From assembly GCA_938083195.1 (NCBI GenBank), contig CALKCK010000015.1, positions 1-64,000 of the forward strand: 64,000 nt of DNA, in the 5' to 3' direction. This DNA comes from an uncultured Pirellulaceae bacterium (lineage in GTDB: Bacteria > Planctomycetota > Planctomycetia > Pirellulales > Pirellulaceae). Within the stretch, counting starts at the first letter, position 1, and each line of letters begins with the position of its first letter. This document shows, one piece after another, positions 1 to 64,000 of the stretch. The notes beneath the pieces are model-generated. The model saw only the letters and a program-made list of their open reading frames with translations. It made no database searches and had not been told where the DNA came from. The translations under genes and the position numbers were made by a program.

Positions 1-903
1 CAATGCGATAACCCCGCCGTGATCGCTTGGCTAACAGCGATAGACGACAAACTCTACACCAAGCTAGTCAACGCCGGCCTAGTACCACAGAGACGACAGC
101 AGAGCCTCTCACAACTATTCAATGAGGTACTAGCCTTAAGAGACTTGAAGCCTGGCACAATCGAGAACTACACGAAGCAATTCGAGAGGTTTACAGGCTT
201 TCTAAACGATAAGCTAGTTAAAGACGTTACCGAGGCTGACTGTCTAGCCTTTGCCAACTCCCTAACGGTTGCACCAGACACAAAGGCCACGACACTTCGA
301 AACATCAAGCACGCCCTAGCTGCTTCGTCTGAGATAGTCGAGAACCCTTTTAACCGCATAAATACGAAGCGTCCGGCTCCTGACACCTCGAAGCGTAGAC
401 TGATCGACAGGGCCACCATTCGCCAGTGGTGCGATAAATGCACAGACAAGGAGTTTGCCGCTGTCTTAGCTTTAGGAGGCTTACAAGGCTGTAGAGTACG
501 CTCTGAGCCATCTGTGCTTGAGTGGCAGCATGTCTCCTTCGAGGGTGGTACAATAAACATACCAGCAGCTAAAACGAAGAGCCGGATAACGCCCCTGTTC
601 GCCGACACCACGAAGTATCTCAAGGCATGGCACAAAGAGCAGGGACAACCTAAAGAAGGCTTAATCTTCCCGAAGCTCGTAACACAGCACACCCTCATCG
701 AGAGAATGAAAAGGCTAACAGGACTGAAGATTCCTAAGGTGTGGATCAACCTGCGATCCAGTGCCGAAAGTCACCTCGTATCGGAAGGATTCCCGCTTCA
801 TACAGTGGCTACTTGGTTAGGCAATTCCCCCATCGTGGCCGCGAAACATTACCTACAAATATCGCCTTCATCGTTCGAGGAAGCTAAGAAGATCGGCAGC
901 TAA
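1..903 (+). CDS. Tyrosine recombinase/integrase, 5' end outside window
   Basis: Site-specific tyrosine recombinase, probably the integrase of an integrated element. The frame is open to base 1 and a GTG at 19 is only an internal candidate, so the N-terminus is likely missing. A SAM-like core-binding domain (PGTIENYTKQFERF onward) is followed by the catalytic domain: the first Arg lies in GCRVRSEPSVLEW and the second in NLRSSAE. The His of the usual HxLRH box is Ile here, and the LGHS box reads LGNS, followed by the nucleophile region AAKHYLQ. From memory, this variant pattern is common in planctomycete integrases, so it does not by itself imply inactivity. Leucine CTA codons look frequent compared with the neighbours (not counted). 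The gene runs tail-to-tail into the truncated comEC, which fits insertion of its element there. Confidence 0.85.
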   Translation, partial: QCDNPAVIAWLTAIDDKLYTKLVNAGLVPQRRQQSLSQLFNEVLALRDLKPGTIENYTKQFERFTGFLNDKLVKDVTEADCLAFANSLTVAPDTKATTLRNIKHALAASSEIVENPFNRINTKRPAPDTSKRRLIDRATIRQWCDKCTDKEFAAVLALGGLQGCRVRSEPSVLEWQHVSFEGGTINIPAAKTKSRITPLFADTTKYLKAWHKEQGQPKEGLIFPKLVTQHTLIERMKRLTGLKIPKVWINLRSSAESHLVSEGFPLHTVATWLGNSPIVAAKHYLQISPSSFEEAKKIGS

Positions 904-906
904 ATT

Positions 907-960
907 TGTCACACACACTGTCACCTCACCATAGGTGCAACGGCCTGAATCAGTGTGACA
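907..960. repeat. Imperfect inverted repeat between integrase and comEC
   Basis: TGTCACACACACTG at 907-920 faces CAGTGTGACA at 951-960. The outer six bases (TGTCAC/GTGACA) pair perfectly; the inner part pairs only with a 4-base offset. It lies just after the integrase stop and just before the chimeric 3' end of comEC. It could be part of a recombinase-binding arm or an att site, or a weak terminator shared by the two convergent genes. There is no T-run, so a site for the recombinase is slightly favoured. This is inference. Confidence 0.3.
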
Positions 961-3237
961 TTAAGAGCAAATAACCCGACGAAAGGCGTAAACACAGGGA
1001 TTCAAGGCTGTCTCTATAACACTATTGGCGTTGTCATTCCCACGAATCCCCTCGCGGGGCGGATTGAGAATATCAAACCGAATCTTTGACGATGAAAAAG
1101 GTTGATCTCCGATTGAGACTGCAACGACCTCGACGCCCTTCTTTTCCAGAACAGCTAATAACTCCTGCACTTGCGAAGATTGGTCCTTCAGCATCACAAA
1201 TGAGACAAATACTTGATCGATCGAAAACTGCCTCACCAATTGGGGTAACGCATTAAAATGATCGACATCAGCATGTGAAATTACCACTGCATCAACATGC
1301 TCAATCCCCTCATACCATAAAGCACCGGCAATGCTTCTGGCACCGTAATCTGGTGAACCGAGTGAACCGGAATCATAAAGGACATTTTTCCCGTCAGGCA
1401 ACTGAAGCAATACACTAGAACCATGTCCGACATCGAGAAAAGTACAAACGAATTCTTCGCTGCGCTGAACACTTCCCTTGCTACTCCATCTCGCTGGAAT
1501 CATCCACGCAAATATCAACCAAGCCATCAAGCAGAATGGCAGCCATTTACTTCTTATTTTTGTTTCAGGGTAGATAACCAACAAAAACACACCAGTATAA
1601 AACAGCACCACCGACCAACCTGGCGGGCCAGCGGTCCAGAAATGCCCGAGAGGCACCGATTGAAAAACTGCGACCCCCCATTCGATCAACCCTAAACTAA
1701 ATCTACAAAGCTCTCCGAACACTGTCGCCAGCGACGGCAAGAACGCCCCCAACACTAGTACTGCCAACCCACCGTACAAACTGACGGCGATTGGAATGAG
1801 GAGAAGCGGATTAGCTACCAGCGCCACCGGCGCTATCAAATGAAAATGATAAGCAACCAACGGCAAAGCGATCAGCCAAATCACGAAACTTACTAAAACA
1901 GCCATGCGACACTGTCGAACCGCCCAATTTCTAATCCGAACACAAGGAGACCGAGTACCAGAAATTAACCTCTGAATTGGGTCGACCTCAGGTTTCCCAA
2001 AAATCCACTCAGCACTGACGGTCAACGAGGCGACGGCAAGAAATGAAAGCTGTGGACCAATTCCAAAAAGGTCACTGGGGTTGAGAACTAATACGATAAA
2101 CCCCGCAATCGCGAGCAAATTAAAAGAAAAATCCCCCTCCCCCAAAAGCCGGCCAAGACAGTACAAGGTCACCAGAATAGACGCTCTTAACGCCGGTGGA
2201 CGAAACTCAACGAGCCACGCATAAAACAGGACGAACATGATCGTTAACCATAGACTTTTCCGTCGGCTAAGAACTCCGACACGAAAAAAACAAAAGAACG
2301 ATCCAGCTAAAATGCCAACATGAAGACCAGAGATCGCCAACAGGTGAGCAGTCCCTGTTTCCAGAAATTGCTGACGTCGACCACGTGACAGTTGCTCTCG
2401 ATTACCGAGTAAAATCGCGGACGCAAACCCTGACTCCGGGCTTGGAATATACTGCCAAGTCAATTCGTTTAGTCGTCGCCTCAAACTTGAGATCCAACGC
2501 GCGGTTAACCAATTCGCTGTTTCAACCACGCTGACACTCTCGGCTTGATAAGCGTGGAGAAATGCCCGCTTGGATTTACCGCGATAATACTCCTGGAAAT
2601 CAAAGCCTCCGGGGTTACTCGATGGCGAACTTTTGATCAAGTATCCAAATACTTCAATCTGATCCCCCGAATGAATACCGCTAACAGATTGGTGAATCAC
2701 AAGATCACAAATCCCACCTACACTTGTCCAATCCAAACCATCTCTCAGACGATTCACCTTCAAAACCAAACGCGTCTTCATTTCCGTTTCGTGATGGGAA
2801 TCAAAACCTGTTTCCGAGACCATCCATAACGGCTCTGAGATCACCGTGGCTTCTAGACAACACGGCCTCGACAACTCCGTGGCGAATTGGCCAATTTCAT
2901 TCTGTGAATACCAATTCCAACGACCATGATGCCAAAACGAACCGGCTAATACGAATCCAACAAGAAGAATGGTTGAAGCGATTCTCTCACGCTTAAACGC
3001 CGAATCAGAACGACGGTGCAGCCAATCCTCTCGAGAGTTTATTGTGCATCTCCGCGCGAGCAGCCAACCGACCAAACACAACCAAGCTGAAAAAAAAGAG
3101 AAACGCCAGTCAATGTCCCACTCTCGGTCAATAAAGATACCAGCCGCAAATGCAACCACCACGAGTAGCATTGGCTGGTAAGACGGCCGGGATCGAATGG
3201 CCGCGGATTCGATTTTATCGGGATCTGACGAGCACAT
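961..3237 (-). pseudogene. comEC: ComEC/Rec2-type DNA uptake channel, 3'-truncated
   Basis: ComEC forms the inner-membrane channel for single-stranded DNA during natural transformation. The order seen is N-terminal membrane segments with a DUF4131-like region, the Competence domain (AISGLHVGILAG), further membrane helices, then a metallo-beta-lactamase domain with LDVGHGSSVLLQLPDG and the HADVDH motif at about residues 655-660. The protein then stops about 100 residues later. Family members normally continue after NDNANSVI with a beta-strand, a GDL motif and a late His motif; here the frame continues with ETALNPCVYAFRRVICS and ends. The homologous part therefore seems to stop near 1018, close to the integrase. 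The start is ATG 3237 with GGAG five bases upstream; a TTG at 3261 is less likely. It is probably inactive, although the membrane part is intact. Confidence 0.8.
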
Positions 3238-4133
3238 GCCAACTCCACCGAGGACATCCAACTCTTGTTTCCGAACTCATTACGAGATTTTAGAATACCA
3301 GATCCGTAGCGAACTGGCGAAACAATGCTTGCACGCAGCTAATTTTTACCGTTCTGCAAAGCTCCAACAAACCGAGCGTTCCCAAAAACGCAACGCATCT
3401 ACCAGTAAAAGCCGACTTCAAACTGACTAACGCTAGAGCAAAGGCAATGGTTCATTTTTGGCTTCAGAGCAAACTCTCGTAAAAACCAACAACGTTTTTT
3501 GCTCACAGCCTGATCGTGACCGGTATTCTCGCTCGTTGGTTAAGAAAGATCGAGCTCACGCAAAGCGCATAAAAAAAGTCACAGCATGTCGCTCCATCGT
3601 CATGCTATGACTCTATCCTGGTTGCGAAACAGTCCGTGTCTCGCCCTCCCGGCGTCTTGATCTAAAGTGTTTATCGACTTGTCAAATCGCAAACCGTAAA
3701 AAATTTGCAGTAAAGTCAGTGGTTAATCCGCGTCGCCGATACAAGTTAACATTTCAGTTCTGGATCTAAGGACTACGAAAAGATTAATGCTTGCAGGGGA
3801 AGCCCATTTCTAGCCTGTCGCTTAACAAATCACTGCAAACCATGCTTAGATCACCTTCCTTCCCCACGTTTTTTTCTTCGGGTTAGCGGAGACGAACGAT
3901 TTTCAATTCAATTCAACCCTCTCAATTACCTCCAAATTGGTTTGGAATCGGCCTGACCCAAAACGTCAAACAAGCTGCGGCTCTAAAACGTCCAGGTGCC
4001 CAAATCGGTCCGTTCAAAACACTGCCACGCATCGGTAAGGCATTTATTTCGGCTATCCGATCCTTTATCCTGAAAACGGAGTTAATCCGGACGCACCTAG
4101 GAGTGTGCAAATTGCCAGGGAGAGAATGGATTC
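3238..4133. other. Long intergenic region without a supported protein gene
   Basis: About 900 bases lie between the divergently transcribed comEC and GIY-YIG genes. Short frames on both strands have no recognisable content and no good ribosome-binding sites. The one structured element is the minus-strand hairpin with T-run at 3571-3611. The stretch must contain the promoters of both flanking genes, but I could not assign them with confidence. Confidence 0.6.
3571..3611 (-). terminator. Minus-strand intrinsic terminator-like hairpin with no gene upstream
   Basis: On the minus strand an 11-bp stem, GTCATAGCATG/CATGCTGTGAC with a 12-base loop, is followed at once by seven Ts (A-run at 3571-3577 on the plus strand). 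The only imperfect pair is G-U if the minus strand is transcribed but C-A if the plus strand is, which favours a minus-strand RNA. No protein gene ends upstream of it, so it may end a small RNA. A TTGACA at 3680-3685 (minus strand) has a weak TAGATC 15 bases further on at 3659-3664, which would give an RNA of roughly 80 nt. The promoter guess is weak. Confidence 0.5.
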
Positions 4134-5336
4134 GTGCCAAAACTAATAGAATATCAAATGCCCAGCTTTAATGGATTTGGGGCTTCGATCTTGGTTCAGC
4201 AAACCAGAGGCCGTATTAAACGGCATCAAATTCCCACTGACCGAATGCAGGCAAGAGAACTTTTGCACGACCACTGTCCACTGACACCTGGGGTCTACGG
4301 ATGGCTCGATGACCGCAATCAACTTTGCTACGTTGGGAAATCAAAATCGCTTCGAAAACGGTTGTTATCGTATTTCGCGAAAACTCCAGCCGATAAAAAA
4401 ACTGCACGCATCCGACAGCACAGCCAAACACTTGTCTGGGAACCTATCTCCAACGAACTTCTCGCACTGCTCCGAGAACAAGAGCTCATTTATCGTTGGC
4501 GTCCCGAATTTAATACGCAAGGGCAACCTACCAAACGGCAACCCGCTTTTATATGTCTTGGGGGAGGACTTGCTCCCAACGCTTTTTTCACAAGACGCGT
4601 CACAGACAAGTCCGAATTTTCCTTCGGACCGATCGCAGGCACCGGACGTCTTCGCTCGGCAGTGGATACAATCAATCAGTGTTTTCAACTCCGGGATTGT
4701 GCAGATAAAATCAAATTTAAATTCAATAACCAGCTAACGCTTTTTGAGAATCCGCAAACCGCACAATGTATTCGTTTCGAACTGGGAACCTGTCCTGCAC
4801 CATGCGCCGCGCAGTGCAGCTCCCACGCTTACCAATCTAACGTAACCGAAGCACGTGAATTTATTCTCGGTAATGATCTTGCTATCCTTTCGAGATTAGA
4901 TCAAGAAATGCAGAATGCCGCCGGTAGGCAATCTTTCGAAAAAGCAGCAATCCTGAGGGACCATATCAAGAACCTCAACTGGCTGAATCGGCGGATGTCG
5001 GCACTTCGGAATGCTCAAAAATCATTCAATGGCGTTCTCCCCATAAAGGCTCGGAAAAAACGCGCCGCATGGCTGATCTTGAAAGGCGGACAACTTATTG
5101 GAAGCACAATTGCGCCAGACTCCGAGGAACGGGCGATTGCAACAATCAAACGACTCACCGAGGTCTCCCTTCATGAGAAACCCATGCCTGAAAATTTAAT
5201 GGAAATGAATCTCCAACTCATTTTGATCGCATGGTTCCGCAAACACCCCAAACTCAAAAATTCACTGATTCCCTTCGGCGATGCGGTCGATATTTGTGAA
5301 AAGTGGTTAGATGGCGGATTTTTACCGACCGCCTGA
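4134..5336 (+). CDS. UvrC-like GIY-YIG nuclease without the C-terminal RNase H/HhH part
   Basis: A 400-residue protein with the N-terminal half of UvrC. The GIY-YIG nuclease domain begins near residue 50 (TPGVYGWLDD, then CYVGKSKSLRKR, Arg about 74). A four-cysteine segment (CIRFELGTCPAPCAAQC) resembles the Fe-S segment of UvrC, and a UVR-type helical motif (SFEKAAILRDHIKNL) follows. UvrC is normally about 600 residues and carries a second nuclease (RNase H-like) and HhH region that are absent here. It may act like Cho, a single-incision UvrC homologue in nucleotide excision repair, or in another DNA-processing role. The proposed start is GTG at 4134, with a purine-rich GGGAGAG upstream at a long spacing; ATG 4158 is an alternative. 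No repair genes flank it. Confidence 0.75.
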   Translation: MPKLIEYQMPSFNGFGASILVQQTRGRIKRHQIPTDRMQARELLHDHCPLTPGVYGWLDDRNQLCYVGKSKSLRKRLLSYFAKTPADKKTARIRQHSQTLVWEPISNELLALLREQELIYRWRPEFNTQGQPTKRQPAFICLGGGLAPNAFFTRRVTDKSEFSFGPIAGTGRLRSAVDTINQCFQLRDCADKIKFKFNNQLTLFENPQTAQCIRFELGTCPAPCAAQCSSHAYQSNVTEAREFILGNDLAILSRLDQEMQNAAGRQSFEKAAILRDHIKNLNWLNRRMSALRNAQKSFNGVLPIKARKKRAAWLILKGGQLIGSTIAPDSEERAIATIKRLTEVSLHEKPMPENLMEMNLQLILIAWFRKHPKLKNSLIPFGDAVDICEKWLDGGFLPTA

Positions 5337-5378
5337 CACGCAGCCCAAACCAGCTAAGTTCGCTCCGTTGAACGGGGA

Positions 5379-5400
5379 AAAACCCAAAAAGAAGGGTTTT
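5379..5400 (+). terminator. Short intrinsic terminator after the GIY-YIG gene
   Basis: AAAACCC (5379-5385) pairs with GGGTTTT (5394-5400) across an eight-base A-rich loop, and the stem itself ends in Ts. It lies about 45 bases after the stop of the UvrC-like gene and before the rpmB promoter. The stem is short, so efficiency is uncertain. Confidence 0.45.
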
Positions 5401-5427
5401 AACGCTAAAATACTGGTATTTATGCCG

Positions 5428-5455
5428 TTGAACATTCGAAGCGAATTGCTATACT
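5428..5455 (+). promoter_or_regulatory. Sigma70-type promoter for rpmB
   Basis: TTGAAC at 5428-5433 and TATACT at 5450-5455 are separated by 16 bases, close to the housekeeping sigma consensus. Initiation near 5462 would give a leader of about 55 nt before rpmB. Its position downstream of a terminator and upstream of a highly expressed ribosomal protein gene supports the call. Confidence 0.6.
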
Positions 5456-5515
5456 GCGTAGCTAACTTTTAGTATCTAAATCTGAAAATTTGATCGATTT
5501 TAAACGGACAAAGTC

Positions 5516-5776
5516 ATGGCTCGCGTTTGTGAAATATGTGGAAAAGGCCCTCAAATGGGCAATCGTGTCGAAACGCGTGGTAAAGCCAAGTATCTCGGTG
5601 GTGTCGGTACGAAAAAGACTGGTATTACCCGTCGACAGTTTCGCCCGAACCTCCAAAAAGTCCGAACTGCGATTCCCGGTGGCGGAACAAAAACTCAAAA
5701 AGTTTGCGTTCAGTGCATCCGCAGTGGAGCGATTCGAAAAGCAGTTAAGCAAAAGCCATTCAAATTACCCTCGTAA
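5516..5776 (+). CDS. rpmB: 50S ribosomal protein L28
   Basis: An 86-residue component of the large ribosomal subunit. The N-terminus MARVCEICGKGPQMGN is the classic L28 start, followed by the basic TRRQFRPNLQKVR segment. Two CxxC pairs (CEIC near residues 5-8 and CVQC near 64-67) mark the zinc-binding form of L28. It has its own promoter-like sequence upstream and seems to be a single gene, with gatC about 190 bases downstream on the same strand. Confidence 0.95.
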   Translation: MARVCEICGKGPQMGNRVETRGKAKYLGGVGTKKTGITRRQFRPNLQKVRTAIPGGGTKTQKVCVQCIRSGAIRKAVKQKPFKLPS

Positions 5777-5964
5777 TTACTCTATGGTTTAAGCCGTTCT
5801 AGCCCAATTCTGTCTAGTTTAGCGCGAGCACCCGTCCTCAAACCTAGTTTTGTTCCTCAGATCAAAACGCTATGCTAAAATCGTCCAGGGCGTCTTTCTC
5901 GTTGTTTTTAACCAAGGAAGACTCCCCACACACTTTGAGCAAGCTCGATCCTGTGGAATCTCTT

Positions 5965-6258
5965 ATGCCCAATACTCCTGAGCAAACAATCGTTAATCAA
6001 GTTGCGAAACTTGCTCGAATACACCTCGATGAGCAGCAAGCAGAATCGTCAGGTAAAAAGCTGGAACAAATTCTCGGATTCGTAAGCCAGCTGGAGCAGG
6101 TTAAATTACCAGAGGACGTCACTCCCTTTTTTGGGGCCATCGAATCGGTCAATGCAATTCGAGAAGATCAATTGCAAACCAGTGTTCCCCGCGAAAAAAT
6201 CTTAGATAACGCGCCTGAATCGGATGGAGAGTTCTACTTAGTTCCTCCCGTTTTTTAA
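5965..6258 (+). CDS. gatC: Aspartyl/glutamyl-tRNA amidotransferase subunit C
   Basis: GatC is the small subunit that holds GatA and GatB together in the GatCAB complex, which converts Glu-tRNA(Gln) and Asp-tRNA(Asn) to the correct amide forms. The product has 97 residues, the usual size, with the family pattern VAKLARIHLDEQQAE, a central LEQILGFVSQLEQV helix and the C-terminal REDQ...FYLVPPVF segment. ATG 5965 was chosen over an upstream in-frame ATG at 5872 because the extra 31 residues do not belong to the family. It is first in the gatCAB run. Confidence 0.93.
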   Translation: MPNTPEQTIVNQVAKLARIHLDEQQAESSGKKLEQILGFVSQLEQVKLPEDVTPFFGAIESVNAIREDQLQTSVPREKILDNAPESDGEFYLVPPVF

Positions 6259-6310
6259 GACACTGATTCCTAATTGAAGACCTGGATTCTCCATTTAACT
6301 GGACCAACAC

Positions 6311-7783
6311 ATGACTCTCTCGGCATTGGACGCTGACGTAATCGTCGACCAACTGAACGCTGGAGAATTAACAGCCACTGATTGTGTCCAGCATTTCCTC
6401 AATCGCATCGAATCCCACAATCCTGATCTAAACGCCTTTATCAGCGTCTCTCAATCGGCGCTTGAACAGGCTGAATCGATCGACCAGCGGAGAAAGGCAG
6501 GACAAACTCTAGGCTGCCTCGCCGGTCTGCCGATTGCCATCAAGGATGGAATTTGCGTTGCCGGGCAACCGACCACCGCGGGCTCGAGGATGCTTGAGAA
6601 TTTCACGCCTCCTTACGATGCGACCATCGTCCAACGGCTAAAATCAGCGGATGCAATCATCATCGGCAAAACTAATATGGACGAGTTCGCGATGGGCAGC
6701 TCGACCGAAAATTCTTTTTTTGGACCGACCAACAACCCTTGGGCAACGGATCGAGTCCCCGGGGGGTCTAGCGGAGGATCAGCGGCCTGTATTGCCGGCC
6801 GCTTAGCACCCGTCGCGATTGGTTCTGATACGGGCGGATCAATTCGCCAACCTGCTTCTTTTTGTGGAATCACTGGACTTAAACCAACCTATGGCAGAGT
6901 CAGTCGTTATGGATTGATCGCCTTCGCGAGTAGCCTCGATCAAATTGGCCCCATGACACGAACCGCAAAAGAATCGGCGCTATTGATGTCGGTCATCGCA
7001 GGGTTCGATCCACGCGACTCAACATCCTCCAAAGAACAAGTCTCAGATTTCCTGACGACTCTCGAAACTCCGCTAAAGGGCATTCGAATTGGAGTCTGTC
7101 GTGACCATTTTGACGAGGGACTCGATTTAGAAGTTAAAACAAAAATCAACGATGCCATTTCCGTTTTTAAGCAACTCGGAGCAGACATTAAAGAAATCGA
7201 ATTGCCGCATACGCAGTCGGCTGTGGCAGCCTATTACGTCATCGCGCCCTGCGAAGCCTCGAGCAATCTGGCACGCTACGATGGCGTCCGCTACACCTTC
7301 CGGGCTCAAGGTGAAGACCTTGAAGAGATGTACCGCAACACGCGAGGTCAAGGATTTGGCGACGAGGTCAAACAACGGATCATGTTAGGAACCTATGCCC
7401 TCAGCTCCGGCTACTACGAAGCCTATTATCTAAAGGCTTCTAAAGTCCGTCGTATGATCAAACAAGACTACGAAGAAGCCTTTCAAAACGTCGACCTAAT
7501 CCTAGGCCCCACCACGCCAACGCCAGCATTTAAACTGGGACAGCACACTCAGGATCCGCTCGCGATGTATCTCGCAGACATTTACACTGTCTCCGCCAAT
7601 TTAGCTGGGATTCCCGCCATTTCAATTCCGGTCAGCCCCTCGAGCACTGGATTACCAATTGGACTTCAACTGCAGGGACGGGCATTCGAGGAAAACACCC
7701 TACTGCGTGCCGCTCACCAATTCCAAAACACAACACTTTGGCATACCACGAGTCCCTCAGAACCGTGGAGGACTCAGACTTGA
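6311..7783 (+). CDS. gatA: Glutamyl-tRNA(Gln) amidotransferase subunit A
   Basis: GatA is the amidase subunit that releases ammonia from glutamine for GatB. The 490-residue protein has a full amidase-signature domain: catalytic Lys78 in IAIKDG, cis-Ser153 in the GGSSGGS loop, and nucleophile Ser177 in GSDTGGSIRQPA, matching the spacing known for GatA. Its length is normal. It lies 52 bases after gatC and overlaps or abuts gatB, so the three are very likely one transcript. Confidence 0.97.
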   Translation: MTLSALDADVIVDQLNAGELTATDCVQHFLNRIESHNPDLNAFISVSQSALEQAESIDQRRKAGQTLGCLAGLPIAIKDGICVAGQPTTAGSRMLENFTPPYDATIVQRLKSADAIIIGKTNMDEFAMGSSTENSFFGPTNNPWATDRVPGGSSGGSAACIAGRLAPVAIGSDTGGSIRQPASFCGITGLKPTYGRVSRYGLIAFASSLDQIGPMTRTAKESALLMSVIAGFDPRDSTSSKEQVSDFLTTLETPLKGIRIGVCRDHFDEGLDLEVKTKINDAISVFKQLGADIKEIELPHTQSAVAAYYVIAPCEASSNLARYDGVRYTFRAQGEDLEEMYRNTRGQGFGDEVKQRIMLGTYALSSGYYEAYYLKASKVRRMIKQDYEEAFQNVDLILGPTTPTPAFKLGQHTQDPLAMYLADIYTVSANLAGIPAISIPVSPSSTGLPIGLQLQGRAFEENTLLRAAHQFQNTTLWHTTSPSEPWRTQT

Positions 7784-9291
7784 ACCCCACTTCCAGCTCA
7801 CAACCAAACGATCGTCACGCCGTAAAATTCAACGACGCCAAAATCATTATTGGCCTCGAAGTCCATGTCCAGCTCGACACGGATTCCAAGTTATTCTGCG
7901 GATGTTCTACCCGTTTCGGTGAAGATGCCAATTCGCAAACCTGCGTTGTTTGCACCGGAATGCCCGGATCCCTGCCAGTGATTAATCAACGAGCTTTGGA
8001 ACTCTCAATCCGAGCAGGGCTCTCGCTTAACTGTCAAATCGCTCGCTCCACAAAATGGGATCGAAAAAACTACTTCTACCCAGACCTCCCCAAAGGCTAT
8101 CAAATAAGCCAGTTCGACCAACCAATATGCGGCCCAGGTCATCTCGAGATTGACGCCTCCGAATCTCCCAGCAAATCAAGACGAATTCGAATCGAACGCG
8201 CCCACCTTGAGGAAGACGCCGGCAAGAGTATTCACGACGAATCTAGTCGTAGACAAGACTCTAAAATTGACCTCAACCGAACCGGCACTCCACTTCTGGA
8301 GATCGTCACCCACCCCGACATCCGAACTGCTGCCGAGGCGAAAGCATTTCTTTCCGAACTCAAACTTATCTTAAATTACATTGACGTATCTGACTGCAAC
8401 ATGCAGCAAGGCAATTTGCGATGCGATGCGAACATCAACCTGCATATTCCTCTTGGTGAAGAACAAATTGCAACACCAATTGTAGAAATCAAAAACCTTA
8501 ACAGCTTCCGTGCCGTAGAGCGATCAATCACTTACGAAGCTCAACGGCAATTTGAAGTCTGGCAAGAACACGGCCTCACCATCGCTGACGCTCCCAAACA
8601 AACTCGTGGTTGGAACGACCCTACCCAAACAACTACTCTTTCACGAGAAAAAGAAGATTCCGCCGACTATCGTTATTTCCCTGACCCGGACCTAATCGCG
8701 GTCAAAATCGAAGAATCGAAAATTCAACAAATCCAATCGCAACTGGTGCAATTACCTTCAGAATTACGAAAGTCACTTGTCGAGCAATACAATTTGAAAC
8801 CAGAGGATGCCGCCGTGATTGTTTCTCAGGGCAGGGGGGTAGTGGATTACTTTTTAGAAGTCGCAGATGGTTGCCAAGACAGCAGAATTGCAAACAACTG
8901 GATCGGCCAGGAAGTCCTTCGCCAACTCAATGAATCTAACCAAACGATCCAACAGTACCCGGTGTCTCCCCAACAATTCACTGAATTATTAAAACTAGTC
9001 ATCGCTGGCACGCTCGATCAGACGCGAGGAAAAGAAGTACTCAATGAAATGGTTGAACACTCAATTTCGTCCCAACAAGCAATTCAACAATTAGGCATCA
9101 AACCTGTCGACAACAATGAGCTTGTCACTCTCTGCGAAAAACTAATTGACGAAAACCAAGAAGTGGTTGAACAAATCCAAGCTGGAAATCAAAAAGCAAT
9201 TGGAATGCTGATCGGTAAAGCTAGAAAAATAAATCCCAATGCCAACCCGGGACTGATCAAGGCGATGCTCTCAGAAATGATCTCCTCGTAA
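7780..9291 (+). CDS. gatB: Aspartyl/glutamyl-tRNA amidotransferase subunit B
   Basis: GatB binds misacylated tRNA, activates the side chain with ATP and transfers ammonia to it. The N-terminal GatB/Asn domain shows IIGLEVHVQLDTDSKLFCGC and a CVVCTGMPGSLP segment (CxC and CxxC zinc ligands), followed by HLEEDAGKSIHD and DLNRTGTPLLEIV. The C-terminal YqeY-like tail ends with IGKARKINPNANPGLI. I prefer TTG at 7780 as the start: GGAGG at 7767-7771 lies eight bases upstream and the TTGA overlaps the gatA stop, as expected for translational coupling. The alternative ATG at 7738 adds 14 non-conserved residues inside gatA. Confidence 0.95.
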   Translation: MNPTSSSQPNDRHAVKFNDAKIIIGLEVHVQLDTDSKLFCGCSTRFGEDANSQTCVVCTGMPGSLPVINQRALELSIRAGLSLNCQIARSTKWDRKNYFYPDLPKGYQISQFDQPICGPGHLEIDASESPSKSRRIRIERAHLEEDAGKSIHDESSRRQDSKIDLNRTGTPLLEIVTHPDIRTAAEAKAFLSELKLILNYIDVSDCNMQQGNLRCDANINLHIPLGEEQIATPIVEIKNLNSFRAVERSITYEAQRQFEVWQEHGLTIADAPKQTRGWNDPTQTTTLSREKEDSADYRYFPDPDLIAVKIEESKIQQIQSQLVQLPSELRKSLVEQYNLKPEDAAVIVSQGRGVVDYFLEVADGCQDSRIANNWIGQEVLRQLNESNQTIQQYPVSPQQFTELLKLVIAGTLDQTRGKEVLNEMVEHSISSQQAIQQLGIKPVDNNELVTLCEKLIDENQEVVEQIQAGNQKAIGMLIGKARKINPNANPGLIKAMLSEMISS

Positions 9292-9427
9292 CCCCCTCAG
9301 TTTTTTACGGTCGAATCAGTTGTGATTCTGCTGTCATCTTACTTACCCAACCGCGTCGCGAACCCTGCTGCTTTTGTGAAAAAATCAGGGCGAGCCAATT
9401 CGATCTCAACTGCTCTGGAGAATAACA

Positions 9428-9715
9428 TTGTCAAATATGATTGAAGGACACGTCGCTTCGGTGAACTCACAAGGAGACCTGGTGACCGATATCTCAATCG
9501 AACAAATCAAACATGTTCCCAGAGACGAATCAGTCCGAATTAAATTCGGGGGACATGAAACCGTTGGCTTGCACCCTGACCCACATGACCAACCGCCGGC
9601 GACGATGGTCGCCAAGCTAAGCAGCTCGGGTTTTCTCGAAGTTGAAATTGTCGGCATTAGCCTGAATGCAATGTTAGGAATCAGCGTGGGAGAATCAGTC
9701 AAGATTGAGTGGTAA
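9428..9715 (+). CDS. Small protein like the SAM hydroxide adenosyltransferase C-terminal domain
   Basis: A 95-residue protein. GHVASVNSQGDLVTDIS resembles the start of the C-terminal beta-barrel domain of the SAM hydroxide adenosyltransferase (DUF62, chlorinase/fluorinase) family, and FLEVEIVGISLNAMLGISVG resembles its end. The N-terminal catalytic domain that binds SAM is absent, so an enzymatic role is doubtful; a stand-alone nucleoside-binding or scaffold role is possible. TTG at 9428 is supported by GGAG at 9417-9420 seven bases upstream; ATG 9437 is the alternative. It follows gatB by 136 bases on the same strand. Family assignment is by eye. Confidence 0.65.
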   Translation: MSNMIEGHVASVNSQGDLVTDISIEQIKHVPRDESVRIKFGGHETVGLHPDPHDQPPATMVAKLSSSGFLEVEIVGISLNAMLGISVGESVKIEW

Positions 9716-9762
9716 CGACCCCACGCCTCACCCCGCTTAATCTGAATGCAAACGCCTATAAA

Positions 9763-10221
9763 TCACCGCTTGGCTTGCTTTATCCCTTGATTACGGGCTT
9801 CGCAAGCCAGACGGTAGGCCTCTTCTTCCCCATGCCGGTGTATTGAAAAAGATCGAGTCCGCCTTCGCCCGTGGCCATCAGTCCACTGAGCAATCCAATA
9901 CCAATAGGAATAGTCAAACTCACCCCGTCGGTCCGTTTGCTCATGAAGCCGAATCCCAACTTGGCCAGAACGGTTTCGAGACGACGGGTTGGTCGCTAAA
10001 TCTTTCACGGAATAGCGTTTATACCGCTGGTCAATTTCGTCTCGAAAAACCTTGGCTGACTGTAATGCCAAACGTTTCCCACCGTGACTTAGATCTGAGA
10101 AATATTTAGAAAAACGCTCGCCTCGCCGTTGGATCCGGACCTCCCAGCCACCATAAATCTTTCGACCTTCACCCGGCACTTCGATTCTCGCAATATTTCG
10201 CCGAGGATTTTTTCGTGCCAT
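9763..10221 (-). CDS. Protein with two AP2-like DNA-binding repeats
   Basis: A 152-residue basic protein with two repeats resembling the AP2/ERF-type fold. The first spans about residues 20-65 (GGWEVRIQRRGERFSKYFSD, then HGGKRLALQSAKVFRDEI). The second spans about 85-145 (SGQVGIRLHEQ, YWYWIAQWTDGHGRRRTRSF, then GEEEAYRLACEARNQG). AP2 domains bind DNA in plants and occur in bacterial integrases and homing endonucleases; stand-alone double-AP2 proteins occur in planctomycetes (from memory). No nuclease or recombinase domain is visible, so a DNA-binding or regulatory role is inferred. It is convergent with the preceding small gene. Confidence 0.7.
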   Translation of the reverse strand: MARKNPRRNIARIEVPGEGRKIYGGWEVRIQRRGERFSKYFSDLSHGGKRLALQSAKVFRDEIDQRYKRYSVKDLATNPSSRNRSGQVGIRLHEQTDRRGEFDYSYWYWIAQWTDGHGRRRTRSFSIHRHGEEEAYRLACEARNQGIKQAKR

Positions 10222-10411
10222 AAATTGGGTTCTAACTAACGGGACAACGGATCGCCCGATTCTTCACACTCACCTGCTTCCATCACTTTGCAAGAACAGA
10301 AATGCGTCAGCACTTAATCCAAAGCAGGAAACACGAACCAAGACGTGAGCTATTAAAATACTTTAACGAAGACCTAAGTGCAAACGAAGATTCGTTGCAC
10401 TCCCCCTTCGC

Positions 10412-11458
10412 TTACTGCGCTGAGGTTTTAAAGCCCGTTGGTCCACCAGAAATTCTCTTGCCGTGGTCAAGCGGCCAACTTGCCATCTGAAAACCGTTTT
10501 CGTAAATCCATTTCTTGAGTACTGCATGCGACTCAAAATCATTAGGATAGACCCAAATCGAAACCGTCGTTTTTCGCGGCTCGAGAACAGCTAATCTTTT
10601 TTGAAAATCTGAATCCGCCCGAAGAGCGACCTCTATCGTTTCGCCAATGAGTGGACTCGACGGCAGTAACCTGAAACCTTTGAAACTGACGTTCTTCTGT
10701 GCCATCGCCCCCCCTCCCATTCGATCGTAATCTGTCTGAACCACCAATTCATATTGCATTCGATAATCGTGCACTGGACCAACGAGTTCAATCGTCTGGT
10801 CCGCTCTGCTCAACCGCTCTGCATTCAACTTCCACTCAGATCTCATGAGTGAAATCAACTCACTCATAGGAACGTAGGAAAGACGGCCATTATTTAAACA
10901 AAAATGAATCTCATCCGAAAAGACAGTCTTGGCGATTGGATTGGGGAAATGTTTTATGACTTTCGCTTGAGGCTCATTGCTGTAAGAGATAGCTTTTGAC
11001 TCTCGGTTTAGCTCTGCCAGTTCGTCAGCCAACTGCCGCTGCTGAACCTCAAAAGCTTCTTTCTTTTCAAACTCAATCGCCGCCGCGGCATCAATCACTG
11101 CGATTTTTTCAATTCGCGTTTTCTTTGCCTCATCTAACTTCTGCTTAAGCACTTCAAGCCGGATCAAGTTTGCGTGTCTCTGATCAGTCAAGGCTGCGGC
11201 CAGTCTGTTTTCTTTGGCCTGCTGCTGGCCTAAGGCCTCGTTGTCCAACTGAAGTTTGTTGATCGTATCGGCCAAACGCGTCTCAGATTCTTTGAGGTCG
11301 ACAATTTCGGCCTCCAGCTCTTCACTAGGCGCCGGATGAACCCAAGAGGCTGACGCCTGTGCGCCAACCACCACCACTAAAATGATGAGAATTCCAACAA
11401 GGTTCGCGACAATATCCAAAAAAGAATCTTGCCCGGTCGTAATCTGCTTGAGGCTCAT
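10412..11458 (-). CDS. ExbD-like single-span membrane protein (second of pair)
   Basis: A 348-residue protein with one N-terminal membrane segment preceded by DSFLDIVANLVGILIIL, resembling the ExbD/TolR N-terminus with an Asp (D15) where ExbD has its functional proton-handling Asp. A long coiled-coil region (about 45-150) and a periplasmic C-terminal domain follow. It is the last gene of a three-gene set: its ATG overlaps the stop of the preceding gene in an ATGA (11455-11458). With the MotA/TolQ-type and the other ExbD-like protein it probably forms an energised inner-membrane complex of unknown task. Confidence 0.65.
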   Translation of the reverse strand: MSLKQITTGQDSFLDIVANLVGILIILVVVVGAQASASWVHPAPSEELEAEIVDLKESETRLADTINKLQLDNEALGQQQAKENRLAAALTDQRHANLIRLEVLKQKLDEAKKTRIEKIAVIDAAAAIEFEKKEAFEVQQRQLADELAELNRESKAISYSNEPQAKVIKHFPNPIAKTVFSDEIHFCLNNGRLSYVPMSELISLMRSEWKLNAERLSRADQTIELVGPVHDYRMQYELVVQTDYDRMGGGAMAQKNVSFKGFRLLPSSPLIGETIEVALRADSDFQKRLAVLEPRKTTVSIWVYPNDFESHAVLKKWIYENGFQMASWPLDHGKRISGGPTGFKTSAQ

Positions 11459-13071
11459 TGACGCGACTCCTCAATCAACAGACCGCTGTTGTAGAGCAAT
11501 CCATTTAATTCTGAAAACCGACGCTCTCCTCCGGGCAATACCGTTACGCGGAGCTGTGGCTTCCAATAACCATTCTTACCGGCAACACCCCATGATTTAA
11601 TTTGACCCCAAATCTGTTCGACCAACGGATCAATAGCCCCTGCAGTACCTCTTGTTGTTGAAATTCGCCCGCCGAGAACTCCACCAGATTTAAGCTCTAA
11701 ATAATCAGCTCCGCAAAACAAACGAATCGGCCGGACGTATCCAGTCGCCCCCAGCGTTTTCGCTGGCAATGCCCAATTACTGCCACGCTGATTAGCAACA
11801 CTCAATTCGGACTGAACACTTTGACCAGCAACCTCTCCACCTGCTCCACCTGCACTAGCCTTCGAACGAGACCCCGGGGATCCAGTCGAGGAATTAGATT
11901 CGCTTTTCGAATTTGTCCGTTGGGTTTTGAGATCTCCCCGTTTCGAATTGATTGAAGAAGCTAAGTCAGCTGAAGAACCTGAACTCGACTGGCTAACCGA
12001 TCCCCGGGCATCAGATTCATCCAGACGATCTCCCAACCCCCTCGCCGTCGAAACAAACCCACCCTGTCCTCCAGAAACTCGAAGGCCTGGACGGGAACGC
12101 TCACTTGAAAACATTGCATCGCGGGCACGTTGAGATTCAATCACGGCGATCCTAGATTGCTGCCGCCCCCTAGCTTCTTCGATAGCAAGCTCTACTTCTT
12201 CGATGAGCTGAGGGTCTTTTTTTCCAAAACTTAATGCCTTACTACCATCGACCAACTCATATCCAAATTCATCATCCCAGCTCTGCATCGCGCGTCGAAC
12301 CAGCACGAAAGTTTCAGCACCATCTGGGCGAACGATCACCAACGGATAGGGACTTCCTTCCTTACCCACCAAATCGTAACGCTGCCAATACTCTCGGTTG
12401 GCGAGTAATGCCGAGTCGAGCATATTGCCGGGTTGCAGCGGGAGCACGAATTCATCTTTCCGCAGTCGAATTCCCGAGGGTTGCAAGACGATTTCATCTT
12501 TAAAACATTCGATGAAAATGGGTCTTCGAAACGTCCCGCCACTTCCCTTATAAGGTTCGATAACGTACGTCGTCGGCTTAATTACGGCGTTACTCTGACG
12601 CTTTGCGTCGATTCCCGCACGCACCTGAAGGATCGCTTTCTCCAACTCGGCCAACACCTGATTCCCATCGCTTTCTGAAAACTTCTCAGCAGAAAAAACT
12701 GGCTCAGCTTCACTCTGAAGGCTATTCCACTGTTTCACAACTTGCTCAAGCTCGCGATTTGTCTTTCGGACCTCCGCCTCAAGATAACTTCGGTGGGAAC
12801 GAGACTGTTGCAATTTTTCTAGAGCATCTGGGCGAACCGAAGACATCCCGTTGATACGGATCTGATCCAACGAGACAGCGTCATTTAACTCAGCAATCTG
12901 TGCCAGTTTCTCAGAATTATCTTCTGCCTGTTTCTTGGCTGATTGAACATCTGCTGATTTAACCGCCATGACGAGCATTACAATCAGAACACCAAGAGTG
13001 CAGATTAATACTGCTAAAAATGGAAACAACGAAACGCTGAGTTGAGTTCGATTTTTTTTTCGCCGTCTCAT
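11455..13071 (-). CDS. ExbD-like single-span membrane protein (first of pair)
   Basis: A 538-residue protein. A basic N-terminus (MRRRKKNRTQ) leads into one membrane helix with SLFPFLAVLICTLGVLIVML, typical of ExbD-like proteins in planctomycetes. The position of the ExbD Asp is Ala here, unlike the next gene. After the helix come a coiled coil (about 40-130), a mixed domain, a Ser/Gly-rich low-complexity linker (about 340-420) and a C-terminal domain. Its start overlaps the stop of the MotA/TolQ-like gene (ATGA at 13068-13071), so translation is likely coupled. The function of the complex is unknown. Confidence 0.65.
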   Translation of the reverse strand: MRRRKKNRTQLSVSLFPFLAVLICTLGVLIVMLVMAVKSADVQSAKKQAEDNSEKLAQIAELNDAVSLDQIRINGMSSVRPDALEKLQQSRSHRSYLEAEVRKTNRELEQVVKQWNSLQSEAEPVFSAEKFSESDGNQVLAELEKAILQVRAGIDAKRQSNAVIKPTTYVIEPYKGSGGTFRRPIFIECFKDEIVLQPSGIRLRKDEFVLPLQPGNMLDSALLANREYWQRYDLVGKEGSPYPLVIVRPDGAETFVLVRRAMQSWDDEFGYELVDGSKALSFGKKDPQLIEEVELAIEEARGRQQSRIAVIESQRARDAMFSSERSRPGLRVSGGQGGFVSTARGLGDRLDESDARGSVSQSSSGSSADLASSINSKRGDLKTQRTNSKSESNSSTGSPGSRSKASAGGAGGEVAGQSVQSELSVANQRGSNWALPAKTLGATGYVRPIRLFCGADYLELKSGGVLGGRISTTRGTAGAIDPLVEQIWGQIKSWGVAGKNGYWKPQLRVTVLPGGERRFSELNGLLYNSGLLIEESRQ

Positions 13072-14654
13072 GCAGTTCTTTTTGAACTCCGGTCAATGTT
13101 AACCGTGACAAACCGACGTTCCTGATTGCGGACAGGCAAAATGACTTCCGCAGTGCTGGACACTGAATTTGCAAACGCTGGCTCACGGGGTACATGAGCT
13201 TTCTCAAGGTCGATTCGAGATCCCATTCCATGCTGGGTAATTTCGGCAATCTGTTTCTTTATCTCAGTCTTACCAACCCAAGATTGTGCTAACTCTAACT
13301 CTTCGCGGTGTGCCTCATTGATGGTTTCCGACGATGGAGTAGCAGCATCCAGCATTTCATGACGATTCTCAGTAAGACGAACCACCATTGCCTCAACTGC
13401 ATCCTTCAACTTCTCAGTTGCTTCAGCAGCCATTCGATTTTGTGCCAGAATCGGTTCTAAACTCTGCTGACTTCGATCTTGAGCCAACAACTCCCCCATT
13501 AACTCCGCCTGCTGAGCCAACTTACCCTGATAATCAGACATCAGACGGGCGTTGTCAGAAAGCGTAACCTGCCACTGACTCCAACGATGCGACATCGACT
13601 CATCCGCTTTGTCAATTGAGCTTGTCAAACCTAAAGTCAACTTCTCAACACTATGCTCAATTGAATCCATCAATTGCTGGCTGAGGCGATCCTTCAGATT
13701 TTCTTGAGACTCCAACCAAGTCGCATGGGCGGCCTGAATCGTTTTTTGCCAATTGGTCGTTTGCTGCTCAATCGACTGTTGAGAAGCATTTAAGAAATTG
13801 TGAGCTACGTTTTCATAGGTTGGCTGAACTGGTGCCACCGTCATATCAAAATTCGCATTTATTTCCTGTTTTGCCCGCTGATCCACTAATTCCAACAATT
13901 GAGTTTCGAATCGCTCCACTAAAAACTGGCCGAACATCAAAACCATTGATAGCGTCAAAGCCAACGCCGTTGTATCAAATGCAACATAAAGACTACCCCG
14001 CAACCCATCCATCATTTGCTGGAAATCATTATCGGGTCCGACATTGATTCCTCCAAGAGCTTGAGAAATCCCCAGAACAGTTCCTAGGAAACCAAGCATC
14101 GGAGTCGCCCAAATCAAGATCCTCACAAGCGAATACCGTTGCTGCTGACGATCAAGATCTAAATCAGCCAAATACTTAAGCTCGTCTTCCACAGAAGCGG
14201 TTGAATTGGTTCGGTAAATACAATGCAGGGCATTCACCAATCGCTGCCACAAATAATGGTCATGCATCCATTTGGGCAAATCCAATAAGTGCTTTCCGAG
14301 TACCACAGTTCTCTCTTCGATAACGCCGCGAGGCTTCCCTCCCTCAGACGCCTCGGAGGATTGCACAGGACTGCTTCCTACCGCTCCTTGAGGAACACTA
14401 ATCGAGATTTTTTTTTCGCCGCTGAATTGCTCAAAAATGTTGTTCGCAATTAAGCCAAGAGAAGCGATTCCGATGAAAAACATCCCCACCGTTACTTTGG
14501 AAACCGGATGCCCCGTCAAGTATCTTAAAACGGTCTCATTAGAAATCTGCCCCTCATTAATTAAATAGGAGAGCCCCAAATACAACATCAGCCCGATGCA
14601 GATCGGGATTACAAGCGAGGGTAGCACGGCGATCCAACTTGACGATCGTTTCAC
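13068..14654 (-). CDS. MotA/TolQ/ExbB-type proton channel family protein
   Basis: Inner-membrane protein of the MotA/TolQ/ExbB superfamily, 528 residues. Two N-terminal helices are followed by the family core: LVRILIWATPMLGFLGTVLG and LYVAFDTTALALTLSMVLMF, the paired helices that line the ion path. A long cytoplasmic helical tail (about 270-460) follows, much longer than ExbB or TolQ. The start is taken as GTG 14654, with AAGGA about six bases upstream; ATG 14720 would add 22 residues without membrane character. It heads an operon with two ExbD-like genes joined by 4-base overlaps. It is not a flagellar motor gene set: no flagellar genes are nearby. Confidence 0.75.
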   Translation of the reverse strand: MKRSSSWIAVLPSLVIPICIGLMLYLGLSYLINEGQISNETVLRYLTGHPVSKVTVGMFFIGIASLGLIANNIFEQFSGEKKISISVPQGAVGSSPVQSSEASEGGKPRGVIEERTVVLGKHLLDLPKWMHDHYLWQRLVNALHCIYRTNSTASVEDELKYLADLDLDRQQQRYSLVRILIWATPMLGFLGTVLGISQALGGINVGPDNDFQQMMDGLRGSLYVAFDTTALALTLSMVLMFGQFLVERFETQLLELVDQRAKQEINANFDMTVAPVQPTYENVAHNFLNASQQSIEQQTTNWQKTIQAAHATWLESQENLKDRLSQQLMDSIEHSVEKLTLGLTSSIDKADESMSHRWSQWQVTLSDNARLMSDYQGKLAQQAELMGELLAQDRSQQSLEPILAQNRMAAEATEKLKDAVEAMVVRLTENRHEMLDAATPSSETINEAHREELELAQSWVGKTEIKKQIAEITQHGMGSRIDLEKAHVPREPAFANSVSSTAEVILPVRNQERRFVTVNIDRSSKRTA

Positions 14655-15229
14655 TTGGTTTCCTTGACAACTATTTCTTAAATTCGTTTTGCGGTCGCTA
14701 ATGCAACACGCCGCTCGCAATTATCCGTCAATGCGACGGCGCGTTCTCTATTTAATCGGTAATCGTTACCTATCGCGTAAACTTTATGTTGCCCGAATTA
14801 CATGAATTATCAAAATGGATGACGGAATTAAAAGAACTGATAAAGTTGACGCTTTTTACCAAAGAGTTTGGGCCGATCCGTCGATACTTCCCTCTACTGA
14901 ACCGCTGCGCTTCAGAACGTATACCCAGGGGGGTGAAACCCGGTTCGGTAAAATCCGACCGGGTTTCTTTTTTGCGCTAAGCCTTACCCCTCTTCAATTC
15001 CCCAAATTCAAAGAACGAATCGACCTGATTCACGAGCGTTTTTGCCGCTTTAGCTGTAAAACAGCCAAGAGACTCGCCCCGTGGCACCATTCCAGTGAAT
15101 TCCGTCCATTAGTGGGCATGCGTCCGAAAACAACTTAGAATCGCTAGCGTGCGCAAGCATTGATGTGCTTGCTAATCACTTGCCTCTGTTCAAGCGGTTG
15201 CTCCTTCGACCAATTTAGTTGCTCCTATT
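14655..15229. other. Intergenic region between divergent operons, with one terminator
   Basis: This stretch separates the leftward proton-channel operon from the rightward ebo-like genes. A plus-strand frame (14815-15138) crosses the terminator at 14935-14973 and has no recognisable content, so I do not call it. The terminator is the only structured element I can defend. Confidence 0.6.
14935..14973 (+). terminator. Strong plus-strand intrinsic terminator with no gene upstream
   Basis: GAAACCCGG (14935-14943) pairs with CCGGGTTTC (14959-14967); the helix extends inward by TTCGG/CCGA with one bulged T around a TAAAAT loop and is followed by six Ts (14968-14973). It points rightward, yet the gene to its left is transcribed leftward and starts at 14654. 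It must therefore end an RNA that starts between about 14655 and 14930, or act as an attenuator in the leader of the next gene at 15230. Confidence 0.75.
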
Positions 15230-16264
15230 ATGAAATTTGAAAACGAGGATCCATCACAAACAGCCCCCCAAGACTCCAAAATCATCCCTTGGCTTCGGTT
15301 GTTGCGTCTCTCTGCCTTACCAACAGCAATCTCCAATATTTTGATGGCGTTTCTACTGGTCCACCAAACTTGGACACCTACTTTAGAACTTTGCCTTCTC
15401 GTCCTGGCATCCTCGCTGTTGTATTCGTCGGGCATGGTGCTAAACGATGTCTTTGACATTGAGATCGATCGAATTCAGCGGCCCAGTCGACCACTTCCTT
15501 CAGGAAAAATCTCCCATCAAACGGCAAAAACTGTGGGTTACTTGCTACTCTTCCTTGGCGTCCTCGTAGCATCCCTCGCCGGGTGGATCGGAAGTGGAAG
15601 TAATCCCTATCTACCCACCAGCCCCTTTACTCGCGCCACCCTTATTGCGATTCTTCTTGCAGCGTGCATCCTGCTTTACAATGGTGCATTGAAACGCACA
15701 CTTTTTGCTCCCTTTCTAATGGGAAGCTGCCGCGGGCTCAACGTGCTTCTTGGTACAAGTACACTTATTCCGCTTGCGACCGGTATGACGACTTCTGCTT
15801 CGCCTCCGACTTTTTTGAGTATCCCCTTAATCGCATGGTGGGTTTCAATTTCCATTGGAACATTAATTTGTGGCGTCACATTATTAGGCCGCAACGAGGC
15901 CGTTGAATCACAGAAACGCCTACCCCTTTTTATCGCCTGCGGGTTCATCATTGCTGGGATCACTGGTATCGGCAGCGTTGTTTACTGCCCAATGGACTTA
16001 AAGTTACCTACAGTAATCAAGCAATTTTATCCGCTTATCGTTGCGGTCATCTCGTTGACAATTATTCGTCGCGTCGTCGGCGCGGCGGTCGTTGCTACGC
16101 CTTCGGCTATCCAGACGGGAGTAATTTCGGTGTTGCGTAGCTTAATCATTCTCGACGCAGTGATTTGTTTCCTTGCCGCCCCCGGATCCCAGCATTACGC
16201 ACTAATCGTACTGAGCCTTTTGATTCCTAACATTCTCTTGAGTCGCTACATTTCAACGACCTAG
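15230..16264 (+). CDS. eboC: UbiA-type prenyltransferase, EboC-like
   Basis: Integral membrane prenyltransferase of the UbiA superfamily, 344 residues with about eight or nine helices. The first Asp-rich motif is NDVFDIEIDRIQRPSRPLPS near residue 80; a second such motif is much less clear. UbiA enzymes attach an isoprenoid chain to an aromatic or polar acceptor. The LRLSALPTAISNI start and the two following genes (TIM-barrel isomerase and phosphodiesterase) match the order in ebo clusters, which are linked to export of scytonemin precursors in cyanobacteria and to unknown metabolites elsewhere. The naming is therefore by context and resemblance; the substrate is unknown. Confidence 0.7.
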   Translation: MKFENEDPSQTAPQDSKIIPWLRLLRLSALPTAISNILMAFLLVHQTWTPTLELCLLVLASSLLYSSGMVLNDVFDIEIDRIQRPSRPLPSGKISHQTAKTVGYLLLFLGVLVASLAGWIGSGSNPYLPTSPFTRATLIAILLAACILLYNGALKRTLFAPFLMGSCRGLNVLLGTSTLIPLATGMTTSASPPTFLSIPLIAWWVSISIGTLICGVTLLGRNEAVESQKRLPLFIACGFIIAGITGIGSVVYCPMDLKLPTVIKQFYPLIVAVISLTIIRRVVGAAVVATPSAIQTGVISVLRSLIILDAVICFLAAPGSQHYALIVLSLLIPNILLSRYISTT

Positions 16265-16343
16265 ATCAATCGATCGCTGTCTTTTCAACATTTTCAATCA
16301 CGACAAACGCCATTAGTTCGTTGAAACAACACACGGCATTTCT

Positions 16344-17201
16344 ATGATAATCGGCTACAACACAAACGGCCTTTCAAACCACAACGCCAAAGATGGTTTG
16401 GAGTTGCTTGCAAAGACAGGCTACCAAAGTGTGGCTATTACAATCGACCACGGTTGGCTCAGCCCGCGAGACCCCGCTGCAGATATACAGGTCCAGCAAT
16501 TCAAACATTTCTTAAAACAACATGAAATTGCGAGCGTGATCGAAACTGGCGCGCGATTCCTACTCAATCCAGAATCAAAGCATTCGCCAACGCTTTTGGA
16601 TCCTGATCCTAATCAATCACAAAGAAGGATCGACTTCATCAAATACTGCATCGACGTTGGCGTCGAACTCGGAAGCGATTGCGTGTCAATCTGGTCAGGC
16701 ATTAAACCAGAAGAGTTGCCGTTTAATTCAGCGATTGACCGTCTGGTGAAAAATCTTGAAATCGTTCTCCGCTACGCTGAGTCACGTGGAATTGACATTG
16801 GATTTGAACCCGAACCAGGAATGCTAATCGACACGACCGGGCGGTACGAGCGTCTCACACATTTGCTCGACTCTCCTCGAATGAAAATGACTCTCGACAT
16901 TGGGCACCTCTTCTGTTTAAGTGAAATACCAATGGCAAATTACATTGAAAAATGGGCCGACCGCGTAGTGAATGTTCACATTGAAGACATGAAGTCCGGC
17001 GTTCATGAACATCTAATGTTTGGAGATGGCCAAATTCACTTCCCACCAGTAATCGAATCTTTGAATCATTGCGGCTACCGTGGAGGACTCCACGTCGAGC
17101 TTAGTCGCCACAGCCATAATGCCGCCAATGTGGTTCAACAATCCTACGACTTTTTAAATCCCATCATCCAAGACGTACTCGCCAATGAAACTCCTCTTTA
17201 G
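16344..17201 (+). CDS. Xylose-isomerase-like TIM-barrel protein, EboE-like
   Basis: Sugar phosphate isomerase/epimerase family (AP endonuclease 2-type TIM barrel), 285 residues. The barrel begins with MIIGYNTNGLSNH; metal-binding motifs are visible as IGFEPEPGML (Glu), MTLDIGHLF (Asp, His), VVNVHIEDM (His, Asp) and GLHVELSRH (Glu), spaced as in xylose isomerase-like barrels. It lies 80 bases after the UbiA gene and 67 bases before a phosphodiesterase gene, all on the same strand, so it probably modifies or traffics the same unknown metabolite. It is shorter than I recall for typical EboE, so orthology is not certain. Confidence 0.75.
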   Translation: MIIGYNTNGLSNHNAKDGLELLAKTGYQSVAITIDHGWLSPRDPAADIQVQQFKHFLKQHEIASVIETGARFLLNPESKHSPTLLDPDPNQSQRRIDFIKYCIDVGVELGSDCVSIWSGIKPEELPFNSAIDRLVKNLEIVLRYAESRGIDIGFEPEPGMLIDTTGRYERLTHLLDSPRMKMTLDIGHLFCLSEIPMANYIEKWADRVVNVHIEDMKSGVHEHLMFGDGQIHFPPVIESLNHCGYRGGLHVELSRHSHNAANVVQQSYDFLNPIIQDVLANETPL

Positions 17202-17268
17202 CAACGCTTGCCTCTGAGCCATCCAACTCACAATCAAAACCCCATTCCCCTTAGAATCGAGAGATAAA

Positions 17269-18552
17269 GTGACTCGCGTTTGTGTCATCAATGTGGTCGG
17301 TCTGACTCCAAAATTACTTGCACACGCCCCCAACTTGGCGGCCGTCGGTAATTCTGCTGCCTGGAAAAGTCCGTTGCCCTCTGTCACATCCACATCTCAG
17401 GCCACCTTACTCACCGGATTGTCTCCGCGAGACCACGGGATCGTCGCCAATGGATGGTACTATCGCGACACTCAGGAAATTCGATTTTGGCAACAAGCGA
17501 ATTCACTGATTCAAGGACAAAAATTTTATGACAACATTGAAACAGCAAAAATGTTTTGGTGGTTCAATCAAGGGTCGGGCGTCCGCTACAGCTGCACCCC
17601 TAAGCCTCACTACGGATGTGACGGTTCAAAAGTATTTGACATCCTAGATTTCACCGAGTGCGACTTAACTCAATCGCTCGGCCGCTTTCCATTCTTTAGT
17701 TTCTGGGGCCCCCATGCTGGACTTCCTAGTACGCAGTGGATCGCTGAGGCAACGTCTTTGGTGATGCGACGCAAAAAACCCCAATTGACGCTGGCTTACC
17801 TGCCTCACCTCGACTACGACTTCCAAAGATTCACCTCACACGCTCCAGAGCGTGTGAAAGAAGTCGATAATTGTGCAGGGCAGATCATTCAAGCCGCTGA
17901 GGAAATCGGCGCAAAGGTTGTCGTTGTCTCCGAATACGGCCTTGTCCCAGTCAATCAGCCTGTGCACTTAAACCGTATTTTAAGAAACGCGGGCCTGCTA
18001 AAGATTCGCTCGGGCCCATTCGGAGAAATACTAATTCCAGGTGAATCCAAGGCATTTGCAGTTGCCGATCATCAACTCGCACATATCTACGTCGCCAATC
18101 CATCAGACATTCCCATCGTCCGAAAAACTCTCGACGCAGTGCCGGGGGTTGCCGCAGTGGTTGATCCTGGCGATCTAGAACTTGATCACCCAAGAAGTGG
18201 TGAGCTCATTGCGCTCGCGGAGCCGAACGCGTGGTTCACTTATTACTATTGGCTTGAAGACCGCCACGCTCCCGACTTTGCTGCCACAGTCGACATCCAT
18301 CGAAAACCTGGATACGACCCCTGTGAACTATTTATGACGTCGAAGGTTCGTGCAATCCGAAAACTGATTCGTAAAAAAATCGGCATGCGTTATGCGATGG
18401 ATGTTGTCCCACTCGACGCCTCCCTCGTCAAAGGAAGCCACGGCCTGACCCCCACCGCCAACGAGGGACCTCTAGTGATCGGCCCCGGTGAACCACCGGA
18501 AAAAATGACGCAATTCAAAAGCTATCTCGAACGCCTATTAAAAGGCACTTAG
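17269..18552 (+). CDS. Alkaline phosphatase-superfamily nucleotide pyrophosphatase/phosphodiesterase, EboF-like
   Basis: A 427-residue enzyme of the type I phosphodiesterase/nucleotide pyrophosphatase family. The N-terminal metal motif is degenerate (CVINVVGLTP). The nucleophile region SVTSTSQATLLTGLSPRDHG has the Thr-rich loop and the conserved HG. Later metal ligands are plausible in LAYLPHLDYDFQRF, VVSEYGL and GSHGLTPTANEGPLV, the last being the typical closing motif. GTG 17269 is the start. It closes the three-gene ebo-like set and probably hydrolyses a phosphodiester or activated intermediate; the substrate is unknown. Confidence 0.8.
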   Translation: MTRVCVINVVGLTPKLLAHAPNLAAVGNSAAWKSPLPSVTSTSQATLLTGLSPRDHGIVANGWYYRDTQEIRFWQQANSLIQGQKFYDNIETAKMFWWFNQGSGVRYSCTPKPHYGCDGSKVFDILDFTECDLTQSLGRFPFFSFWGPHAGLPSTQWIAEATSLVMRRKKPQLTLAYLPHLDYDFQRFTSHAPERVKEVDNCAGQIIQAAEEIGAKVVVVSEYGLVPVNQPVHLNRILRNAGLLKIRSGPFGEILIPGESKAFAVADHQLAHIYVANPSDIPIVRKTLDAVPGVAAVVDPGDLELDHPRSGELIALAEPNAWFTYYYWLEDRHAPDFAATVDIHRKPGYDPCELFMTSKVRAIRKLIRKKIGMRYAMDVVPLDASLVKGSHGLTPTANEGPLVIGPGEPPEKMTQFKSYLERLLKGT

Positions 18553-18633
18553 CCTACATCATCACCCTCGATTTAACTGCCCAACAAGCTAATAGCCTTA
18601 TAAGTTAGGCATGCCTACTTCCAAGCTTTTCGA

Positions 18634-20088
18634 CTAAGGCAGAATTACGGTGCAATCTGTTTCTGCAAAGTGGTCGTCCAAATCATAGGCAACATCCTCC
18701 GTAATTCCGGTAAAGGAAATATTAAGATATCGCAAATTGCTCAACCCCATCAATGAGTCCTTAGAAGCATCGGTAATCTTTGTTTTACCAAGATGCAAGA
18801 AAGTCAATTGCGGCATGCTTTCGAGCATTTTAATACCCGCGTCAGTTACTTCGGTGTTATCCAAATTCAATGAGGTAAGCCCCTGCAGCGAAGTCACTGG
18901 CTTAAGACCAATGTCCGAAAATTTAGTGCTCCACAAATTGAGCTCTTTTAGACCGGAAAACTTGGCCAGGCTTTCACCTGCAGCATCCGTAATACCGGGC
19001 GAATTGCATTCGCTCAGATCTAGCTTTTCAAGTTTTTTAAGTCGAGTCAAATACTCGATCCCCTGATCCGATAGTCGCGTATCCCGCAAATTGAGTTTGG
19101 CGATATTAGGCATCCCCGCAATGACTCGGAGCGTTTCATCGCCAATGGATGTGCGAAACAAATGAATTTCTCGCAAGTCTAAACCAGCCAGCGTCTTAAA
19201 CCCTTCATCGGTGACATTTGAGTCATTGAGTCCAAGCACTTTGAGTTTCTTCATCTTGGCCACAAACCCCATCGCTTCATCATTAATCGAGTCGCCCCAG
19301 ACTTTCAAGAACGAAAGATTTGGGCAGTGAGACAGCGCTTCGAGACCAACAATTGTGACGCGATTGCAATCACTCAAGTCAATTGCTTTCAGAGTTTTCA
19401 ATTCAGAAAGGTACTGCAATTCCTCATCACCAACCCTCGTTTGCCCACACCGAATTTGTTCCAGCGCCGGATACTCTGAGAGGACTTTCATCCCTTCAGC
19501 CGACAGCGTGGCTTTCAGTAACTGCAAAAACTTCAGCCGCTTTAATGGTTTGAGTTTCTCAAAATCCTCAGCCGAGGGTGTGCTTCGACTGATATCCAGA
19601 TATTCAAGATTAAGAATCTTAGCCAACTGGTCAAAGGAATCAGAATCAACTTTGGTTCCATCGAGAATCACTTTCGTTAGCTTGGTGAATTTACCTAATT
19701 GCTTAAGCCCATCGTTTCCTAACGAACACTCGGCCAGATCGACTTCGACGGCAAAACCATCGTTATCCATCGAGAAGAACACATCTCGGTCTTCAAGCTC
19801 TTCGCGAACCGCTTCTTCCTCGGCTTTTGAAAATCCAACAATCTTCACAGGCTCAGGCGCAACTGGCACCTTCATTTCAATCTTGGGCTCAACAGCAGGG
19901 CGAACTGAGTCCTCACCAGCGGCATCGGAGTTCAGCGTAGCAACAGCGACTCCATCTCCTGTGGTCGCATCTGAACTCTCAGCCTTTTTCTGACGGAGCT
20001 CGCTGTAGTCGCTGATTTCACAACCCACCAGCCCAATTAAATTTACTAACAAAGCAAACACAAAACATTTCTTGACGACAGAATTCAT
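18634..20088 (-). CDS. Leucine-rich-repeat lipoprotein
   Basis: Probable outer-surface or periplasmic lipoprotein of 484 residues. A signal peptide ends in the lipobox LVGC (about residues 20-23), followed by a charged, Ala-rich linker. From about residue 130 to the end there are roughly a dozen leucine-rich repeats of about 24 residues, of the kind LKELNLWSTKFSDIGLKPV and LTSLNLDNTEVTDAG, similar to the cysteine-containing/RNI-type LRRs common in planctomycetes. LRR domains bind proteins. ATG 20088 was chosen because it gives a proper signal peptide; the upstream in-frame ATG at 20169 adds 27 unlikely residues. No operon partner is apparent. Confidence 0.8.
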   Translation of the reverse strand: MNSVVKKCFVFALLVNLIGLVGCEISDYSELRQKKAESSDATTGDGVAVATLNSDAAGEDSVRPAVEPKIEMKVPVAPEPVKIVGFSKAEEEAVREELEDRDVFFSMDNDGFAVEVDLAECSLGNDGLKQLGKFTKLTKVILDGTKVDSDSFDQLAKILNLEYLDISRSTPSAEDFEKLKPLKRLKFLQLLKATLSAEGMKVLSEYPALEQIRCGQTRVGDEELQYLSELKTLKAIDLSDCNRVTIVGLEALSHCPNLSFLKVWGDSINDEAMGFVAKMKKLKVLGLNDSNVTDEGFKTLAGLDLREIHLFRTSIGDETLRVIAGMPNIAKLNLRDTRLSDQGIEYLTRLKKLEKLDLSECNSPGITDAAGESLAKFSGLKELNLWSTKFSDIGLKPVTSLQGLTSLNLDNTEVTDAGIKMLESMPQLTFLHLGKTKITDASKDSLMGLSNLRYLNISFTGITEDVAYDLDDHFAETDCTVILP

Positions 20089-20487
20089 AAACTCTCTTTC
20101 AAATCCAATATCACTTCGTCGTTCGTTCGGATACTTAATCCAGATAAACATCTGCGATGAATTTACCATCTTATGACACGATTAACAGTACAACTGATCA
20201 CCGTCCGACAGCAAAACACAAAGTCCGAAAGTCTCCCCCCAACTCCTTTTAAGCAAAATCGTCCTATTCACGATATCAGTTTCAGAATCAACCCTAAGGC
20301 ACCTCGCTGACTAAAATCTCTTAGTTGGGTTCATTTGCATCACAATCGAAACATCCCTCCTATTCGGTGATATGAAAATCAAAATTTATAGTAAGATAAA
20401 AACAGTCAAATTCGAATTTGATTTCGCGATCAAATTCAATCATGTTCGTTCACAAACCTAAAATATCATTATTCCAGAGCCGTTATC
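20089..20487. other. AT-rich divergent intergenic region
   Basis: About 400 bases lie between the LRR lipoprotein and TPR genes, which point away from each other. It is AT-rich toward the right end and contains the overlapping palindromes at 20407-20437. No gene or recognisable RNA was seen; promoters for both genes must be here but none was clear enough to mark. Confidence 0.5.
20407..20437. repeat. Overlapping palindromes upstream of the TPR gene
   Basis: CAAATTCGAATTTG (20407-20420) is a perfect 14-base palindrome. Its right half also forms the left arm of a second inverted repeat, GAATTTGAT (20414-20422) with ATCAAATTC (20429-20437) around TTCGCG. The pair lies 50-80 bases before the GTG at 20488. 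It could be a repressor operator or two alternative hairpins in the leader; there is no T-run after it, so it is not a terminator. Confidence 0.4.
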
Positions 20488-21870
20488 GTGAACAGTCAAA
20501 GTAGCATCCGGATCAATTACGTTCCCTGTCGCTGGACAATGGCAGTCCTAATTCTCAGTCTTGCCATCGCCATCACAACTCACCGGTCCGCAACCGCCCA
20601 AGAATTAACTGCAGGCATGTTGCTGCGACCCTACATCGAAAACTTAAATGCCAAACATGATGATGTCACGCAAGCGATTGAAATCTTCAAAACTGGCGAT
20701 TTCATTCAAGCCAAACAATTACTTAATTCAGTTTGCGAGGCAGATACCTCACTACCACCGTCCGAACTTTTGCTTGCGACGATGTTTCAAGCAGCCAATC
20801 GGCCTATTCTCGCCAGAGCAGAACTCGAAAATGCAATTCGAAACAGACCAACTGACCCCGGCGCACTACTAATCTTTGCTGAGTCCGCTCTCCAAAATGG
20901 ACGCTACTCAGAAGCTGAGATTCTTTTTGATCGCGCAGATCAGATCGCAATCAAACTCACCAACAATGACTACCGAAAACAAAACATTCAAAACCGAATC
21001 GCGATTAACTCCGCTACCATTGCCGAGTCTAGAAAATCGTGGACTGAAGCTGCCGACCTACTCAGGCCCTTATCTGCCCAAGATCCGAATGATTCAAATC
21101 TAATATCGCGTCTATCGCGAAGTCTATTTAAATCTGGCAAACCGGAGGAAGCCCAAGAGCTACTCAAAATGTATTGGCGTGAGAATCAAACCACCACGCA
21201 AAGACCGGAAATCACAATGGCCATTCTCTATCAAGAAGCAAACGATTTGAAGAAAGCGGAAGAACTGATGGTCGCCGCTTCAGAGCTTGAGTCCGAGAAT
21301 GCCATTAATCAAATCATGGTTACTCGCTGGGCACTGGAAAACGGCAAACTAGAACTTGCCAAAAAATGTATTGATCGAGCATCCAAAGTTCAATCGAATC
21401 TTGAAACTAAATTGCTATCGGCACTCGTTGCCCGTTACCGAAAAGATTATGGAACTGCAAAGTCAATCCTTGAATCGGCACATCTCGAATCACCAGCCAA
21501 CCTCGGAATCGTCTTAGAACTTGCCATTGCATTAAGTAACATCAAAGGCGAAGAAAACCGCGGTCTACAGTACGCTCAATTGGCGGCCAAACTGCAACCC
21601 GATTTACGTCAGCCTGCTGGCCGCAATGCTGCTATGTCCCTCGCTTGGTTACTCTATCGATTCGGCGGACAAGCGGAGGCTGAGGAGATTCTCCAAAACG
21701 TGTTGATGGCAGGAAAGATCAGTTCGGAATGCAGCTATTTCGCAGCGAGGATACTGATGAATAAAAATCGGCCTGCCTCTAAACAGCTCCTGGAAGAAAT
21801 AATCAAGAATGGCCGTCAATTCCCTGGTTTCGATGAGGCAACAACTATCTACGAGACAACAATTTGGTAA
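20488..21870 (+). CDS. Exported tetratricopeptide-repeat protein
   Basis: A 460-residue protein with an N-terminal signal or anchor (WTMAVLILSLAIAITTHRSATAQ, apparent cleavage after the Ala-rich end, about residue 38) and TPR-like helical repeats through the rest: ELLLATMFQAANRPILARAE, GALLIFAESALQNGRYSEAE, SNLISRLSRSLFKSGKPEEA and others. TPRs mediate protein-protein contacts; no catalytic domain is visible. The start is the GTG at 20488; a later ATG at about residue 18 would still leave most of the signal. It is convergent with the hisN-like gene. Confidence 0.75.
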   Translation: MNSQSSIRINYVPCRWTMAVLILSLAIAITTHRSATAQELTAGMLLRPYIENLNAKHDDVTQAIEIFKTGDFIQAKQLLNSVCEADTSLPPSELLLATMFQAANRPILARAELENAIRNRPTDPGALLIFAESALQNGRYSEAEILFDRADQIAIKLTNNDYRKQNIQNRIAINSATIAESRKSWTEAADLLRPLSAQDPNDSNLISRLSRSLFKSGKPEEAQELLKMYWRENQTTTQRPEITMAILYQEANDLKKAEELMVAASELESENAINQIMVTRWALENGKLELAKKCIDRASKVQSNLETKLLSALVARYRKDYGTAKSILESAHLESPANLGIVLELAIALSNIKGEENRGLQYAQLAAKLQPDLRQPAGRNAAMSLAWLLYRFGGQAEAEEILQNVLMAGKISSECSYFAARILMNKNRPASKQLLEEIIKNGRQFPGFDEATTIYETTIW

Positions 21871-21905
21871 TTCGCCAAGTGGGACACAAGGGTTCTAGCA
21901 ACTGT

Positions 21906-22721
21906 TTATTCCCCGGTGCTCAGCATTTCAATAACCGCCTCGTGAATCAAACCGTTGGACCCAACAGCATTCCCGGAATCGATCCGCTCATTACCTTGCC
22001 AATCTGTGAATTTCCCGCCAGCCTCTTGGATGATTGGCTGAGCCGCTGCGGCATCCCAGATGTTTAGCTCAGGATCAATCATGACTTCTACGCGACCGGT
22101 AGCGACAAGGAAATACCCATAAACATCGCCCCAAGTTCTGCAAAAATAGACGCGACTGGCTAACTCTCGATAGCAATCACCAGCCCCCTGAGCTCCAAAA
22201 GAATCGACCGATGTGGTAGTCAAAACAGAATCTGCCAAGCGTGATTTTTTTGAAACCTGTGCTCGGACGACTGGCTGTTCTCCTTGAAAAGCCCAAGCTC
22301 CCGACCCTTCGGCAGCGTAAACTCCAACATCAAGTCCGGGAAAATAAACCGAACCAATTACCGACTTCCTTGTCGTTGCTTCTGCCGCGACCTTCTCAAC
22401 AGCGACCATCGTTCCATACAACGGCACACCGCTTATAAACGATTTGGTTCCATCGATTGGATCAAGAATCCAACGATAAGGCGAATTGCCTTCGACCGAT
22501 TCAAACTCTTCACCGACAATTGAGTCAGCAGGGTAGCTCTCTTGAATCTTGTTTCTTAAATACTGCTCAGCGTCTTGATCAGCAATCGTTAACGGAGATC
22601 CATCCTCTTTTTTCTGCACATCAAAAAGGTTGGTTTGAAAATATTTTAACGTCCGCCTCCCCGCTGCTTTTGCAATCTGATTGGCAAACGTTAGGCGTGC
22701 TTCAAGTTCTATTTTAGACAC
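21906..22721 (-). CDS. hisN: Histidinol-phosphatase, inositol-monophosphatase type
   Basis: Mg-dependent phosphatase of the IMPase family, 271 residues. Metal-site motifs are visible: GEEFESVEG (Glu), WILDPIDGTKSFISGVP (the DPIDGT core, about residues 87-92) and NIWDAAAAQPIIQEAGG (Asp). The DPIDGTKSF and RTWGDVYGYFLVATGR segments are those I associate with the HisN subgroup, which removes phosphate from histidinol phosphate, rather than with inositol monophosphatase or CysQ. It is probably the last gene of a leftward run with a TraR/DksA-like gene and lspA. Exact substrate is inferred. Confidence 0.8.
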   Translation of the reverse strand: MSKIELEARLTFANQIAKAAGRRTLKYFQTNLFDVQKKEDGSPLTIADQDAEQYLRNKIQESYPADSIVGEEFESVEGNSPYRWILDPIDGTKSFISGVPLYGTMVAVEKVAAEATTRKSVIGSVYFPGLDVGVYAAEGSGAWAFQGEQPVVRAQVSKKSRLADSVLTTTSVDSFGAQGAGDCYRELASRVYFCRTWGDVYGYFLVATGRVEVMIDPELNIWDAAAAQPIIQEAGGKFTDWQGNERIDSGNAVGSNGLIHEAVIEMLSTGE

Positions 22722-22772
22722 GTTTCAACCACCTAATATTTTAAAAAGGAACAACTGAGCCAATCGCAATAT

Positions 22773-23432
22773 TTAGGATTGATCCGAACCAGTTTCAGTG
22801 GAACTCGACGCTGGGGGATGCTCGGCGCGGTAGGCATAAATCACCATCATGATCGCTCCGCAAACACAGCATACATCAGCGATATTAAAATTAGGCCACG
22901 GGTTAAACCCCGAAACTCCGTCGAGATTAAATAGTATCCAATCCCGCACGTTGTACTGAATCTCAACCGGGTAATTCGGCAGCGATCCGAACCCGACCCG
23001 ATCGTAGAAATTCCCCATCGCACCGCCACAAATAATTCCGAGCGTTAAGGTAAGCCAACGGTCGCGAATTCCTTCGAAAAGATACAGCCAGACAATGAAT
23101 CCCAAAATTAACAGGATACTGACCAAAGCGAACATCCATTGATAGCCCTGGCCGAGACCAAAAAGTGCACCCGGATTCGTGGCAGTCTGAATGCCAAAGA
23201 TGTCAGAGATCCACCAATGTGGAATCTGAGCAGCATACTCCTCTGATTTTGGATCAGCTCGCAAAGGATCGAAATGGTAATGAAACATGTACCACTTGGT
23301 TACCAAATCTAGAGATAAACCAATCAGACAAGGCAAAAAAAACAGGGCGTGACGATGCCATGGCAATCGTCCGCCCTCGGTTCGGTCTGTCAATGAAGCT
23401 TCTGCGTTAGTATTTTGTACTTTCGAGCTCAC
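22773..23432 (-). CDS. lspA: Lipoprotein signal peptidase (SPase II)
   Basis: LspA cleaves signal peptides of lipoproteins at the lipobox Cys in the inner membrane. The four-helix aspartyl protease pattern is visible: [17 protein letters not shown] in helix 1, [10 protein letters not shown], the first catalytic Asp in [14 protein letters not shown] and the second in [13 protein letters not shown] loop insert before the first NPG and a charged C-terminal tail make it longer (219 residues) than the usual 160-170. I place the start at GTG 23432, inside the end of the upstream TraR/DksA-like gene (overlap 26 bases); the frame is open to 23555 but those residues are not family-like. Confidence 0.88.
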
Positions 23433-23787
23433 TGGCACATTTGACGCAATACGGTGTGTAGGGAATTGCTTTGAGACGCATTTTCGGGATCTTTCCCGAA
23501 CACTCAAGACAAGTACCATAAACGCCGCTCTCAACACGTTCAAGAGCACCTTCAATCTGAACCAGGGTCTCGCCCTCGTTGTTCATCAATAAAATCGTGT
23601 TATCTTGCTCGAACGTATCGCTTCCCATATCAGCAATATGACTGGGAACCGAAGAATTTCCACTTGTTCCGCCTCCAGCGTTGGACAGTGCCGCGTCGGC
23701 CAGCGTCAAAACATCACCACGCAATCGGGCGCGAAGCACCAGCAGCATCTCTTTAAAAGGCTTAACGTCCGCTTTTTTCATTTTCAT
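23407..23787 (-). CDS. TraR/DksA-type zinc-finger protein
   Basis: A 126-residue protein of the DksA/TraR family, which binds RNA polymerase in the secondary channel and alters promoter response in some bacteria. An N-terminal helical region is followed by [20 protein letters not shown], a helix, then the C4 zinc finger CLEC...CVKC (about 95-117) with [20 protein letters not shown], highly typical. It lacks the full length of E. coli DksA (151 residues), so a general stress-type regulator is a fair name. GGAG lies about seven bases before the ATG. It overlaps lspA downstream. Confidence 0.88.
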
Positions 23788-24189
23788 CCTAGTTCTCCGT
23801 TAAATCCGTTGGTTCCGGCGAGTTTGTTCCGGTTCGGTTTGCACCAACCTCCGAATCGAGGTGGAATTGTAAGAAGGGCACCGTGTTGAGTCAATTAAAA
23901 ATGCATTAATTAGCGAATCAAATTAACGCAAACGACTGGCATCAAACACGTTACGCTCCCACAAAAGTCTCAACGACCACGCAAGCCAACAAAAAAACCT
24001 TAGCTTTGGGGGCGTTTCAAACACCTTAATTAGGCTCTAGACTGGTCTCTTATACGAAACAAAGAGGGGAATGGTTTGGGGATTTTTCGCCCCTTATCAA
24101 CTCCTTAGATAGCTAACCGCAGTTCTTTTGCCGCGGTTAGCCCCGAAGTGCGATGAAAAACATATTTAACTTTAAATTTGAGGACTCCA
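23788..24189. other. Divergent intergenic region upstream of dapB
   Basis: About 400 bases lie between the TraR/DksA-like gene (leftward) and dapB (rightward). A hairpin CTAACCGC (24113-24120)/GCGGTTAG (24133-24140) with a 12-base loop sits about 50 bases before dapB; it has no T-run and could be a leader structure. It does not look like the lysine riboswitch. No gene was found. Confidence 0.5.
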
Positions 24190-24996
24190 ATGAGTAATCA
24201 ACCAGTGAACCTGGCAATCAGTGGCGCTGCTGGAAGGATGGGAAAACGACTCATTGCACTCGCTCACGAAGATGACGCCTTTAAAATAACGGCAGCAGTC
24301 GAATCGACGGACCACCCCTCCATTGGACTAGACGCCGGACTCCAAGCCGGAATTGAGACCATCGACGTTGCATTCACTGGTGATTATCCTGCCGAAGTCG
24401 ACGTCGTGATTGATTTTTCGCACTCTCAAGGGGCCGCCGCAGCCGTCAGCTACTGCCTGTCTCATAACAAACCACTCGTCATGGCGACTACCGGCCTCGA
24501 CGTTTCGATCATCGAGGAAATTCACAATGCCGCTGAACAAATTGCTGTCGTTTGGGCGCCAAGCATGAGTCTCGCTGTGAATTTAACCATGAAACTTGTG
24601 GAAACCGCAGGTCAAGCGTTGAAGGACCATGTCACTGGTGTTGATGTCGAGATTATTGAAAAACACCATCGATTCAAGGCTGATGCCCCCAGTGGAACAG
24701 CCCTCAAGTTTGGGGAGATCGTTGCCCAAGCGATGGGACAAACCCATCACCAACATGGACGCGAAGGCCTTGTCGGCGAACGTCCTAAAAACGAGATTGG
24801 ATATCACGCGGTACGTACTGGTGACAACCCTGGTGCTCACACCATTCATTTTGGAATGTTGGGCGAAGCAATCGAGCTCAATGTTTCTGCAAGTAATCGA
24901 GACTGCTACGCGATTGGTGCCCTTGCTGCGGCAAAATTTGTCGCCAGTAAGCCACCGGGACTTTACAACATGTTTGACGTACTCGGCCTCAGTTAG
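24190..24996 (+). CDS. dapB: 4-hydroxy-tetrahydrodipicolinate reductase
   Basis: DapB reduces the dihydrodipicolinate precursor with NAD(P)H in the lysine/diaminopimelate pathway. The product has 268 residues, the normal size. The N-terminal Rossmann motif is ISGAAGRMGKRLI; the DFSHSQGAAAAVSYC segment follows, and the catalytic motif IIEKHHRFKADAPSGTALK (His and Lys) lies near residues 155-172. The start is ATG 24190, with GAGG six bases upstream; the TTG at 24178 is out of position for the ribosome site. The next gene follows after 22 bases and may be co-transcribed. Confidence 0.95.
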   Translation: MSNQPVNLAISGAAGRMGKRLIALAHEDDAFKITAAVESTDHPSIGLDAGLQAGIETIDVAFTGDYPAEVDVVIDFSHSQGAAAAVSYCLSHNKPLVMATTGLDVSIIEEIHNAAEQIAVVWAPSMSLAVNLTMKLVETAGQALKDHVTGVDVEIIEKHHRFKADAPSGTALKFGEIVAQAMGQTHHQHGREGLVGERPKNEIGYHAVRTGDNPGAHTIHFGMLGEAIELNVSASNRDCYAIGALAAAKFVASKPPGLYNMFDVLGLS

Positions 24997-25018
24997 ATCA
25001 GGATTTCGGTGAAACCAA

Positions 25019-25420
25019 ATGGCAAAGTGTGACGAGGGCTATCTGTGTAGTATTTGCGGAGGTGATGTTGAAAATATCACTCAGAGTGATCTTTACTTAA
25101 GGTATGTCACGGGAATGATCGACCCAGAATTGCTCCACGCCGAGCCAGAGCGACACATTCGCTGCAATCCGACACTCGCTCAGTTCATTGTTGCTGAAGA
25201 CTTCGAAGCAATCCACGTCGAGGGCGACTTTGATAAATCGCAACTCGACCAAGCTCACGTTCGCCAACGGGAATCCCTGATCACTCGTGGCTGGAACCGA
25301 CTAAAAGAAATACGCAGCCTCGGAGAGGTCTCTATCTTGGAGTTCCCGCTCCCCGAGGCTATCGAAAAATTCAAAAATCGAGCGACTTCAATGCCAAGCC
25401 CGGACGTTACGTCTGAGTGA
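25019..25420 (+). CDS. Conserved small protein with CxxC motif
   Basis: A 133-residue protein of unknown function. It has YLCSICGGDVENIT near the N-terminus (CxxC), DLYLRYVTGMIDPELLHAEPERHIRCNPTLAQFIV in the middle and a helical tail. From memory, proteins of this pattern occur widely in planctomycetes with no assigned role. The two N-terminal Cys and a later Cys could bind a metal, but four ligands are not clear. It starts 22 bases after dapB. No homology to a named family can be claimed. Confidence 0.75.
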   Translation: MAKCDEGYLCSICGGDVENITQSDLYLRYVTGMIDPELLHAEPERHIRCNPTLAQFIVAEDFEAIHVEGDFDKSQLDQAHVRQRESLITRGWNRLKEIRSLGEVSILEFPLPEAIEKFKNRATSMPSPDVTSE

Positions 25421-25468
25421 TTTATTTTTCGCACATACGAATTAAATAAATCCACATCTACGGAATCG

Positions 25469-25828
25469 CTAAAACTTTTCCGGAAAAATAAAACGACCGT
25501 CTTTTCCGATAGGCAATTCCGTCACCTCAACAACAGCCTCGATCGCAAGTGGCGCATAAAGGTGAGGAAACAACTGACCGCCTCGAGACTCTTCCCACTT
25601 TATCTCATGTCCAAGGCGACCAATTTCCACACTCAACAACAGCAATTCCACTTGTCCTTGAAAGTGTTTTTCCACCGTTTCGCGAACTTGCTTTTCCGTC
25701 GAAAAGTGAATGTAACCGTCCTGAAAATCGATCGGGGCTCCGGCAAAGACCCCGACACTTTGGGCCGTGTCCCATTCAGTTTGGCTCGTTACCTTGTAAA
25801 TTAACTCGGGAATATTCGCTTCCATCAA
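25469..25828 (-). CDS. DUF952 family protein
   Basis: A 119-residue protein matching the DUF952 pattern: IYKVTSQTEWDTAQSVGVF near the start, DGYIHFSTEKQVRETVEKHF and a late PHLYAPLAIEAVVEVTELP. The fold is thought to resemble ADP-ribosyltransferase-like or glutathione S-transferase-associated domains, but the biochemical role is unknown. The start is ATG at 25828 or the next codon. The decayed thiC end lies immediately upstream on the same strand. Confidence 0.85.
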   Translation of the reverse strand: MMEANIPELIYKVTSQTEWDTAQSVGVFAGAPIDFQDGYIHFSTEKQVRETVEKHFQGQVELLLLSVEIGRLGHEIKWEESRGGQLFPHLYAPLAIEAVVEVTELPIGKDGRFIFPEKF

Positions 25829-25887
25829 ATCACTTTTCGGTTCAAAACTATTTGGTTGACTCAGCAGGCTTGGATTGCAACGGAACC

Positions 25888-26145
<258 letters not shown>

Positions 26146-26156
26146 GCTGCCATTTT

Positions 26157-27440
26157 CTAGGAGGGAACGGGATCGACTTGACGAGGAATCGACTGCAACA
26201 TTTGCTCGTAATGAACTTTGACCTGCGCTAAATCGATTTGATTCAAAAAGCTAGAATAGGTCAAATAGCACAGAAGAAATCTCATATCCTTCGCCCAAGG
26301 TGGAAGAAACTTGGGTGGGTGGCAAATCCCGCGACTTGCCAGAATGCCGATAACAGGCAAATCTTCAAGATCTAATTTCCCACAAAACAATAATCGCAGG
26401 CAATCTGCTCTGCCCGCTGAAACCATCGTTCGCAGAAAATTGTGAACTTTCAATAAACCCTCGAGATAGAGGATATCTTTAGTGAATGGCGCCCCCCCGG
26501 CAAGCAACCCGCCCCGAAATACTCTCCTCGCATTTTCGAACGCTTGCTCTCGATCACCAATCCTCTCTAAATAAAATCGGTAGACTTCCAAGAAATCAGC
26601 TCCGTCAATTGCCATCTGAATTGCAATCACACGATCAGCCAGCCGTCGAAATCGATTGAGATCCATCGAGCCGGTGATGAATTCTGAAAACACGGCCAAT
26701 CCCTCTTGAGTCGCCGTTGTCCCAGGGCGACTTGCTGCGAGGATCGAAACATTAGGCTGAGCCAAACCATTCAACCACGTCCCCACGTGCACATGAGCCT
26801 CGTGATGGATGAGCTGCCGAACGTCTCGGTCAGTAAATTTAGCACCGCGTCGAATGCGAATCCTCGAAGGGCCAGCGAGAGCGTTAGCCGACAAATCGTC
26901 GACTAACGAAACTTTCGGAGCTTTTTCACCAAACGCTTTTTGAACCTCGAGACGAATCGCCGAAACGACCTCACTGGCAGCCACATGTGAATCATCAAGC
27001 CCCGCCAGATCCATCCCGTCAAATTTCTCAAATGTTGCATCAAACTGCATCGCTAATTGCAACGTTGAATTCTCATGGTCCGAAAGTAAATCATGCGGCA
27101 GCCCGTACAACTCCGATGAGTACCGAAAGAAGTCGGGAGTTCCACGAGCGGCCAACATCTTTGCCGCAGTCTCGATATTAAAAGCTGAGATATGGAGCCA
27201 CTCGTTAACGATCTGCTCACACTTAAAAGATGCCCGTGCAAGGACCACCCGTTCCAGTGCGTCACTTGGATCAAACTCAGAATAGACAACCCGCGGCAGC
27301 TCTTTTTCTTGGTCGGCGAAAAATCGTTCACGGACTTGAACCGGCCACGAGAGATGCGTCAAAATCCTCACCGACCGCGATGCTTGATTCAACAATCCAC
27401 AGGCATTGCGAATTCTTAACGTTTCACGATTTTCCGTCAT
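26157..27440 (-). CDS. DUF1704/QEGLA-motif protein (putative metallopeptidase-like)
   Basis: A 427-residue protein of the DUF1704 family, some members of which are annotated as flavohemoglobin expression-modulating QEGLA-motif proteins. The diagnostic motif is TTATQEGLAVFSEF (about residue 245-258), after a RQLIHHEAHVHVGTWLNG segment (HHEAH) that resembles a zinc-protease HExxH-type site. Sequence supports a metal-dependent hydrolase-like fold, but activity is not established. Its stop lies just before the decayed thiC fragment. The start is ATG 27440. Confidence 0.82.
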   Translation of the reverse strand: MTENRETLRIRNACGLLNQASRSVRILTHLSWPVQVRERFFADQEKELPRVVYSEFDPSDALERVVLARASFKCEQIVNEWLHISAFNIETAAKMLAARGTPDFFRYSSELYGLPHDLLSDHENSTLQLAMQFDATFEKFDGMDLAGLDDSHVAASEVVSAIRLEVQKAFGEKAPKVSLVDDLSANALAGPSRIRIRRGAKFTDRDVRQLIHHEAHVHVGTWLNGLAQPNVSILAASRPGTTATQEGLAVFSEFITGSMDLNRFRRLADRVIAIQMAIDGADFLEVYRFYLERIGDREQAFENARRVFRGGLLAGGAPFTKDILYLEGLLKVHNFLRTMVSAGRADCLRLLFCGKLDLEDLPVIGILASRGICHPPKFLPPWAKDMRFLLCYLTYSSFLNQIDLAQVKVHYEQMLQSIPRQVDPVPS

Positions 27441-27826
27441 TGGGCCACACCGCGTTAAATTAATAAAATCATCCAGAAAGACGTGCTTCGCTTAAAACAA
27501 AATCGAATAGACAAGTTAATTAAGCACTCTTTACCTCGTAACAATCACCACAAATTTTACCCGCCCCCTCATTATATCGTGTAAAATCCAGAAGCTCTTC
27601 AGCTCAAATGACCACCGACACCGTATTGAAGGTTAGAAGAGTTTGCGATCTCTGATGGGCAGATCTTCCTTAAAAATCAAAACAGTGGCGTTTTTAACCT
27701 AGCAACATCTCAAAAACTTCACACCAAACTCCCGAAACTTCGCTTTTTAAAATTCGCATCGCGTCGAAACCCGTTTCCTAAAAACAAACCTCCAAAAACG
27801 AACACACTATTTCCTGAAAGACAACC
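27441..27826. other. Divergent intergenic region
   Basis: About 390 AT-rich bases lie between the leftward QEGLA gene and the rightward thioredoxin-like gene. No gene, terminator or RNA was seen. Confidence 0.5.
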
Positions 27827-29023
27827 GTGAATATTTTTAATAAATCAATCACTGCATTTTTGGCCACTGCCATTTTCGTGATCCCAATTGGAATCCGGCA
27901 CAGCCTGGCTCAAGAAGACAGCGCTGCTCCCAAATTCACAATTGGATCGAAAGCACCCGATCTCGATATCGAATTCTGGATTAGTGATAATTTTGGCTTA
28001 CTGCCCCACACAACAAAAATTGAAAAAGGAAATATTTACGTTATTGAATTCTGGGCCACATGGTGTGGTCCGTGCATTGCGGCGATGCCTCACATCTCAG
28101 AATTGCAAGAAAAATACTCAGCTGACAATGTTCAAATCATCAGCGTCAGCGATGAGGATTTAGACACCGTTACAAAATTCCTCGAGCGTCCCGTGGCGGG
28201 CGATCCCGTTGGTACAACCTATGAGGAACTCACCAGCAATTACTCCCTGACAATCGATCCTGACAAGTCCGTTTTCAAAGACTACTTCGCCGCCGCTCAA
28301 CGAACTGGAATACCCTGTGCTTTTCTAATTGGAAAAACTGGTTTAGTGGAGTGGATTGGGCACCCCCAACAGCTTGACAAACCCCTTGAAAAAGTTGTCT
28401 CCGGGGAATGGGATCGCGACGCATTTGCAGTCCAATTCAAGAAAATGGAAGCAGAAAATAAACGCAAGGCAATGCTAAGCCAAAAATTAAATCGTGCGAT
28501 GCGGGGAATTGGCGAACAGATGAGAAGCGGCAACCCTGAGAAAGCACTCCAACTGATTGATGACCTGATCGATGATGCTCAATTCAAGCCAATGAAAAAA
28601 CAACTGTCAATGTCACGCATGGGCATTCTGATTTCAGGAAATCTAGACGAAGCGCCGCGGGAGTTGGAAAAATTTACGAATCAAAATAAAAATGATGCGG
28701 GGGCGCTCAACAGCATGGCCTGGGGGATTTACGAAAAACACGAGAAGAGAAGCGACGTCAGTTCAGGCATCCTGAAGCAGGCAAAAAAGACAGCCGAGGC
28801 AGCCGTGAAAGCTGACCCAAATAACGGAGCGATCCTCGACACGCTGGCACATTTCATTTACGTCGTCGATGGTAATCTCGATAAGGCGATCGAAGTTCAA
28901 CAGAAAGCCGTCGCCAACGGTGGCCCGCAAAAGGAACAACTCCAGACCTTTTTAAAACAGCTCAAAGAAGAGAAAAAGACAGGTAAAAAACCAAAGAAGT
29001 CAAAGCAGACCTTCGATTTCTAA
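27827..29023 (+). CDS. Exported thioredoxin-like (TlpA/ResA-type) protein with helical C-terminal part
   Basis: A 398-residue protein. The signal peptide is at about residues 1-29 (AIFVIPIGIRHSLAQ). A TlpA/AhpC-like thioredoxin fold follows: GSKAPDLDIEFW, YVIEFWATWCGPCIAAMP with the WCGPC redox site (about 78-82), and later RTGIPCAFLIGKTGLVEWIG. The remaining 190 residues are helical with TPR-like pairs (NSMAWGIYEKHEKR, ILDTLAHFIYVVDGNLDKAIE), as in many planctomycete redoxins. It probably acts outside the cytoplasmic membrane in thiol redox control. GTG start. A strong terminator follows 58 bases after the stop. Confidence 0.85.
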   Translation: MNIFNKSITAFLATAIFVIPIGIRHSLAQEDSAAPKFTIGSKAPDLDIEFWISDNFGLLPHTTKIEKGNIYVIEFWATWCGPCIAAMPHISELQEKYSADNVQIISVSDEDLDTVTKFLERPVAGDPVGTTYEELTSNYSLTIDPDKSVFKDYFAAAQRTGIPCAFLIGKTGLVEWIGHPQQLDKPLEKVVSGEWDRDAFAVQFKKMEAENKRKAMLSQKLNRAMRGIGEQMRSGNPEKALQLIDDLIDDAQFKPMKKQLSMSRMGILISGNLDEAPRELEKFTNQNKNDAGALNSMAWGIYEKHEKRSDVSSGILKQAKKTAEAAVKADPNNGAILDTLAHFIYVVDGNLDKAIEVQQKAVANGGPQKEQLQTFLKQLKEEKKTGKKPKKSKQTFDF

Positions 29024-29080
29024 AGTACAGCAAAGGACAACAAAACTCCTTGGCCACCGCCGTTTATGTTTCCTGCCATT

Positions 29081-29113
29081 AGCCAGTCCGAATTCGGACT
29101 GGCTTTTTCTTTT
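29081..29113 (+). terminator. Intrinsic terminator after the thioredoxin-like gene
   Basis: A perfect 12-bp palindrome, arms AGCCAGTCCGAA and TTCGGACTGGCT (29081-29104), is followed by TTTTTCTTTT with partial overlap. It is among the strongest terminators in the window. Confidence 0.85.
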
Positions 29114-29283
29114 AAAAAAACAAACAGTCACTCGGGTAAATTAATAGTTTCATTGTAAACGCGTCTTATTTTTTTAACTGAATGTTAATGATCTTTCAGT
29201 TCGACTCTAAATCAGTTGAGGTGCAGGACGGAGAGTGATAAATTAACGACCTAACAAAAACACTGGCCAGAAAGCACTATTTG

Positions 29284-31146
29284 ATGAATTCCAGATTCCA
29301 ACACCGACCGAGCCGTGCCCTCAGCATTTCTCTATCAGCATTTTTTCTGATCGCGACCCACGTATCGCTAGTTAATGCTCAGGAGAAATCAGTTCCCCAA
29401 TTTCAGGATGGTGAGGCCCAAGAGGTCGAGGGATTTAAAAACCCAAAAGACTGGATTACTCACGACTTGTGGGTTCAAACTGATTTCGACTCGGACCAAG
29501 ATGGTTCACCAGATCGCATGCATGTCTCGGTGACTCGCCAGAAACAAACTGACACCGAAGGCTTAAAAGTTCCTGTGGTGTACGTGACTAGTCCATATTT
29601 TGCGGGCGTCAGTTCTACCTCCAAAGAATTCATGTGGAATCCAAGTCATGAACTTGGAGAGGTGCCACCTGAACGCAACAACCCACCGCAGATTACAACC
29701 AAAACTCAACGTCCCTTTATCAGTCAATCTCACCATCGAGCTTGGGTTCCCCGTGGCTTCGCTGTAGTTCACTCCTGCTCACCAGGGACGGGACTTTCAC
29801 AGGGATGTCCAACGGTTGGTGGAATCAATGAATCACTGGCACCCAAAGCCGTAGTCGATTGGCTGTGCGGTCGTGCGAAAGGATATACCACGCCGGACGG
29901 TCAAGACGAAGTACTCGCTGACTGGTGTACTGGGAAAGTCGGAATGACGGGAACCTCCTACAATGGCACGCTGCCCATTGCCGCGGCCACGACTGGGGTC
30001 GAAGGACTCGAAGCCATTATTCCAATCGCACCCAACACTTCGTACTACCACTATTACCGAGCGAATGGACTTGTCCGGCACCCCGGCGGTTATATGGGGG
30101 AAGACATCGACGTTTTATACAATTTCATTCATAGTGGTGATCCTGAGAAACGCGAACATTGTGACTGCGAGGTTCGCGATAAAGAAATGGCAGACAATCA
30201 AGACCGACTAACGGGAGACTACAACGATTTTTGGGCCGGCCGCGACTACGCCAATGCCCTCGATCATTACAAAGCGGCAACTCTGATGGCACACGGTTTT
30301 AACGACTGGAATGTTATGCCGAGCCACACTCTCCGCATCCATGAAAAACTAAAAGAGAAAGGCGTGCCGCTTCAGACCTATTTGCACCAGGGAGGACATC
30401 GCGGTTACGTCCCGATGAAACTGATGAATCGCTGGTTCACTCGCTACCTGCATGGAATTGAAAATGAAGTAGAAAAAGACGCGAAAGCTTGGGTCGTTCG
30501 CGAAGACGCTCGACCGCAAAACCCTACGCCCTATGCTGACTATCCCAATCCCGAGGCAACCCCCGTTGTACTTACCCTTGGAAAAGGTGGAAACACAACT
30601 GGTTCACTGAAAATCGCTGGCCAGAAAAAATCTCAGGGTAAAGAAACACTCATCGACGATGTCCAACTAAGTGGTAAAAAACTTGCGCAATTGGCTGATT
30701 CAGAAAACCGCTTGCTCTACGCTACCGCTTCGCTAAAACACCCCGTCCATCTTTCGGGAACCTCGACCCTCAAAATTAAACTCGCTTCGAATAAACCAGC
30801 CGCCAATCTGTCGGTTTGGTTGGTCTCACTTCCTTTCAGTGATTCATCAAAGCTCAACGAGAATATCATCACCAGAGGATGGGCCGATCCTCAAAACAAT
30901 GTCTCATTGACCGAAAGTGCCCCGTTGGTTCCTCAAAAATTCTACGAGCTCAGTTTTGAACTAGAGCCCGACGATCAAATCATTCCCGCTGGACAGAAGA
31001 TCGGATTAATGATTTTCTCAAGCGACCGGGACTTTACCCTCTGGCCCGATCCCGGTACCGAACTGACGGTCGATCTGGGTAACACAACGCTGGAAATCCC
31101 AGTCGTCGGCGGCTCCGCTGCCTTCGAGAAAGCGATTTCACACTAA
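29284..31146 (+). CDS. Secreted S15-family peptidase (X-Pro dipeptidyl-peptidase type)
   Basis: A 620-residue hydrolase, a fold related to Xaa-Pro dipeptidyl-peptidase and cocaine esterase. The signal peptide (SLSAFFLIATHVSLVNAQ) spans about residues 10-33. The nucleophile is Ser225 in GTSYNG; the Asp and His are likely in MAHGFNDWNVMP and HQGGHRGYV. A C-terminal beta-sandwich (about 420-620) follows, as in the PepX C-terminal domain. The start is ATG 29284 (the preceding TTG is out of favour). It is probably periplasmic or extracellular, cutting prolyl dipeptides or esters; the substrate is not known. Confidence 0.85.
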   Translation: MNSRFQHRPSRALSISLSAFFLIATHVSLVNAQEKSVPQFQDGEAQEVEGFKNPKDWITHDLWVQTDFDSDQDGSPDRMHVSVTRQKQTDTEGLKVPVVYVTSPYFAGVSSTSKEFMWNPSHELGEVPPERNNPPQITTKTQRPFISQSHHRAWVPRGFAVVHSCSPGTGLSQGCPTVGGINESLAPKAVVDWLCGRAKGYTTPDGQDEVLADWCTGKVGMTGTSYNGTLPIAAATTGVEGLEAIIPIAPNTSYYHYYRANGLVRHPGGYMGEDIDVLYNFIHSGDPEKREHCDCEVRDKEMADNQDRLTGDYNDFWAGRDYANALDHYKAATLMAHGFNDWNVMPSHTLRIHEKLKEKGVPLQTYLHQGGHRGYVPMKLMNRWFTRYLHGIENEVEKDAKAWVVREDARPQNPTPYADYPNPEATPVVLTLGKGGNTTGSLKIAGQKKSQGKETLIDDVQLSGKKLAQLADSENRLLYATASLKHPVHLSGTSTLKIKLASNKPAANLSVWLVSLPFSDSSKLNENIITRGWADPQNNVSLTESAPLVPQKFYELSFELEPDDQIIPAGQKIGLMIFSSDRDFTLWPDPGTELTVDLGNTTLEIPVVGGSAAFEKAISH

Positions 31147-31467
31147 CCAAAGCGAGTATTTTCTTTCTACGTGAGTTTGCTCACCAATCCCTTAATTGCT
31201 TGGTTGCTAGCATCGTTATGCGCCGGTTTACCGTCAAGGGGAAAAACCAAGCCAATCGGGGGGTATTTCAACATCCGCAGTCGTAAAGTTTGTAGCGGTC
31301 AATCGTAAAATCGTTATTACTCGGATAAATAAGGTAAAATGCTATAGGTTCCATCTCTGCTTATTTCGAGCCGAAAAGATAATAAGGGCAGGGACGGTCC
31401 TTCCGACTCTCCTCCCCATTTAAGACTATGACGACAAAATTTTCCGAAATAGCGGATCACGATTTTG
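31147..31467. other. Upstream region of the secretion cluster
   Basis: About 320 bases before the first pseudopilin gene. It probably carries the promoter of the long cluster, but none of the boxes was convincing. No gene was seen. An alternative frame beginning at 31428 overlaps the pseudopilin start and has no recognisable content. Confidence 0.45.
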
Positions 31468-32262
31468 ATGTTCAGCAACACACAACGCTTAAATTATTTA
31501 GCACGACCAACCGTTCGAACCGGGCTGTCGCTGTTGGAGCTATTGGTGGTTCTCACCATTCTAATTGCTCTGGGCGGAATCGTTGTCTCAACACTGCCCG
31601 GCATGCTGAAGAGGACTCAGGTCGCTACTGCCGCCTCGAACATTCCTGAGATTGACGCAACCATTCGACGCACCTCAATGCTTTCCCAAGGAAAAATTGG
31701 GAACCGATTTGATGCTTTGGTTGCCGGCTCGGATTCCCTCGACGGAAACATCCCGAGCTACATCGGCGGGGCAGAGATCTTTGAAACTACAAACTTGAGC
31801 GTTGCCGACGTTGGTGCACTTCGAGAAATCGGCATTACTGAACTAGTGCCGGCTGCCGTGGAAACAATCAATGCCACTTACAATTCCCATGATCAAACTC
31901 CTGTAGAAATCGGATCGGACTCCAACGTTTGTAGCCTGAGTAACGATTCCGCAACCACGATTCTGCCACAGGATTGGAATCTGGAACCCGCTGAAAACGC
32001 GAAATACATCGTAATTGGATTAGGGGAACAGTGCTCAATGGTAGGTGCCGGAGCGAAGGCCGCCTTCTCTGAAAGCCCTGTCCACTTTTCAGATAGCCGC
32101 GAACAAAGTCCAGACGAAATGTACTCCCGCTATTTATTGCTAGTCGAAATCAGATCAGTTGACGAGTTGAAATCTGTTGCCCGCTACGTCGGAGCAGCGA
32201 TCCCAGGTCGAGATGGAATTCACAGTGTCTCCAAGGAACTGGAGGATTATTACACGGATTAA
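31468..32262 (+). CDS. Type II secretion/type IV pilus-type pseudopilin
   Basis: A prepilin-type protein of 264 residues. The class III signal ends at the cleavage site G|LSLLELLVVLTILIALGG (cleavage about residue 19; Glu at +5), followed by a long hydrophobic helix. The rest is a variable, Asn/Ser-rich globular domain with three Cys. It is the first of three consecutive pseudopilin genes and probably forms part of the pseudopilus. The start is ATG 31468; the TTG at 31465 is a possible alternative. Confidence 0.85.
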   Translation: MFSNTQRLNYLARPTVRTGLSLLELLVVLTILIALGGIVVSTLPGMLKRTQVATAASNIPEIDATIRRTSMLSQGKIGNRFDALVAGSDSLDGNIPSYIGGAEIFETTNLSVADVGALREIGITELVPAAVETINATYNSHDQTPVEIGSDSNVCSLSNDSATTILPQDWNLEPAENAKYIVIGLGEQCSMVGAGAKAAFSESPVHFSDSREQSPDEMYSRYLLLVEIRSVDELKSVARYVGAAIPGRDGIHSVSKELEDYYTD

Positions 32263-32294
32263 CTTTTACTAGTTTTTCGTGGCGGTAACAAATT

Positions 32295-33005
32295 ATGGTC
32301 TACACCAACACACACAAAAATCACGTAGCTTCGCCAACTGCTCAGGGCAGGGATAGCAATCAGCGCGGATCGCACCGTCAATTGAATCAACGCGGTTTGA
32401 CTCTCCTCGAATTGTTAGTCGTTTTGGTAATCTTAATTGCCACCGCCTTGATTATTTTCCCCACGTTCACCAACATCGATATCACCTCGCCGACAGGGGA
32501 GTCGAATAGCCCGATCGAAATTGCGACACAGGCCACGCTTAATACCGTTCGCGAAGCAATGGCCGGTGAGGATGGTGTCATTGAGTCGCTATCGCATAAG
32601 ACAAATGCACTCCCTCGAGAAATTAACGATCTTCTCAGAGAAGATGCACCCGCACACATGGAAGAGGCAGCCCCCGAACTTAAGAACTACGACCCGGTCA
32701 ACAAAATTGGCTGGCATGGTCCCTACGTGCATGCGACGGGTCGAAACGAAACTGGCGAGCCAACGATCGTAGACGGCTGGGGAAATGAACTTGAGTTACA
32801 AGTCGACTTCGACCAAGACGGAACGATCAATCAAATGGAATCCAAATTTATTCGCGTGGTTTCCGCTGGGCCCAACGGAGAAATTGAAACGCCCGACGAC
32901 ATTGCGAATATGAAACCGGGAGAGAATGAAGTCAATGAACTTACTCTTTCGGAATGTGGCGACGATTTAGTTATGTTCCTTCGCTATCCTGACAATCGCA
33001 AGTAA
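32295..33005 (+). CDS. Pseudopilin, GspG-like
   Basis: A 236-residue prepilin-type protein with a long, polar N-terminus before the site G|LTLLELLVVLVILIATAL (about residue 34; Glu at +5). Its globular part has GWHGPYVHATGRN and DGWGNELELQ, like the DPWGNPY segment of GspG, which suggests a major pseudopilin. It lies 32 bases after the first pseudopilin gene. Confidence 0.87.
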   Translation: MVYTNTHKNHVASPTAQGRDSNQRGSHRQLNQRGLTLLELLVVLVILIATALIIFPTFTNIDITSPTGESNSPIEIATQATLNTVREAMAGEDGVIESLSHKTNALPREINDLLREDAPAHMEEAAPELKNYDPVNKIGWHGPYVHATGRNETGEPTIVDGWGNELELQVDFDQDGTINQMESKFIRVVSAGPNGEIETPDDIANMKPGENEVNELTLSECGDDLVMFLRYPDNRK

Positions 33006-33079
33006 CACCGTGCCGCCACGTCCGGTTCTTTGACGCCGGCTTTATCGACGTTGGCCTAACAAAACCGAGGACCAATAAG

Positions 33080-33976
33080 ATGGCATGCATTTGCTCAGCC
33101 AAACTTACTCGGCTCTTTCCGCACCGACGATTTCGATCCGGTTTGACTCTCCTCGAGTTAATGGTTGTTCTCGTAATTTTGGCCATTGTAGCCACCGTTG
33201 CCGTTCAGTCCCTCCAGCCTCAGGTTGACAGTCAGAGATTTGAATCTGCCGCAAGATTGCTCGAAGAAGTCCGTGCAGCAACCCTCGGCCCTGCCCGAAA
33301 ATTCCAACTCGATGGCACACCGATTGTTTCTGGATTCGTCGCCGACATTGGACGGTTTCCCCGCGTTGAAACAAACGATGGCGATACCGAAGAAATTTCA
33401 TCGCTATCCGAGTTATGGTCCAACGAAAACCAACTGGCAATGCAATTCCCATTTCAATTTCGCCCTGGTCCCGAACAACCCGTTGATTACTCCACCATTC
33501 GACTCCCCTGCGGATGGCGAGGCCCCTACCTGCAACTCCCAATCGGAACCCAAAAGCTGGTCGATCCATGGGGGCGCCCTCCCGAAACGCTTGTCGACGA
33601 AATGGGAACGCTTGGAATGCTGCAAATTACGATTCCGTTATCTAACAATCAAATCGAACCACAGGTTCTCAAAGCAAATTTATCAGGCGGAAAAGTTGAG
33701 GTAACCGGCAAAGTCCTCCTCGATCGACCCGAAAGTGCTACCGTTCGCATTGCATTGTTGACTCCCGAGCCCAATTCCTCCTTGACGTCGCTCGCCGTAT
33801 TGGACGATGAAGATAAACAGCCTGAGTCATTTCTATTTAGCCGGGTTCCAATCGGTTTTCGAGCACTCGTCGCTGACGTCAATGGAAAAAGGCAAATCAA
33901 ATACCTGCAAGTCACTCCGAACGGGGCACCTGTCGTTTTCGATTTCCAATCGCGTGCGGCGGCCATCAACGAATAA
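33080..33976 (+). CDS. Pseudopilin, GspG-like, with C-terminal extension
   Basis: A 298-residue prepilin-type protein: site G|LTLLELMVVLVILAIVAT (about residue 21), long helix, then GWRGPYLQLPIGTQKLVDPWGRPPE, a GspG-like segment. The final 100 residues form an extra beta-rich region (KVEVTGKVLLDRPESATVRI, RVPIGFRALVADVNGKR) resembling a carboxypeptidase-regulatory-like fold, unusual for a major pseudopilin. It belongs to the same cluster. ATG 33080 start. Confidence 0.85.
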   Translation: MACICSAKLTRLFPHRRFRSGLTLLELMVVLVILAIVATVAVQSLQPQVDSQRFESAARLLEEVRAATLGPARKFQLDGTPIVSGFVADIGRFPRVETNDGDTEEISSLSELWSNENQLAMQFPFQFRPGPEQPVDYSTIRLPCGWRGPYLQLPIGTQKLVDPWGRPPETLVDEMGTLGMLQITIPLSNNQIEPQVLKANLSGGKVEVTGKVLLDRPESATVRIALLTPEPNSSLTSLAVLDDEDKQPESFLFSRVPIGFRALVADVNGKRQIKYLQVTPNGAPVVFDFQSRAAAINE

Positions 33977-34090
33977 TAAACCCAAAATTGAACTACCCTT
34001 TGAGACCTTTCCCGCTCGTGAACCGAGTGGGTAAATCGAATTCGACCAACCCAAACTTAACCGAAACTCGCTGTATTTTCTCGCACTGCA

Positions 34091-35425
34091 ATGGCCAAAC
34101 GATCTGACATTTCGATTCTTCTTTTTTTTGATCGACAGATGGTGCGCGCCGATTTTGGCAAAGACATCTCCAAGCCGAACTTTTATCTACAGGAAACAGT
34201 AGATGTCGAGTCGACTTTATACGAAGCCATCATTCAGGTCACCCAAAATCAACCGAGACTTGGCAGTCGAACACTGGTGCTCTCCGCCGACGTTTGGTCC
34301 CAGATTGTTTTACTTCCTAAACTAAGCGTAAGTGGAATCGAACCCAGCGATTTAGAGGAAGTCCTTAAGTTTGAAGCAGAAACATTGTCGGGCATCGACA
34401 TCGACGAAATCTCGCTCGCTTCGACCAGTCTTGGCATAGAAGATGACTATCAAAAGTTCTGGGTTAGCGCGATAAGAAGCGCGGATTTGGATGCAATTAA
34501 CGAGCACCTAGAGTCTCTCGGGTGCCGCGACATTCTCATCGCTCATCCCTCAGGTTTTGCAGCCAACAATGCAGTAAAGAATAATCGCCAAACAATCGAG
34601 GTGTGGGAAGACTTGGTTTTCCACCTCACTGAAAATTCAACGCGGCTTGAACAAGTCAAACAATTATCGACTACCCCACTCGTTTCAAACGAACCTGTCC
34701 TCACGGGTAGCCAAAACCTCGAGTGGGACGAAGAGCACGCAACTTTTGAACATCTGATAGACGACGCCACCGCAAAACGGTGGGCCGGAATCGTTGCTGG
34801 CAACTACCGCAAACGCCTTGATGCGATCCTGGCCCCTCGGCTTAGACATTTCGATCGCGTTCCCACGCGTCCAATCCGACATATTTTTTCTGGGATCATC
34901 GGTTTACTTGTTATCGGATTTTGTTTTTGGCACGGACAGTACGTGCAACAGTACAATAAGAACTTGCAAATCAAAATCTCTGAGATAGAAGCGCCAGCTG
35001 TTCAGAAAAAGAAGAACGACTCCCAACTGATTCAAATTTTGGAGAAACGTGTTGAGGTTGAAACGGCCGTCACTGCCCTCGGAGATGATCTTAAACGCAT
35101 TACGTTTTTTCTTGAGAGTCAAAACAATCGCTATGCCACGTTGCTCGAGCTGCTTATCGAAATGCGAACCGAAGACCTTGTAATTGAACAAGTCGAGGGA
35201 ACGGAAGATGGCATCCTGATTTCAGGCGTCTCTCTAAATGGCGAAGCTGCTCAGGGACTCGCAAAAAGTCTTCGAGAACGTTCTGTCAAACTTGGTTGGG
35301 CGGTAAACCCCGCACGTCAGGAAGGCCAACAAAAACTGACCACTGGTGGCCCTTGGGATTACAAGATCTTATTAGCTGAAACAGGCCCATTCGAGTCTGC
35401 AGTCCAACCTCGAAAAAAGAACTGA
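34091..35425 (+). CDS. GspL/PilM-PilN-like assembly protein
   Basis: A 444-residue protein likely to build the inner-membrane platform. The N-terminal half (about 1-260) has an actin-like look (LVLSADVWSQIVLLPKL, EEVLKFEAETLSG), similar to PilM or the cytoplasmic part of GspL. One membrane helix (HIFSGIIGLLVIGFCFWHGQ) near residue 270 is followed by a coiled coil and a small periplasmic domain, as in PilN or GspL. The layout therefore resembles a GspL or a PilM-PilN fusion. It sits 114 bases after the third pseudopilin. Confidence 0.7.
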   Translation: MAKRSDISILLFFDRQMVRADFGKDISKPNFYLQETVDVESTLYEAIIQVTQNQPRLGSRTLVLSADVWSQIVLLPKLSVSGIEPSDLEEVLKFEAETLSGIDIDEISLASTSLGIEDDYQKFWVSAIRSADLDAINEHLESLGCRDILIAHPSGFAANNAVKNNRQTIEVWEDLVFHLTENSTRLEQVKQLSTTPLVSNEPVLTGSQNLEWDEEHATFEHLIDDATAKRWAGIVAGNYRKRLDAILAPRLRHFDRVPTRPIRHIFSGIIGLLVIGFCFWHGQYVQQYNKNLQIKISEIEAPAVQKKKNDSQLIQILEKRVEVETAVTALGDDLKRITFFLESQNNRYATLLELLIEMRTEDLVIEQVEGTEDGILISGVSLNGEAAQGLAKSLRERSVKLGWAVNPARQEGQQKLTTGGPWDYKILLAETGPFESAVQPRKKN

Positions 35426-35541
35426 ACAACAACGAACTTACAAATCTCGCAGTCAGCCTCTCCATTATTGACGCACTGCGGTGCCAACCCTTGAAAACAG
35501 CAACCACTCAAAACTTAATTTCCTAATTCTAAATAAAATTC

Positions 35542-36156
35542 ATGGCGATTACTCCACTCAAAGATAACTCAAAACGAGAACGGTTTCTGTTGATGCTGTT
35601 CCCGGCTGCTTTGATACTGGCGGTTTATTCGGTCGTATTTGCCATTCCCTTGCGTCAAGAAAAATCAAAAATTGAAGCCGAGTATAATACAGCGATGCAG
35701 ACAAGCGTTTCTGAAGATGCCGCCCAGCTATCAAAACGATATCTTGAAAACGAAAAAGAAAGCCTCGAAAGGCTGAGAACTCGTGAGTCGAATTCGAAAG
35801 AACAGATCCGAGAATTAAGCCAGAGCTGGAGAAGCCGCAAATCCCGTCTCGACACCTTCGAAAAAATCACCGAATTAATGCGGGACTACAATCTCTCAAT
35901 CGTCTCTCAAGGCGGCACAGAGAGCATGACTGTCTCCTCTTACATGCGTGATTTATTTGAAATGATGAATGAGCAAGCTGCACAAGAGCCGGTTGAATTC
36001 TGGCCAGTGGAAGTCAAGGGAGCATTTTTTGACGTGCTGAAGTTTCTAACAGACGTCAACACAGTGGCCAAAAGCATCATCCCGGTTTCGATTACAATGA
36101 AACCGGACCCGGAAAACAAGACCCAAAAAATGTGGACGATCGTTTTCGTAATTTAG
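35542..36156 (+). CDS. GspM/PilO-like platform protein
   Basis: A 204-residue membrane protein: a short cytoplasmic N-terminus, one helix (MLFPAALILAVYSVVFAIPL, about 16-36), a coiled coil with EKESLERLRTRESNSKEQI, and a periplasmic domain with LKFLTDVNTVAKSIIPVSI. That layout matches PilO and GspM. It probably partners the GspL/PilM-like protein before it. No catalytic motif is expected. Confidence 0.7.
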   Translation: MAITPLKDNSKRERFLLMLFPAALILAVYSVVFAIPLRQEKSKIEAEYNTAMQTSVSEDAAQLSKRYLENEKESLERLRTRESNSKEQIRELSQSWRSRKSRLDTFEKITELMRDYNLSIVSQGGTESMTVSSYMRDLFEMMNEQAAQEPVEFWPVEVKGAFFDVLKFLTDVNTVAKSIIPVSITMKPDPENKTQKMWTIVFVI

Positions 36157-36210
36157 CGATCGAGACTTCAATCCAGAAGCGGCCTGCCTGCTCAGCGTCG
36201 GAAGAGAACA

Positions 36211-37344
36211 ATGAACCCCGATAACTCATTCCCTGAATTCATGAACGTTCTCTTAACGCGTTCGATTGATTCTAGTGCGTCGGACATCCACTGCTCGGTA
36301 GGGGAACCGATCCATTTCCGGATCGATGGAAAACTTAATAAAATAAACTTCCCACGGCTTGATCAAAATCAATTCTCTTCACAATTGGCCGAGGAGTTTT
36401 CAAACTCGATCCTCACCTCCCTGCAACAAGAGCAACTTGCTTCTCGCGGATCGGTTGATGGTGCATTTTCCGTCAGCAGCGATCATCGATTTCGATTTAA
36501 CATCTACCGTCGACAAGGACAGATCTCATTTTCATTTCGCAGGCTGTCCAACGACATCCCCACACTTGAGCAACTTGGATTAAACGCAAGACTGTACGAG
36601 AAGTGTTCACTTCAAGACGGCCTAGTCCTCGTAGTTGGGCCAACCGGGTCCGGAAAAAGCACGACCATTGCTTCCTTGATCGATCGAATTAATTCTCAAC
36701 GGTCAAGTCACATTATCACACTCGAAGATCCGATAGAGTTCATTCACCCTTCGCAACAGTCATTGGTAAACCAGCGACAAATCGGGGTTGATGTCGAGAA
36801 CTTTCATCAGGCACTGATCGACGCAGTTCGTCAAGATCCCGACATCATCTTAGTGGGCGAACTAAGGGACGTGGAGACGATCCGAACGGCAATAACAGCT
36901 GCCGAAACTGGGCATCTTGTGTTTGCCTCCCTCCACGCTGGCGATTGCAAAACTGCCATCGAACGCTTAATTAGCGCCTACCCAGCGGAGGAACAAGAAC
37001 TCGCTCAAAGACTGGTTGCCACCGTTTTGAGAACAATCGTTGTGCAGCACCTCTTGCCTCGACTTGCCCTCAAAGACCAGGACCCCGATCCCTTAGCGGT
37101 TTCCCAACGAGTGCTCGCAAGCGAGGTCATGCATGCCAATCAGGCTGTTTCGAATTTGATTGCCAACGCCAATTTGAATCAGCTCTCCTCAATCATCCAA
37201 AATAGCGGCGACGAAGGGATGTGGACTCTCGACGACAGCCTTGCAAGGTTGTGGCGGCAACGCTTGATTTCGGAACAGACCGCCTTCGGCCTCGCACGAA
37301 ATCCAGAAATCTTGTCACAGATCTCACTTCGCACTCGAGCTTGA
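36211..37344 (+). CDS. PilT-like ATPase
   Basis: A hexameric secretion-type ATPase of 377 residues. The N-terminal domain has SASDIHCSVGEPIHFRIDGKL. The Walker A is GPTGSGKST (143-151), the Asp box is EDPIEF, the Walker B is DIILVGELRD and the His box is GHLVFASLHA. The C-terminal NLIANANLNQLSSIIQ resembles the AIRNLIRE region typical of PilT retraction ATPases rather than GspE, though the motif is degenerate (AVSNLIAN). It lies directly before a GspE/PilB-like gene. PilT is usual in type IV pili and unusual in classical type II secretion. Confidence 0.85.
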   Translation: MNPDNSFPEFMNVLLTRSIDSSASDIHCSVGEPIHFRIDGKLNKINFPRLDQNQFSSQLAEEFSNSILTSLQQEQLASRGSVDGAFSVSSDHRFRFNIYRRQGQISFSFRRLSNDIPTLEQLGLNARLYEKCSLQDGLVLVVGPTGSGKSTTIASLIDRINSQRSSHIITLEDPIEFIHPSQQSLVNQRQIGVDVENFHQALIDAVRQDPDIILVGELRDVETIRTAITAAETGHLVFASLHAGDCKTAIERLISAYPAEEQELAQRLVATVLRTIVVQHLLPRLALKDQDPDPLAVSQRVLASEVMHANQAVSNLIANANLNQLSSIIQNSGDEGMWTLDDSLARLWRQRLISEQTAFGLARNPEILSQISLRTRA

Positions 37345-37354
37345 ACGAACACTT

Positions 37355-38860
37355 ATGTCCGACATTGGTAACAACACTGAACTACTCAACATGGATCAAG
37401 TCAAAATCGATCCCGTTTGGGCGTTGCGCATTCCTGCCAATCTTGCAACGCGACGACAAGTTCTACCCTTTACCTTACAAAATGATCGCGTCTTGATTGC
37501 GTGCAAAGACCTTAACGATGAACAGAGCATACAGGCAGTTCGACGCTACATCTCTCACCCAGTTGATGTCGTCGCCGCCGACCCCGAGACGTTATTTGAA
37601 GCGATCCAACGAATCTTTCAGGATACCGTCAGGTGGAACGGCAATCAAAGTGAACCGGTCAGAATTCAATTTACCGGCACCCAAGTCGATCCAGAATCAG
37701 AGAATATCGTTGCCGTTGGGGACGAAATTTTTCACGCCGCACTCATCCGACAGGCGACCGACATTCACATTGAACCCTCGTCAATTGACCTCAGGGTCCG
37801 ACTCCGGGCTGATGGGTTACTCGATGACTACCGACAATTCCCACTCGCCGTCCATCAACCGCTGCTATCTCGATTAAAAGTAATGTCGGGAATGGACATT
37901 GCGGAACGGCGGGCACCGCAAGACGGACGGTTCACACTCAGCTCTGACCATAACAGCGAAATCGATATTCGCACCGCAACGATCCCTACCAAACATGGGG
38001 AGCGCATGACGCTACGTCTACTCGCGACTCAAACCCAGGACCTCACTCTCGGTCGATTGGGAATGTCTTCGCCGGATCTTGCTCAGTTCGAACGGGTAAT
38101 TGACCGACCCAATGGGCTAATCTTAATAACAGGCCCAACTGGCTGTGGAAAAAGTACAACCCTTTATGGAGCAATTCGATCTCTGATAAATCGAAAATCG
38201 CTGAATGTCATTACGATCGAAGATCCCGTTGAATACGTCATTGATGGAATCTCACAAGTCGAAGTCGACGCTAATGATAAGGTCAGTTTTCACAAAGCAT
38301 TGCGGAGCTCTTTGCGCCACGACCCCGATGTATTAATGATCGGTGAGATTCGAGATGAAGAAACGGCAGAAACTGCCATCCGCGCAGCGCTAACTGGACA
38401 TCTCGTTTTTACAACACTTCACGCCAATTCTGCGGTTGGCGCCATCACACGGCTTGCCGACATGGGAATCAAACCATTCCTGATTGGAGCTGTTTCCCGA
38501 ATGTTTGCGGCCCAAAGACTGGTGAGAAAGCTATGTCAAAAATGCAAGCTGGATTACGCCATGCCAGAGGCCGAAGCCATTTCACTCGCCCGCCCCGAGT
38601 TAGCCGGCACCACCGTCTACCGTGCCGGGGGCTGTCGTTATTGTGCGGGCACCGGATTCATGGGACGCATCGGACTGTTTGAATTCATCGTCTTTGATCA
38701 AGAAATGGCCCGCGTTGTCGCCAGCCGGCCAGACGAAACCTATATCCAACAACTTTTAAACGAAAGACAGTTACCGGATTTGATGGACGACAGCATCACA
38801 AAACTTACCCAAGGCTTGACCTCCGTCCAACAAATCGCCACCGTCATTAGCCCTTACTAG
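37355..38860 (+). CDS. GspE/PilB-type assembly ATPase
   Basis: A 501-residue ATPase that drives pseudopilus extension. The N-terminal domain (about 20-100) resembles the MshE/GspE N-domain. The core has ATDIHIEPSSIDLRVRLRADG, Walker A GPTGCGKST (260-268), EDPVEYVIDG, the Walker B MIGEIRDEETAETA and GHLVFTTLHANSA. A tetracysteine zinc motif, CQKCKLDY and CRYCAGTG, follows as in GspE and PilB. It starts 10 bases after the PilT-like gene and ends just before the GspF-like gene; translation is probably coupled. Confidence 0.9.
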   Translation: MSDIGNNTELLNMDQVKIDPVWALRIPANLATRRQVLPFTLQNDRVLIACKDLNDEQSIQAVRRYISHPVDVVAADPETLFEAIQRIFQDTVRWNGNQSEPVRIQFTGTQVDPESENIVAVGDEIFHAALIRQATDIHIEPSSIDLRVRLRADGLLDDYRQFPLAVHQPLLSRLKVMSGMDIAERRAPQDGRFTLSSDHNSEIDIRTATIPTKHGERMTLRLLATQTQDLTLGRLGMSSPDLAQFERVIDRPNGLILITGPTGCGKSTTLYGAIRSLINRKSLNVITIEDPVEYVIDGISQVEVDANDKVSFHKALRSSLRHDPDVLMIGEIRDEETAETAIRAALTGHLVFTTLHANSAVGAITRLADMGIKPFLIGAVSRMFAAQRLVRKLCQKCKLDYAMPEAEAISLARPELAGTTVYRAGGCRYCAGTGFMGRIGLFEFIVFDQEMARVVASRPDETYIQQLLNERQLPDLMDDSITKLTQGLTSVQQIATVISPY

Positions 38861-38864
38861 TCCC

Positions 38865-40070
38865 ATGCCAGAATTTCGATACAAAGCAAGAGACGCGACT
38901 GGCGGACCACGTGTGGGCGTGGTCGATGCAACCAGTCGTTCTGCAGCAGCATCACTCCTTCGCAGTCGCGGACTAATTGTGATCGGTGTGACCCCAGTCA
39001 ATGCACCGGTCCAATCAAGCCTTAGATTTGACTTTTCTCAATACCTTCGTCCGCGGGCAGTCGACGTCGAACTCAGCCTCCAGCAACTCTCGATGATGCT
39101 CAAAGGGGGCATGCCGCTACTCTCCGGACTCATCGCTCTGACTGACGAGGCACCTCGCAAATCTCTCGGAAAGATATGGCAGCTGATTGTTAACAATATT
39201 CAAGCCGGCGACAGCCTCTCACAAGCAATGAGTAAGCACCGCTGTTTTCCTGAATTTACGATTCAACTGATTCGGGTTGGAGAACGAACCGGTGAACTTC
39301 CACCCGTTCTTGAAAGAGCAGTCGCTACCATGCGCTCGCGAAGACGCGGAATTCAAGAATTTTCCTCAGCCCTAGTCTACCCACTACTGGTTCTCCTCAT
39401 CGCCGTTGGCGTGACTGCCTACATGGTCGTCTACTTAATTCCGCGACTGGAGATCTACCTCCAAAGCCTCGGGAAAAACATGCCAGCGATGACTCAGCGA
39501 TTAGTCGACACGTCCAGTTTCATGAGACAGTATTATCCGCTGGTCGGAATCATTCTCATCGGCGGTGCGGTTTTTTCGATCACGGCCTACCGCTCCAAGG
39601 AAGGGCGGATGTGGATCGACCGAAACGCCTTGCGAATTCCGATTGTGGGAACACTCTTCAAATTATGTGAAACTTCAACGTTTGCGAGAAGTTTGAGTGT
39701 TATGCTTGAGAGCGGGATCACACTGATTGACGGGCTGGGAACGGTTGAAAAACTTTTATACAATCGTTTTACTGCCAAAACCGTCAACAACACTCGGGCA
39801 TCAATCATTCAAGGCGGAAATTTCGCCGATGCAATCGATGTAGGTAACGCATTTGCGCCGATGTTAAAAAAGATGGTTTCGGTTGGGCAGCAATCAGGAG
39901 ACCTGAAAGGTGTCCTGGAAGAAGTGGCCGATTTTCACGAAGCCCAATTTCATACGTCAGTCAAAAGGCTCAACTCTATTTTGACTCCGTTGCTGACGAT
40001 TGGAATCGGTGGCGTTGTTGGCTATGTCTACATCTCATTTTTCGTTGCTCTGCTTGCCGCCGGCAATTAG
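38865..40070 (+). CDS. GspF/PilC-type inner-membrane platform protein
   Basis: A 401-residue polytopic membrane protein. Two T2SSF-type repeats are visible: the first with QQLSMMLKGGMPLLSGLIAL and FPEFTIQLIRVGERTGELPP, the second with TFARSLSVMLESGITLIDGL and FAPMLKKMVSVGQQSGDLKG. Three membrane helices lie in the expected positions (about 175, 225 and 380). The N-terminus (PEFRYKARDATGG) is that of the family. It starts four bases after the GspE-like stop. Confidence 0.93.
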   Translation: MPEFRYKARDATGGPRVGVVDATSRSAAASLLRSRGLIVIGVTPVNAPVQSSLRFDFSQYLRPRAVDVELSLQQLSMMLKGGMPLLSGLIALTDEAPRKSLGKIWQLIVNNIQAGDSLSQAMSKHRCFPEFTIQLIRVGERTGELPPVLERAVATMRSRRRGIQEFSSALVYPLLVLLIAVGVTAYMVVYLIPRLEIYLQSLGKNMPAMTQRLVDTSSFMRQYYPLVGIILIGGAVFSITAYRSKEGRMWIDRNALRIPIVGTLFKLCETSTFARSLSVMLESGITLIDGLGTVEKLLYNRFTAKTVNNTRASIIQGGNFADAIDVGNAFAPMLKKMVSVGQQSGDLKGVLEEVADFHEAQFHTSVKRLNSILTPLLTIGIGGVVGYVYISFFVALLAAGN

Positions 40071-40135
40071 TTCCGGCATCTGTTAGAATTTAAAATATCA
40101 ACTCACTAATCCGATACTTTACCTGAAAGCACATC

Positions 40136-40660
40136 ATGAATAATTCAAAAACGATGTTCGCCGTGCTTTCCACGATCGGTTTGATGAGCCTTCTCCTAAT
40201 CACGTCCACTACCGACGCCCAGGAGAAACAGGACCCCACCGCTCCATCGACGGTTATTGAACAAACGCTTTCAAAAATTCGAGACGTCGAAAAACTTGAC
40301 ACCTTCGTTCAACAGAACGCTACTCTCGTTCAAGAAAACAAAAAACTAAAAGCTGAAATTGCTAGCATTCAAAAGCAAATCGCTAAGCTATCCAAAGACT
40401 TGGAATTACAGACGGTCAATTTACGGAAGCAATTACTGCAAATGCCTACGTTTAACGTCCAATCCAAGATTATCAATGGGAACCGCAGCGCTGCAATTCT
40501 TAAGTCGAAAAACACAATAATTAGAATTCGGAACAACACACAGCTGTCGGTACCAGTATCCGATGGGGTTTGGGTCTTGATGCAAGTCAAGAATATCTCT
40601 AAAGAAATGATCGAGTTGTACTTTCCAGAACTGGAACGTACCGTTTATTTGTACGATTAA
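40136..40660 (+). CDS. Exported coiled-coil protein in the secretion cluster
   Basis: A 174-residue protein of unknown family. A signal peptide (VLSTIGLMSLLLITSTTDAQ, about 6-28) is followed by a strong coiled coil (VQENKKLKAEIASIQKQIAKL, about 65-105) and a small beta-rich domain (IIRIRNNTQLSVP). Its place between the platform protein and the secretin suggests a GspC/PilP-like connector, but no homology was recognised, so this is inference. Confidence 0.65.
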   Translation: MNNSKTMFAVLSTIGLMSLLLITSTTDAQEKQDPTAPSTVIEQTLSKIRDVEKLDTFVQQNATLVQENKKLKAEIASIQKQIAKLSKDLELQTVNLRKQLLQMPTFNVQSKIINGNRSAAILKSKNTIIRIRNNTQLSVPVSDGVWVLMQVKNISKEMIELYFPELERTVYLYD

Positions 40661-40723
40661 CCCCCCCCAATCTGTCCAATTCACGTAACAGCCATTGTTG
40701 GCCTGAGTGAATTTGAAAAAACC

Positions 40724-42790
40724 ATGACACGGATGTTACCAAACGCATGGGCGCTTGCAATTCGCGGCTGGCTCCTGCTAATTACCGCATTCTTATTTTT
40801 CGCTGTCCAAGCAGACAGTCATGATGTGCGTGCGCAAGTTGTCAATCCGACATCTAACGCCCCCACACCCATCATTCAAGACGCACCGCCGGCAACACCG
40901 GCATTCGATCCGTCCAATCTCGATCCACTCATTGATACCGACGACCCACTTTTAATGTCGTTTTCGGATCGCCTAGTCATTCCGGACGAAACCATCGAGA
41001 TGATCGACTTTCGGGATCAAGCGCTGGGCGAAGCCATGCGGCTTTTCTCTGAACAGTCTGGGATTAACATTGTTCCATCGACAGAGGCCAACAAGGTTAA
41101 GATCAACCTGTTTCTCCGCGATGTCAAAGCGATGGACGTCCTAGAAAACCTGACGAAAACCCACGATTTATATTACCGCATTGATGAAAAATCTGGGGTC
41201 ATCCGAATCCACACAACCGAAGAGTATGAAGAAAATTTGGCTAGTTTTCGCGATGAGCAAACACAAGTATTTACTTTACTCTACCCCAATCCGGTGGATG
41301 CAGCGGTGGCGATTCGCGACCTGTTTGGCGATCGCGTCGTCCTCAGCTTTGGTGTCGGCGACCAAGATTCAGTACTTGATCTCGTTCATCGACTCAATCG
41401 GTTTGATTTAGTTGACAGTCGCAACCTCGGCCTCGGTTCATTCCAAGGGCAGACCTATGGTGGCCGCTCATTCAATTCTCTTAATGGAATGGGGGGATTC
41501 AGCACGAACCCAGCGTATCGCAACAGTCGCAATCGAGCGATTGATGAGACCGAACCCTTGAGTAATTTATCTTCGGATGAAATCCAGCAACTCATCGACG
41601 CAATCAATGAACGATCGACGCTGAATGAGCTTCCTGAGAACCCCGATGGCCCCATTTCGAAATTGCTTAAAGAACGCCAAGCAACGATTTATGTAACGGT
41701 CGTTCGAAGAAACAACCAAGTCGTTGTTCGAACCGGTGACGACACGACGATGAAACAAATCGAAACTTTGATTCAGAGCCTCGACGTCCCCACTCCCTTA
41801 GTTTTGCTCGAACTTAAGGTCATGAGAATTCTTCTCGATGATGAATTCCGCAGCGTATTTGATTATCAGTATTCCGACGGATCAACAACTGCCGGTAGTT
41901 TTACAACGGGCGATATCTTACCAACTCCATCAGATAAATTCTCCGGTGACGTTAGAAAACTTGCTTCGATGATCCCGGGCGGATCTGTTTTGAACCAGGG
42001 TGATTTCACATTCCAGGTCGTCAGCAACAACTTTCGCGCCAGAATGCAGTTACTCGAAGACGACAACCGAGTCACCATCCTAAACTCTCCGTTACTTTTG
42101 ACCGCCAATAACGAGGTCAGTCGCATTTTCATTGGCGAGACAATCCCATTGACCATCGGATTCAGTCCGACACAAATTGTTGGCACCTCCGCCACTAGCT
42201 CCAACACTATTGCCGGGACTCCCATTACAGAATTACGCGACATTGGGCAATCACTGTTGATCACCCCTAGCATTAACGCAGACCGAACTGTCACCTTGCG
42301 GGTCGTTCAAGAAAATGCCCAACGGGTCGTCGACGGCGGGAAAATACCTGTGCTGAGTCTCACCAACTCCACACAGGAGTTTGTAGTCGACACAGTAACT
42401 CGCAGTACAGTTAGTGGAACGGTAGTCGCAAAAGACGGTTTAGCTGTCGTCATGGGCGGGCTAATTGAGGATGAGATCTCTGATCAACGACAGAAAGTGC
42501 CCGGCTTGGGAAAACTGCCAGTCCTCGGTTTCTTTTTTCGAAAGCAAAACACAAGTCGCATTCGGCGTGAACTAATCGTCATGATCCGACCCTATGTGTT
42601 TAACACACCCACCGAGTCTGCGGCCATCAGTCAAGATTTGTTGCAGCAACTAAGTGTACACCCCAGCGCTTTGAGCGGAGAACCAACGCTTTCAACATTC
42701 TTACCCAATGAAGTTCTACAGACAGAACTTGACGACTGTGGACTCCATAAATTTTTCAAATTCCATAACATCGTGCCGCAAGCCTACTAA
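40724..42790 (+). CDS. Secretin, GspD/PilQ-type
   Basis: An outer-membrane secretin of 688 residues. The signal peptide or anchor lies near residues 10-35. An N0-like region holds IDFRDQALGEAMRLFSEQSG and DVLENLTKTHDLYYRI, followed by N-domains (QATIYVTVVRRNNQVVVRTG). The C-terminal secretin domain has VAKDGLAVVMGGLIEDE and VPGLGKLPVLGFFFR, diagnostic of the family, then ELIVMIRPYV. The protein would form the exit channel of the machine. The next gene encodes a TPR lipoprotein, a candidate pilotin or accessory protein. Confidence 0.9.
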   Translation: MTRMLPNAWALAIRGWLLLITAFLFFAVQADSHDVRAQVVNPTSNAPTPIIQDAPPATPAFDPSNLDPLIDTDDPLLMSFSDRLVIPDETIEMIDFRDQALGEAMRLFSEQSGINIVPSTEANKVKINLFLRDVKAMDVLENLTKTHDLYYRIDEKSGVIRIHTTEEYEENLASFRDEQTQVFTLLYPNPVDAAVAIRDLFGDRVVLSFGVGDQDSVLDLVHRLNRFDLVDSRNLGLGSFQGQTYGGRSFNSLNGMGGFSTNPAYRNSRNRAIDETEPLSNLSSDEIQQLIDAINERSTLNELPENPDGPISKLLKERQATIYVTVVRRNNQVVVRTGDDTTMKQIETLIQSLDVPTPLVLLELKVMRILLDDEFRSVFDYQYSDGSTTAGSFTTGDILPTPSDKFSGDVRKLASMIPGGSVLNQGDFTFQVVSNNFRARMQLLEDDNRVTILNSPLLLTANNEVSRIFIGETIPLTIGFSPTQIVGTSATSSNTIAGTPITELRDIGQSLLITPSINADRTVTLRVVQENAQRVVDGGKIPVLSLTNSTQEFVVDTVTRSTVSGTVVAKDGLAVVMGGLIEDEISDQRQKVPGLGKLPVLGFFFRKQNTSRIRRELIVMIRPYVFNTPTESAAISQDLLQQLSVHPSALSGEPTLSTFLPNEVLQTELDDCGLHKFFKFHNIVPQAY

Positions 42791-42822
42791 GGTTTTTCAA
42801 TCCTCGACTAGTTCCATCAATT

Positions 42823-44418
42823 TTGATTGCTCAATCCTTGAACAACGCCCATACATACAACCGAAAAGACTCGCCGGGAAAAGCTTTCGCATTGCGATTC
42901 GGAAGTATTCTATGCCTTTTCATCGGAATTGGATTGAGCGGATGCTCGCTATTCAACATTGATTCAGAAAAACCTGACACCGACCTTTTAAAGAAATCAA
43001 TTCTAGACGCAACCGAGGTTCCATCCCCCGACAAGCAGTACGATTCATCCGGCAATGCAATCCCTGAAAAAATTCGTCTTGCCGGAGGACTCACCCTCGG
43101 AGATACCGGAAACCTCGCCTTCACCGCAGACTCCCTCAGCGTCGTGGTGGAGGAATTGGTTGAATCAGAGCGATGGAATTCACTTCGCAACATTGTCGCT
43201 CTTTACCCCGGCGTCGCCACGAAAATCATGTGGGGTGAGGGCTCAAACCAACTCTCCTCCAGTCAACGCGAAGTCCTCGCGCGGGCGATGGATCTGAAAT
43301 GGACCAAAGGGGACCTGGATACTTGGCAAGCATTTGCTAAGCGGCAATACAATCAGGGAAAAGCGGGAAACTACTTAGAAAACAGAAACCGTTTCCTTGC
43401 GTTCCTGCAAGTGAATGACACGAAGTCTGCCTTTTCAATTCAATTGTCCAAGAGCGCAGCAAAAAGCAACTCAAAAATCGCGGAAGCAGAATCGTTGCGT
43501 CTTGAGGGAATCGCTCACTTGATGAACGAAGATTACGACAACAGTATAAAATCATTGAGTCGAGCTAGAACTTTACAAGAACAGTCACAACCAATTCAGG
43601 CCAGCCATACTGGCCTTCTACTGGGCGAAGCTTTTCGCCATGCCAACCAATTAGAACAATGGGAAGAAAGTTGGCTCAAAGCAATCTCGCTCCAAAGCCA
43701 ATACGCCGTTGAGAGTGGCCTCAAAGACCCAGCTTTCTGGAGCAAAGCGGCATTCCTAAGGCCCGTCTCATCCCAGTGGCCATCCGAAGTGATCGGACGA
43801 CTAGAACATTCTCTACGAAATGAAAATCTTGAATTTGGTTTTAGCGAATCTTCGATCGATGAGGCAGTTGTCTGGGCTACCATTGGCATCCAAAGCCTGA
43901 AACGTCATGAATCCCAAAACTCGATTCTGGCCTTTAAAAAATCAGAGGCTCTCGTCAATGGAGTTTCGCTTCGAGAAGAACTTCAAATGCAACAAGCACT
44001 TGCCATGATTGATGGAGGTCAACAAGGACCTGCATCGGCAATTCTTTTACGACTCGGCTCTCAACCGTCGCTCTTAGGAGATCGAGCCAAGGCAATTCTC
44101 GCTACGCTTAAACTGCAAAATGGTAGTCTCGCCCAGGGCATGAACCTACTTCAGTCAGCTATTAAAACTTCCAGCCAATGGCCAACCCATGAACGATTAC
44201 GTGCTCAAGCTGATTACGGATTGGCCTATTTAATGCGTGGACGGGAAGAGCAGGGGATTGGCTTGCTAAATTACGTTTACAATGAATTTCTAAAACTACA
44301 GAGCTATGAAGATGCATCGCAATGTTTAGCCAACATCGCCACCTACTATGAGAAAACCGACCAAAAAGCAAAGCATCGAATTGCTTTACAAAAATTACAG
44401 ACTCTCGAACTCAGATAA
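42823..44418 (+). CDS. TPR-type lipoprotein
   Basis: A 531-residue protein, start uncertain (TTG 42823 is the longest option). The signal ends in the lipobox LSGC (about residues 38-41: FIGIGLSGCSLF), so it should be a lipoprotein. The rest is mostly helical with TPR-like repeats (EGIAHLMNEDYDNSIKSLSR, LLLGEAFRHANQLEQWEESW, YGLAYLMRGREEQGIGLLNY). It directly follows the secretin gene with a 32-base gap, consistent with a role in assembly or localisation of the secretin. This role is inferred. Confidence 0.75.
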   Translation: MIAQSLNNAHTYNRKDSPGKAFALRFGSILCLFIGIGLSGCSLFNIDSEKPDTDLLKKSILDATEVPSPDKQYDSSGNAIPEKIRLAGGLTLGDTGNLAFTADSLSVVVEELVESERWNSLRNIVALYPGVATKIMWGEGSNQLSSSQREVLARAMDLKWTKGDLDTWQAFAKRQYNQGKAGNYLENRNRFLAFLQVNDTKSAFSIQLSKSAAKSNSKIAEAESLRLEGIAHLMNEDYDNSIKSLSRARTLQEQSQPIQASHTGLLLGEAFRHANQLEQWEESWLKAISLQSQYAVESGLKDPAFWSKAAFLRPVSSQWPSEVIGRLEHSLRNENLEFGFSESSIDEAVVWATIGIQSLKRHESQNSILAFKKSEALVNGVSLREELQMQQALAMIDGGQQGPASAILLRLGSQPSLLGDRAKAILATLKLQNGSLAQGMNLLQSAIKTSSQWPTHERLRAQADYGLAYLMRGREEQGIGLLNYVYNEFLKLQSYEDASQCLANIATYYEKTDQKAKHRIALQKLQTLELR

Positions 44419-44458
44419 ACCTGAATGAGTTAATCCTGAATTAATCTCATCGGTGGAT

Positions 44459-45007
44459 TCAAGAAAGAGAATTGGCTTTTTGAGAAGCCTGCCGTTTTTT
44501 TCTCTTCTTACGCTTGACCCCAATCGGTAGCCACCACAAATAAGCACCTGTGAACCACAGTCCCAGCAGAACAAGTCCGTTAGGGAAAAACACCCACAGT
44601 TTCGCCGAGTCGCTAAAGAAAGATCCGTCGTGAAGGCTTTCGATGAAATCGGAACGACGGTAATTCACCGCTCGCACCTCGGATGTTTGCAGGTCTATCT
44701 GGACCTCCCAGCGATTTTTACACTGAACCTTCGCAATCCCTTTGCCTGGCCGGACATCAACCCGGTCAACATCATCCCAGCTGAAAACTTCGGATTGGGG
44801 AACCGCAACAATCGACTGAAGCAATTGCTCCCATTGCACTTCAGGTACTTTACCCACCCCTTTAACCGTCGCTGGCTGTACCCACGAGGACTGTTTTTTG
44901 ACCTGAAGCAGCAACCCTGAACCAATGACTAACAGTAGCGGCAAACAAGTTAACAACGCACCCCAACGATGCAGTTTACGAGACCAGCGATTCCAGGAAA
45001 TGGCCAT
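44459..45007 (-). CDS. PepSY-associated transmembrane protein
   Basis: A 182-residue protein: SRKLHRWGALLTCLPLLLVIGSG is the N-terminal helix of the PepSY-associated TM family (WHRW-like start), followed by a soluble part with SLHDGSFF (family motif) and a second helix (VFFPNGLVLLGLWFTGAYLW). The tail is Lys/Arg rich. The family occurs in membrane electron-transfer or iron-uptake contexts; the role here is unknown. It is convergent with the TPR lipoprotein gene. Confidence 0.78.
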   Translation of the reverse strand: MAISWNRWSRKLHRWGALLTCLPLLLVIGSGLLLQVKKQSSWVQPATVKGVGKVPEVQWEQLLQSIVAVPQSEVFSWDDVDRVDVRPGKGIAKVQCKNRWEVQIDLQTSEVRAVNYRRSDFIESLHDGSFFSDSAKLWVFFPNGLVLLGLWFTGAYLWWLPIGVKRKKRKKRQASQKANSLS

Positions 45008-45113
45008 AGAGAAAGACGCTCAACAACTGATCACACGAAAGTTAATTAATATCCGGTCACTATAAAATCGGCTAAACAATTAACGGCAGCCAATTGGAGA
45101 TGCCGACCGTGGG

Positions 45114-46688
45114 TTACCGACTGCCAATTCGCAATTGCTCTCGATCTGCTTCCAATCGTTGCCGTGTCTTTTCGATGGTCGAAATTTGACTTTTCAAATT
45201 CTTTAGCTCAGTTGAATAACTGGACTTCTTCTCTTCAATAACCTTCAGGCGTTTTTTCAGATCAGAAATTGACTTATTTAATTCTTCAACCCGAGCTCTT
45301 TCCTGGTTGTATTTCTGATCGAGTACTGTCTTTTTGTTTGGTAGATGCGAATACTTTTCATCCATCTCAGTGAGCTCAAGAGAGATACTCGCAATTTTAG
45401 CTTTATTCACTTTCTCTGGTGCTTTGTCTCCGGTCTTGAGTTCTTCGATGACATCTCGTATCTCGCTGACCGGCAACGCCAAACTAGAAACGCGGCCCGC
45501 TCTCGCAATGTTAATTCCAACGATCTTTCCTGAGAGATCAACGATTGGGCCTCCGCACGTCTTGGAGGTTAACATTGAATCGTGCTGAAACGCCATTGGA
45601 AACTCTTTCCGTCGACGGCTCAACTTACTTCCCATACTATTCTGCATGTTACTACGCTTGCTATCCGGTGAAATCTTCTCACGTTCCCCGAAACTCAAAC
45701 GCAACTCCATCTTCTTTTCGCCGCGGAGAATCCCGAGCGTAACACGGTCATTCACGTCGTATTGACCAATCGCGTCGCGAACGCCCCGACTGTCTTTAAT
45801 TTCAATATCGTCAATCTTGAGAATAATGTCATTCACCCACACGTCAGCAAAATCAGCGGGCGAGGGCGAAATCACTTCCTTGATCCGAACTCCTTTGTCA
45901 TCCGGCACATTCTCCATCACAATTCCGATGAATGGTTTCGACGGTGGAATCTCTCGCGCATCTACGCTGACAACTCCAATTGTCGCTTTCCCTTTGTCGC
46001 CTGCCTTGGGTGTTGCCAGCCAACGCCCCGTTTGAGGCGTCGGATCGTCACTCCATTGTCCAACCGGCAAACCAGTTGCCTCGATTTGAAGGAGAGCAAG
46101 ATCGGTTGGTTTATCTATGCCAATGACTTTCGCAGCCAACACTTTTCCATCCGCCAGTTGAATGCCTAACTTACCTCGCAACTCGCTCGCCTTGGTAAGT
46201 ATCAACCCATTCGCGTCAACCACAGTCCCCAATGCAACTTGTCTCTCACCAGAAACGACCTGTAGGGTGGACGCGTCGACTGAACCTAAAATAGGATCGA
46301 AAATCGAAACGAATTTGTCGGATTGCTTTGAAAATTTGCTGACCGATTGCGATTTCTTAGAGTTGAATCTGTTTTGAAAGGATGTTCGTGCTTTCTCGGC
46401 AAGGCTCTTTGTATCAGAATCGTCCTTTTCATCTTTTTGATCCTTCTTCGAATCAGGCTGCTCCTCAGATGGCTTTGCATCAGTATCGCCATCCTCCTCT
46501 TGCTCCGATTCTTTCCCGCTAGTTTTCTCTGGGGTTGATTTCCCCAATGGCTCGACCGCTTCGGCGTCACCTTTTTGCTGAGGCTTCGCTTGACTCTGGC
46601 CTTCGACGGCTTCCTGAGCTCCTACTGTCGCAACGAAAAACAAAAACAAAAGTGAGGCCACGGATGTCAATTTGATATATTTTTTCAT
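45114..46688 (-). CDS. HtrA-like protein lacking the catalytic His and Ser (pseudoprotease)
   Basis: A 524-residue exported protein. Signal peptide about 1-24, then an acidic, low-complexity linker (GKESEQEEDGDTDAK, about 35-95). A trypsin-like domain follows in which the usual NHV of the catalytic His reads ASE (GLILTKASELRGKL), and the GNSGGP loop reads KTCGGP, so His and Ser are replaced by Ser and Cys. A PDZ domain (GIVMENVPDDKGVRIKEV) is placed inside or before the last part, and a C-terminal coiled coil (about 455-520) ends the protein. It adjoins the complete HtrA-like gene at 46774, on the same strand. It may bind rather than cut substrates. Confidence 0.8.
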   Translation of the reverse strand: MKKYIKLTSVASLLFLFFVATVGAQEAVEGQSQAKPQQKGDAEAVEPLGKSTPEKTSGKESEQEEDGDTDAKPSEEQPDSKKDQKDEKDDSDTKSLAEKARTSFQNRFNSKKSQSVSKFSKQSDKFVSIFDPILGSVDASTLQVVSGERQVALGTVVDANGLILTKASELRGKLGIQLADGKVLAAKVIGIDKPTDLALLQIEATGLPVGQWSDDPTPQTGRWLATPKAGDKGKATIGVVSVDAREIPPSKPFIGIVMENVPDDKGVRIKEVISPSPADFADVWVNDIILKIDDIEIKDSRGVRDAIGQYDVNDRVTLGILRGEKKMELRLSFGEREKISPDSKRSNMQNSMGSKLSRRRKEFPMAFQHDSMLTSKTCGGPIVDLSGKIVGINIARAGRVSSLALPVSEIRDVIEELKTGDKAPEKVNKAKIASISLELTEMDEKYSHLPNKKTVLDQKYNQERARVEELNKSISDLKKRLKVIEEKKSSYSTELKNLKSQISTIEKTRQRLEADREQLRIGSR

Positions 46689-46773
46689 GACTGGTTTCTT
46701 CTAGGTACTGACTTATCAAACAGGGAGTTCTAATGCGAGGCTAAGGATGAGACTAAAAAATCAGACTCTCGAA

Positions 46774-47832
46774 TTAACCTTTCCCTTTTTCGCCGACTTT
46801 CAACTCAAGCTCTTTTTCTTTCGCATCCCGTAGGACGACGATCTCAATCTTCGCGTTCGGTTTCAAATCCAGTTCTTTAATCGCTTTGCCTAAAGAAGCT
46901 CTGTTTGTAATTTCGACCGAATCAATTTTCAGGATAACATCTCCAACCTTGAGCCCTGCTTTATCAGCGGCTCGTCCCTCAGTGACTTCTTTTATGACGT
47001 TGCTATCCTCTACTACGTTGATACCCAAACTTGGCGCACCATCGAGGATCAAGGCTTTCGCTAACGAATCCCAGTTTTCCGAATAGACATCCGCTGGAAC
47101 ATGCAAGTTGTCAACCAAGTCAGAACCGATTCGACTGTGAATCCCAATCAGGTCGCCATTCATATCAATCAAGGGACCGCCCGAATCTCCACCGACGAGA
47201 GTGCAATCTGTGCGAATCACTCGCTTGCTGCTCGAAAGAATCCGACCAATTCGGGTAACCATTCCCCTCGCTTGATCCAATCCACCGGGATGCCCAACCG
47301 CCATGACCCACTGTCCTTCGTTCAAGTCCTCTGAGATGGCGATGTCGAGGTAAGGAAAATCATTCTCCTCGCCCTCTTTTTCTTGAATCTTAAGCATCCC
47401 CGAATCGATACTGCGATCAATCCCAAGCGTCTTGGCCCGAGCAAACACAACCTTTGGTTTGCCGTTCTCGTCTAAATCATTGAGAAACGTAATTTTCGCA
47501 TTCTGATTCGGATCACCGATCACATGGGCAGCAGTTAATATGTAGCCGTCACTGGAGACAACGACGCCCGAACCTTGTGATTGGCTCATTTGAATATTGA
47601 CAGTGGCAGCCTTTACCTTTTCGGAAATCTCCGCGAATCGGCTTTCCATCTGCCTGAGTTCCTCAATGGTCTTGGGAGCCTCGCCAGAAAACAAAAAATC
47701 AGTGTCTACTGTCTCGGATTTGACATTACTCTGAACTTCGCTCTCCTGGCCAAAAGAATACTCGACTGGGAAAATCGCCCAACCAGTACAGCACAGAACG
47801 AAACAGGCCACGAATCTATTAACATCAAGCAT
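46774..47832 (-). CDS. DegP/HtrA-type serine protease with PDZ domain
   Basis: A 352-residue exported protease. Signal peptide near residues 1-28 (FVACFVLCCTGWAIFPVEYS). A trypsin-like domain with His103 (LTAAHVIGD), Asp143 (DSGMLKI, likely) and Ser217 (GGDSGGPLI) has the full triad. One C-terminal PDZ domain (LGINVVEDSNVIKEV, about 260-350) is present. It is likely a periplasmic quality-control or regulated protease. It is transcribed before the pseudoprotease-like paralogue, 85 bases upstream of it, as one unit. Confidence 0.9.
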   Translation of the reverse strand: MLDVNRFVACFVLCCTGWAIFPVEYSFGQESEVQSNVKSETVDTDFLFSGEAPKTIEELRQMESRFAEISEKVKAATVNIQMSQSQGSGVVVSSDGYILTAAHVIGDPNQNAKITFLNDLDENGKPKVVFARAKTLGIDRSIDSGMLKIQEKEGEENDFPYLDIAISEDLNEGQWVMAVGHPGGLDQARGMVTRIGRILSSSKRVIRTDCTLVGGDSGGPLIDMNGDLIGIHSRIGSDLVDNLHVPADVYSENWDSLAKALILDGAPSLGINVVEDSNVIKEVTEGRAADKAGLKVGDVILKIDSVEITNRASLGKAIKELDLKPNAKIEIVVLRDAKEKELELKVGEKGKG

Positions 47833-48119
47833 TTCAACTCATCCTGAAAAATTATTTCTTAACTCCGTTTGAACGGCGGAATACCTAAATAAACTCCGCA
47901 ACAAGTGTCAGGTTGTGATAAAAAACTGAAACTTGACGAACTTTCGCAAAGCCGCTCAACAGGAACCGTTTAACATTGTACCATTCAAATTAGCGCGAGG
48001 CGCGACCGAGGAAAAACGTTCCTCCATAAAATACGCAGCTTTCGGGCTTTCGGATTCTATAAAACCGTTTTTTTTCGAATGGATGAACCCGACATTCGGA
48101 ATAACTGGAAGGAAAAATC

Positions 48120-48980
48120 GTGAATCGTCTTGTTTTGGGATGCGGCTATCTAGGCTTGCGTGTCGCTCGATTGTGGAGATCTCAAGGAGACAGCGTGTAC
48201 GCTGTTACACGCTGCCAAAACAACGCCCAACGCATGAAACAGGAGGGCATAATTCCTGTGATTGCGGATATTACCGAGCCCGACAGTGTCCAAGGACTAC
48301 CTCAAGCCGACACAATTCTGTTCGCCGTCGGCATGGATCGAAAAAAATATGACAGTGTCCACTCCGTTTACGTCGACGGTCTGAAAAACGTTCTTTCTGG
48401 GATTTCCATAGTTCCATCACAATTGATCTACGTCAGCTCCACAGGAGTTTACGGAAATTTTGATGGAGCTTGGATCGATGAGAATTCACCGACCGATCCA
48501 GCGAGAGAGGGCGGCAAAGCTTGCCTTGCCGCCGAAGAAACCCTGCGAAAGAGCCGCTTCGCAGCCCAATCTTGTATTCTTCGATTTGCTGGAATCTACG
48601 GTCCCCAACGTGTTCCCACAAAAGCTCTGATTCAATCAGAACAGTGGAAAAAAATCTCTTCTGACGGGTTCCTTAATCTGATCCATGTCGACGATGGGGC
48701 GAACATCATTCAAAAAGTGGCCGATCAAGCAATCGTTCAAGAAACGTTTAACGTCAGCGATGGAAACCCACCAAAACGAAAAGAGTACTATCAATTCATT
48801 GCCGAGCAACTTGGACTCTCAGAAATCCCATGGGAAGAAACCAACTCCGTAAATGAAAACACGCGTTCGGGAAGTAACAAACGAATCTCCAACAAAAAGT
48901 TGGTCGGACAACTCGGAAACCTATTTCAGTACGAAAACTTCCGAATGGGCCTTCAACAGGCTTTAACATCCGTAGAGTAA
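48120..48980 (+). CDS. NAD(P)-dependent epimerase/dehydratase (YeeZ-like SDR)
   Basis: A 286-residue extended short-chain dehydrogenase. The N-terminal nucleotide motif is NRLVLGCGYLGLRVARLW; LIYVSSTGVYGNFDG gives the serine-containing substrate loop; LRFAGIYGPQRVP and FLNLIHVDDGANII follow. The catalytic YxxxK is not plain (the usual Tyr appears absent or displaced), as in YeeZ-like members. The start is GTG 48120 with GGAAGGA about seven bases upstream. The substrate is unknown. Confidence 0.82.
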   Translation: MNRLVLGCGYLGLRVARLWRSQGDSVYAVTRCQNNAQRMKQEGIIPVIADITEPDSVQGLPQADTILFAVGMDRKKYDSVHSVYVDGLKNVLSGISIVPSQLIYVSSTGVYGNFDGAWIDENSPTDPAREGGKACLAAEETLRKSRFAAQSCILRFAGIYGPQRVPTKALIQSEQWKKISSDGFLNLIHVDDGANIIQKVADQAIVQETFNVSDGNPPKRKEYYQFIAEQLGLSEIPWEETNSVNENTRSGSNKRISNKKLVGQLGNLFQYENFRMGLQQALTSVE

Positions 48981-49082
48981 CCCAAGAACAGCTGACTCTC
49001 CTTGTTGAACCCAAATTAAAAAACCCATAAAATAGGAGTTCGCAATAACCTAGACACAAGGGGCTGTTTTTAAACCCCCGGA

Positions 49083-49883
49083 ATGCTTTTCATGCTTGAA
49101 CGTAAACCTGTTTTCCCAAACATTATTGAAGTCAACCACCAACTTGGACAAGTACTCGGCTGCAATGTTTACGTTGTATTCGACGGTGAACAGTGGGTGA
49201 TCATCGATATCGGCTATGAAGATACGGTCGATGAGATCATTAATATGATACGTGAAATCGACCTCCCGTTTTCGGGCTGCCAAAGCCTGATTGCAACTCA
49301 CGCAGATGTCGACCACATCCAAGGCCTCGCAAAAGCAAAACAAATCCTTAGAACATCAGTCTCCGCCCATCCATTAGCTGCCTCGTCGCTAGAAAGCGGT
49401 GATCGGATCAAAACATTCGCACTTATTGAACCACAAGGTATCGACATGACGATGCCCCCAGTCGAAGTTGAACACCTGATCAACGAGGGTGACAAAATCA
49501 AAGTCGGCAGTTTGGAGTTAGAAGTCTGGCTGACACCTGGACACACCGACAGCCAACTTTCTTTTCGAATGGGAGATTACCTTTTCAGCGGCGATAACAT
49601 CTACCGAGATGGCTGTATCGGAGCCATCGACGCCCACCACGGTAGTGATTTGATCGCATTTCAAAAGTCACTCCAGAGAATCCGTGAAAGTGATGTTAAA
49701 TGGCTACTGCCAAGCCATGGTCCGATTTTCCAAAAAGACAACGCCCTAATCGATGCAGCAATCAAACGTGTCGGTGAATACTGCCACATGGCCGACTTTG
49801 GAACGTGCGCTGTAGACTGGCCAATGATGGACGAATTTGAAGATGAAATCGCCGCCGGTAAAATGCCTTTACAGGACAACTGA
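49083..49883 (+). CDS. Metallo-beta-lactamase-fold hydrolase
   Basis: A 266-residue MBL-fold protein, glyoxalase II-like in layout. Metal motifs are THADVDHIQGL (HxDxDH), TPGHTDSQLSF (His), LFSGDNIYRDG (Asp) and LLPSHGP (His), so both metals can be bound. The start could be ATG 49083 or ATG 49092. The substrate cannot be read from sequence; there is no rhodanese or other partner domain. It follows the epimerase by 102 bases on the same strand. Confidence 0.85.
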   Translation: MLFMLERKPVFPNIIEVNHQLGQVLGCNVYVVFDGEQWVIIDIGYEDTVDEIINMIREIDLPFSGCQSLIATHADVDHIQGLAKAKQILRTSVSAHPLAASSLESGDRIKTFALIEPQGIDMTMPPVEVEHLINEGDKIKVGSLELEVWLTPGHTDSQLSFRMGDYLFSGDNIYRDGCIGAIDAHHGSDLIAFQKSLQRIRESDVKWLLPSHGPIFQKDNALIDAAIKRVGEYCHMADFGTCAVDWPMMDEFEDEIAAGKMPLQDN

Positions 49884-50100
49884 GACCAAGTCGCAGCGAT
49901 GGCAGGGCTTGTTTATTACGATTGCTTGTTGATCTCTTGCATTTTCAGTTTTTTAAAGTTTCTGTGAAAACTTACAGCCCTTCTCGGTAAACTGAATCGG
50001 CGAATTAATTTTCCCCTGTTAATTAGCGGCGACTGTCCGGTAGAGGCGGGAGCTAGTTGTTTGGATCCGTAATTTTCAACCTAACTGTGGACAATTCCCG

Positions 50101-52083
50101 ATGAATGCACTTCGTCTTTTGTTGTTGATTGCATATTTGACGACTTTCGGCCTCCTTCCAACGGCGGACTGCGACGAACTCAATTTTCGCCTTGACGACC
50201 TAGACGGGAATTCAATCTCGTTAGAAAAAAAAGCCCAACCACACCTCACGGTGGTGTGCTTCATTGGTACGGAGTGCCCATTGGCCAAATTGTACTCTGG
50301 TAGGCTGGAAAGACTCGCTGCGAGTTTCACCGACGTCGATTTCATTGCTGTCTCAAGCAATCAACAGGATTCGACCGACGATCTGAAACATTTCCGTAAG
50401 CGTTTCAGGGTCACTATTCCAATCGTGAAGGACACGGACAACGTTGTTGCCGACCAATTCAACGCCGAACGAACCCCTGAGGTCTTTCTCGTGGACGAGA
50501 ACCTGCAGATTCTCTACCGCGGACGAATTGACGATCAATACCAACCGGGAATTGCCAAAGCAGACCCTACGCGTGAAGATCTGATGATCGCTCTGACCGA
50601 GCGATTATCCAACAAAACGATTTCAGTCTCGAAGACCGAAGTGGATGGCTGCCTGATTGGACGAATTAAAAAAAACAAAAACAAATCAGCCGTCAACTTC
50701 TCAAACCAAATATCGCGAATTTTACAAAACCACTGCATGGAGTGCCATCGCCAAGGTGAGCTCGCACCAATGGAGTTGTCGAGCTTCGAAGAGGTCGTTG
50801 GTTGGTCAGATATGATCTTGGAAGTGATCGAGGACCAGCGGATGCCCCCGTGGCACGCCGATCCTGCCCACGGAGAGTTTAATAACGAACGGGGCATGAC
50901 GAGCGATGAAAAGCAAATGATTCGAGACTGGGTTGCCGCCGGAGCTCCTGAAGGTAATCCCGCAGACCTCCCAAAGGCAAAAAACTACGGCATCGCAAGT
51001 GAATGGAGACTTCCTCGAGAACCCGACCGTATCATCAACATGTCCCAAGACGCCCTTAAGGTGCCTTCTCTTGGAGTCATCGATTATCATTACTTCGTAG
51101 CGGATCCGGGATTTGAAAAAGACACGTGGGTCACGGCAGCAGAAATCATTCCTGGGGATCGCGGCGTCGTTCATCACTCAATTTGTTTCGTCCGACCTCC
51201 TGACGGGGCTGACATGAGAACAGGGGGTTGGCTGGCGGCCTACGTGCCAGGGCAAAAGCCGCCCACTTACGACCCCCGCCAAGGGAGGCTAATTCCCGCC
51301 GGCTCTAAGCTGGTTTTCCAACAACACTACACCACCAACGGTCGAGCTACAGAGGACATTACACGCATCGGTCTTGTTTTTGGAGATGAAAAACAAATTG
51401 AACGGCAGCTTCTGACAATCATTGCCATGGACCAAAGTTTTGTAATTAAGGCGGGCGACGCAAACTCCAAAGTTTCGGGGAAATTCAAACAGCTCCCTAA
51501 AGTGGGAGAGTTTCTCGGAATTTCACCACACATGCACTTTCGTGGAAAGTCGTTTACCCTCAACGCAGAGTTCTCACCATCGAACACATCTGAGCGGGAC
51601 CCGGTTTTGCTGAGCGTTCCCAATTACGATTTTAATTGGCAGCATATCTATGAACTCAAAGATCCAATCCCCCTCGAGGACATAGACTCTCTCGACTTTA
51701 AAGTTACCTTCGACAATTCGAGTGCGAACCTTGCAAACCCTGACCCTAGCAAACCGGTCATGTGGGGCGACCAAACCGACGAAGAAATGGCCGTCGCCTT
51801 CGCATTCGTATCGATTCCCCGAAAGCCACAAGCAAGTGAAAGTCCCCAGACTCGCCGTGACACTCCCGAACTACTAAGCAAAGCTCAAGTCTTTGTTGAT
51901 GAATATTTCAGAAAACACGACACGGACGAGAACGGAGTTGTCTCTCGCGATGAGTTACCTCCCGCCGTCCGTGAAAACGGTTTTTGGACTCTTGACCTCA
52001 ACAGAAACGGCGAGCTTTCGAAGGAGGAAATTCGACGGCGGGCATTAAACCATTTTAGGAAGAAGCGAACGGTTAATCACTAA
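50101..52083 (+). CDS. Exported redoxin-cytochrome c-copper monooxygenase-like fusion with EF-hands
   Basis: A 660-residue multidomain protein. The signal peptide is at about residues 1-24. A redoxin (AhpC/TSA-like) domain covers 28-180 (CFIGTECPLAKLYSGRLERL). A cytochrome-like heme site, C212-x-x-C215-H216 (NHCMECHRQGELAP), follows. A copper-type monooxygenase-like part (about 330-590) contains VVHHSICFV and SPHMHFRGKSF. The last 60 residues hold two EF-hand loops, DTDENGVVSRDEL and DLNRNGELSKEEI. The combination is frequent in planctomycetes (from memory) but its reaction is unknown. A membrane exporter gene follows 69 bases downstream. Confidence 0.88.
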   Translation: MNALRLLLLIAYLTTFGLLPTADCDELNFRLDDLDGNSISLEKKAQPHLTVVCFIGTECPLAKLYSGRLERLAASFTDVDFIAVSSNQQDSTDDLKHFRKRFRVTIPIVKDTDNVVADQFNAERTPEVFLVDENLQILYRGRIDDQYQPGIAKADPTREDLMIALTERLSNKTISVSKTEVDGCLIGRIKKNKNKSAVNFSNQISRILQNHCMECHRQGELAPMELSSFEEVVGWSDMILEVIEDQRMPPWHADPAHGEFNNERGMTSDEKQMIRDWVAAGAPEGNPADLPKAKNYGIASEWRLPREPDRIINMSQDALKVPSLGVIDYHYFVADPGFEKDTWVTAAEIIPGDRGVVHHSICFVRPPDGADMRTGGWLAAYVPGQKPPTYDPRQGRLIPAGSKLVFQQHYTTNGRATEDITRIGLVFGDEKQIERQLLTIIAMDQSFVIKAGDANSKVSGKFKQLPKVGEFLGISPHMHFRGKSFTLNAEFSPSNTSERDPVLLSVPNYDFNWQHIYELKDPIPLEDIDSLDFKVTFDNSSANLANPDPSKPVMWGDQTDEEMAVAFAFVSIPRKPQASESPQTRRDTPELLSKAQVFVDEYFRKHDTDENGVVSRDELPPAVRENGFWTLDLNRNGELSKEEIRRRALNHFRKKRTVNH

Positions 52084-52152
52084 CTAAGTCAACTTCGCCC
52101 ACCAGATTGCCAATCCCCATTCCACTGCCAGCCTACAAAAGAGCGCCTAGTT

Positions 52153-54477
52153 TTGTCTACGAGATTTAGTTTAGCAACCTCCTGGATTGTCGACCGGCGA
52201 TGGCTATCTTTGCTTTTGGTAGTAGCGCTCAGCCTGATTTCCATAGGCGGTTACGTCGCCCCAGAGAGAATCAAGAGCTTTCTCGGGATCCCAGCAAATC
52301 GCTCACTTAAGACTTCAACTGAAAGCCCGGACGTAGACACCGAGGATTCTGAATCCGAGAAACCGCCAGAGGTCGAGACTATCCCGACCTCAGGATTCGA
52401 CGTCGTCATAGTTGTGGAATCCGAGCAATTTTTCACAAGTCAGGGTGCGGACGCAATTCGCTCCATCGTTCAGAACCTTGAGGAACAAGATTATGTCGAC
52501 GACATTCTCTGGATGGACGAAATCCCCAGCCTCAACATTTTCGGACTCAACGAACCACTGCTTCCTAACAAAGAAGCTGCCCCGGAACGATTCGAGAAAT
52601 CAAAACAAAATGCCCGTGAGCATCCGCTGATCAACGGACAGTTTCTCTCTGATGATTGCCAAACCTTACTTTTAATGGTCAGCTTCAATTACTTATTCGT
52701 CGAAGACGAAAGTATTTTCATCTCCGGCATCCGTACCTCCGCCGAACAAGAATTGGCGAACCACCCCGGTGTCGAAATGGACTTTTTCGTAACGGGTCGG
52801 GTTCCGTTTCGCATAACGGCACAAAGTTCTCAACAAGACAACCAGCTGAAGTATCAGTCAATTGCCTACGGGATGATCATTCTCATGAGCATGGTGCTAT
52901 TCCGAGGTATTGTCGCCGTCGGCATCGTTGCTGCAGCGCCATTCCTTGGAGTTTTCTGGACGCTTGGAATTGTCCGCTACCTCGATTTACAAATGAATCC
53001 CTTCATTGACGTCGTTCTGCCAATTTTGGTTGCATTGGTGGCATTTACCGATGGGGTTCATCTCATGGTTCAAATTCGACATGAAAGAGCCACGGGTTTA
53101 AGTGGCCTGGACGCCGCCCGTGAGGGCGTCCGAAAAGTTGGCCTTGCTTGCTTTTTAACATCACTCACGACCGCCGTTGGGTTTGGTTCACTAGCATTAG
53201 CAAATCATGAACTGGTTCGCGATTTCGGATACTGTTGCGTTTTTGGTGTCGCCCTCGCATTCCTTTCAGTCGTTCTAGCGATTCCACTTGCTTGCTCCAC
53301 ATGGCTTGGCCAAAGAATTCACATTGGCTATGGGAAAGGGTACGTCGATCGCAATATCAATCGAATCGGTGGAATTGTTGATTTAGTTCTGCGATACCCT
53401 CGTCGGATGAGCGCTGTCGGCATTCTATTATCGCTTGTTCTGTTTTCGATTTCCCTGACCTTGCGGCCAGACGACCGACTGGGGGACCTGCTGCCGAACT
53501 ATACCGAACCAGCGATCGCCAACCAAAAGATGGACGTCGCTATGGGAGGGCTCAGTCAAGCCACAATCGCGATTGAATGGGAGGGAAATGATGATGAACA
53601 GGCGAAGAATATTCAACTATTCCAGATCCTTCAGGACATTGACGAACTGCTGGCGAAAGAAGAATTGATTGGCCACCCGATTTCAATCTACAACCTTCTC
53701 GAAGCCTTGCCGGGGTCTGGCCCCGCAGCAACGCGAATTTCCATGCTCGATCTCTTACCGCCGTCGTTAAAAAGGAGTTATTACACTCCGGAAAACAGAA
53801 TGGCCCAAGTCAAATTCCGAGTACAAGATTTAGGAATCGCTACCTACGGCCCAGTCTTTCAACGAATCCAAGAGGGAACAAATGAAATCATTGCCAATTA
53901 TCCCGACTTTTCAATGAGTCTCGACGGGGCACCAATTTGGCGATGGGAGAATATTTATCAAATCGTCGTCGATCTCGTCACTAGTCTCGGGACCGCGGCG
54001 ATCATCATTTTCTTCATTCTTGCCTGTGTCTACCGATCCCTGAGAATTGGAATCATTTCGATTCTCCCCAACCTATTTCCGCTCTGCGTTGCAGGAACTT
54101 ATTTAGCACTCACGGGTCAAGCATTGGAAATTGTCACCGTTTGCGCGTTTACTTGCTGCCTGGGCATTGCCGTGGATGATACGATTCACTTTCTGACACG
54201 TTACGTCGAAGAGAAAAAGGAGACCAGTGATGAGTCTGAAGCGATCCGAAAAGCATTCACCTCTGTCGGCACGGCTCTGATCATGACCACGCTAGTCCTC
54301 GTCTGCGGTTTTATGACGGTAATGATAAGTGAAGCGAGAGAGCATCGCATTTTTGCTTCGATGGGTGCGATCACCGTCGCTTCGGCTCTCTTTGGGGATC
54401 TCGTTTTCTTACCGGCAATCCTTAAAACATTCCCCGGTAAAAAACGGACGAAGGCCAAGCAAAAAACCGAAGCGTAA
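52153..54477 (+). CDS. RND/MMPL-family transporter
   Basis: A 774-residue membrane protein with about twelve helices in the RND/MMPL layout. The first helix (WLSLLLVVALSLISIGGYVAP) is followed by a large periplasmic loop, then five helices with the sterol-sensing-like segment (VVLPILVALVAFTDGVHLMVQIRH). A second loop (from about residue 440) is followed by five more helices with CLGIAVDDTIHFLTRYVEE, the matching segment. Such proteins export lipids or hydrophobic compounds using the proton gradient. TTG 52153 is the likely start. It sits just after the redox fusion gene and might be coupled functionally; this is inference. Confidence 0.85.
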   Translation: MSTRFSLATSWIVDRRWLSLLLVVALSLISIGGYVAPERIKSFLGIPANRSLKTSTESPDVDTEDSESEKPPEVETIPTSGFDVVIVVESEQFFTSQGADAIRSIVQNLEEQDYVDDILWMDEIPSLNIFGLNEPLLPNKEAAPERFEKSKQNAREHPLINGQFLSDDCQTLLLMVSFNYLFVEDESIFISGIRTSAEQELANHPGVEMDFFVTGRVPFRITAQSSQQDNQLKYQSIAYGMIILMSMVLFRGIVAVGIVAAAPFLGVFWTLGIVRYLDLQMNPFIDVVLPILVALVAFTDGVHLMVQIRHERATGLSGLDAAREGVRKVGLACFLTSLTTAVGFGSLALANHELVRDFGYCCVFGVALAFLSVVLAIPLACSTWLGQRIHIGYGKGYVDRNINRIGGIVDLVLRYPRRMSAVGILLSLVLFSISLTLRPDDRLGDLLPNYTEPAIANQKMDVAMGGLSQATIAIEWEGNDDEQAKNIQLFQILQDIDELLAKEELIGHPISIYNLLEALPGSGPAATRISMLDLLPPSLKRSYYTPENRMAQVKFRVQDLGIATYGPVFQRIQEGTNEIIANYPDFSMSLDGAPIWRWENIYQIVVDLVTSLGTAAIIIFFILACVYRSLRIGIISILPNLFPLCVAGTYLALTGQALEIVTVCAFTCCLGIAVDDTIHFLTRYVEEKKETSDESEAIRKAFTSVGTALIMTTLVLVCGFMTVMISEAREHRIFASMGAITVASALFGDLVFLPAILKTFPGKKRTKAKQKTEA

Positions 54478-54833
54478 CCCGCCACTTCGGCTTCAGGTCA
54501 GTCCAAAGCTGCGACGATTAGCCCGTCGGCAGCCAACTCAGCCGCCAAAAGGAGGGGATTCCAAAATGGCAGCACCAACCTAGGTAAACTTTACGGGCTA
54601 ATCATTTCTTGCTGGCATTCATGTATTGATAATGTCGAACATACGGTTAATGCAGCTTTTATAGCTGGTATCAGTTTCACAACGGGTTTGCTCCGCTGGA
54701 AACAGGTTCTTGATTCGAATGACTAGCCGCTTTCGAACCAACACGACAACCAAATTACCGTAAAACCTCAGTCAGCCCAAAACCCGTCCATTTGCACTGT
54801 TCGTTGACAGTGCCATTGAGGAGGAAAAACTCC
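54478..54833. other. Intergenic region before the small secreted protein
   Basis: About 350 bases. No gene or defensible RNA was seen. Short frames exist but lack ribosome sites or recognisable content. The promoter of the next small gene should be here but was not clear. Confidence 0.5.
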
Positions 54834-55157
54834 ATGATCCGTCGTCTATTCGCCGTTGCAATTTGCGTATGTGCTTTCGCAGTCATCGGTCAGTCAACCG
54901 CACAAGCTCAACAACCCGCCTACGGTGCCAGTTGGGGCCAACAAGGCTCACGTAACATGGACCGGTTCTATCACTACCCGTATGTTACCTACCCTCAGAA
55001 CTATTACGGGAATGAGTACTTCCGAAGTGCTGACAGCCTGTACCATCGCTACCCCGCAGAAATGCGAGTTCCGGTATACAACAAGCAGTGGCACAACTAC
55101 TATCCGTCACCTCGACGTTACCATTTCGGTCACCACTTCCTAACAGATGTGTTTTAA
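54834..55157 (+). CDS. Small secreted Tyr/His-rich protein
   Basis: A 107-residue protein. The signal peptide covers about residues 1-25 (LFAVAICVCAFAVIGQSTAQAQ, cleavage after AQA). The mature part is rich in Tyr, His and Pro (RFYHYPYVTYPQNYYG and YYPSPRRYHFGHH). The start is ATG 54834 with GAGGAGG nine bases upstream, one of the best ribosome sites in the window, which suggests high expression. No homology to a named family was recognised; similar small exported proteins occur in planctomycetes. A strong terminator follows, so it is a single-gene unit. Confidence 0.75.
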   Translation: MIRRLFAVAICVCAFAVIGQSTAQAQQPAYGASWGQQGSRNMDRFYHYPYVTYPQNYYGNEYFRSADSLYHRYPAEMRVPVYNKQWHNYYPSPRRYHFGHHFLTDVF

Positions 55158-55196
55158 GCCAATTGCTTTAACACAGTTTGACCAAGCAAAACCTCA

Positions 55197-55227
55197 AAAG
55201 CCATCGAAGAACATCGATGGCTTTTTT
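55197..55227. terminator. Bidirectional intrinsic terminator
   Basis: AAAGCCATCGA (55197-55207) pairs with TCGATGGCTTT (55214-55224) around AGAACA, with a T-run to 55227 on the plus strand and an A-run (T-run on the minus strand) on the other side. It would end both the small secreted protein gene and the leftward ruvA transcript. Confidence 0.85.
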
Positions 55228-55310
55228 GCTGGTTAAACCAACTGTGAACTCCAACCGCCTTAATAAAGGCGAATTGCATTGGCAAACTCAAGGGGTGCTG
55301 TGTTGAACCA

Positions 55311-55952
55311 TTAATTACTGCCTGCACGATTTGCTTGTTCATAAACTGCCTGCAGCAACGCTTCGACATCCTTGAAATTCTGTTTGCCTGCAAGTGGCTC
55401 CTCTAGCAATTTGCGCGCGTCCGACTCGCTGTGCCCCAGCGCCAGTAGAACTTGGAATGTTTCATCCACGATACTGCGTTCGACATCACTCTCATGCTGA
55501 GTCGGATCCTGCTGCACCAGCAACGCAAACTTGGCCATTTTGCGACGTAGTTGAGCGACTATTTTTTCTGCCATCGCCGGCCCAATCCCAGGTAGCGTCG
55601 TGAGTGATTTAACATCCTGTTCTTCGATCGATTTCGCAATATCCTGAACTGGCCGAACCATAGCCTTGAGCGCTTTTTTCACACCAAGTCCGGGCACCGA
55701 ACAAAACAGCTCAAAAAACTGACGCTCAATCTGACTATTAAATCCAATCAACCGAGGCGTCATCCGGCCTCCTTTTTGCGGATTGCCGTCGATATATTGA
55801 ATCGTGTAGAGGCTGACCTTTTCACCGACACTCAATTGAAGATGCCTGCGAGTAAAATCGGGAACGGCAACTTCGTATTCAAAGGGATCGATCCCGATCG
55901 AAACTGTAGTTTCCTGAAGTGCCAAGAGTTGGCCAGTTAATTTGGTAATCAA
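55311..55952 (-). CDS. ruvA: Holliday junction branch-migration protein RuvA
   Basis: RuvA holds the Holliday junction for RuvB-driven branch migration. 213 residues: an OB-fold N-terminal domain (MITKLTGQLLALQETTVSIGI), tandem helix-hairpin-helix motifs (FFELFCSVPGLGVKKALKAM and SLTTLPGIGPAMAEKIVAQL) and a C-terminal RuvB-binding domain (EALLALGHSE-like, here QVLLALGHSESDARKLLEE). The start is TTG 55952, since no in-frame ATG is close by. It lies 24 bases after ruvC; ruvB is not in the window. Confidence 0.93.
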   Translation of the reverse strand: MITKLTGQLLALQETTVSIGIDPFEYEVAVPDFTRRHLQLSVGEKVSLYTIQYIDGNPQKGGRMTPRLIGFNSQIERQFFELFCSVPGLGVKKALKAMVRPVQDIAKSIEEQDVKSLTTLPGIGPAMAEKIVAQLRRKMAKFALLVQQDPTQHESDVERSIVDETFQVLLALGHSESDARKLLEEPLAGKQNFKDVEALLQAVYEQANRAGSN

Positions 55953-55976
55953 GAGGTCGCTTTCATAGCTTAGACT

Positions 55977-56486
55977 TTAAGTAAGAGTGGCTGTTCGCAA
56001 CGATAAAAAATAATGACAAAGCGCAATCGCCAACGCGTCGGCAACATCAGCCGGTTCGGGAATTTCTCGCAGATTCAACTGTCGTGCAACTGCATGTTGA
56101 ACTTGCACTTTGGGAGCACGACCGTTCCCAGTGAGTACTTTTTTTATTTGTGTCGCAGCATACCCGTGCAAAGGTAATTCATTTTGCCCGACAGCCAAAC
56201 TGATCACTCCCCGCGCATGCCCCATAATGATAGCCGTTTGGGGACGTTCGTAGTGACTATACAAGTTCTCTAATCCTACGCAGTCGGGTTTGAGTGATTC
56301 AATCACATCAGTAATCCCCTGATGAATACTATTCAAACGGATTGGAAAACTATCGGTTCGCTTGCTTCGAATCACGCCCGCTTCCACGACCGAAATCTCT
56401 TTATCGCGAACCGAAATCACACCGTAACCGGTGATATTTAACCCCGGATCAATTCCGAGAACGCGTATTTCCTGAGAGGCCGTCAT
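55977..56486 (-). CDS. ruvC: Holliday junction resolvase RuvC
   Basis: RuvC cuts Holliday junctions symmetrically after branch migration. 169 residues, the usual length. Active-site acids are visible: Asp13 in VLGIDPGLNITGYGV, Glu in GLENLYSHYERPQTAI, and the final Asp pair in EPADVADALAIALCH. ATG 56486 is three bases past the ispF stop, so ispF-ruvC-ruvA is probably one operon read leftward. Confidence 0.95.
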   Translation of the reverse strand: MTASQEIRVLGIDPGLNITGYGVISVRDKEISVVEAGVIRSKRTDSFPIRLNSIHQGITDVIESLKPDCVGLENLYSHYERPQTAIIMGHARGVISLAVGQNELPLHGYAATQIKKVLTGNGRAPKVQVQHAVARQLNLREIPEPADVADALAIALCHYFLSLRTATLT

Positions 56487-56489
56487 CGA

Positions 56490-56981
56490 TTACACCGTCT
56501 TACACAAAAGCACAACACATTCCGCCATGATTACCTCATGTAGTCCAACGGTTCCCACGCCTTCGCCTGTTTTTGCTTTGACTCCCACTTGATCGGGGGC
56601 AATCTCTAAAATCTCTGCGATCCGTTTTGCGATCTCCCTTTTCACGGGCGACAACTTTGGTTTCTGAGCGAAAATAATACAATCGATGTTATTGATTCGA
56701 AAACCGGCACCCGTCACTTTTGCCAATGCGGTTTTTAGCATTTCACCCGAATCCCTCATCTTATTCTGAGGATCAGTATCGGGGAACAATTCACCGATGT
56801 CGCCCATCGCCGCTGCACCGAGAATGGCATCGGTCACCGCATGCAGGAGTACATCGGCATCACTATGCCCCTCAAGAGAGTGACTATGATCAATATCGAT
56901 TCCACCAATTCGCAATGGCCCGCCCAGTTTCAAGCGATGCGTATCGTGACCGATTCCAATTCGAAGGGTATCTTGATTCAC
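56490..56981 (-). CDS. ispF: 2-C-methyl-D-erythritol 2,4-cyclodiphosphate synthase
   Basis: IspF makes the cyclic diphosphate in the non-mevalonate (MEP) isoprenoid pathway. 163 residues, usual length. Zinc ligands are in RIGIGHDTHRL (Asp, His) and SLEGHSDADVLLHAVTDAIL (His), and GDIGELFPDTDP and KTGEGVGTVG complete the family pattern. The start is ATG 56981. It is first in an apparent operon with ruvC and ruvA; no metabolic link to those is known. Confidence 0.96.
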   Translation of the reverse strand: MNQDTLRIGIGHDTHRLKLGGPLRIGGIDIDHSHSLEGHSDADVLLHAVTDAILGAAAMGDIGELFPDTDPQNKMRDSGEMLKTALAKVTGAGFRINNIDCIIFAQKPKLSPVKREIAKRIAEILEIAPDQVGVKAKTGEGVGTVGLHEVIMAECVVLLCKTV

Positions 56982-57267
56982 GCTGTCTATCCCTCAGTAA
57001 AGTCTCGTCGCTAAAAATGTAACCCGCCGTTGGATAAACGAAAACCTCAATCTAATTGGTTAATTTAAATCCATCGTTTTCCAGCAGCTTGCTTGAAATT
57101 CTAAATACGGAAAACCAAAAGTGCTGTATTAGGCCATTTATCGCCCCCAGACGGGCTTGGCATGGCATCTCTGAGTGGCGGATCCATGATTCGTGGTCAT
57201 CTGGAAAACATCCAAGCCGAATTCTAGTCGCCTTTTGGTTGCCGACAAACCGTTTTATAATCCAGCC

Positions 57268-58287
57268 ATGCCAACCATTGAAATAAAAAACTTGTCAAAA
57301 ACCTATCGGGTCTACCAAAAACAGGAAGGCTTGATCGCTTCGGTTCGCGGGCTTTTCCACCGTGAATACCGTGAAGTTCACGCGGTCAACGACATTAACC
57401 TGACCGTCGAAGAGGGCGAATTCGTCGCTTTCCTCGGTCCAAACGGAGCGGGCAAAACAACAACACTTAAACTACTATCGGGAGTGATCAATCCCGACCA
57501 AGGCTCCGTCAAGGTGTTAGGCCACGTTCCTTGGGAACGCGAGAACGAATATCGTCGCAAATTTGCCTTGGTGATGGGGCAAAAAAACCAACTGTGGTGG
57601 GACCTGCCTGCCATGGAATCCTTCCGGCTCAATCAACACATCTACTGTGTCCCCAAAGAGGAATTCGAGCGGACGCGTGACGAGTTATGCGAAATGCTCA
57701 ACGTCACCAACTTACTGGGTCGGCCCGTTCGCGAATTATCGCTCGGCGAACGGATGAAGATGGAGTTGATAGCCGCGCTGATCCATAAACCAGATGTACT
57801 TTTTTTAGACGAACCGACCATTGGTTTGGATGTCGTCGCGCAACACAAAATTCAGGAATTTTTAAAAGCGTATCAACAAGAGCAAAACAACACGATTTTG
57901 CTAACCAGTCATTACATGAAGGATATTGAAGCACTGTGCAAACGCGTTGTCATTATCGCTAACGGCTCGATTTATCACGATGGTTCACTCGAAGACATCG
58001 TGGATCAGTTCAGTGGAGACAAAATAGTAACGCTCCAGTTTCACGATGATCGCTCACTCGAAGCCATCTCAAACATCCCTAATCTAATTGAGATCGACGC
58101 GCCTAAAATAAAATTTCGAGTGAACCGCGACGAGGTAGGGCGGGTGCTCAGCCAGATTCTGTCAGAACATGCCGTTGACGACATCGTGGTCGAAGACCCA
58201 CCTCTCGAAGAAGTGATTTCAAATGTATTTTCGCAAGCGGAAGCAAAAGGTCGGCGCGAGGCAGAACCACTCTCTAAATCAAGGTAG
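57268..58287 (+). CDS. ABC transporter ATPase (COG4586-type)
   Basis: A 339-residue ABC ATPase. Walker A GPNGAGKTTTLKLLSG, Q-loop region (VMGQKNQLWWDLPAMES), signature LSLGERMKMEL, Walker B VLFLDEPTIGLD, His switch LLTSHYMKDIEAL. The C-terminal 90 residues form the extra domain typical of the COG4586 ATPases that pair with COG4587/COG3694 permeases. I chose ATG 57268 because the family begins MPTIEIKNLSKTY; the frame is open upstream to 57193. Two permease genes follow, so the complex is a probable exporter of unknown substrate. Confidence 0.88.
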   Translation: MPTIEIKNLSKTYRVYQKQEGLIASVRGLFHREYREVHAVNDINLTVEEGEFVAFLGPNGAGKTTTLKLLSGVINPDQGSVKVLGHVPWERENEYRRKFALVMGQKNQLWWDLPAMESFRLNQHIYCVPKEEFERTRDELCEMLNVTNLLGRPVRELSLGERMKMELIAALIHKPDVLFLDEPTIGLDVVAQHKIQEFLKAYQQEQNNTILLTSHYMKDIEALCKRVVIIANGSIYHDGSLEDIVDQFSGDKIVTLQFHDDRSLEAISNIPNLIEIDAPKIKFRVNRDEVGRVLSQILSEHAVDDIVVEDPPLEEVISNVFSQAEAKGRREAEPLSKSR

Positions 58288-58422
58288 CGACTGATCGATC
58301 CATGCGAAGCATGTTCCAGAAGAATTTGCTGCTCGCCGACCGACAGCTTTAATGAAGACCACCCCATCCAGAACTTACTTCTTTTTATTTAAATTCATCG
58401 TCTTTATTTGAACACGGCACGA

Positions 58423-59283
58423 ATGCTCGAATCCGCATTAACCTGGTGGACGTTTTTCAAAATCTCGATTAACGAGCGTTTGATTTACCGCGCAGATTTT
58501 ATGCTTGGAACTCTGATGCGGTTCCTTCCGACCCTCACGCAGATCTTCTTGTGGTGGGCGATTTACGATGTAATTTCCAACGCTGACACCGCTGACTCCG
58601 CGGCTGGGCCTGATGGGAATATCGCAGGCTATAAATACGGAGACATGGTCGCCTATTACCTACTCGTCATTATTAGCCGTGCTTTTTCCAGTATGCCAGG
58701 CCTTACTGGAGGTATTGCGAATCAAATTCGCAACGGAGAAGTCAAAAAGTTTTTGATCCAGCCGGTCGATATGCAGGGCTGTTTATTGATGCAGCGGATC
58801 GCTCACAAACTGGTTTATTACTTGATCGCGATATTGCCATTCGCGCTTGTCTTTTTCCTTTGCCGCGACTTTTTCATCGAAGGTTGGCCGCCGCCAAATG
58901 TACTTGCCGTGTTTTTCGCCTCACTATTCCTCTCTTTCCTTCTCGGGTTTTACCTAGAGTGTTGTATTGGCCTTATCGGTTTTTGGTTTTTAGAAGTCAC
59001 TTCACTGACTTTTATTTATATGCTGATGAACTTTTTATTGTCCGGGCACATGTTTCCTCTGGAGTTGTTACCAGCCGAACCATTTAACATTCGACAGCTT
59101 GTGGAATACCTCCCATTCAAATATTTAGCCTATTTCCCAGCAGCTGTGTTTCTTGGAAAAATAGAAGGCGCTGAACTCTATCGGGGCCTGCTGGCAGAGA
59201 TTGGCTGGGTCGTTTTCTTTATCGTGCTCTCACGTGTTTTGTGGCACCGCGGCATCAAGCGATACAGTGGTTACGGTGGGTAA
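58423..59283 (+). CDS. ABC-2 type permease (COG4587-like)
   Basis: A 286-residue membrane protein, part of the three-gene ABC exporter. About six helices: FLPTLTQIFLWWAIYDVIS near the start, YYLIAILPFALVFFLCRDFF, VFFASLFLSFLLGFYLECCIG, FIYMLMNFLLSGHMFPLELLP, and WVVFFIVLSRVLWHRGIKRY at the end. The GEVKKFLIQPVD and SGHMFPLELLP segments are characteristic of the ABC2_membrane_6 family. The start is ATG 58423 (TTG 58408 adds five residues); no clear ribosome site was seen for either. Confidence 0.8.
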   Translation: MLESALTWWTFFKISINERLIYRADFMLGTLMRFLPTLTQIFLWWAIYDVISNADTADSAAGPDGNIAGYKYGDMVAYYLLVIISRAFSSMPGLTGGIANQIRNGEVKKFLIQPVDMQGCLLMQRIAHKLVYYLIAILPFALVFFLCRDFFIEGWPPPNVLAVFFASLFLSFLLGFYLECCIGLIGFWFLEVTSLTFIYMLMNFLLSGHMFPLELLPAEPFNIRQLVEYLPFKYLAYFPAAVFLGKIEGAELYRGLLAEIGWVVFFIVLSRVLWHRGIKRYSGYGG

Positions 59284-59392
59284 ATCGAACACGCAGCAGC
59301 CTCCCTTGTTTATTCAATTTCAAATCTTGATCGATCACCATTTCATCGACCTCCGAATTAAACCTCCGAATTAACTTAGTTAAAAACAAATA

Positions 59393-60241
59393 GTGCACCC
59401 CTCTTACCTAAAAGTATTTTTGACGTTCGCGAGAAACTCGCTTGTGCGAGACATGTCGTTTCGATTGAATTTCATCTTGCAGTGTCTTTCATCCATGGCA
59501 TGGGCCGGAATGAACTGGGGTTTGTTTAAAATCATTTACCGGCACACGGGTGAAATTGGATTGGACTCCGGTTGGCATGAGCATGAGTTCTTTATATTCC
59601 TCGGTACCATTTGGATTATCAACAGTCTGATCCAAACTCTATTCATGGCGAATGCCGCAGAATTCAGCGAGTTAATCCGCACTGGCAATCTCGATTTCGC
59701 GCTACTCAAACCGATTGATACTCAGTTCTTAATCTCCTTTCCAAGAATCAATTGGTCCCAACTACCCAATGGAATTCTGGGCGTCGTGCTAATCGCGCAC
59801 TCACTACGCGAACTGATGGGAGAACGAGAGATCTATTTCTCCGTCTTTAGCATTCCCGCATTTCTCTTTTTCATTGGTTGCGGTGCTGTCGTGATGTACA
59901 GCGTGATGATCTGCCTTGCCTCAACGAGCATTTGGTTTGGCAGGAACCAAAATCTCTACAACTTTTGGTTCTACATCACTAATTTCTACCGCTACCCGAT
60001 GGAAATTTATCAGCGAAGTGGCGTCGGCATGGCTCTCTGGGGGACATTCACATTCGTCGTACCCATCTTGGTTGTGTCCAATATTCCGGCTCGAATTTTG
60101 GCTCAACCCTTGGGAACACCATGGAAACCATGGGAATGGGGATTGGCAGCCTATGCCATTATCGGCTCTATCTGGAGCCTGATGGCAAGTCGTTGGGTAT
60201 TTAAGCGGGCTTTAAAAAGTTACCGAAGCGCCAGTAGCTAA
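59393..60241 (+). CDS. ABC-2 type permease (COG3694-like)
   Basis: A 282-residue permease, the second of the pair in the ABC exporter. It has about six helices; RTGNLDFALLKPIDTQFLIS is the cytoplasmic segment typical of the family. The last helices are VVPILVVSNIPARILAQPLG and GLAAYAIIGSIWSLMASRWV. The start is GTG 59393. It is the last gene of the set: a gap of about 110 bases separates it from the first permease and nothing follows for 470 bases. Confidence 0.8.
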   Translation: MHPSYLKVFLTFARNSLVRDMSFRLNFILQCLSSMAWAGMNWGLFKIIYRHTGEIGLDSGWHEHEFFIFLGTIWIINSLIQTLFMANAAEFSELIRTGNLDFALLKPIDTQFLISFPRINWSQLPNGILGVVLIAHSLRELMGEREIYFSVFSIPAFLFFIGCGAVVMYSVMICLASTSIWFGRNQNLYNFWFYITNFYRYPMEIYQRSGVGMALWGTFTFVVPILVVSNIPARILAQPLGTPWKPWEWGLAAYAIIGSIWSLMASRWVFKRALKSYRSASS

Positions 60242-60714
60242 ATTAAATCTCCAATTCTACACACGCTCACCCCGTTCATCCACGAACAAAGGTCAGCTTG
60301 CAGCGATTAGGATCAGTCTGCCAAATTCACTAAGCCTACTGATTATATCGACTGCCACAATGATTCAGTTCTTAAGAGTAAATCAATCCGCCGTCTGTGC
60401 CGAATAACGCGGCAGTCTATCATTTCTCAATCTTATTTATCCGCAATGCCGAAGAACAAAAGGGTTCGTATTCGGATTTGCATGGATCTACTTTTAAAAC
60501 GTAGCGACGTTTCCCAATTCCAGCACTCACCGGTGGATTCACCCAAAAATATTAAAATTTATGGGTTTCGGTTGATGAGATTCGACCGCCGACCGTTTAA
60601 CCAAGTTATACTTGGGACAATAAATCATCCCGGTTACGAAAACTGGGCAAGATACAACTTAGAGATAGACCCCGAAAATTGATTGGCATTGCCAACTAAT
60701 GGAGCTGTAACCAC
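60242..60714. other. Intergenic region before the HTH membrane protein
   Basis: About 470 bases. A plus-strand frame at 60446-60682 (78 codons) has no recognisable content or ribosome site and is not called. No RNA or terminator was seen. Confidence 0.5.
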
Positions 60715-61851
60715 ATGTCAAATCTTATTCCGATGGACGAAGCCGCAAGCATGCTTGGAATGACTGTCGAGCAGCTTACCGAACTTCGTTCGAATAACGA
60801 AATTTTCGGATATAAAGACGGTGCGAATTGGAAGTTCAAGCAAGCAGAACTCGAGCGTGTTGCCGGTGAGATGAATATCACCCTCAAGCCAGCCGGTGCC
60901 GCTTATGAGGAAGACTCTTCAGTCGAACTTGATTTGCCAGCAAGCGAATTGAGTGGCTCAATCAAGCTTGAGGACAGCGGTGAGGTTTTGGATGACGAAC
61001 TGTCATTTGGCAGCAGCAGTCTCAGCCTCGCTTCGGAAAGCAGTAAGAATGCGGGGGATTCAGCCAACTTTCTTGATGACGATCCCGAGAAAGCAGATAG
61101 CCCTTCAGACACGGGGAAAATGCTAGGCGCTGAAAATGAGGAAGACCTTCTTTTATCACAAGACGATCTATTCTCTGACGAACTTTCTCTGGCCGATAGC
61201 ACGTCCTTCGAAGAGAGTGCCGAATTAGATAGCGACTTTGAAGAAAGTGATTTGATTCTCGACGACAGCGATTCAAATTCAGAAATCATGCTTGATTCCA
61301 GCGCCAGTGGAATTGGTCTCGGTGACGAACCTCTGGAACTCGGAGGGTCTGACATTGACTCTTTAGAACTACCAGAAGATGACGACATGATCGTCCTCGA
61401 TAGTGCTGCCGACTCAGAAGCAGCGACGATGATGCAGGAAGACGATTTCAACCTGACTCCTCTCGAAGCGTCCATGGACGAAGATGATTCAAGCGGATCA
61501 CAAGTTATTGCTCTAGAAGACTCAGAAATTTACGCTGAAGAATCGGCTTCGACTGGCCTGGAAGACAGCGAAGCATTCGCTGCTTCGCCAATGATGATGC
61601 CTGAAGGTGGGTTTGACGATGGAATGCAATACGACGGCGGCATGATGCCCGCGGCCGTTGGACCTGCGGCCCTTCCAGAAGCTCCGTATACCATCTGGCA
61701 AGTTCTAAGCCTTGGCCTAGTTGCCTTTTTGCTTTTAACGGGTGGAATGATCGCCTATGGCCTGATCCAGAACCTTGGACTTCCCAATGACGAAGTCGTT
61801 AACGGAAGTGTAATGAACTTCTTCCTCGGACTAGTTGGCCAAAACGGCTAA
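60715..61851 (+). CDS. Excisionase-like HTH protein with acidic linker and C-terminal membrane helix
   Basis: A 378-residue protein. An N-terminal MerR/excisionase-type helix-turn-helix (about 1-50: MDEAASMLGMTVEQLTELRS, then YKDGANWKFKQAELERV) suggests DNA or peptide recognition. It continues as a very acidic, Ser/Asp/Glu-rich linker of about 270 residues and ends with one membrane helix (IWQVLSLGLVAFLLLTGGMI) near residue 335. A DNA-binding domain tethered to the membrane by a low-complexity acidic arm is an odd layout; it may be a membrane-linked regulator or scaffold. A strong terminator follows, so it is a single gene. Confidence 0.75.
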   Translation: MSNLIPMDEAASMLGMTVEQLTELRSNNEIFGYKDGANWKFKQAELERVAGEMNITLKPAGAAYEEDSSVELDLPASELSGSIKLEDSGEVLDDELSFGSSSLSLASESSKNAGDSANFLDDDPEKADSPSDTGKMLGAENEEDLLLSQDDLFSDELSLADSTSFEESAELDSDFEESDLILDDSDSNSEIMLDSSASGIGLGDEPLELGGSDIDSLELPEDDDMIVLDSAADSEAATMMQEDDFNLTPLEASMDEDDSSGSQVIALEDSEIYAEESASTGLEDSEAFAASPMMMPEGGFDDGMQYDGGMMPAAVGPAALPEAPYTIWQVLSLGLVAFLLLTGGMIAYGLIQNLGLPNDEVVNGSVMNFFLGLVGQNG

Positions 61852-61896
61852 CCATTACGAGTCCATATCGTGGGCTCTTATGAAGCAACTCAAATG

Positions 61897-61923
61897 ACCC
61901 CCGGCTATTTCCGGGGGTTTTTT
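61897..61923 (+). terminator. Intrinsic terminator after the HTH membrane protein gene
   Basis: ACCCCCGG (61897-61904) pairs with CCGGGGGT (61911-61918) around CTATTT, followed by TTTTT. A GC-rich stem with an immediate T-run makes this a confident call. Confidence 0.88.
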
Positions 61924-62075
61924 CATGCAGTATTTGAAAAACGAGACCCTTCATCTTTGCTGATCGTTTTAGGCCACCGTTTTGTCGCGACAAAAGCCTG
62001 CCGGTCGTTGTCCAACCGCGCCATCAATAGTACGATTTCGACTGTTAAATTTCATTCCGAAACGGGTAGCCCCTC

Positions 62076-63050
62076 ATGAGCCTGATGTCTGAGTTGATGC
62101 GTGAATCGGTTGACTATGCCGGGCTATTTCCACCAGCATCCCTGACACTGGACGCTGTAGTTGCTAATTACCACCAGTACGTCAATTCTAACGAACATTC
62201 GATGCTGGGCCGGTTGATTATCCCCGCATCGCGACTAAGTGAATACAGCGAGATCAGGCAATCTCAAGTGAGCGATGTCTCGGCACCCAATCGCCCCTGG
62301 CAGATCAGTGCACTCGTGCCACCAATAGAAGGCTTAGATGCAACAGATAGATTTCAAAAATTTGAGTCTGCGATAGAACTCATTCAAAAATTTAACACGC
62401 CCAACAACCAAGAGAATACCGCCAACGACTTGGTTGATGCGATTGAAGTAAAAACACCTAACCTTACTACCGTCGAAGCCACAATCGCCCGACTCCCGTC
62501 GGACATTCATTCATTCCTGGAACTCCCACACACCGAGGACCCCAGTGATTTAATTAATCGAATTGCAAGCGAACCCTCGGGGAAAAATCTATTTGCAAAA
62601 ATTCGCACCGGAGGCACGGCGGCTCATTTAATCCCCACTCCAGAACAAGTGGCTAGATTCATTTGGAATTGCGCGAGCTCACGAGTGGCGTTTAAAGCAA
62701 CCGCAGGCCTTCATCATCCTATTCGTAGCGATTATCGATTAACTTACGAATCCGATTCAAAAACCGCAACGATGTTTGGTTTTCTAAATGTCTTCTATGC
62801 CACCATGATGAGCTGGGAACATGCAATTAGTATCGATGAGCTGACAGAAATTCTGTCGGCAACAGAACCAACTCAATTCAGAGCCACCGAGAATGAGATT
62901 CTCTGGGGAGACCGCATGGTTCAAGCCGACCGAGTTAAAACGCTACGAAGCCAATCCATCATTTCCTTCGGCTCATGTTCATTCCTTGAGCCAACGACCG
63001 AACTCCAAGACATCCCGGGGCAGAGCCACAAGTCTCTCTTCCCTGCCTAA
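62076..63050 (+). CDS. Conserved protein of unknown function upstream of fumarylacetoacetase
   Basis: A 324-residue soluble protein with no motif I recognise. It starts MRESVDYAGLFPPASLTLDA and has KIRTGGTAAHLIPTPEQVARF and KATAGLHHPIRSDYRL in its second half, which look like the ends of barrel strands (conserved Arg, Thr-Gly-Gly, Lys-Ala-Thr). A TIM-barrel-like fold is possible. It sits 42 bases before a fumarylacetoacetase gene on the same strand, so a link to aromatic amino-acid degradation is plausible but unproven. ATG 62076 or 62085 start. Confidence 0.75.
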   Translation: MSLMSELMRESVDYAGLFPPASLTLDAVVANYHQYVNSNEHSMLGRLIIPASRLSEYSEIRQSQVSDVSAPNRPWQISALVPPIEGLDATDRFQKFESAIELIQKFNTPNNQENTANDLVDAIEVKTPNLTTVEATIARLPSDIHSFLELPHTEDPSDLINRIASEPSGKNLFAKIRTGGTAAHLIPTPEQVARFIWNCASSRVAFKATAGLHHPIRSDYRLTYESDSKTATMFGFLNVFYATMMSWEHAISIDELTEILSATEPTQFRATENEILWGDRMVQADRVKTLRSQSIISFGSCSFLEPTTELQDIPGQSHKSLFPA

Positions 63051-63092
63051 AACCAAACCGATTTGCCCAACTTACCGGAAAGAGCAACTCCC

Positions 63093-64000
63093 ATGTACGC
63101 CCTCAATGCAACCCACTCTCGCGATTTAGTTTCCTGGGTTGAAAGCGCCAATCAACCCGGAACTGATTTCCCAATTCAAAATCTTCCTTATTGCGTCTTT
63201 CAAACTCCCGACAATCCTGCGTCGATTGGAATTGGGATTGGTGACCAAATCCTCAACTTGCGGGCGTGTGGCGAGGCAGGCTTGCTGAGCTCTGAGTTTG
63301 CCTTAGTCAGCCAACAAACCACGCTCAACTCACTGATGGCTCTTCCCCCCACGCAACAGACTCAACTACGGGCCAGAATCGTTGAGTTACTTAGCGAAGG
63401 CTCCCCAGACGCCGATAGAATTGCAAGCGATGCACTTGTCTCGCAAGCAAACGCTGATTTTTTATTACCCTGTAACATTGGTGACTACTCGGACTTTTAC
63501 GCCTCGGTCTATCATGCTACCAACGTCGGTAGCATGTTCCGACCAGACAATCCGCTGCTACCCAATTACAAACATATTCCAATTGGCTATCACGGCAGAG
63601 CCTCAAGTATTGTCGTTAGTGGCACGCCTATTCGCCGCCCGGTTGGTCAACTCTCTCCTGCTGAACCTGGATCTGCACCTACCCGTGACGCATGCAAATT
63701 GTTCGACTACGAATTAGAGGTTGGCTGTCTTGTTGGACAAGGAAACCAGCTGGGCGACTCGGTCTCAATTGATGATGCCGAATCACATATATTTGGACTG
63801 ACTTTGCTCAACGATTGGTCTGCCCGCGACATCCAAAAATGGGAATACCAACCCCTCGGCCCATTCCTGGCAAAATCATTCGCCAGTACGATCTCTCCGT
63901 GGGTCGTAACGATGGAAGCACTCGCACCTTTCCGATGCCCCGAATTCCAAAGGGACTCCGGAGATCCTCGTCCGCTGGATTACCTTGCGAGCGACTCCAA
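63093..64000 (+). CDS. Fumarylacetoacetase, 3' end outside window
   Basis: The last enzyme of tyrosine breakdown, splitting fumarylacetoacetate to fumarate and acetoacetate. The frame starts at ATG 63093 and is open to the window edge (302 codons). The N-terminal domain leads into DYSDFYASVYHATNVGSMFR and YHGRASSIVVSGTPI (His of the catalytic site), then LFDYELEVGCLV (metal acids) and LLNDWSARDIQKWEY followed by PLGPFLAKSFASTISPWVV, all diagnostic of the family. About 100 residues are expected beyond the edge. It may be in one unit with the preceding unknown gene. Confidence 0.93.
   Translation, partial: MYALNATHSRDLVSWVESANQPGTDFPIQNLPYCVFQTPDNPASIGIGIGDQILNLRACGEAGLLSSEFALVSQQTTLNSLMALPPTQQTQLRARIVELLSEGSPDADRIASDALVSQANADFLLPCNIGDYSDFYASVYHATNVGSMFRPDNPLLPNYKHIPIGYHGRASSIVVSGTPIRRPVGQLSPAEPGSAPTRDACKLFDYELEVGCLVGQGNQLGDSVSIDDAESHIFGLTLLNDWSARDIQKWEYQPLGPFLAKSFASTISPWVVTMEALAPFRCPEFQRDSGDPRPLDYLASDS

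Follow-up and report, generated by a model that had tools for sequence, protein, structure and literature searches.

At the left end of the stretch of DNA analysed here (64,000 nucleotides, hereafter the window), a comEC gene breaks off within a conserved domain, next to the gene of a recombinase. The question is what interrupted this gene, and where the rest of it is. Our results suggest that a mobile element has very probably integrated site-specifically into comEC of a marine, Mariniblastus-like planctomycete by means of its own tyrosine recombinase. The gene is split, the junctions are exact, the frame can be restored and a recombinase lies at one end. The source of the window is a draft Pirellulaceae genome of 68 contigs (91.9% complete, with 0.7% contamination, given as 0.74%), in which it takes up bases 1-64,000 of contig C15. 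Its first 1,020 bases are element DNA, and since the left edge of the window is the end of C15, the remaining part of the element is absent from this contig.

The window carries a truncated comEC

The comEC open reading frame (961-3261, minus strand) encodes 766 aa from a TTG start. Its native 5' part, codons 1-747 (1021-3261, minus strand), encodes the DUF4131 and Competence domains together with the initial half of the metallo-beta-lactamase-like nuclease domain, in which the HADVDH motif lies; up to residue 749, it has 81% identity to the uninterrupted gene of a close relative. In the Pfam search the truncated protein matched DUF4131, Competence and just positions 2-70 of the 196 in the Lactamase_B profile. 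Across the 60 relatives used for the ComEC alignments, residue 749 is where most alignments end, although in most of these relatives the frame stays open for about 840-920 aa. Among named genomes, the nearest comEC genes are those of Mariniblastus sp. and of other Pirellulaceae metagenome-assembled genomes (74-81% identity over residues 1-749). Two close relatives carry an intact ComEC of 861 aa, with about 80% identity to the ComEC of the window up to Ser747, which is the last native residue. The half-domain and the longer frames of the relatives confirm the claim of the preliminary description that this ComEC is truncated after a family-like part, and the 861-aa genes are the uninterrupted relatives that it had proposed for comparison.

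After Ser747, the frame continues for 19 foreign codons and a stop (VIETALNPCVYAFRRVICS; 961-1020, minus strand), which are encoded by the element and have no counterpart in the intact relatives. This foreign tail had been recognised before, although with a length of 17 residues; the count was short because the first two residues of the tail, VI, resemble the native IV.

The missing 3' part lies on a second contig of the genome

With the last 120 residues of the protein from a relative as the query, the genome gave a single match, on contig C41 (79% identity, E 2e-60). The 114 missing ComEC residues are encoded there at C41:95,639-95,989, on the minus strand, and C41 ends 521 bp past this detached 3' part. 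An ABC-transporter permease gene (628-1446, plus strand, of the C41 locus L032) adjoins the detached part, and a homologue of this permease flanks the 3' end of the intact comEC in the relative locus L003, in the same convergent arrangement. The strand and the gene order of both comEC halves therefore give the arrangement C41, element, C15. The missing C-terminal region thus exists, as had been predicted, with a strand and gene order that fit the other side of the insertion; the expected place, left of the window, turned out to be beyond an assembly gap, on C41.

Both halves meet at an 8-bp core

The two break points have in common the sequence ACTATTGG, with an identity of exactly 8 bp and no longer. 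One copy is located at 1021-1028 of the window, at the integrase-side junction, and the identical copy at 1843-1850 of L032, on C41. By a simple estimate, the chance of such an exact 8-bp identity at the break points is about 1e-4. Joining the two flanks at this core produced a single open frame of 866 codons, encoding 861 aa from the TTG and with an end like that of the relatives; the sequence across the join is NDNANSIVWMMEYGGKRILLPGDLE, the same as in the relatives. Since the joined flanks restore an unbroken 861-aa comEC, no gene sequence was lost. In support of this, L003 has an empty site, CATCCAAACAATACTGTTGGCGTT, whose sequence agrees with the left flank as far as the core and, from there onwards, with the right flank. 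The core itself falls in the codons of the conserved NDNANS motif, in the beta-lactamase-like nuclease domain of ComEC. The direct repeat that the preliminary description had asked for is therefore present at both junctions, and joining at it restores the full frame. The same description was right in placing the insertion inside comEC, although its break point, near 1018, has to be moved to the core. Overall, its reading of an integrative element inserted in comEC is supported by the half on C41, by the intact relatives and by the ACTATTGG repeat.

From these junctions we infer that the element's own site reads CTCTATAAC-ACTATTGG-TATGGTAAC. The tyrosine recombinase of the element would carry out the integration into comEC, with the crossover taking place within the core, which would be duplicated to both ends of the element while the gene sequence is fully conserved. 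Such an event would leave comEC as 747 native plus 19 foreign codons and a detached 3' part of 114 codons, with the element between them, and exact excision would be predicted to restore comEC.

The element and its recombinase

The recombinase frame (1-903, plus strand) encodes 300 aa and is open at the left edge of the window. The preliminary description had put 57 bp between its stop and that of comEC, and this distance is correct. The protein was assigned as a tyrosine recombinase (integrase) by its Pfam domains (Phage_integrase, E 2e-9, and a SAM-like domain, E 1.3e-8) and by its match to phrog_1 integrase in PHROG (E 2e-24). It aligns with residues 59-371 of a 407-aa homologue from the same genus, with 34% identity, and since the full-length homologues have 407-440 aa, approximately 58 N-terminal residues must lie beyond the end of C15. 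All four catalytic residues (Arg, Lys, Arg and Tyr) are kept, as GCRVRSE, AKTKSR, NLRSS and KHYLQ align with the homologues, and at the Arg position the recombinase has the NLRS/NLRA pattern of its family. Both active-site His positions are replaced, as occurs throughout the planctomycete family.

This family of recombinases is common in the Pirellulaceae and their order: 52 of the 99 relatives compared have a match at E <=1e-10, the closest reaching 36-38% identity at most. A degenerate-pattern scan found no relatives in the viral contigs, none were found in the phage records, and the plasmid matches were just two, both remote (about 25% identity).

The recombinase reads towards the end of the element, and 117 bp separate the end of its frame from the core. 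Between the integrase and the core, the right end of the element (904-1020) contains two copies of TCACAC/GTGTGA (at 909 and 953). Counting both sides of the core, four TCACAC copies lie at a distance of up to 112 bp from it, compared with a mean of 0.45 per stretch of equal length in the rest of the window. Having been spotted post hoc, these copies give a weak hint of possible arm-type recombinase sites. On the far side, beyond the core copy on C41, the element has a 133-aa open-ended frame (L032 1973-2371, plus strand), which starts 122 bp beyond the core and runs into the end of C41. This frame had no Pfam, PHROG or phage match, and gave just two marginal matches among 395 genomes.

No contig overlapping the end of C15 or C41 was found, and the viral contigs contained neither a free or excised form of the element nor a match to the 24 bp of the predicted attP. 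A 19-bp match to this attP, present in two related phage contigs, is inside a phage gene and has no integrase homologue beside it, and was therefore taken as chance. Note that, since the interior of the element falls in the assembly gap, its two ends are linked only through comEC, the core and the gene order, and no single contig or read crosses it. The element would be prophage-, satellite- or ICE-like.

Other explanations for the split gene

One possibility accepts the insertion as real and competes only with its continued mobility: the element could be an old, immobile remnant in a decaying comEC pseudogene. In its favour, the integrase is truncated and the remaining element is unseen. However, the truncation is simply the contig end, and neither comEC half contains a stop or a frameshift, with both keeping approximately 79-81% identity to the nearest relative. 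Since intact halves at this identity indicate an insertion that is recent on that time-scale, we consider an old remnant quite unlikely.

A transposon in comEC, with the 8-bp repeat as its target-site duplication and the recombinase as cargo, is highly improbable. It is true that 8 bp is a common length for a target duplication, and that the comEC insertion in another planctomycete genome, G053, combines an 8-bp duplication with 11-bp terminal inverted repeats and an IS1-type transposase. Nevertheless, the two ends of the element studied here lack terminal inverted repeats (TATGGTAACAG versus GTTATAGAGAC, read inward; the comparison covers the ends, the interior being in the gap), which led us to reject the repeat as a transposon duplication. 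Moreover, a tyrosine recombinase gene lies at the junction and points outwards to the element's end, where an integrase is usually located.

Finally, an assembly or binning artefact, with C15 chimeric or C41 from a second strain, is hardly credible: while the draft has 68 contigs and both of these end less than 1.1 kb from the junction, each comEC half occurs exactly once, strand and gene order agree, the 8-bp core is common to both, the full-length frame is restored and contamination is low, so that two independent chimeric joins would have to yield this very pattern.

Consequences for ComEC and DNA uptake

Site-specific integration into comEC, the reading that we prefer, leaves the nuclease domain incomplete: the 5' part keeps HADVDH, and GDLE and HHGS are encoded on the detached part. 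The ComEC nuclease domain requires two metal ions (PMC12455585). In the domain from Moorella glycerini, Ala substitutions at H598, D600, D602, H603 and D700 cut or abolished nuclease activity, and equivalent changes of metal ligands in the Legionella ComEC abolished transformation (PMC12455585). By motif mapping, HADVDH would correspond to H598 to H603, the lost GDLE to D700 and the lost HHGS to H725 and S728. As GDLE is gone with its metal-ligand Asp, and HHGS with its His and Ser, loss of DNA uptake is likely; the insertion would thus probably switch uptake off in this host, and the corresponding proposal of the preliminary description is a well-founded prediction. Note that a ComEC without the Lactamase_B domain exists in some bacteria (PMC6299819); some channel function might therefore persist, in principle, in the truncated protein. 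The same genome encodes DprA, PilT-family ATPases and a helix-hairpin-helix protein that resembles ComEA but scores below the curated cut-off; the comEC split is therefore a natural disruption in an otherwise equipped background.

Known parallels and other interrupted comEC genes

Disruption of comEC by integrative elements is already known elsewhere, and the planctomycete case adds to that kind. As cited in PMC10383233, phage 1207.3 integrates in the pneumococcal comEC/celB and impairs transformation, and its induced excision restores comEC and a low level of competence. Both cases involve a mobile element in comEC. However, 1207.3 is a known phage of an unrelated host phylum whose effect was measured, whereas here the effect is predicted and the element is recognised from its ends. 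The Variovorax paradoxus prophage VAI-C_pp_2 also combines a tyrosine recombinase with an attB in comEC/Rec2 (PMC9658991, Table 2), although it differs in motif, core and host, and is a 42-kb siphovirus-like prophage. Read on the opposite strand, its att sequence, GCTGCCGTGGTGCGGC, can specify PHHGS, which is also a conserved motif of the nuclease domain; conserved codons for that domain of ComEC may thus serve as attB for two unrelated elements.

Other competence genes (comK, comYC/comGC, comFA and comM) are disrupted by prophages or islands in many species, and such disruption was argued to shield the elements against removal by transformation (PMC4774983). Those elements are likewise site-specific in competence genes, with other targets; in the part of PMC4774983 considered here, comEC is not among the disrupted genes named. 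In Piscirickettsia salmonis, comEC is broken while other transformation genes are intact, but there the agents are transposable elements and the disruption is irreversible according to its authors (PMC12955456).

In our survey, which covered comEC only, at least two other planctomycete genomes, G118 and G053, have a comEC interrupted by unrelated elements. In G118 (Pirellulaceae), an interruption of approximately 3.9 kb, at about 2333-6223 of L102 (G118:C1:402000-412000), lies within a 6.25-Mb contig and carries a 575-aa large serine recombinase; ComEC residues ~463-615 are missing. In G053, a 4.8-kb transposon sits at the conserved QPP motif (1942-6737 of L076, G053:C236:14000-22500). Its 8-bp duplication is TGGCCCAG and its 11-bp terminal inverted repeats are GGCACTGTACC; apart from the transposase, it encodes an HTH protein with a weakly Gp49-like neighbour, a possible toxin-antitoxin pair.

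It is tempting to speculate that comEC is a recurrent, selected target in the Planctomycetota, where different recombinases would converge on conserved ComEC motifs and block curing by transformation, and where reversible excision would act as an uptake switch. We regard this proposal as unlikely. For the Planctomycetota, a literature search that linked natural transformation and competence with prophages gave no relevant paper. With the present case, a planctomycete joins the bacteria in which an integrative element disrupts the DNA-uptake channel. With a defined attB, the excision rate becomes measurable in any read set from the source population.
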